DNA of 29,240 nt from a virus. Shown here piece after piece: positions 1 to 29,240 of the stretch; position 1 is the stretch's first letter; each line of letters opens with the position of its first letter. The position numbers were made by a program, and so were the translations under genes. The notes below the pieces were generated by a model, which worked only from the letters and a program-made list of their open reading frames with translations, ran no database searches and was not told the DNA's origin. Location: positions 1 through 29,240 of the IMG/VR virus record IMGVR_UViG_3300021368_000864; one strand, given 5' to 3'.

Positions 1-1
1 G

Positions 2-169
2 TTGACCGCAGAGCGCGATGAGTATCTTGGTATTTTCAAGAGACACGACATGACTCGACTCGCTCGCGTCAAACCAGGCTTGATTGAACCACGAATCAAC
101 AAAGGAACCGCAGATGTGTTCCGTGCAATAGAGAATGACTCTAAGGAGATTGAAGATGCGGATTCTTAG
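2..169 (+). CDS. C-terminal end of an unknown phage protein (5' truncated)
   Basis: An open frame enters from the left edge and gives 55 residues before a TAG at 167-169. It is rich in charged residues (ending EIEDADS). The stop lies 14 bases inside the next gene's start, the tight packing seen throughout the window, which supports real coding. I do not recognise the family, and too little of the protein is present to assign a role. Confidence 0.5.
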   Translation: MTAERDEYLGIFKRHDMTRLARVKPGLIEPRINKGTADVFRAIENDSKEIEDADS

Positions 170-590
170 TCTACTGCTTTTACTATTCGTCACCGGTTGT
201 TCGACACTGCAACCCGCACCGTTAGTTCAACCCGAACCGATTATCAAAACCGTTACAGAATTCAAAACACTTGAAATCTATCAACCACCACTGCCTGAGG
301 CAATCAATCTTGAAGATGTAGAGTTCTTTGTGATAACAGAAAAGAACTTTGAGGAACAGGTTGCCAAGTTAGAAAAAATGCAAAGTGGTACCTTTGTCTT
401 ATTTGGTCTCACACCACAAGATTATGAGAACATGGCGTATAATCTACAAGAACTTCGTCGTTATGTTCGTCAACAAAAAGAGATCATACTTTACTATCGT
501 CAAGCTACTCAGGGAGAAGAGAACACTGACAGTGAAGATTGGTTAGAACGCAACGATGATGTTGTGGAAAATCAATTGACAAACCAATAG
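156..590 (+). CDS. Small phage lipoprotein, possible spanin-like lysis protein
   Basis: A 144-residue protein. I chose ATG 156 because AAGGAG at 143-148 sits 7 bases upstream; an in-frame ATG at 135 has no such site. Residues 1-15 form a short signal peptide with a run of leucines and end in a lipobox (VTGC, lipidated Cys15), so the mature protein should be a membrane-anchored lipoprotein facing the periplasm. A proline-rich linker follows, then a region with FGLTPQDYENM and a helical, basic stretch (QELRRYVRQQK) ending in an acidic tail. There is no second membrane segment. The lipobox, proline-rich start and helical tail recall Rz1-like outer-membrane spanins, but the endolysin is 10 kb away, so the lysis role is inference. 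It could also be another phage lipoprotein. Confidence 0.6.
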   Translation: MRILSLLLLLFVTGCSTLQPAPLVQPEPIIKTVTEFKTLEIYQPPLPEAINLEDVEFFVITEKNFEEQVAKLEKMQSGTFVLFGLTPQDYENMAYNLQELRRYVRQQKEIILYYRQATQGEENTDSEDWLERNDDVVENQLTNQ

Positions 591-604
591 ATATAGTGTA
601 TTAT
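576..604 (+). promoter_or_regulatory. Sigma70-like promoter for nrdA-nrdB
   Basis: TTGACA at 576-581 and TATTAT at 599-604 are separated by exactly 17 bases. The -35 overlaps the end of the lipoprotein gene, and transcription should start near 611, about 25 bases before nrdA. It has the same geometry as three other promoters in this window, which suggests the nucleotide-metabolism genes are read by unmodified host RNA polymerase early in infection. Confidence 0.7.
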
Positions 605-636
605 ATACCTCTTTCACCTAAATTTGAGTAGAACAA

Positions 637-2607
637 ATGCCAGTAAAAATTGACAAGTCCCGCGACGGACTACTAAAAGACTACGCCGTCGGGATGCTAA
701 AAGATTTCTATCTAAATGAATATGAAGATTCACCACAGGAAGGTTTCCGCCGTGCAGCTATTGCATGGTCAAACGGTGATGAAGAACTTGCACAAAGGTT
801 GTACGATTATGTCTCTAAGAAATGGTTCATGTTTGCTTCGCCAGTATTGTCGAATGCTCCGAACGGGCATGGACAAGGCAAAGGTATGCCTATCTCATGT
901 TTCCTTACCTACGTTCCGGACACTCTTGAAGGACTCATTGATCATACTTCTGAACTGCGTTGGCTTAGTGTTTATGGCGGCGGTGTTGGTGGACATTGGT
1001 CAGATGTTAGAACCGTATCCGATGTCGCGCCTGGCCCAATACCTTTTCTCCATACCGTAGACGCAGACATGATCGCCTACCGTCAAGGTAGGACGCGCAA
1101 GGGGTCGTATGCAGCATACATGGATGTGTCACACCCCGACATCATCGAGTTTCTAAACATGCGTATCCCTACGGGTGATGTGCAACGCAAGGCATTGAAT
1201 CTACACAACGCAATTAATCTCACCGATGAGTTCATGGAAGCTGTTCTCGCAGGAGAAGACTTTGACCTTCGTGACCCCAAAGACGGGAAAGTCAAGGAGA
1301 CTATCTCTGCTCGCAAACTCTGGGAGAGAATCATTGAGGTTCGTTTCCGTACCGGTGAACCCTATCTAAACTTTATTGACACCGCCAATAATCATTTACC
1401 ACAACCCTTGAAAGATCTTGGACTCAGGATCAACGGCAGTAACTTATGTAATGAAATTCATTTACCTACAAGTGCTGACCGAACCGCAGTATGTTGTCTG
1501 TCATCACTCAATTTGGAGTATTACGATGAATGGAAGGACACATCTATTGTTCGGGATCTTATTAGGATGCTCGATAACGTATTGCAGTACTTTATTGATA
1601 ACGCACCTGACACAATCAGCCGTGCCAAGTGGTCTGCTGAACGAGAACGGTCAATTGGCCTTGGAGCAATGGGTTTCCATTCCCTACTCCAAAAACACGG
1701 AGTCGCTTGGGAATCTGATAAAGCACGGGAAATCAACGATGTTGTGTTCCGTCACATCAATACTGAAGCCGTCGCAGAAACAGAACAACTCGCAGTCGAA
1801 CGCGGAGAATACCCAGATGGTGTCGGTTCAGGTCGACGGAACTCGCATCTTCTTGCTATCGCCCCAAACGCCTCGTCCGGTGTTATTCTGTCTACGTCCC
1901 CAAGTATCGAACCCTCAAAAGCGAACGCCTATACCCACAGAACGAGAGCTGGTAGTTTCCTTGTAAAGAACCGATATCTCGAAGAGTTGTTAGAAGAGAA
2001 GGGTGAGAACAACGAGTCGACATGGACATCAATCATCACTCAGAAAGGGTCGGTGCAACATCTACCATTCCTGAACGAAGGTGAAAAGGCCGTGTTCAAG
2101 ACTGCGGATGAGTTAGATCAGATGTGGTTAGTCACACACGCCGCAGACCGTCAACGATTTATCTGTCAAGGTCAGTCGGTCAATCTGTTCTTCCCTGCCG
2201 GTGCAGAGAAGTCATATGTGAACAAGGTGCATCTACGTGCATGGCAGTTGGGTCTCAAAGGTCTGTATTATCTCCGCACCGAAGCAAAGTCTCGTGCAGA
2301 GAATGTATCAGAGAAGGTTGAACGAGTTGCATTGCAGGATGATCAACGCAGTATAGTTTATTCTAAAAAGAATTGTCCATTCTGTGCAATGGCAATGGAA
2401 GAACTGAAACTTCGGGGTATACCTTTTGACAAGGTTGATCTCGAAGAAATTGGTAAAACTGCCGCAGAAGTCACCGGTAGAAAGGTAAATACTGTACCAC
2501 AGATTTATATTGAAGGTCAGTATGTCGGAGGTTACGACGAACTCATGATACACTTTAACGGTGCAAACGCACAAGAATCAGACGAATGCAGAGCTTGCGA
2601 GGGATAA
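637..2607 (+). CDS. nrdA: Class Ia ribonucleoside-diphosphate reductase alpha subunit with embedded glutaredoxin domain
   Basis: A 656-residue catalytic subunit that would reduce ribonucleotides to deoxyribonucleotides with NrdB. Active-site residues are all visible: Cys88 in PISCFL and Cys286 in AVCCLSSL (the redox pair), Asn269, Cys271 and Glu273 in SNLCNEI (radical site), and Tyr544-Tyr545 in GLYYLRTEA (radical transfer). The N terminus starts roughly where E. coli NrdA residue 138 would be, so the ATP-cone that senses dATP is absent; this probably frees the enzyme from feedback inhibition. After the core, residues about 571-640 are a glutaredoxin domain with CPFC at 580-583 and the cis-proline motif TVPQIYI at 619-625. 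The usual C-terminal cysteine pair (CRAC, 651-654) comes after this domain, at the very end. The gene abuts nrdB with no gap and follows a clear promoter. Confidence 0.97.
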   Translation: MPVKIDKSRDGLLKDYAVGMLKDFYLNEYEDSPQEGFRRAAIAWSNGDEELAQRLYDYVSKKWFMFASPVLSNAPNGHGQGKGMPISCFLTYVPDTLEGLIDHTSELRWLSVYGGGVGGHWSDVRTVSDVAPGPIPFLHTVDADMIAYRQGRTRKGSYAAYMDVSHPDIIEFLNMRIPTGDVQRKALNLHNAINLTDEFMEAVLAGEDFDLRDPKDGKVKETISARKLWERIIEVRFRTGEPYLNFIDTANNHLPQPLKDLGLRINGSNLCNEIHLPTSADRTAVCCLSSLNLEYYDEWKDTSIVRDLIRMLDNVLQYFIDNAPDTISRAKWSAERERSIGLGAMGFHSLLQKHGVAWESDKAREINDVVFRHINTEAVAETEQLAVERGEYPDGVGSGRRNSHLLAIAPNASSGVILSTSPSIEPSKANAYTHRTRAGSFLVKNRYLEELLEEKGENNESTWTSIITQKGSVQHLPFLNEGEKAVFKTADELDQMWLVTHAADRQRFICQGQSVNLFFPAGAEKSYVNKVHLRAWQLGLKGLYYLRTEAKSRAENVSEKVERVALQDDQRSIVYSKKNCPFCAMAMEELKLRGIPFDKVDLEEIGKTAAEVTGRKVNTVPQIYIEGQYVGGYDELMIHFNGANAQESDECRACEG

Positions 2608-3567
2608 ATGTCACTACTAGATTTTAGTACAACCTACAAACCATTTAAGTACCCTTGGGCAGTAGAACTGTCTAAGAAACACGAAGAAGTCCATTGGATC
2701 GAAGACGAAGCGGAGTTGAGTGAAGATGTCCAAGACTGGAAAACCAAACTCTCCGGAGATGAAAAAGAATTCATCACACAAGTGTTGCGGTTGTTTACTC
2801 AATCGGACGTTCAGGTGGGTGAAAATTATCACGAACTTCTCATCCCCAAATTCAAGAACAACGAAGTGCGTAATATGCTTAGTTCGTTCGCCGGTCGTGA
2901 GGCGGTACACCAGAGAGCGTATGCCCTTCTCAATGACACGCTCGGTCTGCCGGATGAAGAGTATCACAAGTTTCTTGAATACAAGGAGATGGCGGATAAG
3001 GTAGACTTCATGAAAGAGGGTGACACATCGTCTCATACAGGTCTTGCACTCGCACTCGCACAGTCAGTATTCAATGAGGGTATGTCTCTGTTCTCTTCCT
3101 TCGTGATGTTGCTGAACTTCCAGCGCTTCGGTAAGATGAAGGGTATGGGTACAATCGTCGAGTGGTCTATCCGTGATGAAACTCTACATGTGCAGGGTAA
3201 CGCAAAGTTGTTCCGTACATTCTGCGAGGAACATCCCCGCATCGTTAATGACGAACTGAAGTCGAAGATATATACAATGGCGAGAAACGCAGTAGATCTC
3301 GAAGATAAGTTTATCAATCTTGCTTTTAAGGGGAATGATGTTGAGGGTCTTACTAAGGAAGAGGTACGCCGGTATATACGCCATATTGCTGACCGTCGCC
3401 TACTCCAACTTGGTCTTCGAACAAAATTCCGTCAGAAAGATAACCCATTACCATGGCTCGACTGGGTGCTCAATGGTGCATCACACGATAACTTCTTCGA
3501 GAAGAGGGTAACAGAATACTCCGTGGTCGGCATGGAAGGCGAATGGGGTTGGGATGAGGTAGCATAG
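2608..3567 (+). CDS. nrdB: Class Ia ribonucleoside-diphosphate reductase beta subunit
   Basis: A 319-residue radical-generating subunit, partner of the preceding NrdA. The di-iron ligands can be placed with the same spacing as in E. coli NrdB: Asp67, Glu98, His101, Glu157, Glu191 and His194. The radical tyrosine is Tyr105, four residues after His101 in EAVHQRAY. This is therefore a standard tyrosyl-radical enzyme, not one of the metal-free variants that lose ligands. It is shorter than the E. coli protein (about 376 residues), mostly at the ends. Its ATG directly follows the nrdA stop, and its TAG shares one base with the GTG of the following methyltransferase gene. Confidence 0.97.
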   Translation: MSLLDFSTTYKPFKYPWAVELSKKHEEVHWIEDEAELSEDVQDWKTKLSGDEKEFITQVLRLFTQSDVQVGENYHELLIPKFKNNEVRNMLSSFAGREAVHQRAYALLNDTLGLPDEEYHKFLEYKEMADKVDFMKEGDTSSHTGLALALAQSVFNEGMSLFSSFVMLLNFQRFGKMKGMGTIVEWSIRDETLHVQGNAKLFRTFCEEHPRIVNDELKSKIYTMARNAVDLEDKFINLAFKGNDVEGLTKEEVRRYIRHIADRRLLQLGLRTKFRQKDNPLPWLDWVLNGASHDNFFEKRVTEYSVVGMEGEWGWDEVA

Positions 3568-4238
3568 TGGAATGTATTATTGAAGTCGGTGCACATATTG
3601 CCACCGATACTAGAAGATTAGCTGAAAAATACAAAGGGGTTACTTTTTATTGTTTTGAACCGACGAATTATTTGTTTCATAAAAATGTTCTAAGGTTTAC
3701 AGACAGTTTTCCTAATATACATGCTTATCAATGTGCGGTAAGTTTGGAAGATGGTGAAGCCGATTTCTATAATGCCACTGACGATGGGTGCAGTTCTTTG
3801 CACCCCTTTACCGAAAACATAACCGATGACTGGAATAAAGCGTTAGACGAAAAGTTGGGTGATCGACACCATAGGGAGAAAAGGTGTGGGCCAAGAGCTC
3901 GTCATTTCTTGCACTTTGAAACAGAAAGAGTGAAAACAATTCGTATAGACACTTTTCTTCGTGATCAAAATTTTCCCCTAGATGGTATTATTAAATACTT
4001 GCACTGTGACGCACAAGGAACAGACTTAAATGTTTTAAAAAGTTTTGGTGATTATATTGATTGTCTTCAAGCCGGGGTTATAGAAACATCAAAGAAAAGT
4101 GGTCTCAACCTATATGACAACCAAACAAACTATACCGAAGACGCGGTTGTTTGGTTGTCATCAAAGGGATTTAAGATTTTGGATATTGAACACTGTGATC
4201 CGATAGGTTCAGAAACCAATATTCATTTTGAGAGGTGA
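3567..4238 (+). CDS. FkbM-family SAM-dependent methyltransferase
   Basis: A 223-residue protein starting at GTG 3567, overlapping the nrdB stop by one base. Motif I (IIEVGAHIATDT) at residues 4-15 is the SAM-binding loop, FEPTN near residues 31-35 is the acidic-loop region, and KYLHCDAQGTDLNVLKSF matches the FkbM signature usually read as K-D-EG-E-vLkG. FkbM enzymes usually O-methylate sugars or small molecules; the substrate here is unknown. The gene is visibly richer in A and T than nrdB (runs such as TTTTTATTGTTTTGAA), pointing to a separate origin. With the next two genes it forms an accessory block between nrdB and the GIY-YIG gene. It may methylate a glycan or a carbamoylated sugar made by its neighbours. 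Confidence 0.85.
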   Translation: MECIIEVGAHIATDTRRLAEKYKGVTFYCFEPTNYLFHKNVLRFTDSFPNIHAYQCAVSLEDGEADFYNATDDGCSSLHPFTENITDDWNKALDEKLGDRHHREKRCGPRARHFLHFETERVKTIRIDTFLRDQNFPLDGIIKYLHCDAQGTDLNVLKSFGDYIDCLQAGVIETSKKSGLNLYDNQTNYTEDAVVWLSSKGFKILDIEHCDPIGSETNIHFER

Positions 4239-4241
4239 GTA

Positions 4242-4379
4242 ATGGACGAATACGAATACGATTTATACTGTGAAGTATGTGAATCTGATCTAACCCTAAT
4301 TGTAAAAGATGGTTCTGCGGAACCACCTGAATACTGTCCTATGTGTGGAACTCCCCAAGAGGAAGGCGATTGGGGATGA
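4242..4379 (+). CDS. Tiny zinc-ribbon protein
   Basis: A 45-residue acidic protein. Two cysteine pairs, CEVC at residues 10-13 and CPMC at 32-35, would bind one zinc ion in a zinc-ribbon (rubredoxin-like) knuckle. ATG 4242 follows the FkbM stop by three bases with GAGGTGAG just upstream as ribosome binding site, and its TGA overlaps the carbamoyltransferase ATG in an ATGA junction, so the three genes are probably translated together. The function is unknown; it might be an adaptor for, or regulator of, a neighbouring enzyme. Confidence 0.6.
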   Translation: MDEYEYDLYCEVCESDLTLIVKDGSAEPPEYCPMCGTPQEEGDWG

Positions 4380-6109
4380 AAAAACCCGCTCTGGGCATTT
4401 GTTATACAGATGATCGTTACAAAAAAGGATCTTTTACCGATTGGGATAACGAAATATTCGCCAATTCCGGTTGGCAGGTACACGACGCTGGTTATGCTCT
4501 GTATGATTATGAAAAAGATGAATTCATAGTTTATGAACTGTCCAAAGCAACTGGGATAAAACACGGGCATGCCCGACTACTTGGTGATAACTTCGAATCT
4601 CAAGAAAAACACTTTAATGATTTTTTAAATCATTCTGGATACGAAAACGACTTCTCTTCCTTAGTAATGGGCATGAATTGTCCTGAAAGTAGAATGAGAC
4701 TCAAGGTGAATAGATTAAGTGGTGGCATTGCTGGTTATAGTGACCACATGGAGCACCTCGTAAAAAAAGAAGAATCTCATTTAGGTTGTTACCATCATGT
4801 AGCTCACACCTATAGTGCTTACATCCAATCTCCTTTTCGAAAATGTTTGAGTTTGTCATTTGATGGTGGTAGTAACGAATCGTCTTTTCGTTTAACCCTG
4901 ATTGACAATGGTAAGGTAGTCAAGACTAGAGCGTTTTACGACAAATATTTTGGCTATTATTATAACCTTCTCGGCGAACTAGTACCTGAGATATGTAAGA
5001 CTGTGCACGGTCGCGCTTCAGACTCATTAATGGACGGTATGGATAGGCCCGGTAAGTTCATGGGATGTACTGCTTTAGGGAAACCCAACAAAGTTGTTCG
5101 AGCGCTTACTGATCAATTATTTGCTCTTACTCCAAGTCAACTTAACAAAAAACAACATTTTGCCATACGCAACAATCTCGCCAGTTTATGTGACGCAGGA
5201 GAGGTGACCGCATACGATATTGCATACAACGGTCAAAAATCTTTAGAGTATGCGACAGCACAATTTCTTATACAACACAAAGATTGGCTTGACGAAGCCA
5301 ATAACAATCTAATCTTGACCGGCGGTATCGCTCTTAATGTGTTGAACAATGCATATATTCGAGATCTGTTTAAGTGCAAAACTTTTGTGTGTTCTGCTCC
5401 CAACGATAGTGGTTTACCATTAGGCATATTAACCTATCATTTGTGTCAAGATGAAAATTGGTCATGGTTAGATCCTGCTAACAGGAAATCGTTGAGATTT
5501 GCTACACTACCGGTGAAAGATTACGATGAGATACCTTACCACATTCAAGACAGAGGCGCAAAGGAGGTTACACTAAAAGATGTTGCTGATGTCATACTCG
5601 CAGGAAATATTGTCGGAACAGTTTGGGATAACATTGAATTTGGGCCTCGAGCACTAGGACATCGGTCTATATTGTGCGATCCTTCTATTTCTGATATGAA
5701 AGACATCATCAATTCTAAAGTCAAATTCCGTGAGTGGTTTAGACCATTCGCTCCTGCTTGTCGGAAAGAAGATGCTCCCAAATACTTTATATCTGATAGT
5801 TTTGACAATCTGGAAAGTATGTCATATGTCGTGACATGTAAGAGTGGAACGCAAAAAAATTATCCTGCCATATCTCATGTCGACGGAACAGGCAGACTAC
5901 AAACTGTAAGTCGCGACGATCCTGAAGACGCAGATTTTTACAAACTTTTAGGTTATATACCAACCGATATATTATTAAACACTTCCTTCAATGTAGGTGG
6001 TAAACCTATTCTAAATACGGTAGAAGAGGCGTTGTGGATGCTAGATAACACAGGTCTAGATAATGTCGTAGTTAAATATGAAGGGAGATTCTACCTATTT
6101 GGTACCTAG
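4376..6109 (+). CDS. NodU/CmcH-family carbamoyltransferase
   Basis: A 577-residue two-domain enzyme. I chose ATG 4376, coupled to the preceding stop by ATGA, over an in-frame ATG at 4343 inside the zinc-ribbon gene. The N-terminal part is a Kae1-like ATPase fold with a metal-binding HHVAH motif (about residues 140-144), SFDGGSNESS, LTGGIALNVLNN and APNDSGLPLG. The C-terminal part carries GPRALGHRSI and FREWFRPFAPA, typical of the YrdC-like carbamoyl-AMP-forming half. Such enzymes use carbamoyl phosphate and ATP to add a carbamoyl group to a hydroxyl of a sugar or antibiotic. In a phage the likely target is a glycan or modified nucleotide. The gene is AT-rich like its FkbM neighbour. Its last 13 bases overlap the upstream extension of the GIY-YIG frame. 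Confidence 0.9.
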   Translation: MKKPALGICYTDDRYKKGSFTDWDNEIFANSGWQVHDAGYALYDYEKDEFIVYELSKATGIKHGHARLLGDNFESQEKHFNDFLNHSGYENDFSSLVMGMNCPESRMRLKVNRLSGGIAGYSDHMEHLVKKEESHLGCYHHVAHTYSAYIQSPFRKCLSLSFDGGSNESSFRLTLIDNGKVVKTRAFYDKYFGYYYNLLGELVPEICKTVHGRASDSLMDGMDRPGKFMGCTALGKPNKVVRALTDQLFALTPSQLNKKQHFAIRNNLASLCDAGEVTAYDIAYNGQKSLEYATAQFLIQHKDWLDEANNNLILTGGIALNVLNNAYIRDLFKCKTFVCSAPNDSGLPLGILTYHLCQDENWSWLDPANRKSLRFATLPVKDYDEIPYHIQDRGAKEVTLKDVADVILAGNIVGTVWDNIEFGPRALGHRSILCDPSISDMKDIINSKVKFREWFRPFAPACRKEDAPKYFISDSFDNLESMSYVVTCKSGTQKNYPAISHVDGTGRLQTVSRDDPEDADFYKLLGYIPTDILLNTSFNVGGKPILNTVEEALWMLDNTGLDNVVVKYEGRFYLFGT

Positions 6110-6498
6110 AAGACAAACCATTTGAACCCACCGAAGAGTTCCTCAAACAGTATCATGGATTCGTCTATGAGGTTACTGAGTTGGCGACCGGTAAGAAATA
6201 CATCGGTAAGAAAGGGTTCTGGTCTACTCGCAGGCTCCCACCACTCAAGGGTAAGACTCGTAAGCGCCTGACAATCAAAGAGTCAGACTGGAAAGACTAC
6301 TATGGGTCGTCAGAAGAGGTTAAACGCCTTGTAGAGGACGGTGGCGCCTTCAGGCGGGACATTCTGCGTCTGTGCAAGACAAAGGGAGAGTGTTCTTACT
6401 ACGAGGCGAAGGCACAGTTCGACAAGGATGTGTTGTTCGATGATACATATTATAACGAATTTATTGGTTGTAAGATCCATTCCAAACATCTAAAATGA
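6097..6498 (+). CDS. Seg-like GIY-YIG endonuclease-family protein with missing canonical start
   Basis: The first ordinary start in this frame is TTG 6181, but the family's first motif lies upstream of it: the frame is open back to a stop at 6079-6081 and encodes WYLEDKPF then GFVYEVTE, followed by KKYIGKKGFW. GFVY and YIG together form the GIY-YIG core, so TTG 6181 would give a protein with half its motif. An ATT at 6097 lies 9 bases after AGGGAG and directly precedes Trp-Tyr-Leu, where I would expect the original ATG. With that start the protein is 133 residues. Later segments (ESDWKDYYGSS, CSYYEAKAQ, NEFIGCKIHSKH) fit the short Seg-like proteins of T4-like marine phages. It may be a homing-type nuclease or a domesticated relative. 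Upstream insertion of the carbamoyltransferase probably altered the start. Confidence 0.75.
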   Translation: MWYLEDKPFEPTEEFLKQYHGFVYEVTELATGKKYIGKKGFWSTRRLPPLKGKTRKRLTIKESDWKDYYGSSEEVKRLVEDGGAFRRDILRLCKTKGECSYYEAKAQFDKDVLFDDTYYNEFIGCKIHSKHLK

Positions 6499-6504
6499 TA
6501 AATA
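6497..6504 (+). promoter_or_regulatory. Possible T4-type late promoter
   Basis: GATAAATA overlaps the GIY-YIG stop codon and matches the T4 late-promoter core TATAAATA at 7 of 8 bases. It sits about 30 bases before the GTG of the kinase gene, a suitable distance. The motif is short and AT-rich, so chance occurrence is possible. Confidence 0.35.
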
Positions 6505-6532
6505 AATCTATACATTCAATTGAGGTCTGATC

Positions 6533-7240
6533 GTGTTACGGTTTTCACAATATCTGGAAGAGGGTGTCAATGACCCCGCAATCTTTAAGGCAGTATTCCT
6601 CGCGGGTGGGCCTGGTTCTGGTAAGTCATTCATCGTAGGTAAGACCGGTCTAACATCGATGGGATACAAGGTCGTGAACTCTGACGACGCATTCGAAGCT
6701 GCAATGAAGAAAGCGGGTATGACTATGTCACCCGATAACATCTTCTCACCAAAGGGTCAAGAGATACGCGGAAAGGCAAAGCGTCTCACAGGCACCAAAC
6801 AGGCGCGTTACATAAAGGGTCGGCTGGGTCTTGTGGTCGATGGTACCGGTAAAGACCCTGAGAAAATTGCACGACAGGCACAACAGATTCAGACACTAGG
6901 TTACAAAGTCGCAATGATTTTTGTCAACACAGACCTAGACACCGCACTCAAAAGAAACAAAATGCGTGAGCGTTCACTCCCCGATGCAGAAGTAGAAGCA
7001 TACTGGAAGGCAGTGCAACGCAATGTTGGTAAGTTCCAACGTATGTTTGGTAAAGAGAATTTCCTTGTAGTCGACAACAGTGAAGGTAAGAACTACGAAA
7101 AAGAAACACTCCGTGCGTACCGTGATGTTCGAAAGTTCACTGACAAACCTCACAACAAGAAGGCACAGGCATGGATTGATACAGAGAAAGCAGCTATCCG
7201 TCAAGCGGGTAGAACTCGTGGTGGAAGTGGTAGCAGATAA
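6533..7240 (+). CDS. P-loop kinase of the zeta-toxin/AAA kinase type
   Basis: A 235-residue protein from GTG 6533, with TTGAGG about 7 bases upstream. The Walker A motif GGPGSGKS is at residues 25-32 and is preceded by a hydrophobic strand (AVFLA). NSDDAF after the next strand could bind the substrate or metal, LVVDGTGKD resembles a second substrate-binding strand, and MRERSLP looks like the mobile arginine-bearing lid of small-molecule kinases. The C terminus is basic and glycine-rich (GRTRGGSGSR). Such kinases are common in T4-like marine phages; whether the target is a nucleotide, a sugar or a nucleic-acid end cannot be told. It is followed by a consensus promoter, so it probably ends one transcription unit. 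Confidence 0.75.
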   Translation: MLRFSQYLEEGVNDPAIFKAVFLAGGPGSGKSFIVGKTGLTSMGYKVVNSDDAFEAAMKKAGMTMSPDNIFSPKGQEIRGKAKRLTGTKQARYIKGRLGLVVDGTGKDPEKIARQAQQIQTLGYKVAMIFVNTDLDTALKRNKMRERSLPDAEVEAYWKAVQRNVGKFQRMFGKENFLVVDNSEGKNYEKETLRAYRDVRKFTDKPHNKKAQAWIDTEKAAIRQAGRTRGGSGSR

Positions 7241-7243
7241 CAC

Positions 7244-7272
7244 TTGACACCCTGTATAGATATGTGTATAAT
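7244..7272 (+). promoter_or_regulatory. Perfect consensus sigma70 promoter
   Basis: TTGACA (7244-7249) and TATAAT (7267-7272) match the bacterial consensus at all 12 positions with the optimal 17-base spacer. The start site should be near 7279, leaving a leader of about 22 bases before ATG 7301. It lies in the gap after the kinase gene. Confidence 0.85.
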
Positions 7273-7300
7273 GAGCTAAACGCGATAAAGGAAAATTATT

Positions 7301-7738
7301 ATGACAATTACGAAAACCAGATATCAAGTCTATGAAGTCTTAGAAGAAGTCGCAAAGAAGCGATCAAAGAAAGATAAGTTACAGGTACTAAAAGAGTATG
7401 GCAATATGATGCCACTACGAGATGTTCTGCAAGGAACATTTGATGATCGAATTCAGTGGAATCTCCCCACTGGGCCGGTACCCTACACTCCAACTTCCGC
7501 AGAATCCCCACCCAACACTCTACTCAAAGCGCATATGAACTTCAAGTATTTTGTGAAGGGATTGGTTGAATCTAACCGTTTGACTTCGGTTAAAAGAGAG
7601 AAAATGTTTATTGACATGCTTGAGTCGATACATCCTCGTGATGCAGAAGTGATCGTTGCTATGATAAACAAAGAAAGCCCAATGAAGGGCATAACCAAAA
7701 ATCTGGTGAAGGAGGCATTTCCAGAACTTATTAGTTGA
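7301..7738 (+). CDS. Conserved T4-like phage protein (DUF6433-like)
   Basis: A 145-residue soluble protein. The segments LRDVLQGTFDD, IQWNLPTGPVPYTP, STLL-like NTLLKAH, KREKMFIDMLESIHPRDAEVI and ITKNLVKEAFP have the look of a protein family conserved in T4-like marine and cyanobacterial phages that I remember as DUF6433; that name is from memory. No catalytic motif or membrane segment is visible and the function is unknown. AAAGGAAAA lies about 7 bases before ATG 7301, and the gene has its own perfect promoter, so it is probably expressed early and strongly. Confidence 0.75.
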   Translation: MTITKTRYQVYEVLEEVAKKRSKKDKLQVLKEYGNMMPLRDVLQGTFDDRIQWNLPTGPVPYTPTSAESPPNTLLKAHMNFKYFVKGLVESNRLTSVKREKMFIDMLESIHPRDAEVIVAMINKESPMKGITKNLVKEAFPELIS

Positions 7739-7770
7739 ATAATTTCCCGTAATAACAATAAGGAGAGTAT

Positions 7771-7938
7771 ATGGCAGAAAGCCAGTTAGAAAGACTTAGA
7801 AAAGACTCAAAAGAGTTGGGACATTACATTCACAAATTAAACAAAAGGGGGAAGGCAGATATTGCACATAAAGTTGCTAAACGACAATTGTTCTTAGACA
7901 CTGCAATATCACAAGCTGAAACTCGACTAAGGGGGTGA
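7771..7938 (+). CDS. Small basic helical phage protein of unknown function
   Basis: A 55-residue protein from ATG 7771, with AAGGAG 5 bases upstream and a TGA at 7936-7938. It is rich in Lys, Arg and Glu (LERLRKDSKEL, HKLNKRGKADIAHKVAKRQ) and should be mostly helical. It follows the DUF6433-like gene by 32 bases and precedes a strong terminator, so it is likely the last gene of the unit driven by the promoter at 7244. I recognise no family. Confidence 0.6.
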   Translation: MAESQLERLRKDSKELGHYIHKLNKRGKADIAHKVAKRQLFLDTAISQAETRLRG

Positions 7939-7954
7939 TCCTTTATCTGGAACT

Positions 7955-7979
7955 GGCCCTCTAGATAGAGGGCCTTTTT
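7955..7979 (+). terminator. Strong rho-independent terminator
   Basis: An 8-base-pair perfect GC-rich stem, GGCCCTCT (7955-7962) with AGAGGGCC (7967-7974), closes a 4-base AGAT loop and runs directly into TTTTT (7975-7979). It ends the unit that begins at the promoter at 7244. The next gene starts only 21 bases downstream with no promoter between. Confidence 0.9.
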
Positions 7980-7999
7980 CATTTACTGGAACTACATTT

Positions 8000-8278
8000 A
8001 TGCCAACATACGATCTACGCAACAAAGAAACTGGGGAAGTGAAAGAATTCCTCATCTCCATTTCAAAAAAAGAAGAGATGGTCGAATCCGGAGAATGGGA
8101 ACAAGTCCACCTCGGCGTTGCAGAACTGGTCACTCATCACGGTTCTATCCTCAGCAAAACCTCAGCGGATTGGAGAGACAAACTAAAAGACATCAAGAAG
8201 AAGTCTGGTGGTAACTCAGGTTTGTCTGGTGAAAAGAAAAAGAAGTACGGTTGGGCCGACAACACGATTCACGACTAA
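8000..8278 (+). CDS. Short phage protein with FmdB-like start, of unknown function
   Basis: A 92-residue protein beginning MPTYDLRNKETGEV, which resembles the first strand pair of FmdB-type proteins (MPTY-Y-C-GH-F), but without the zinc cysteines. The middle is mixed and the C-terminal third is basic (DIKKKSGG, EKKKKYGWADN). Similar short proteins occur in T4-like marine phages. The gene starts 21 bases after an intrinsic terminator, and its stop shares a base with the phoH ATG (TAATG), so the two are probably translationally coupled. No function can be assigned. Confidence 0.65.
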   Translation: MPTYDLRNKETGEVKEFLISISKKEEMVESGEWEQVHLGVAELVTHHGSILSKTSADWRDKLKDIKKKSGGNSGLSGEKKKKYGWADNTIHD

Positions 8279-8973
8279 TGAAGACCAAACAACAACACTC
8301 TGAGTCGATGAACATTCGCATCGATGACCTACGCACGATTGAACCGATTACCGGTGCACAAAAATATGCATGGCAATCATGGCGCGAGGGAGACAACCTC
8401 GCCATGGTCGGCACTGCGGGTACCGGTAAAACATTCCTTGCACTTTATCTTGCGCTCGAAGAAGTGATGGACAAGTCAACACCCTATGACTCTGTTCGCA
8501 TCATTCGCAGTGCAGTCCCTACTCGTGAGGTGGGGTTTCTACCAGGCTCCATCGAAGAAAAACTCAACGCATTTACTGGCCCATATCGTGCGGCCTGCGC
8601 GGATCTTTTTGAGGATGATCGCGCATATGACAAGTTAGTTCATAATAAATATATTCAGTTTGAATCTACCTCGTATATTCGGGGTGTGACATTCGATAAC
8701 AGTATTGTTCTGGTAGATGAGATGCAGAACCTCAACTTCCATGAACTGGATTCTGTCATTACTCGTGTTGGACAATGTTCTAAAATCATTTTCTGCGGTG
8801 ATGGTCGACAGTCAGATTTTAAACAACAATCCGACAAGAATGGAATCAACACCTTCCTTGAGGTACTTGAACAACTCAAGTATTTTACAGTTGTTGAATT
8901 CTCTTGGGAAGATATTGTCCGTAGTGGCCTTGTGAGAGACTACATAATGACAAAGGAGTGGATGGGGTTATGA
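8278..8973 (+). CDS. phoH: PhoH-like P-loop ATPase
   Basis: A 231-residue protein from ATG 8278. Walker A is GTAGTGKT at residues 45-52 and Walker B is VLVDEMQN at 144-151; RSAVPTREVGFLPG and FCGDGRQSD are typical PhoH blocks. PhoH is an ATPase domain related to helicase cores and is widespread in marine phages. Its role during infection is unsettled, with phosphate stress and RNA metabolism both proposed. No PhoB box is evident upstream. It is coupled to the preceding small gene by TAATG and to the following methyltransferase by ATGA. Confidence 0.93.
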   Translation: MKTKQQHSESMNIRIDDLRTIEPITGAQKYAWQSWREGDNLAMVGTAGTGKTFLALYLALEEVMDKSTPYDSVRIIRSAVPTREVGFLPGSIEEKLNAFTGPYRAACADLFEDDRAYDKLVHNKYIQFESTSYIRGVTFDNSIVLVDEMQNLNFHELDSVITRVGQCSKIIFCGDGRQSDFKQQSDKNGINTFLEVLEQLKYFTVVEFSWEDIVRSGLVRDYIMTKEWMGL

Positions 8974-9752
8974 TTCACGAAGAATTTGGTAGTCAAAAAC
9001 ATTATGAATTATTGGGAAGAGGTATACGAAGGTTTATGGACAAAGGCCAACTTTCTTCAGAATGTACCTTTTTGGATGTTGGTGCTTACGTAGGATGGTG
9101 GGCCGAAGCTGCAATCAAGACGAATTATTTTAAAGAAATTCATGCTATAGAACCAGTGAGTAGAGATGAGTTGAATAAACTCAAAACGCAAGGCGTCCAT
9201 GTTCATTATTGTGCACTCGGCGAAAGAAATGAAACTGTTTCTTTTTTTCAAAGTATTCTAAATCCCAGAAATTCTTCTTTATATGAAAGTCATGTTCGTC
9301 GAAAAGGCTCACAATCATACACACAAATAAGCGTTGAATCAAAAACTTTAGATAGTTTTAATATTAGTGGTGATTGTTTTATAAAGATAGATACAGAGGA
9401 ACATGAATTACAAGTATTACGCGGCGCAGAAAAAACCTTAACGGAAAATAACTGCGTTGTACTAATGGAAGTGACTGTATCTCCCAAAGAAATTTTTAGT
9501 TTGATGGAAAGTTATGGTTATAAGGCTTGTGGGTATATGTTCGCTGAAGTTATGTATCCCTTACCATCATCGAATGTAGAATTTCATATAAATCAAAGTG
9601 GTCATTTGGTTTGGACGTGTGATAATTTGGTATTAGACTACGCTAAATTGTTCGGTCAATGTTGGCCATTAAAAGAAATAAGATCGCCGGGATATGATTT
9701 TACGAAGGAAAATCCAATGTGGTCAGATTTCATTTTCACAAAGGAAAAGTAA
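8970..9752 (+). CDS. FkbM-family SAM-dependent methyltransferase (second copy)
   Basis: A 260-residue protein. ATG 8970 overlaps the phoH stop as ATGA; an in-frame GTG at 8958 is possible. SAM motif I is TFLDVGAYVGWWAE near residue 35, the acidic loop is HAIEPVS, and FIKIDTEEHELQVLRGAEKTL is a textbook FkbM block. A C-terminal extension of about 70 residues ends in NPMWSDFIF. The gene is AT-rich compared with phoH and looks like an independent insertion between phoH and a conserved phage gene. It is only distantly similar to the FkbM protein at 3567. The substrate is unknown, probably a glycan. Confidence 0.88.
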   Translation: MIHEEFGSQKHYELLGRGIRRFMDKGQLSSECTFLDVGAYVGWWAEAAIKTNYFKEIHAIEPVSRDELNKLKTQGVHVHYCALGERNETVSFFQSILNPRNSSLYESHVRRKGSQSYTQISVESKTLDSFNISGDCFIKIDTEEHELQVLRGAEKTLTENNCVVLMEVTVSPKEIFSLMESYGYKACGYMFAEVMYPLPSSNVEFHINQSGHLVWTCDNLVLDYAKLFGQCWPLKEIRSPGYDFTKENPMWSDFIFTKEK

Positions 9753-9753
9753 A

Positions 9754-9999
9754 ATGTCAGACTTATTCGATTTCGGATTTACAGCAGTAACAGAAGACGA
9801 ACTTGATGTAGTTCGTAGTACACAGGCAACACTTGGGACAACAGAGGCGCAGTTCGATAAACTGTATAACGCGATCGTCCCGTTGCTCAATAATCTCAAA
9901 CTCAATCCGGAAAAGGACTACATATATTGGCCTAACCGATTGGAAAAGGTAGAGGCGTTCGAGTCCCACCTACAGAAAATTAGGAGTGGAGAGTCATGA
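9754..9999 (+). CDS. Short conserved phage protein of unknown function
   Basis: An 81-residue protein from ATG 9754, one base after the methyltransferase stop. It begins MSDLFDFGFTAVTEDEL and contains LYNAIVPLLNNLKLNPEKDYIYWPNR followed by KVEAFESHL (two separate blocks). The phrase of a small helical protein with PEK-YI-WPNR is familiar from T4-like marine phages, where it is annotated as hypothetical. It overlaps the next gene by ATGA. Confidence 0.7.
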   Translation: MSDLFDFGFTAVTEDELDVVRSTQATLGTTEAQFDKLYNAIVPLLNNLKLNPEKDYIYWPNRLEKVEAFESHLQKIRSGES

Positions 10000-10424
10000 A
10001 TCGAGAAGACGCGCTGGCAGAACTGAACGCGACTTGGAAGTATCGATATGATACTGAACAATATGCCTCTCGCGATTTTTGGACGATCATGAAAGAACCA
10101 CCCTATGAGGGTGACTGTGAGGATTACGCACTCACCCTTCTTTGGTTGTTGTGTGACCGGTCAATGTTTAAGTTCTGGGTAGCATTGTTCACATACGAGG
10201 CACAGATTCGTAGAGTAATCACCAAGAATGGCGGTGGTCATGTCGTCCTAAAGATCGGTGATGATTATTGTGATAATTGGTCGCGAGAGTTTGTGTCTTG
10301 GTATGACATGAGGCAGTTAGGACATAAAAAGAGTTGGTGGTTTTACACACCATTGGATGTCGCGGTAAAAATGATAGTAGGCAAAGTCAAAAGGTCAACC
10401 GATAGTTTTTTGGAGCAGAAATGA
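9996..10424 (+). CDS. Transglutaminase-like cysteine peptidase (BTLCP type)
   Basis: A 142-residue protein. GDCEDYALTLLWLL places a nucleophilic cysteine at residue 41 at the start of a helix, GGGHVVLKI gives His82 on a strand, and DYCDNWS gives a possible Asp93, the Cys-His-Asp order of papain-like transglutaminase folds. Bacterial relatives (BTLCP family) are often periplasmic, but no signal peptide is visible here. It lies directly before the lysozyme gene and overlaps it by ATGA, so a role in cutting peptide bonds in the cell wall, or in processing a virion or host protein, is plausible but unproven. Confidence 0.7.
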   Translation: MNREDALAELNATWKYRYDTEQYASRDFWTIMKEPPYEGDCEDYALTLLWLLCDRSMFKFWVALFTYEAQIRRVITKNGGGHVVLKIGDDYCDNWSREFVSWYDMRQLGHKKSWWFYTPLDVAVKMIVGKVKRSTDSFLEQK

Positions 10425-10867
10425 ATAGAGAAGCAGTATTTGAACAACTTAAAATTGATGAGGGAGTAGTCAATGAAATTTATCACGATCATCTGGGGTA
10501 TCCTACGTTCGGAGTCGGTCATCTCGTGCTTGAGTCAGATCCAGAGCACGGACAACCGGTTGGAACACCAGTATCAGATGAGCGCGTTGCGGAGTGCTTT
10601 GACAGAGACCTCGATGTGGCAATAAGTGAGTGCACTGCACTCTACGGTGTCGATGTCTGGGAAGGTTTCCCCGATGAGGTACAACAGATCGTAGTGAACA
10701 TGATGTTCAACATGGGACGAACTCGTCTGAGTAAGTTCAAGAAATTCAACGCCGCATTAGTAGATGGTGATTGGAGTGAAGCGGCTATTGAAGGCCGCGA
10801 CAGTTTGTGGTATCGTCAAGTAACGAATCGCGCAGAACGCTTAATGGAGCGAATGGAACAAGTTTAA
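10421..10867 (+). CDS. T4-type lysozyme (GH24 endolysin)
   Basis: A 148-residue protein of the T4 gene e type, which cleaves the MurNAc-GlcNAc bond of peptidoglycan. The catalytic Glu14 (IDEG), Asp23 (YHDHLG) and Thr29 (YPTFGVGH) have the same spacing as Glu11, Asp20 and Thr26 of T4 lysozyme. NMMFNMGRTRLSKF matches the conserved helix in the C-terminal lobe. There is no signal peptide, so a holin would be needed for export; none is recognisable in the window. It is coupled to the preceding peptidase by ATGA. It could also be a virion-associated lysozyme, but its stand-alone size favours the endolysin. Confidence 0.93.
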   Translation: MNREAVFEQLKIDEGVVNEIYHDHLGYPTFGVGHLVLESDPEHGQPVGTPVSDERVAECFDRDLDVAISECTALYGVDVWEGFPDEVQQIVVNMMFNMGRTRLSKFKKFNAALVDGDWSEAAIEGRDSLWYRQVTNRAERLMERMEQV

Positions 10868-10869
10868 TT

Positions 10870-11541
10870 ATGCAGTACATCTTTGTGCATATCCCGAAGA
10901 ATGGAGGTTCTTCAATTGTTCGGGCTGATATATTACGCGGGGTTGTAGAACAACCAAGTAGATTGACTCTCTCTACACCATACTTAATGTCCAGTGGAAT
11001 TACTCGCGCATGGGGTCATGCAAGGTGGGTTAATTTAGATCCGGTGTGGAGAGAATCTCGTCCCGCATTCACTTTAGTAAGAAATCCGTGGTCATGGATG
11101 GTATCACAGTTTCGTTTTAAGAAAAAAATTCTCACCGAAAAGGGTTTAGAGACTGAAGGTGATCCCTTTCACATCGAGTGGTCATTCGATCAGTTTATCG
11201 AATGGTTAGATGCATCAAAAGATAAACCTTCATTTCAACACTTGAATTGTCACCGAACAACATGTAATATACAGTCTCAGAAAAGTTTTATTGTGAACGA
11301 ATCTGGCCGACCAGTAGTAGATGTTCTTAGGTTCGAGAATTTTGATGAAGATACAATGAAGTATCTGCGATTGAAACAACCTCTCAGACCACGAAATGTC
11401 ACCAGTAAGATTCATCACGATTATAAATCATATTATACAGATGATACTCGTGATTGGGTAAATCAACAGTTCAGTGAAGACATTGATTATTTCGGTTATT
11501 CGTTTGAAAGTGGGCCAACTAAAAATTATCATTATTCATAG
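10870..11541 (+). CDS. Sulfotransferase-family protein
   Basis: A 223-residue protein from ATG 10870, two bases after the lysozyme stop. IFVHIPKNGGSS (residues 4-15) is the 5'-phosphosulfate-binding loop for PAPS, and FTLVRNPWSWMVSQF (about 67-81, Arg71) is the 3'-phosphate-binding segment. The C terminus (DYKSYYTDDT, then DIDYFGY) is characteristic of bacterial and phage carbohydrate sulfotransferases. It would transfer sulfate from host PAPS to a sugar hydroxyl. It opens the glycan block and has a paralogue at 14854. No PAPS-making gene is seen in the window, so the donor must come from the host. Confidence 0.85.
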   Translation: MQYIFVHIPKNGGSSIVRADILRGVVEQPSRLTLSTPYLMSSGITRAWGHARWVNLDPVWRESRPAFTLVRNPWSWMVSQFRFKKKILTEKGLETEGDPFHIEWSFDQFIEWLDASKDKPSFQHLNCHRTTCNIQSQKSFIVNESGRPVVDVLRFENFDEDTMKYLRLKQPLRPRNVTSKIHHDYKSYYTDDTRDWVNQQFSEDIDYFGYSFESGPTKNYHYS

Positions 11542-11549
11542 GAGATATA

Positions 11550-11702
11550 ATGGCGAAGTACAGTCGATTTGATCCTCGCAATAAAAAGAAAGATCGACAC
11601 AAGAATCGTTATCTTGGAAGAACACAGAAACAAGTTCGTCGAGAACTTGATGACGATGATCGAAATTTACAACAATATTACGAGTCGTTTCGAGCAAAAT
11701 AA
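11550..11702 (+). CDS. Very small basic phage protein
   Basis: A 50-residue protein from ATG 11550, preceded by GGAG (11541-11544) with 5 bases spacing and ending at TAA 11700-11702 immediately before the next ATG. It is highly charged, with a basic first half (FDPRNKKKDRHKNR) and an acidic stretch (ELDDDDRN) later. The clean ribosome binding site and exact fit between neighbours argue for a real gene. Function unknown; similar short basic proteins occur in T4-like marine phages. Confidence 0.55.
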   Translation: MAKYSRFDPRNKKKDRHKNRYLGRTQKQVRRELDDDDRNLQQYYESFRAK

Positions 11703-12557
11703 ATGGATAATTGGTTCCGCGAACCAATCTCTCATCAACCTATATTCGTTAATGATGATTATGAAATAGATTGGCGCGGGACTATTGGTGTCGGTGATAT
11801 ACTGTATGGTTTAAACTGTGCCTATGCGTTGTCACACCTTCACAATCAACCTATACGCATGAATGTCCACTGGACGCATGGTAGAAATTATAATTACCAC
11901 TTTGAAGATCCAGAAACGATCGTTCAACGCGGAGATTATTTTCATCGATTATATCACGGGTTTGATCGAGTAACCGTCAATCATGTATTCAATTCTACGG
12001 ATTCTGAAATCGAAAAACTTCGATGGAGAGGGTTTGGTCATCGCAGTGATCCTCAACGAGTTTTAACTTTCCATCACTGGCCTTTTCGAAAAGATTTGTG
12101 GTATGAAGGTGAACCGAACAAGGTTGTATTCTGGCGTCCCACATTCAATCGAGAAATTCCATCCGGTGGTAAAAAATGGAAGATGACATTTACCGTCAAA
12201 GAGTGGGAAAGAATCATTCACTTCCTTAATCTCAAGGGTTACAATCTGGTTGAGTTAACCTATCGAACACCAGTGCGCGAAGCCTTATATCACATTAGAA
12301 CTTCTTCATTCTGTATATTCTACGACGGTATGTGGCAATACATTGCTAGAAATTTAGCGAAACCGGTGATTACATTAGGTGGCAGTTCGATATGCAAAAC
12401 TCACAGTCCTCAAGGGGTATGGTTTAAAGAACCACACGACGAAAAAAATGATTTTTGGGACTACCTATATAATTTACCAAAGAATGAAGAACATTTGCGT
12501 CATCGAGCAGATCGTTACCGAAAACAATTATGGGACAAAGTGAATGTTAACAATTGA
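11703..12557 (+). CDS. Putative GT-B glycosyltransferase (GT9/heptosyltransferase-like)
   Basis: A 284-residue protein. Near residue 29, IGVGDILYGLNCAYAL resembles the G-GD loop at the start of GT9 heptosyltransferases, and FCIFYDGMWQYIARNLAKPVITLGG matches, in two parts, the C-terminal nucleotide-sugar binding region (usually F-G-DSG--H-A---KP---LfG). The middle, VVFWRPTFNR, would be the start of the second Rossmann domain. It is shorter than typical heptosyltransferases (about 320-350 residues). Its 14-base overlap with the radical SAM gene downstream implies co-expression. The acceptor is probably an envelope glycan. Confidence 0.6.
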   Translation: MDNWFREPISHQPIFVNDDYEIDWRGTIGVGDILYGLNCAYALSHLHNQPIRMNVHWTHGRNYNYHFEDPETIVQRGDYFHRLYHGFDRVTVNHVFNSTDSEIEKLRWRGFGHRSDPQRVLTFHHWPFRKDLWYEGEPNKVVFWRPTFNREIPSGGKKWKMTFTVKEWERIIHFLNLKGYNLVELTYRTPVREALYHIRTSSFCIFYDGMWQYIARNLAKPVITLGGSSICKTHSPQGVWFKEPHDEKNDFWDYLYNLPKNEEHLRHRADRYRKQLWDKVNVNN

Positions 12558-13512
12558 TCGTGCAGTGATTGAAGTCAACGGGGGTTGCAATTACTCGTGT
12601 TCTATGTGTCCGCAAGATATGCGTACCGGAGGACGACACAAGGGTTTCCTCAAGAAGATGTCTCTCGAAGAGTTTGAATCTAATGTTGCGGATTGTGCAC
12701 AACACGGACTGAGAGTAGTGAACCTTGATGGATCTGGTGAGGCAACACTCAATCGTGACCTACCCAAGTACATCGAAATTGTCAAGAAATACAACGCAAA
12801 GGCATTCATCTTCTCGAACGGTCACAACATGGAGAACGAGTTCATGATGGACTGCGTCGATGCCGGTCTGGACTTCTATCGATTCTCGTGGATTGGGTCG
12901 AACCCTGAGAAGTATGATGAGTGGATGTACAATCGTATCGGGGGTGACTATGGTTCGACATGGGACAAGGTGCGTAAGATGAAAGAGTATGTCGACCTTG
13001 TCGAGTCAGACTGTGTCGTCGCCACCTACCACCTCATGACTGAGACTGATCCCGAAAAGCGTGAAGTCGAACTCGAAGCTTATAAGAATATCGTCAACAC
13101 TCTGGGAGTCAAGACAGAGATTTGGACGATGCACAATTGGTCGGGTGTATACAAACCCGTCGAAGATAGAAAAGGAGCAAAGAAAACCTGTGGAAGACCT
13201 TTCTCTCCAGACCTTGTTATTCGCGCTGGGGGTCTGGATAATAAGCGTGGCGCTGTTCACCCTTGTTGTCAAGTTCTTGGACGTGATGAGCAGGGAATCT
13301 TGGGATACACTTCGGAAAACACCGTGGAAGAGATCTGGTTCGGGGAAGAATACGAGAAACTCAGAGAACAACACCGATCGGGAGATTACCCAGAGTTCTG
13401 TCGGGATTGCGATTTTCTTGTCGACGATCCTGAAGTTCTAGTCTGGACAAACCACGAGCGTGATCTTTACAAGATGCACGGTACAGAATTTGATCTGGAT
13501 GATTACAGATGA
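12544..13512 (+). CDS. Radical SAM/SPASM-like enzyme
   Basis: A 322-residue protein. CNYSCSMC gives Cys15, Cys19 and Cys22 in the CxxxCxxC pattern that holds the radical SAM iron-sulfur cluster. GSGEATLN is the GGE-like motif that binds the SAM amino group. The C-terminal third has more cysteines (KTCGRPFSP, HPCCQVLG, FCRDCDF), arranged like a SPASM domain that carries one or two auxiliary clusters. SPASM enzymes modify peptides or sugars, for example by dehydrogenation, epimerisation or C-C bond formation. Inside this glycan block a sugar-modifying role is most likely. Base composition is close to the phage core and less AT-rich than the next gene. Confidence 0.85.
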   Translation: MLTIDRAVIEVNGGCNYSCSMCPQDMRTGGRHKGFLKKMSLEEFESNVADCAQHGLRVVNLDGSGEATLNRDLPKYIEIVKKYNAKAFIFSNGHNMENEFMMDCVDAGLDFYRFSWIGSNPEKYDEWMYNRIGGDYGSTWDKVRKMKEYVDLVESDCVVATYHLMTETDPEKREVELEAYKNIVNTLGVKTEIWTMHNWSGVYKPVEDRKGAKKTCGRPFSPDLVIRAGGLDNKRGAVHPCCQVLGRDEQGILGYTSENTVEEIWFGEEYEKLREQHRSGDYPEFCRDCDFLVDDPEVLVWTNHERDLYKMHGTEFDLDDYR

Positions 13513-14063
13513 AACCTGAAGTGTGGATGATTCAGATGTCAGACAATCCACGATCAATGTACTATCGTGGTCGCACTGAAATGAGTTGGATAGATCGGGG
13601 ATACGATTTAAAGTTTTTTGAGGCCACTACTCCGGAAAATAATACTAAATCTTTTTTGAATTTTGGGTTAAAACGTGATACAATAGAGTTTACACCTACC
13701 GAAATTGCCGTATGGTATAGTCATGTGGAAATGTGGGCGAAAGCGAGAAGTAAACCGATCATTATAGTTGAACACGATGCGATGTTGTTAGAACCAATAC
13801 CCGAAGAATTGTTCAAACATGAGATGGTGTGTTTGGGTCATACTACAAAGAGAAAGACTCTACTTCCAGGCCTCGCTTATTTTCTTACACCACATCTCGC
13901 TACAAGGATGGTAGCGGATGTTAAAAACACAAAAAAGATCACTTGGAATTCTGATGGGTCAATCTCATCATATAATGTAAAATATGGTCATACTGCAAAA
14001 GATTATGTTTTTCAAATCAAAAATTCGTCTATTGGGACAACAATTGAGCACAGAAAGAAATGA
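13509..14063 (+). CDS. GT25-like glycosyltransferase
   Basis: A 184-residue protein, ATGA-coupled at both ends. The block FTPTEIAVWYSHVEMWAKA followed by PIIIVEHDAMLL matches the GT25 (LPS beta-1,4-galactosyltransferase LpsA/LgtB) signature, in which GEIaC-lSH---W leads to an acidic LEDDA metal-binding motif. Here the second acidic residue is histidine (EHD). PGLAYFLTPHLA is the next conserved strand. It is one of four related proteins in the window (also at 20907, 21605 and 23954). It is the shortest of the four and is AT-rich. Confidence 0.75.
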   Translation: MKPEVWMIQMSDNPRSMYYRGRTEMSWIDRGYDLKFFEATTPENNTKSFLNFGLKRDTIEFTPTEIAVWYSHVEMWAKARSKPIIIVEHDAMLLEPIPEELFKHEMVCLGHTTKRKTLLPGLAYFLTPHLATRMVADVKNTKKITWNSDGSISSYNVKYGHTAKDYVFQIKNSSIGTTIEHRKK

Positions 14064-14860
14064 GCAAAAAGCGACTAATATATCAAGTTTGTTTGGGACA
14101 GGCAAAAAATTCTAAACTCTATAAACACTGTATTGAAAGTGTAACGGCATATTGTGAGAGACATAACATCACACATATGGTTCAGGAACAACCGTTACTT
14201 AAAATTACTCCCGATCCGTTTATGTCGAATCGTAGTCGAGAGTCATGGAGTAAACACGGTGGTTATCTGCCAATCTACGAGAAAGAAAATGCATTCAGCT
14301 GGTTAGATGACTTTGATCAGATTGCGATTATTGATGCAGACATCTACATGCGACCCGATGCTCCTAATATTTTCGATGATATGGATTGTAATTGTGCATT
14401 TGGTGCAGTGTGTGAAAGAGAGATGCCGATCACCGAAAAGTACAAGGGCAAGATCACTAATTACTCGATGATGCAGTACAAAGATCTTCATTCGAATCGA
14501 CACAATTTCAAACCAAACAATCTAGGTTTTGAATTCTTTAATATGGGTCTTATTGTATTGAACTGTAAACAGTTTAAACCCTATCTCAAGGGTCAAACAC
14601 CCGAAGAGTTTATCAAACGAACTGAGTTTATGGATTTCGTGAACGGTAAGGGTGCATGGAAGTGGAGTACAGATCAGACCTTACTTAATTTCTTTTTGAA
14701 AAAGTATAAGGTGCCAACCAAGCATCTCGATTGGAAGTGGAACGGACTCTACACTGCAAATACCAAGATCGACGAATGTTACTTTGTACACTTTTTTCTC
14801 AAGGATTTATTACCATCACAAGGCGAGAATGTTGAGGAGTTAATGAAACTGATATGTTGA
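14060..14860 (+). CDS. GT-A glycosyltransferase (GT8-like)
   Basis: A 266-residue protein. IAIIDADIYMRPD carries the DxD metal and nucleotide-sugar motif at Asp92-Asp94. FFNMGLIVLN and WSTDQTLLNFFLKKY match the later GT8-like blocks that bind acceptor and donor, and YFVHFF near the end supplies the usual terminal histidine. Start ATG 14060 overlaps the GT25 stop. The donor sugar cannot be read from the sequence. The stop overlaps the second sulfotransferase by 7 bases. Confidence 0.72.
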   Translation: MSKKRLIYQVCLGQAKNSKLYKHCIESVTAYCERHNITHMVQEQPLLKITPDPFMSNRSRESWSKHGGYLPIYEKENAFSWLDDFDQIAIIDADIYMRPDAPNIFDDMDCNCAFGAVCEREMPITEKYKGKITNYSMMQYKDLHSNRHNFKPNNLGFEFFNMGLIVLNCKQFKPYLKGQTPEEFIKRTEFMDFVNGKGAWKWSTDQTLLNFFLKKYKVPTKHLDWKWNGLYTANTKIDECYFVHFFLKDLLPSQGENVEELMKLIC

Positions 14861-15534
14861 AACCTGTAATGTTTGTGCACATTCCCAAAAACGGCGGAAT
14901 GACGATTAGACGAAACCCTGAACTACGCCAGCGTGTTTTACTTGCAGATTCTAGGTTACACAAGAGTGCTTTGTATACTCGTAGTCTTCACGAGACTATG
15001 GAAAAACACGGTGAACATCACGGAAACGAACATGCTCGATGGCGTGACTGGCACCCTCAAGTTCGAGAGAATCACCGCGCAGTTGCTATCGTTCGCAACC
15101 CTTGGAGTCGAGTGGTGTCTCGTTTTGAGTTTGCAAAAAAGGTTATTCATGTCGAAAAGAAACAACCGGAATCCTACGCAGATGTTACATCGTTCGAGGC
15201 ATTTCTAGAAGAACGACACAAGTGGGGCGGTATGGAATTCTTTTGGCATCGTGCAACACGAGGTTGGTTTCCCGCACTCGATCATGTTGTAGATGATGAG
15301 GGCAATGTACGATGTGACATACTTCGTTTTGAAAACTATAACGATGCGGTCAAGATGTATTTCGGAACCCTCACTAACCCACCGCCTCGAAATGTTACTG
15401 GATATGATCAGTCTAAGTATAAGTCATACTACAACGAGCAGACAATTCAGATAGTCGCAGATTGGTATAAAAAAGATATCGACTATTGGGGGTTTGATTT
15501 CGACAGTGGTGCAACAAGGAATTACTGGGCGTGA
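14854..15534 (+). CDS. Sulfotransferase-family protein (second copy)
   Basis: A 226-residue paralogue of the protein at 10870. The PAPS 5'-loop is MFVHIPKNGGMT (residues 6-17) and the 3'-phosphate motif is VAIVRNPWSRVVSRF (Arg81). The C-terminal part (KYKSYYNEQT, KDIDYWGFDFDSGATRN) aligns closely with the first copy, while the middle differs, which suggests a different acceptor. Histidines are unusually frequent between residues 35 and 75. Its stop overlaps the next GTG as GTGA. Confidence 0.85.
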   Translation: MLKPVMFVHIPKNGGMTIRRNPELRQRVLLADSRLHKSALYTRSLHETMEKHGEHHGNEHARWRDWHPQVRENHRAVAIVRNPWSRVVSRFEFAKKVIHVEKKQPESYADVTSFEAFLEERHKWGGMEFFWHRATRGWFPALDHVVDDEGNVRCDILRFENYNDAVKMYFGTLTNPPPRNVTGYDQSKYKSYYNEQTIQIVADWYKKDIDYWGFDFDSGATRNYWA

Positions 15535-16637
15535 GTTACGAAGAAAAAACACAAAAGTTTTCTACTTGGGGGGACAAGTATCTTCATCATACGGATGTGT
15601 TGTATTCTATTCAATATGAAGATACCTTCAAACCTATAAACATTCAACTGGCGTTATGTGAAATCTGTGACAGTGATTGTCCATTTTGTTCCGTTGCTGC
15701 GCGGCCGCTGAAGAGTTATATCCCTTGGGAGAAACTCAAGAAGATGTTGGTCGACTTCCGTGAGATGGGCGCTAAGGCACTAGAGATCACTGGTGGTGGT
15801 AATCCTCTACTGTATCGTGACAAGGAAGCGAAGAAAGACATCAATGATGTGATCATGTTTGCGTCTGCATTAGGTTATGATATCGGTATCATCACCAACA
15901 CAGAGAAACTTGAAAGACACTTGTTGCCCATAGTATATCCTCGTATCAACTGGATAAGAATTTCTCTTATCAAATTGGATGAGGGAAAAGACCCTGAAGA
16001 TTATGACTTTGGTTCATTCCCCCGCGAACGACTTGGAATCAGTTATATCATTCATGAAAGCACGGGAGGAATTCCCGACGAATTGTCACGAACCAACAAA
16101 CCTTATGCCGGTACCACGGTTGACAGTATTAAGAAAATTGCTCGACTCATTGAACTCAATCCAGAGATTAAATTCTGTCGTATGGGTGGCGATGTTCTCA
16201 TACAAGATTATCAACTTGAAATACAAAAGAAATGGCGCCCCGTAATTGAACAGATAGACATTCATAATAAATTTTTCATTAAAGATGTGTGGGATAACTG
16301 TGTGCCTTATGACGAAGGTTGTTATGTCGGACTTACAAGACCTTACATTGCACCACACCCTGAAGGGGGAGAATATCAAGTGTATGTCTGCACAAGTCAT
16401 GTATTGGAGAAACGAACATATCAACTAGAATTTTCTCTGGGAAGTATTGACAATGTGAAAGAGATATGGGATAATTGTAATCTAGAATATGCTAGAACTG
16501 GTATTCCTTATCGTATAAGAAATGCCGGAGACGGTGGTTGGAAAGATGCTTGTCCCGATTGTTTTTATTATAACAATAACAAACTTCTTCACACTGTCGC
16601 TCAATCTAAAGAAGACGATGATCGGAACTTTGCATGA
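15531..16637 (+). CDS. Radical SAM enzyme (second copy, different subfamily)
   Basis: A 368-residue protein starting at GTG 15531, overlapping the sulfotransferase stop. The cluster motif is CDSDCPFC (Cys46, Cys50, Cys53) and the SAM-binding GGE-like motif is ITGGGNPLL, with the acidic residue replaced. C-terminal cysteines (YVCTSH, ACPDCFYYNNN) suggest an auxiliary cluster, though a full SPASM pattern is not clear. It is not closely similar to the radical SAM protein at 12544. In this setting it may carry out a sugar or peptide rearrangement; the substrate is unknown. Confidence 0.82.
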   Translation: MSYEEKTQKFSTWGDKYLHHTDVLYSIQYEDTFKPINIQLALCEICDSDCPFCSVAARPLKSYIPWEKLKKMLVDFREMGAKALEITGGGNPLLYRDKEAKKDINDVIMFASALGYDIGIITNTEKLERHLLPIVYPRINWIRISLIKLDEGKDPEDYDFGSFPRERLGISYIIHESTGGIPDELSRTNKPYAGTTVDSIKKIARLIELNPEIKFCRMGGDVLIQDYQLEIQKKWRPVIEQIDIHNKFFIKDVWDNCVPYDEGCYVGLTRPYIAPHPEGGEYQVYVCTSHVLEKRTYQLEFSLGSIDNVKEIWDNCNLEYARTGIPYRIRNAGDGGWKDACPDCFYYNNNKLLHTVAQSKEDDDRNFA

Positions 16638-17212
16638 AATATGATGAAGAATATTACCGAACCGGTAATTATGTAAGTTATCTACAAAGACAGAATAGAT
16701 GTACTCGACTGATCAGTGAATTGGATTCCTTCTTGTCGAAGATGGGTCTAAACTTTGGGCCCGTTCTTGACTTCGGTTGCGCTGTTGGTTTCATGATGGA
16801 ACAGTTTCGAGCGATTGGTTATGATGTCGAAGGCGTTGAAATCAGTGATTGGGCGAGAGAACAGTGTTTCGAAAAGGGTCTGCGAGTAACTGCTAACTTA
16901 GATCCAGATCGATACTACAACATCACTCTCGCGTTGGATGTTTTAGAACACCTCACTGAAGATCAACTAGAAGATTTTCTTTCTACGCTTCAGACGAATG
17001 TTCTTATCTTTAGAATGCCTACAGTTCTTGAAGGCGAAGACGATTACCACATAAAAGAAGCACGGACTGATTCCACTCATATTATTCGCTGGACAGATGA
17101 TCAGTGGTATGAAGAATTTGAGAGTCATGGTTACTATGTTATGCCTTTGATATTGGAACACATATATGCAGCTGAAGGAGCGTGTTGTGGCATTGCATTC
17201 AAGTTATACTAA
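16634..17212 (+). CDS. Class I SAM-dependent methyltransferase
   Basis: A 192-residue protein. VLDFGCAVGFMMEQF (about residues 44-58) is motif I, VEGVEISDWARE the motif II acidic strand, and ITLALDVLEHLTEDQLEDF the post-I region typical of methyltransferase types 11 and 12. The leading DEEYYRTGNYVSY is common in glycan-cluster methyltransferases. It likely methylates a sugar or lipid-linked intermediate. It overlaps the preceding gene by ATGA and the following one by about 26 bases. Confidence 0.85.
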   Translation: MKYDEEYYRTGNYVSYLQRQNRCTRLISELDSFLSKMGLNFGPVLDFGCAVGFMMEQFRAIGYDVEGVEISDWAREQCFEKGLRVTANLDPDRYYNITLALDVLEHLTEDQLEDFLSTLQTNVLIFRMPTVLEGEDDYHIKEARTDSTHIIRWTDDQWYEEFESHGYYVMPLILEHIYAAEGACCGIAFKLY

Positions 17213-18029
17213 TATACACCCCACTGCGTTTATACACGAAACCGCAGTTATAGAATGTCAAGTTTTTGAACTTGGAGAACACGGGTACATCGGCCCTAAT
17301 TGTAAGATTACCTGTAAAGAATTTAAGGCGGGAGATTATCTCTGGATGCCCGCAGATGTGGAGGTTGGTCGTGGTGGTTGCAATGGCCCTAATAGTGTTG
17401 TGCACATTGGGAATTCTGTGGGTATCTTTGAAGGGACTGTCATTAATCCTTCAAGTAGGGTCACAATTGGTGATTGTGTTGGCATTGGTGCTGATTGTCT
17501 GTTATGGACTCATGGCGCTTGGTGTGATCCTCTCAATGGTTTTCCCTACGGTTTTGCCTCTGTTACCATAGGAAGCAATGTCTGGTTACCCGCGAGGTCA
17601 ATCATGCTACCAGGCTCTAACATCGGTGACAATGTCGTTATTGGTACGGGTTCGATTATCACCAAGGACATTCCAGACGGATCACTTGCAATGGGTTCTC
17701 CATGTAAGGTAGTCAAAGAAAACGAATATCCCAAGAATCTAACCATCGAGGAAAAGAAAAGAATACTTCAGGACATTGCCAACCGATGGAAAGACCAATT
17801 GTCCCACAAAGGGGCGTCTGCAAATGTTTGGGTTGGTGAGGGCACTGTTGTAGTGAATGGTAAGACAACTTTTGACTGCTTGAACTACGAGATCAGTGGG
17901 GATCAAAACGAACTTACCGAAGATCTTCGTGATTTCCTACGACGACACGGTATACGAATATATAATGGAAAACCTTTCAAATCTTTGAGGCCACTTTATG
18001 AACTTGGTGATCAGTCCACATCCGGATGA
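17187..18029 (+). CDS. Left-handed beta-helix (hexapeptide repeat) acyltransferase
   Basis: I chose GTG 17187 (280 residues) because AAGGAG at 17175-17180 lies 6 bases upstream; ATG 17166 in the same frame has a poor site. Imperfect hexapeptide repeats run from about residue 10 to 175 (HPTAFIHETA, VHIGNSVGIFEGTV, VTIGDCVGIG, VTIGSNVWLPAR, IGDNVVIGTGSII) and end in the signature GSPCKVVK. A loop with THGAWCDP supplies a catalytic-type histidine. These features fit O- or N-acetyltransferases acting on nucleotide sugars or polysaccharides. A C-terminal extension of roughly 90 residues is unusual and may be a second domain. The PIG-L deacetylase gene directly follows. Confidence 0.85.
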   Translation: MALHSSYTNIHPTAFIHETAVIECQVFELGEHGYIGPNCKITCKEFKAGDYLWMPADVEVGRGGCNGPNSVVHIGNSVGIFEGTVINPSSRVTIGDCVGIGADCLLWTHGAWCDPLNGFPYGFASVTIGSNVWLPARSIMLPGSNIGDNVVIGTGSIITKDIPDGSLAMGSPCKVVKENEYPKNLTIEEKKRILQDIANRWKDQLSHKGASANVWVGEGTVVVNGKTTFDCLNYEISGDQNELTEDLRDFLRRHGIRIYNGKPFKSLRPLYELGDQSTSG

Positions 18030-18597
18030 TGCAGAGTACTCGATGTCGGGTACCATATTCAAAAACAAAGACCAAAAATATGTAGTAGTCACGATGTCAT
18101 CCGGTGGTGACAACGATGACACGACCAGCAATATTCGACTTGCAGAGTCAGAAAAGTTTTGGTCTAAATTTCCTAATGTAGAACATGTGGGTTATAACTC
18201 AAAGACAATTTATGACCGGCCGGATTGGGAAATAGTCGGTATGTTAGATCAACTCGTAGGTGGGGTTGACTCTTTGTATATCCCACCCCTCGATGATAAT
18301 CACTTCGAACATCGAAAGATAAGTGAGTGTGCTCGTGCAGCAACGCGAGGTAAACCTATCGACATAATCGAATACTACACGCCCTCTACACGATCAACAT
18401 GGGCTGCGAATATGTTCGTTGACATAGAAGAATATATGTACGAAAAGGATCATCGTCTTCACGAGTGTTTCCCCTCGCAGGATGGTCGATTTTATTTCAC
18501 CGAAGAGAATATCGAAATTTTCCACGAAGATTATTTCTGTCGTCTGCGTGGTCTTAACAAGGTAGAGAAGTTCAGAGTGGAGTGTAAGTTCTCGTGA
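17998..18597 (+). CDS. PIG-L/LmbE-family N-deacetylase
   Basis: A 199-residue protein from ATG 17998, with TTTGAGG about 7 bases upstream. SPHPDDAEYSMSG at residues 6-18 is the zinc-binding HPDD motif of GlcNAc-PI and related deacetylases, and VVVTMSSGG is the next strand. DDNHFEHRKISECAR carries the HxxH-type second metal motif. Such enzymes remove acetyl groups from N-acetylated sugars. The gene overlaps the acyltransferase by 32 bases, so acetylation and deacetylation of the same amino sugar is possible. Confidence 0.85.
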   Translation: MNLVISPHPDDAEYSMSGTIFKNKDQKYVVVTMSSGGDNDDTTSNIRLAESEKFWSKFPNVEHVGYNSKTIYDRPDWEIVGMLDQLVGGVDSLYIPPLDDNHFEHRKISECARAATRGKPIDIIEYYTPSTRSTWAANMFVDIEEYMYEKDHRLHECFPSQDGRFYFTEENIEIFHEDYFCRLRGLNKVEKFRVECKFS

Positions 18598-19046
18598 AAA
18601 TTATTTGTCACCGTGGTAATCTAAACGGCCCCAATCCCTTGACAGAAAACAATTTACGACAAATTGATGTTTGTATCGAGAAGGGTTATGATGTAGAGAT
18701 TGATCTGTGGGTAGGTGATGGTCTGTGGTTGGGACACGATGGGCCCGAATATCTCATAACCAAGGAGTGGTTGACATTTCGCCAACGCAACCTGTGGGTT
18801 CATTGTAAAAACATCGAAGCGGTGATGTTTCTTCGTGCATACGCACCACACATGCACTGGTTTTGGCACCAAGAGGATGACTACACATTGACATCGCACG
18901 GGTGGGTCTGGGCGTATCCGAACAAACCCGTAACTCCCGATGCGACTCGTTCGGTCTGTGTTATGCCTGAGATATATAACTCTGACACGAGTAATTTCCA
19001 AGCGGTTTGTACTGACTATGCTGAAACTTATACTATTCGATCTTGA
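18594..19046 (+). CDS. GDPD-like phosphodiesterase (short)
   Basis: A 150-residue protein from GTG 18594, overlapping the deacetylase stop by GTGA. The catalytic pattern of glycerophosphodiester phosphodiesterases is visible: His6-Arg7-Gly (CHRGNL), then Glu35 and Asp37 (VEIDLW), then His48-Asp49 (LGHDGP). At 150 residues it is far shorter than classical enzymes (about 250) and seems to hold only part of the TIM barrel. Related short proteins occur in glycan clusters. It could hydrolyse a phosphodiester in a teichoic-acid-like or glycerol-phosphate modification, or it could be a non-catalytic relative. It overlaps the next gene by 29 bases. Confidence 0.7.
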   Translation: MKIICHRGNLNGPNPLTENNLRQIDVCIEKGYDVEIDLWVGDGLWLGHDGPEYLITKEWLTFRQRNLWVHCKNIEAVMFLRAYAPHMHWFWHQEDDYTLTSHGWVWAYPNKPVTPDATRSVCVMPEIYNSDTSNFQAVCTDYAETYTIRS

Positions 19047-20373
19047 CGGCGTATTGATCGATACAAAATGGATACATTATGCCTGCTTGAATGAAGCATT
19101 GGGTAAGTACGCCCTGAGTGAAGAAGAACACATCAACATATACGATGGGCGTAAGACAACCGAAAAACTCAATATGATTAGTGAGGCGAAGGGTCTGCCG
19201 CATTCCCAACACCAAGAAATCTACGAAGTGAAACAAAGATTGACGATGGAGGAAATCGTAAAGATTAAACCCCGTCAGTACATCGTCGATCTGTTTCGAA
19301 ACCTTGTTGAAGATGGGTATAAAGTAGGTGTGTGTTCTAACAGTATTCGTCGAACCGTATTGACTGCACTTGCAAAGAGTGAGTTAATGGAGTATCTGTC
19401 AATCATTATCACCAACGATGATGTAAAGAACCCAAAACCACATCCAGAAATGTACTGGAAAGCAATGTCGATGATGAGTTGTTTGCCCGAAGAAACTGCA
19501 ATCGTCGAAGATTCGCCGCAGGGTCTTGCTGCTGCTCACAGATCAAAGGCAAATGTGATTCGAGTGTCGTCACCTGAAGAGGTTACGATAGACAATATAT
19601 ACTCTAAATTGATTGGAGAACAATTCGTGACAAAATGGAAAGATGAAAAGATGAATGTTCTGATTCCCATGGCGGGCGCAGGATCTCGTTTTGCACAGGC
19701 AGGATACACATTCCCCAAACCACTGATACCGGTAAATGGTAAACCGATGATTCAGGTGGTGGTTGAGAATCTAGGAGTCGAAGCAAACTTCATCTATGTG
19801 GTACAGAAAGAACATCGTGAGAAATTCAACCTCGATACGATGTTAGAACTCATTACGGCAGGGCAATGCACGGTGATCGAAGTTGATGGTATAACTGAGG
19901 GTGCTGCATGTACTGCACTCATGGCAAAAGATCTTATCAACAACGATGACCCATTATTCTTTGCGAACAGTGATCAGTTTGTGGAATGGAGACCAATCGA
20001 CTTTCTCTACAAGATGCAAGAACAACAGTGCGACGGTGGTATCGTAACATTCAAGGATACCCACCCCAAATGGAGTTTTGCAAAGGTCGACTATGAAACA
20101 AATAAGGTTACAGAAGTCGCGGAGAAGAACCCAATCAGTGACAACGCTACTGCGGGTTATTACTGGTGGAAGCGTGGTTCAGACTTTGTTAAATATGCCG
20201 AAGAAATGATCGAAAAAGACATTCGAGTCAATAACGAGTTTTATGTTGCTCCAGTATACAATCAAGCCATTGAAGACGATAAAACTATTCGTATCTTTGA
20301 AGCTGATAAAATGTGGGGGTTAGGTACTCCCGAAGATCTCGAATATTATTTAAAAAATTATACGGAGGCTTAA
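19018..20373 (+). CDS. Two-domain HAD phosphatase - sugar nucleotidyltransferase fusion
   Basis: A 451-residue protein from ATG 19018; an in-frame ATG at 18940 would lie deep in the previous gene. Residues 1 to about 200 are a HAD phosphatase: LFDLDGVL (Asp8, Asp10), VCSNS, the KPHPEMY lysine motif and VEDSPQG. From about residue 212 a nucleotidyltransferase follows: VLIPMAGAGSRF, then FPKPLIPVNGKPMI, a metal motif FFANSDQ and, near the end, WGLGTPEDLEYYL. The order suggests that a sugar phosphate is trimmed and then activated as NDP- or CMP-sugar by one polypeptide. Which sugar is unknown. The next gene starts right after the stop. Confidence 0.88.
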   Translation: MLKLILFDLDGVLIDTKWIHYACLNEALGKYALSEEEHINIYDGRKTTEKLNMISEAKGLPHSQHQEIYEVKQRLTMEEIVKIKPRQYIVDLFRNLVEDGYKVGVCSNSIRRTVLTALAKSELMEYLSIIITNDDVKNPKPHPEMYWKAMSMMSCLPEETAIVEDSPQGLAAAHRSKANVIRVSSPEEVTIDNIYSKLIGEQFVTKWKDEKMNVLIPMAGAGSRFAQAGYTFPKPLIPVNGKPMIQVVVENLGVEANFIYVVQKEHREKFNLDTMLELITAGQCTVIEVDGITEGAACTALMAKDLINNDDPLFFANSDQFVEWRPIDFLYKMQEQQCDGGIVTFKDTHPKWSFAKVDYETNKVTEVAEKNPISDNATAGYYWWKRGSDFVKYAEEMIEKDIRVNNEFYVAPVYNQAIEDDKTIRIFEADKMWGLGTPEDLEYYLKNYTEA

Positions 20374-20910
20374 ATGCGAAAATTATATGACAACTATGTC
20401 ACAACTGTTTCGACTTGGGGCATGGCGGCATCTTATGATGTTTTGGAACTAATTGTGGATCACTGTCAAACCAATAATCCCTCTCGTATTTTAGACTTGG
20501 GGAGTGGAATTAGTTCTTCGGTTCTTTCAAGTTTAAAGTTAGAGGGATCAATCACATCGTCAGACGATAGTGAGGCTTGGTTGCAAAAAACAGTAGAATT
20601 TATGCGAAAACACAATCTAAATGTTCATGAAATGGTTTCTTGGAACGATTTTAAAAATGAACAACGAGAAGGTTATGATTTCATATTCTATGATCTTGGT
20701 AGAATACCAGTTAGACTTGAAAACATGAAACATGTTTTTGGTTTATTAAATAAGGGTGGTCATATTCTTGTTGATGACATGCATAAACCCAAAGTTAAAG
20801 AATTGTGTGATTCTTTAGTTAAAGAGTTTGAATATGAAGTTGTTAGGGAAAGTGATAAAGAAGTAAGATCACTTAGTGGAAGATATGGAGTGTTAATTAA
20901 GAAACCATGA
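20374..20910 (+). CDS. SAM-dependent methyltransferase (O-methyltransferase-like)
   Basis: A 178-residue protein whose ATG directly follows the previous TAA; ACGGAGG lies a few bases before it. RILDLGSGISSSVL is motif I, ITSSDDSEAWLQKT the acidic second strand and GYDFIFYDLG the post-II strand; KGGHILVDDMH is the typical late strand of O-methyltransferase-like proteins. It is markedly AT-rich compared with flanking genes, so it may have arrived separately. The substrate is unknown, probably a glycan. Confidence 0.78.
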   Translation: MRKLYDNYVTTVSTWGMAASYDVLELIVDHCQTNNPSRILDLGSGISSSVLSSLKLEGSITSSDDSEAWLQKTVEFMRKHNLNVHEMVSWNDFKNEQREGYDFIFYDLGRIPVRLENMKHVFGLLNKGGHILVDDMHKPKVKELCDSLVKEFEYEVVRESDKEVRSLSGRYGVLIKKP

Positions 20911-21608
20911 AAACCTTTATTCTGTACAACACCGAAGATGATCGCAGTGTAAAAAATGCTGAGAAGTGTCTTGGTTCATTCACCGGCAAGTCTGGTTATG
21001 AACCAGAGTTGTATGCTGGGTGTTGGAAAACCACTATACCCGAATGGAGAGAAAGATATGGATACTGGGAAGGCGTCAACACACCACAGTTTCCCCGAAA
21101 AGAAGTTGAAGTAAGAAAACTCGCGACATTCTACTCACACTATTCATTATGGCAAAAATGTGTGGAGTTGAATGAACCAGTTGTTGTAGTAGAACACGAC
21201 ACTGTGTGTATCGGTGATCTCAACATTGATGAAGATTGGGATGATATGTTATGGATTCAGTTGACTGTTCAGTCAGTGTTTGATCCATTCAATCTCGCAA
21301 ATGGTCAACGAAAGTCACACTGGGCAAGTGATCCCAAAAACCTCGCACAGTATAATTCAATCGGAGAGGGTGTGCACAATACTTTCTGGAGACACAAAGA
21401 TGGTAGCCGTCATCTCGCAGGAAATACCGGACAGATCATGACTCCCAAAACTGCACAATACTTTATTAATTTTGTACACGAAAGTGGGTGGGGTCAAAAT
21501 GACCGGTTCAAAACACCAAATGAAATGAGAGTGATGTATGTCAACCCGTCACCGATCAAATGGGTTGCTGCATCTGAACTCAATCTATCGACGGGGAGAA
21601 TGGGGTGA
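20907..21608 (+). CDS. GT25-like glycosyltransferase
   Basis: A 233-residue protein, ATGA-coupled to the methyltransferase and GTGA-coupled to the next gene. EVRKLATFYSHYSLWQKC followed by PVVVVEHDTVCI is the GT25 signature with EHD in place of EDD. GNTGQIMTPKTAQYF fits the later conserved strand and helix. It is a paralogue of the proteins at 13509, 21605 and 23954 and would add a hexose to a host or virion glycan. Confidence 0.75.
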   Translation: MKTFILYNTEDDRSVKNAEKCLGSFTGKSGYEPELYAGCWKTTIPEWRERYGYWEGVNTPQFPRKEVEVRKLATFYSHYSLWQKCVELNEPVVVVEHDTVCIGDLNIDEDWDDMLWIQLTVQSVFDPFNLANGQRKSHWASDPKNLAQYNSIGEGVHNTFWRHKDGSRHLAGNTGQIMTPKTAQYFINFVHESGWGQNDRFKTPNEMRVMYVNPSPIKWVAASELNLSTGRMG

Positions 21609-22303
21609 AGTCATACATTATCACACTGACCGAAGATGAAGTCTCTACTGACGCGACTACCAAAGCAATTATGTCGAGTCATGCTGTTGAGAACGATTTC
21701 AATATCGATATATTCGACGCGACTATACCAGAACATGTTGATCAGCAAATGGAGTTGTACGATCTAAAGTGGAATTGGCCATGGGAACAACTCGAAAATG
21801 ATATGCATTCTGGTTTGATGAAACTACCTTATCTCACTGCAAACCGAAAGAAACGCATCGCTTGTTTCCTATCCCATTATCGGTTATGGAAGTCTTGCGT
21901 GATTGAAAATCAACCCCTATTGGTGTTCGAACATGATGTGGTTTTCACCAGTAAAGTTCCGGTAGACATTCTCGAAAAATCGAAGTACAGTGTTATTGGT
22001 CTTAATGATCCTCGCAGGGCAACTCGTAAGTCAGACCTGTATCACGAGGCAGTACAGTCCGATGCAGGCCCCGTCTGTCCATGCCCCAAGATTGATGTCG
22101 ATAATGTAGCACAAGGTCTTGCAGGTAATTCTGCATACTATATCAAACCTCAAGGTGCCCAGAAACTTCTTGACTTGGTTGATGAATATGGTGCATGGCC
22201 TAATGATGCAATCATGTGTCGTCAGATGATGCCAGGCCAACTAGGTCAATTGCGAAAGTATTGCACTACTGTGCAACGAATGATTTCGACAACAAAAACA
22301 TGA
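21605..22303 (+). CDS. GT25-like glycosyltransferase
   Basis: A 232-residue protein from GTG 21605. It is the clearest of the group: KSYIITLTEDE at the start, KKRIACFLSHYRLWKSC and PLLVFEHDVVF, then LAGNSAYYIKPQGAQKLLDL. A cysteine-containing loop (VCPCPKID) lies between the metal motif and the last block. It sits next to another GT25 protein, suggesting successive additions to one chain. It overlaps the next gene as ATGA. Confidence 0.8.
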   Translation: MKSYIITLTEDEVSTDATTKAIMSSHAVENDFNIDIFDATIPEHVDQQMELYDLKWNWPWEQLENDMHSGLMKLPYLTANRKKRIACFLSHYRLWKSCVIENQPLLVFEHDVVFTSKVPVDILEKSKYSVIGLNDPRRATRKSDLYHEAVQSDAGPVCPCPKIDVDNVAQGLAGNSAYYIKPQGAQKLLDLVDEYGAWPNDAIMCRQMMPGQLGQLRKYCTTVQRMISTTKT

Positions 22304-23040
22304 GGGTCGCCGTTTGTGTTGGAGGTCAGTTAAGAGTAGAACCCAAAGTACTCAAACTGACAGTGGATCTTTTGAAAGATGCATTTCCGACAGCGGACAT
22401 GTACTACACGGTATGGCGTGAAGATTATGTCGAACGAAAGGATGAGGTCGATCAGTTTGGTGGACATGTTGAGATCATAGACGAATATGATATTGACTAC
22501 CACCCATACGAAGATAATCGAGATGCAGTAAACACACACAATTATCGAAAGAAACTAAAGTTTCCAAATCCTACGCGGCACCTTCATCAAACAAAACAGA
22601 TTTTAAATCACAACACCATGATGCGAAAGTATCTTCACAAATATGATGTGGTTGTTCGTTCTCGTTATGATGTGATGTTGAGTCCGTATCAAGACTATCG
22701 AAAAGTGTTGGAAGAGTGCTTGAATCATCCCGCGACTATAACAATCCTAGATGGTGAAAGAGGAAACGGATATCACATACACAGTAAAGTTGTGTATGAT
22801 AACGACAGTAATCCATCAAGAATGGTTGGGGACAGTGGTACTTTCGTGCATCGAGTGGTGGATTGGGATTGTGATCTTGTAGACAGATTACACAAAGAAA
22901 AGAAACTACTTGCCGCAGAGTTCGGATGGTATCAGGCAATTTGTCAGTATACCGAATACAAGAACTATATAATCTACAGCGGCGCATCGAAACTCACTCG
23001 ATGTCACACTCCGGAAGAAAGAGAAAACTTTGTTATATGA
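22300..23040 (+). CDS. Putative glycosyltransferase, first of a tandem paralogous pair
   Basis: A 246-residue protein from ATG 22300 (ATGA overlap); an in-frame ATG at 22216 lies inside the previous gene. It begins MRVAVCVGGQLR, followed by LLKDAFPTADMYYTVW, then HQTKQILNHN, YDVVVRSRYDVMLSPY, GTFVHRVVDWDCDLVDRLH and EFGWYQAI. The RxRYD block resembles the acidic donor site of glycosyltransferases in LPS clusters (WavE-like), but I cannot name the family with certainty. The neighbour at 23037 shares all these blocks in the same order. A role in surface glycan assembly is inferred from that resemblance and the context. Confidence 0.6.
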   Translation: MRVAVCVGGQLRVEPKVLKLTVDLLKDAFPTADMYYTVWREDYVERKDEVDQFGGHVEIIDEYDIDYHPYEDNRDAVNTHNYRKKLKFPNPTRHLHQTKQILNHNTMMRKYLHKYDVVVRSRYDVMLSPYQDYRKVLEECLNHPATITILDGERGNGYHIHSKVVYDNDSNPSRMVGDSGTFVHRVVDWDCDLVDRLHKEKKLLAAEFGWYQAICQYTEYKNYIIYSGASKLTRCHTPEERENFVI

Positions 23041-23957
23041 GAGTAGGTGTATTCATTTCTGGTCAACTGAGGAAGAATACCGATGCAAATTTAATGATTT
23101 GCAACGATCTACTGCGTGATGCATTTCCGGATGCAAAGTTCTTTTATCATGTGTACGAAGAAGAACACGACAATAAAACTTATCTTTTTGAAAACATTTA
23201 TGATGGAAAGGTGATGACATGTGAAGAGTCCGAAGTTCATTACTCTCCGTATCTCGACAATCCAGATCTTTATGACAACGAAATGTATCGTCTAAAAGTC
23301 AAGGGAGCGCGTGAGACCGGTAAAAAGATCGAACGAAGAAATCGCAATGCAGTGAAACAGATACTACACCACAACAATTTAATCAAACGGTGGGGTGGCG
23401 AAGTCGATGTGATAGTACGCACGAGATACGATGTCGCGGTCAGTCCACTGTATGATTTCTCTCAGTGGGTCGAACAAGTCTACAATGATCATTCTGTTGT
23501 CGCAATTGCAAATAGATTTGGTCAACCCTCTAGTAGTATGGGTAAAGATTATGATACAATGCCTGTTAACAATGATATTAGATGGCCGACAATAGAAGCA
23601 ACTCCAGATCGACCATACTTTATCATGAAGAACATGAAATCAAAAGAGTTAGAATATCAGTCAATGTTGTCTATACCGTTCATGCACGACAATGGCATCA
23701 TTATACATAGGACTGAGGACTGGGATTGTAAACTAGTCGATCATCTCTATGAGAGAAAGAAACTGCTACCAGGCGAATGGGGTTGGTGGCAAGTCTTGAT
23801 AAGAGATTTTGCAGCAAATAAGAAGTGGTCGTACTTAGACGGTGGCGCACAAATCGCATCTTATTTGCCAAAGAAAAAGGAATGGACAGATTCGTTTAAT
23901 ATTGTAATAAAGAATGATCCGGATCTAATTGAATTGAGGAACTTATTGAATCTATGA
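23037..23957 (+). CDS. Putative glycosyltransferase, second of a tandem paralogous pair
   Basis: A 306-residue protein from ATG 23037 (ATGA overlap). It repeats the blocks of the preceding protein: MRVGVFISGQLRKN, LLRDAFPDAKFFYHVY, VKQILHHN, VDVIVRTRYDVAVSPLYDF, TEDWDCKLVDHLYERKKLLPG and EWGWWQVLI. It is about 60 residues longer because of an insert after the RTRYD block. The conservation of RTRYD and the WDC-LVD region between the two copies marks them as functionally important. Probably derived by local duplication. Confidence 0.6.
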   Translation: MRVGVFISGQLRKNTDANLMICNDLLRDAFPDAKFFYHVYEEEHDNKTYLFENIYDGKVMTCEESEVHYSPYLDNPDLYDNEMYRLKVKGARETGKKIERRNRNAVKQILHHNNLIKRWGGEVDVIVRTRYDVAVSPLYDFSQWVEQVYNDHSVVAIANRFGQPSSSMGKDYDTMPVNNDIRWPTIEATPDRPYFIMKNMKSKELEYQSMLSIPFMHDNGIIIHRTEDWDCKLVDHLYERKKLLPGEWGWWQVLIRDFAANKKWSYLDGGAQIASYLPKKKEWTDSFNIVIKNDPDLIELRNLLNL

Positions 23958-24607
23958 AATCGTATGTCATAACAATCATGGACATGCCGGAATCTGTCAA
24001 GGCTGCAGAACGATGTATCGCATCGATGCCTGAGTTTGATGTTCAGATGTTCCCTGCTATCACTCCAAAAGATAATCCGGTAAAACTCGCTGAAAGTAAA
24101 GGTATTGATCTTCACTGGTTTATGCGCGCTGATGGTGGTAAATTCTCTCGCATGAATCGATGCGTTGCTGCATTTATGTCACACCACACCTTGTGGGAAA
24201 TGTGTATTCGCGACAACGAAGAATATCAGATCTTTGAACACGATGCTGTACGAGTCGGGAATCTGCCAATGCATATCGAACACAGAGGAACACTGACCAT
24301 TGGTGCACCTAGTTACGGTGCGTTTCTTACTCCGCATCATTTTGGTGTTCAGAGACTTATGCACAAACAGTATTTCGGTGGCGCACATGCATATCGTATG
24401 AAACCCAAAGCGGCGGTTGCTATTGTCGACAAAGCAAAAGAGTTTGCAGCAGCTACAGATGTCTTCTTATCGTTCGATTTTTTCCCGTGGTTACAAGAAT
24501 ATTATCCATGGCCGGTTATCGCAAAAGACAATTTTTCTACCATTCAAAAAGAGGGTGGGTGTGTTGCAAAACACGGTTACAATCCGGAGAAGTATAAAAT
24601 ATTATGA
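23954..24607 (+). CDS. GT25-like glycosyltransferase
   Basis: A 217-residue protein, the fourth GT25-like copy. KSYVITIMDMPESV starts the nucleotide-binding fold, RCVAAFMSHHTLWEMC and YQIFEHDAVRV form the signature with EHD, and GGAHAYRMKPKAAVAI is the late block. It overlaps both neighbours by ATGA. Divergence from the copies at 20907 and 21605 is substantial, so a different linkage or donor is likely. Confidence 0.75.
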   Translation: MKSYVITIMDMPESVKAAERCIASMPEFDVQMFPAITPKDNPVKLAESKGIDLHWFMRADGGKFSRMNRCVAAFMSHHTLWEMCIRDNEEYQIFEHDAVRVGNLPMHIEHRGTLTIGAPSYGAFLTPHHFGVQRLMHKQYFGGAHAYRMKPKAAVAIVDKAKEFAAATDVFLSFDFFPWLQEYYPWPVIAKDNFSTIQKEGGCVAKHGYNPEKYKIL

Positions 24608-25281
24608 GTGTTACAGTATGTTGTGTCTTATGGGGTGATAAGTTCTCTGAAGACTATGTTCATAATCTCAAGGCGGCAGTGGAACGAAACACTACTGTAC
24701 CCCACGAGTTTGTGTGTCTAAGTGATCGTCAAATTTCTGGTGTCAAAACAAAACTTCTGAAAGGGGGAATGACTGGTTGGTGGAATAAACTCCAGTTGTT
24801 TGATGGGGAAATCAAGGGAAGAATTGTGTACTTTGATCTAGACACAATCATCACATCCAGTATCGATTGGTTGATGAAGTATACCGGTACATTTGCTGGC
24901 ATCGAAGATCTGGGTGTTGCTAATGCACATCAACAACATCTAAAGGGTGTCATGCAGTCGGGTGTTATGGCATGGCGAAGTGAGGCGATGGATTGGGTAA
25001 ATCTAGAGTTCACATTAACTCAAGCCGTTGTGACTAATCAATTCAGGGGTGATGGTGAGTATCTCAATCACATTGTCAAACAACGAGACTTGTTGCAGCG
25101 ACTTTACCCAAACTCTGTAAAGTCATATAAGTACGATGTGTATCCCGACAAGTTAGAACAGACATCGGTGATATGTTTTCACGGTCGACCATCAATTATA
25201 CAGGCGATGAACGAATCTGTGACAACTCCTATGAGAACATATGAACCACAAGGTTGGATAAAGGATTATTGGCATGGGTAG
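24604..25281 (+). CDS. GT-A glycosyltransferase (GT8-like)
   Basis: A 225-residue protein. GRIVYFDLDTIITSS holds the DxD motif at Asp78-Asp80; the preceding WWNKLQLF and following GVMAWRSE blocks fit small GT8-like or capsule-type glycosyltransferases found in marine bacteria and phages. VICFHGRPS near the end supplies the terminal histidine motif. It overlaps the next gene by 8 bases. Confidence 0.72.
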   Translation: MSVTVCCVLWGDKFSEDYVHNLKAAVERNTTVPHEFVCLSDRQISGVKTKLLKGGMTGWWNKLQLFDGEIKGRIVYFDLDTIITSSIDWLMKYTGTFAGIEDLGVANAHQQHLKGVMQSGVMAWRSEAMDWVNLEFTLTQAVVTNQFRGDGEYLNHIVKQRDLLQRLYPNSVKSYKYDVYPDKLEQTSVICFHGRPSIIQAMNESVTTPMRTYEPQGWIKDYWHG

Positions 25282-26026
25282 AGTAGTTCATGTAATCGGA
25301 AACGGAGACAAGGCAGATCTATATCAACGCGAAAAACGCGAGGGCATGAAACTGATCTGTAATATGCCTCCATTTGAGATTGACCCTAGAGAAGTGTATG
25401 CCACTTGTATGGTAGACTTCAAAATGATGATGGCATTGACCAAAGGAGAGATCGCACTAGATCAATACGAATGGGTGCTCGGCACTCGCCCTCGTATCTG
25501 GATGTATGAACGCTCTGCTTTCTACCTGAAGTATGCAAACCGTGTTAAAGAATTTTATACTCATGTCCCCAAATATGCAGGGAATGCAACCAACTTCAAT
25601 TGTGGTCACATGGCAGTCCACTATGCCGCAAACCAGAAGAAAGCAGACGAAGTTCATCTATATGGTTTCGACACGATCTTTGATTTTAATATGAGGTCGG
25701 TCACTGATTTAATCCTAAGTTCCGATCGATCAACGGTTAATAACTATCGGTTGTTGAATAACTGGCGTCCTATATGGCGAGACATCTTCCGCGAGTTTGA
25801 TAAGACTAAATTTGTATTGCACCATAATCACGACAATTTAAAAATACCAAAACTTGACAATGTCGAAGTGAAAGTGTATAGTGATAAACTCTTGACTAGA
25901 AATCAGCAACGTGAAGATCCGTCTGATATTAGTGATGGTCGTGGCATGGAAGTACCAATTGATACTGCACCATTAAACCGTAAACAACGGCGTGCACAAG
26001 AAGCGATGCAACGCAAGGCAAAATAA
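25274..26026 (+). CDS. Rossmann-like protein resembling GT42 sialyltransferases/DUF115
   Basis: A 250-residue protein. VVHVIGNGDKADL is a glycine-rich opening loop like the GNGPSL of GT42 sialyltransferases and DUF115 (MptE-like) proteins; LICNMPPFEID corresponds to the CNQF strand, and NCGHMAVHYAANQK then DEVHLYGFDTI match the late helix and the G-D strand of that fold. A CMP-sugar substrate is possible but not shown. The C terminus is a basic tail (LNRKQRRAQEAMQRKAK), a motif often seen at the end of phage proteins. It is the last gene of the glycan block; its stop shares a base with the nuclease start. Confidence 0.5.
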   Translation: MGRVVHVIGNGDKADLYQREKREGMKLICNMPPFEIDPREVYATCMVDFKMMMALTKGEIALDQYEWVLGTRPRIWMYERSAFYLKYANRVKEFYTHVPKYAGNATNFNCGHMAVHYAANQKKADEVHLYGFDTIFDFNMRSVTDLILSSDRSTVNNYRLLNNWRPIWRDIFREFDKTKFVLHHNHDNLKIPKLDNVEVKVYSDKLLTRNQQREDPSDISDGRGMEVPIDTAPLNRKQRRAQEAMQRKAK

Positions 26027-26703
26027 TGTTTGAACATATGGAGATTGATCTAGGTTACAAAGACCTAGAGGCAATCACAACTGAGAAAGGTCGTCGTTAT
26101 GTAATGCAGGACGGGAGTCATTACCCATCGATCACCACAGTTCTATCGATACTGAGTGAAGATGGTATCGCGGCATGGCGTAAGAGAGTCGGGAATGAAG
26201 AGGCAGACAAAATTTCATACAGAGCATCTCAACGAGGAACTGCTGTACACGAAATTATTGAGAGATATATCGACAACAAGGAAGACTATCGTGACGGTTT
26301 CATGCCTAATGTTGTTTCTGATTTCTTCTCCATCAAACCAATATTGGATTCAAGGATTGGTAAGGTATACGCACAAGAAGTCCCTTTATACTCTGATTAT
26401 CTAGGTGTCGCTGGTCGCGTAGACTGCATTGCAGAGTTCGACGGTAAACTATCAGTCATTGATTTTAAGACAAGTCGACGATTTAAAAGTGCAGATAAAA
26501 TAAATAATTATTTCCAACAGGAGGCGTTTTACGCAATCGCATGGGAAGAACGCACAGGCATTCCCATCACACAACTGGTCACACTCATTGTAGTGGATGA
26601 CGGATCGACGCAAATATTTGTTGAACACCGTGATGACTGGGCTGGAGAGTTGCAAGAAACGATCGAGAAGTATAATGAACGAAGACATCCAGCAGATTCA
26701 TGA
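26026..26703 (+). CDS. PD-(D/E)XK nuclease (RecB/MGME1-like exonuclease)
   Basis: A 225-residue protein from ATG 26026. The active site can be read in order: RGTAVHEII (His75), Glu118 in AQEVPLYS, Asp133 in GRVDCIAEF, then Asp146-Phe-Lys148 in VIDFKTSRR, followed by Gln165-xxx-Tyr169 of the QxxxY motif. This is the pattern of RecB-type exonucleases involved in processing DNA ends during replication or recombination; proteins like this occur in T4-like marine phages. It overlaps the heme-oxygenase-like gene by 29 bases, so this core replication-type gene and the pigment genes are expressed together. Confidence 0.87.
   Translation: MFEHMEIDLGYKDLEAITTEKGRRYVMQDGSHYPSITTVLSILSEDGIAAWRKRVGNEEADKISYRASQRGTAVHEIIERYIDNKEDYRDGFMPNVVSDFFSIKPILDSRIGKVYAQEVPLYSDYLGVAGRVDCIAEFDGKLSVIDFKTSRRFKSADKINNYFQQEAFYAIAWEERTGIPITQLVTLIVVDDGSTQIFVEHRDDWAGELQETIEKYNERRHPADS
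26499..26513 (+). promoter_or_regulatory. Late-promoter-like motif with palindrome inside the nuclease gene
   Basis: AATAAATA (26499-26506) matches T4 late consensus TATAAATA at 7 of 8 bases and overlaps a perfect 12-base palindrome, AAATAATTATTT (26502-26513). It lies about 160 bases before the heme-oxygenase-like start and could drive late expression of the two pigment genes. Being AT-rich and inside a coding region, it may be chance. Confidence 0.25.
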
Positions 26704-27184
26704 CGAAGTAGAGAACCTTCCGTTCTCACAGAAACTTGCCGCAGGTGAATTGACAGATCCACAGATCATCGCATACATGCAGAACCAGTGGTTTATCTTT
26801 CAGTCAATGGAAGGATCAATAAACAAATTACCCCACGAGTCGTTACGTCGGTGTCGAAAGATACGTGAGTGCGTTTATGCCATGGAAGAGGAAATCGACG
26901 GCAAGTGGATGACTCAGGCAGTTAAAGACTACATAAACTATATTATCGGTGCAGAAGACTATCGCGAGAAGTGGATGTCTCATGTCTATCTAAACTACAT
27001 GGCATTCATGATGGGTGGTTCAATCCTTGTAGAGAAGAATCCAGAGATGACATGGATGTGGCACTTTGATGATCGACAAGAATGCATCAAGGCAATCCGT
27101 GCCGAAGAGATTGACTTTGATCAGGTGCACGAAGGATTCAAATATCATCGCCGGATGTTGGAGGAATTAAATCATGTGGGATGA
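26675..27184 (+). CDS. Heme oxygenase-family protein
   Basis: A 169-residue all-helical protein from ATG 26675; an in-frame ATG at 26597 lies well inside the nuclease gene. IHDEVENLPFSQKLAAGEL at residues 8-26 matches the proximal helix of heme oxygenases (H-x-x-A-E-N then F-L-G-L), placing the heme-ligand histidine at His9. YMQNQWFIFQSME fits the next helix (Y---L---Y--LE). HVYLNYMAFMMGG at 103-115 lines up with the distal helix HAYxRYLGDLSGG with identical spacing of His, Tyr and Gly-Gly, but the usual Arg and Asp are Asn107 and Phe111. Heme oxygenases open heme to biliverdin using reduced ferredoxin and oxygen. The bilin reductase gene overlaps its end by 11 bases, the strongest support for this reading. 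Confidence 0.78.
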   Translation: MNEDIQQIHDEVENLPFSQKLAAGELTDPQIIAYMQNQWFIFQSMEGSINKLPHESLRRCRKIRECVYAMEEEIDGKWMTQAVKDYINYIIGAEDYREKWMSHVYLNYMAFMMGGSILVEKNPEMTWMWHFDDRQECIKAIRAEEIDFDQVHEGFKYHRRMLEELNHVG

Positions 27185-27812
27185 CTTCATAGAGTTGCAA
27201 CGGGAACTCACAGGTATATTTACGTTTTACTGTGAAGGTGGTAGACCCGATCACTATGAAGAATATAATCACTACAACTGGTTCTGGAAGAACAAGAAGC
27301 TAGAACTAGGTCATATCTCTGTCGTCGACAAACGTGAGTCACACGGCATCTGGATGATGCATGTCAACGCCTACGCAAAAGTTACTTACCCGATGCCAAT
27401 CTACGGGTTCGATGTCGTCTGTGGTAAGAACAAGGTCACGGGTTGTTTCCATGATCTGTCACCTACCGGTTACAACGATATGCAGATGACCCGCAAGGAA
27501 GTCACCCGCGAACGAGAACTCCCCGACTGGGCGAAAGAGATCTTCTCTGGCAATATGCTCGCCGCAGGAAACATTACCGAAAAAGACGAAGCACTCGAAT
27601 ACGCAACACTGGGTGTCGACAACCTTGAAGCATGGTTCATGACACTCGAACGCAACAAACCCTCTGTCCCACCGGTGCAATACATTGGCGCACGATCAAA
27701 GTATTGTCACAACCAGCTTCAGAACCCCCACAGTTTCAATGTCATGAAGAGTCTGGGGTTTCCCGAAGACTATCTGACTGAATTCAAGACCACGAAACAG
27801 TTCCCCTTTTAA
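27174..27812 (+). CDS. pcyX: Ferredoxin-dependent bilin reductase (PcyA/PcyX-like)
   Basis: A 212-residue protein. YPMPIYGFDVV followed by GCFHDLSPTGYND corresponds to the PcyA segments GLPLFGCDIV and ADLSPT, and SKYCHNQLQNPHS near the C terminus to HYCQQQQKNDKT. His63 (MMHVNAY) and Asp80 (YGFDVV) are 17 residues apart, exactly as His88 and Asp105 of Synechocystis PcyA. The PcyA Glu76 position appears to be Ser49 and the C-terminal KND is QNP, so chemistry may differ. The family reduces biliverdin to phycobilins with ferredoxin electrons. Non-cyanophage viral PcyX, reported together with a heme oxygenase from marine metagenomes, makes phycoerythrobilin; this pair fits that description. The symbol is my best guess. 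Confidence 0.8.
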   Translation: MWDDFIELQRELTGIFTFYCEGGRPDHYEEYNHYNWFWKNKKLELGHISVVDKRESHGIWMMHVNAYAKVTYPMPIYGFDVVCGKNKVTGCFHDLSPTGYNDMQMTRKEVTRERELPDWAKEIFSGNMLAAGNITEKDEALEYATLGVDNLEAWFMTLERNKPSVPPVQYIGARSKYCHNQLQNPHSFNVMKSLGFPEDYLTEFKTTKQFPF

Positions 27813-27826
27813 TCGGTTTTTCCGAT
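27812..27826 (+). terminator. Weak hairpin after the bilin reductase gene
   Basis: ATCGG (27812-27816) and CCGAT (27822-27826) form a 5-base-pair stem around a TTTTT loop starting at the last base of the stop codon, followed by CATTTTC. The stem is short and the downstream T run is broken, so termination would be partial at best. Confidence 0.35.
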
Positions 27827-27867
27827 CATTTTCAAAAAGTTTTACAAATTTTCCCATGAAAAAAGTG

Positions 27868-27896
27868 TTGACGGGAGCGTCAATACGTGCGATAAT
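27868..27896 (+). promoter_or_regulatory. Sigma70-like promoter with overlapping inverted repeat
   Basis: TTGACG (27868-27873), a 17-base spacer and GATAAT (27891-27896) precede ATG 27928, with start expected near 27903. The -35 is the left half of a perfect inverted repeat, TTGACG-GGAG-CGTCAA (27868-27883), which could be an operator. The bases upstream share AAAAAGTGTTGAC with the promoter at 28581. Confidence 0.72.
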
Positions 27897-27927
27897 TACC
27901 TTGTAATTTGAGATGAGGAATTGAGAC

Positions 27928-28203
27928 ATGGCACGAATTATCTACCAAACTGAGTGTGAACTTCAAGAGATGCAGGCTGAAGGTATTGACTTCAACCAAG
28001 CCCTTCGAATCATCAAGGGGTTCATGGGTACTGAAGATACTCTTGACGCTCTTCAAGGTTTTGAGAAGCGTTACGCGAAAGCGGAAGTTGACGCTCTTGA
28101 GACTGACGACTACGGTTTCGACCACGAGTGGCGATACGAAGTCTACGCTTACAATCTTCTGGTTGAAGGTTTCGGTAAACTGTTTGCGCCTAAGGAGGCA
28201 TAA
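27928..28203 (+). CDS. Small acidic phage protein of unknown function
   Basis: A 91-residue protein, the first gene after its own promoter, with GAGG about 9 bases before ATG 27928. It looks helical and acidic (ECELQEMQAEGIDF, ALETDDYGFDHEW) with a short hydrophobic C-terminal helix (YAYNLLVEGFGKLF). I do not recognise a family. Position behind a host-type promoter suggests early expression, which in phages often means host take-over functions, but nothing in the sequence shows that. Confidence 0.6.
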   Translation: MARIIYQTECELQEMQAEGIDFNQALRIIKGFMGTEDTLDALQGFEKRYAKAEVDALETDDYGFDHEWRYEVYAYNLLVEGFGKLFAPKEA

Positions 28204-28205
28204 TT

Positions 28206-28484
28206 ATGTTGAAGTTTGAGAATGTTGCGAAGGTCGGTGAGTTCATCAAGGCGATGGATTTCCGCCCCCGCGAAGGTGTCGAAGATTCGTTTGTGATTGG
28301 TAAAGTTCTTCGCCATGCACCAGCTCGTTGTGGTTACTACATCGAGTGTCGTTTCGACACCGAAGGTCAACGAGTCGGAGAAGAGGTTTTCGTCCCGTTC
28401 GGATTGGCGCCTTTCGCTGAGTGGGACGATCGTGTTCAGTATGTGAATGACGGTGCGATGCGTATGATTACTACTGGTCGGTAG
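28206..28484 (+). CDS. Small phage protein of unknown function
   Basis: A 92-residue protein with a strong ribosome binding site (AAGGAGG at 28193-28199, inside the previous gene's end) 6 bases before ATG 28206. It has alternating hydrophobic and polar residues suggesting a beta-rich fold (SFVIGKVLRHA, GYYIECRF, EEVFVPFGLAPF). No motif or family is recognised. It shares the promoter at 27868 with the preceding gene and is followed by terminator-like structure. Confidence 0.6.
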   Translation: MLKFENVAKVGEFIKAMDFRPREGVEDSFVIGKVLRHAPARCGYYIECRFDTEGQRVGEEVFVPFGLAPFAEWDDRVQYVNDGAMRMITTGR

Positions 28485-28485
28485 T

Positions 28486-28552
28486 GTTTCGGGGTCTGAA
28501 ACGAAGATTGCTAATGATTGCTATGGATGATGACCCCTGTTTTATTTGTTTC
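28486..28552 (+). terminator. Terminator-like region with competing stems
   Basis: GGGGTC (28491-28496) can pair with GACCCC (28532-28537), followed by TGTTTTATTTGTTT. GTTTC (28486-28490) can instead pair with GAAAC (28498-28502), which could also pair with a second GTTTC just after 28547. A direct repeat GATTGCTA (28506-28513 and 28516-28523) sits in the loop. It ends the two-gene unit; the long loop makes efficiency uncertain. The rest of the gap up to 28580 shows nothing else I can name. Confidence 0.45.
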
Positions 28553-28580
28553 GTGAATAGTGAGTATTCACCAAAAAGTG

Positions 28581-28609
28581 TTGACTTTTCTTTGAATCTT
28601 TGAGATAAT
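28581..28609 (+). promoter_or_regulatory. Sigma70-like promoter before the leader RNA
   Basis: TTGACT (28581-28586) and GATAAT (28604-28609) are 17 bases apart, with AAAAAGTG directly upstream as in the promoter at 27868. Transcription should begin near 28616, giving a leader of about 86 bases before ATG 28702. Confidence 0.75.
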
Positions 28610-28615
28610 ACTTGT

Positions 28616-28682
28616 GTTGATTGGGGAGATCTGGCGTCTTCTGACTAGGAACTTCGGGTTCACTGTTTCTCCCCCTTTTTTT
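28616..28682 (+). ncRNA. Short terminated leader RNA (attenuator or small RNA)
   Basis: Between the promoter at 28581 and ATG 28702 the transcript can fold into an outer stem, GGGGAGA (28623-28629) with TCTCCCC (28668-28674), that encloses a smaller hairpin GAAC-TTCGG-GTTC and is followed after one C by seven T (28676-28682). This has the features of an intrinsic terminator about 60 bases after the start site and 20 bases before the gene. It could be an attenuator controlling the downstream gene, or a small RNA of about 67 bases. No known riboswitch class is recognised. Confidence 0.55.
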
Positions 28683-28701
28683 CTCTACTGGAGTTTATAT
28701 T

Positions 28702-29232
28702 ATGTCTGACCAAACTATTCGCATTGTTTTCCAAACTCAGTATCTTGAGAACTATGGTGCCCATTGTTGGGACGGTGAGGGTGAGTGCCCTCAACGGTGG
28801 AAGCCCAAGGGTGGCTCCACCTATGTGGTGCCTTGCACCCCCGCTCAGCTCGCGGATGCCGAGTGGTACAATGCCGTCGAGAATGGCATTGCCAAGCGTA
28901 ATGACTACGAGCAGGAGTACATTATCAATGTACAGGTGGTCGATGCTATCGACTATGTCGAGTCAGACCATGTTGAGTTCTGGGAAGCAATCACCAATGT
29001 TCATGTCTCCATCGGTGGTGACTTGTTGATGGAGCAACAGGTTCTCAACTTTGATAACGAGGTGGTTGGTGTTCGCCGCTGGGTTCAGAACGCCGAGGAA
29101 GGTATGATCGGTTCTACGACTCGTGAAGAGTTTGAACCTGTGACTGTCGATTGGCGTCAACAGAAAGAAATGGAAATGCACGGTATCGATGATACCTTCG
29201 CAGAACTTGAAGCTATGATGGAGGTTGCGTGA
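28702..29232 (+). CDS. Acidic phage protein of unknown function
   Basis: A 176-residue soluble protein with GGAG (28690-28693) 8 bases before ATG 28702. The N-terminal part, RIVFQTQYLENYGAHCWDG followed by GECPQRWKPKGGSTYVV, has the look of a conserved domain seen in large marine phages, annotated only as hypothetical. The C-terminal half is acidic and helical (DDTFAELEAMMEVA). No catalytic residues can be assigned. The gene has its own promoter and a terminator-bearing leader, so its expression is probably regulated. The base composition, richer in G and C than the glycan genes, matches the phage core. Confidence 0.65.
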   Translation: MSDQTIRIVFQTQYLENYGAHCWDGEGECPQRWKPKGGSTYVVPCTPAQLADAEWYNAVENGIAKRNDYEQEYIINVQVVDAIDYVESDHVEFWEAITNVHVSIGGDLLMEQQVLNFDNEVVGVRRWVQNAEEGMIGSTTREEFEPVTVDWRQQKEMEMHGIDDTFAELEAMMEVA

Positions 29233-29240
29233 TGTTAGAC
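29232..29240 (+). CDS. Start of a further gene (3' truncated)
   Basis: ATG at 29232 overlaps the preceding TGA (TGATG) and opens a frame reading Met-Leu-Asp before the window ends. The overlap is of the type used by most genes here. Nothing about the product can be said. Confidence 0.35.

Follow-up and report, generated by a model that had tools for sequence, protein, structure and literature searches.

A predicted and apparently undescribed three-way-junction leader RNA behind an early promoter of T4-like aquatic phages

Introduction

According to the cited sections of two reports, the structured RNAs manA (RF01745) and wcaG (RF01761) of T4-like cyanophages lie in what may be the 5′ UTRs of a variety of genes, in T4-like phages of marine or estuarine origin, and their function is unproven (PMC2864571, PMC9964418). 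Part of the description of Melnitz, a marine T4-like phage, reports a glutamine riboswitch (PMC9004378), which sets a precedent for riboswitch use in this phage group. In the relevant passages on phage HK022, the putRNA is approximately 70 nt long, putL lies directly behind an early promoter independently of the gene that follows, and termination is suppressed via the zinc-binding domain of the RNA polymerase β′ subunit (PMC9378689). The hammerhead ribozyme, as outlined in the excerpt cited, is a junction with a conserved core that is known in circular permutations (PMC10085705).

Here, we describe a leader element that shares features with each of these. Among known RNAs, it comes closest to the structured leaders of T4-like cyanophages, for example manA and wcaG, yet two of its members match neither Rfam model at E values up to 10. 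It resembles HK022 putRNA in its length of approximately 70 nt, its position behind an early promoter and its gene independence, but put RNAs are described in those passages as two stem-loops present in two copies per genome, whereas the element is a three-way junction at one locus per matching record. Like the hammerhead, it is a conserved-core junction in circular permutations; however, the CUGAnGA core given in that excerpt (PMC10085705) was not seen in the element, and there was no Rfam match.

Results

Organization of the leader

The window is the whole 29,240-nucleotide stretch that was analysed (positions 1 to 29,240 of IMG/VR record IMGVR_UViG_3300021368_000864), and the leader region occupies 28581–28701 on the plus strand, ahead of a 176-aa gene. 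The early sigma70-type promoter (28581–28609) has a −35 box, TTGACT, at 28581–28586, a 17-nt spacing and an extended −10 element, read from the window sequence as TG at 28601–28602 and GATAAT at 28604–28609; it matches the consensus at 10 of 12 positions, with the TG in addition. From the position of the −10, the transcript is predicted to start at approximately 28616 with an unpaired 5′ end, GUUGAUU (28616–28622). The element therefore stands directly behind the promoter, with helix P1 beginning about 7 nt after the predicted start. The 5′ strand of P1, GGGGAGA (28623–28629), pairs with UCUCCCC (28668–28674) in the window fold, in RNAalifold and by covariation, which affects two P1 pairs. The joint between P1 and P2, UCUGG(C/U) (28630–28635), contains a UCUGG that is invariant in 13/13 rows of the single-form alignment A5. 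P2 is the hairpin GUC UUCU GAC (28636–28645), in which 28636–28638 pair with 28643–28645 and two of three pairs are compensated. P3, UAGGAACUUCGGGUUCACUG (28646–28665), has a UUCGG loop, a bulged A at 28662 and an invariant base, UAGG/CACUG; three of its eight pairs are compensated and 100% of cells are paired. A pyrimidine-rich spacer follows (28675–28689), made up of C28675 and then seven T residues (28676–28682) that look terminator-like in the window. The Shine-Dalgarno (SD) sequence GGAG (28690–28693) starts 15 nt past P1, and the first gene of the early transcript runs from its ATG at 28702 to 29232. The 176-aa product belongs to no known family, with no match in PHROGs, Pfam, PADLOC or NCBIfam.

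The original prediction had named the promoter, the GGGGAGA/UCUCCCC stem, the UUCGG inner hairpin, the seven T residues, the SD and the gene, and all of them are present at these positions. The minimum free energy fold of the window likewise holds the stem (28623–28629/28668–28674) and the inner hairpin. The prediction was right that both helices exist, but it overlooked P2; because 28636–28638 pair with 28643–28645, the fold is a three-way junction rather than a plain stem with an inner hairpin.

Taken alone, the window sequence shows nothing beyond chance, so the significance of the element is comparative. Single-sequence folding z-scores for the window leader were −0.39 and −0.84, and promoter-like sites in 20000–29240 occurred at the shuffle rate (23 versus 21.4 ± 4.6 in shuffles). 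A terminator scan of the window did not list the leader site because the loop limit of the scan is 8, and a tRNA search of the window found none. Elsewhere in the window, a 91-aa gene is preceded by another early-type promoter and a short leader of the ordinary kind (27868–27927), a heme oxygenase gene (PF01126) adjoins one for a ferredoxin-dependent bilin reductase (PF05996; 26597–27812), and a 477-aa protein combines HAD hydrolase and nucleotidyltransferase domains (18940–20373).

Covariation supports a three-way junction

In the single form, a 7-bp P1 closes a three-way junction with arms P2 and P3 around the conserved core UCUGG / UAGG...CACUG. Single forms were aligned as A4 (n = 12) and A5 (n = 13), the latter with L267 added; L003 was excluded from both for its insertion, and its P1 reads GGGAGAC/GUCUCCC by eye. 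P1 of L267 is GAGAGG/CCUCUC, and the 5′ one of these strands looks like the purine tract that these phages carry in their ordinary early leaders. The sequence of P2 varies among single forms (GUC/GAC, GCGA/UCGC), and P3 combines its invariant base, UAGG...CACUG with one bulged A, with a variable upper part (GAAC/GUUC, GGGC/GCCC, GGAC/GUCC). Across the 13 single forms, 97.4% of 234 cells at 18 pairs were paired, with changes on both sides at 7 pairs (24 cells); 1 of 500 shuffles reached this pair count and none of 500 reached the cell count. Slid controls of the same alignment were 37–59% paired, and these are the safer comparison because relatedness is lost in shuffles. RNAalifold found the single junction unprompted, together with three extra pairs that extend P1 into the joint. 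P1, P2 and P3 each show compensatory changes, in the tandem as well as in the single form, and the stem of the original prediction thus clearly recurs in relatives.

In the varying pair columns of alignments A3 and A4, there were 16 G-U/U-G cells versus 5 A-C/C-A cells, an excess that fits an RNA made from the leader's own strand. A leader peptide was also considered: the gap between CUGG and UAGG is, by eye, 9, 10, 11, 13 and 14 nt in L160, L004, the window, L082 and L054, respectively, and this reading was rejected because indels not divisible by three break the frame. Judged by these comparisons, the conserved junction is almost certainly a real RNA. It shares with riboswitches a conserved aptamer-like core and covarying helices in a 5′ UTR.

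A nested form contains a permuted second junction

In 13 of the 26 distinct leaders, the loop of P2 holds another copy of the junction in circularly permuted form. The inner unit has a P2 strand complementary to the P2 strand of the first unit, and in place of P1 it has a short hairpin; we read this tandem RNA as two three-way junctions that share P2, with the inner one circularly permuted relative to the outer. The tandem alignment (A3) omits L156 and L237 as near-duplicates. In the remaining 11 sequences, 98.1% of 360 cells at 33 pairs were paired, and both sides had changed at 12 pairs (22 cells), which 0/500 shuffles reached. The shared P2 has four compensated pairs. A local hairpin, CUGGUC/GACUAG, is preferred by RNAalifold, but it has zero compensated pairs and was rejected; single-sequence folds of several tandem members also prefer it, without the shared P2.

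The doubled motif is present upstream of relatives of the 176-aa protein in L005–L008 and L010–L012. Both forms were found ahead of two gene families, and the switch between single and tandem form therefore probably occurred more than once.

Distribution among phages

Viral contigs encode 23 relatives of the 176-aa protein; 10 of these have the element upstream, including a partial copy in L002, where the contig begins inside P3. The element is absent upstream of 11, none of which is matched by covariance model R2, and the contigs of the remaining two (L009 and L014) start inside the gene. Pattern scans and covariance model R1 located the element before other genes. R1 matched 39 of 47, 13 of 30, 2 of 6 and, among the matches listed, 3 of 64 sources, ratios that are not frequencies because the sources were chosen by pattern. 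Four sources are common to the 47- and 30-source sets, 11 of the sequences had themselves trained R1, and the 13/30 count omits an 18-bit match in L175 that was taken as chance. Members outside the R1 training set scored 63.8 (L243), 64.0 (L255) and 55.4 bits (L267). Many of the pattern matches, among those listed, are chance; the window-stem pattern 30–55 nt before six T residues returned 13 stretches (L025–L037), which are pattern matches only.

When whole records were searched, the element was present in 24/26, 12/12 and 4/5 records of three sets, at a single locus in each matching record; the records searched include 160, 106, 84, 70 and 64 kb, and most are fragments. The two misses in the first set were G009, a pattern match without model support, and phage C48C1. 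The second set contained an extra weak match in G026 (E = 0.15), and in the third, G041 had none and G040 had an extra 11.5-bit match.

A blastn search of two leaders against 50,697 named-phage records gave no match, and model R2 matched none of C48C1, Melnitz-3, P-HM1 and S-PM2. C48C1, placed in Kyanoviridae, is the closest named phage found; its relative of the 176-aa protein is 49% identical over the first 132 residues, in a stretch without the element. The gene psbA was not found in 18 related records including C48C1, which are mostly fragments, and a heterotrophic host is therefore possible. An origin of the element in host DNA was rejected: 10 pattern stretches were found in genome contigs, where rough arithmetic gives a chance expectation of about 20, and the model matched none of them at E up to 1.

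At curated thresholds, Rfam 15 gave 0 matches for the whole window and for seven loci with members; at E up to 10, two members each hit three unrelated low-scoring models. A literature search, subscription papers and preprints apart, found no description of the element. Comparative sequence evidence thus points to a real and apparently undescribed leader RNA of T4-like aquatic phages.

Promoter and RNA are kept while the genes change

The promoter upstream of the element is kept in relatives, and promoter and RNA stay together while the genes on both sides vary. Eleven unrelated first-gene families lie behind 25 leaders; L067 was unassigned in this count, and separate inspection found an ORF of family c0 behind it. 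Such a range of first genes is at odds with the proposal that control is specific to the 176-residue gene. In L113, the first gene behind the tandem leader is HNH endonuclease-like.

In type III toxin-antitoxin loci, a toxin gene of the ToxN/Abi type follows a tandem array of RNA repeats. The resemblance lies in the order of promoter, possibly repeated structured RNA, terminator-like step and gene. The gene behind the element, however, differs (11 families), and no repeat is present in the single form; the 7 of 11 first-gene families that were scanned, all but those of L160, L127, L255 and L249, included no toxin or Abi family.

The SD starts 13–18 nt past P1 in 21 of the 26 leaders. The exceptions are L160 and L167 (8 nt), L243 (24 nt), and L127 and L249, in which an extra hairpin is inserted. 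This hairpin (L127:4024–4110 and L249:6193–6265) is G+C-rich, is followed by T6 and lies between element and SD; it has no credible Rfam relation, and an exact 21-nt piece of the L249 copy is present in one further contig.

Other early promoters of these phages are followed by short leaders of the type GTAAATTGAGTTGAGAGAG, without the element. A repeated early-promoter leader was rejected as a description, given one locus per matching record and ordinary leaders elsewhere. Of 35 loci scanned, three have a tRNA-Pro (TGG) gene whose end lies a short distance upstream of the leader promoter (L003:992–1068, L006:4715–4791 and L163:10500–10576).

The terminator-like end is not conserved

With a G+C-rich stem directly followed by a U tract, the window has the sequence expected of an intrinsic terminator. 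Among the 26 distinct leaders, a run of at least four T residues begins within 3 nt of P1 in 8, and 21 have at least five T residues within 8 nt; what most leaders share is thus a pyrimidine-rich spacer and not a strong U tract. The ordinary early leaders have maximal T counts of 1–6 before the SD, mostly 3–4. L159 (AAGCCCTTTACATT) and L041 (TTCTCACTCCTTTG) have no four-T run near the stem, and L002, whose protein is 99% identical to that of the window, reads CCCCCCCTTTTC and has lost the T7. Attenuation is thus plausible from the window sequence, yet it is not the conserved trait, and an intrinsic terminator cannot be taken as a general property of the leader, as originally proposed. What stands of that proposal is a conserved structured 5′ element, riboswitch-like in that sense.

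An SD switch operated by the 3′ strand of P1 was considered and rejected. For freeing of this strand, mean SD accessibility was 0.24 vs 0.17, and it was lower in 18/24; the SD was not hidden consistently, and the pairing partners differ. No conserved expression platform, terminator or SD sequestration, was found across the leaders.

Discussion

We give about even weight to a cis-acting role, in which the element would set the expression of whichever early operon it heads. The element would form the 5′ end of a single early transcript of T4-like phages, and by comparison it folds into the P1/P2/P3 junction around the UCUGG / UAGG...CACUG core. The core could be the functional site, since both permutations keep it while the helices covary, and it may bind a factor; candidates are a small molecule, RNA polymerase, the ribosome or another protein of phage or host. 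The effect would probably be exerted on the element's own transcript. Attenuation by P1 and the T run is one way in which this could happen in the window and in a minority of relatives. We rank this role as the most likely on two grounds: the promoter–element pair is preserved in front of differing genes, and the distance from P1 to the SD varies little. Counted against it are the unconserved T run and an SD accessibility that is not consistently switched, and cis control of 11 different gene families is unusual for a ligand-specific switch.

A trans-acting small RNA is somewhat unlikely. In that case, the leader would be freed by termination or processing and would act on a target in the host or the phage; it might, for instance, be a protein sponge, with two binding sites in the tandem form. 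The gene behind it would be incidental. Constancy of promoter and RNA against variable downstream (11 families) and upstream genes, the single locus per matching record and the good T runs of some members all fit such an RNA. However, an SD and an ORF follow closely in nearly all leaders, and a conserved terminator or processing site was looked for in the leaders and not found.

We consider it improbable that the element is a put-like antiterminator, with the nascent junction binding the transcribing RNA polymerase and letting it pass downstream terminators. The position directly behind an early promoter and the gene independence are as in the passages on HK022 putL (PMC9378689), and L082 has a strong terminator (10-pair stem, T8) approximately 770 nt downstream. 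The two stem-loops and two copies per genome given there for put RNAs (PMC9378689) nevertheless differ from a three-way junction that each matching record has at one locus, behind a single one of many early promoters.

Very little weight falls on a plain intrinsic attenuator, in which most transcription would stop at P1 and the T run, ahead of the gene, with the inner arms serving only to stabilize the stem. The T7 behind P1 in the window and a spacer richer in T (21/26 leaders) than that of ordinary early leaders agree with it, but a T run close to P1 in only 8/26, its loss in the near-identical L002, and an invariant core and permuted double junction that it leaves unexplained argue against it. 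Chance, without any functional RNA, would suit the ordinary single-sequence folding energy and is refuted by the compensatory changes in all three helices of both forms, which leave it a negligible probability.

A cis-acting leader regulator remains our preferred reading. More tentatively, and at somewhat less than even probability, the element may represent a new class of phage regulatory RNA, with a portable three-way-junction core that works in two circular permutations, can be nested into a double unit by sharing one helix, is linked to an early promoter rather than to a gene and would act at genome level on RNA polymerase or on a host factor in trans. The known leader RNAs of T4-like aquatic phages, manA and wcaG, are still without proven function. 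The anatomy of this element is unusually clear, with covarying helices, an invariant core, single and nested forms, one locus per matching record and swappable downstream genes, and its structure and function are therefore directly testable. It also gives a model for finding further members in environmental DNA and RNA.
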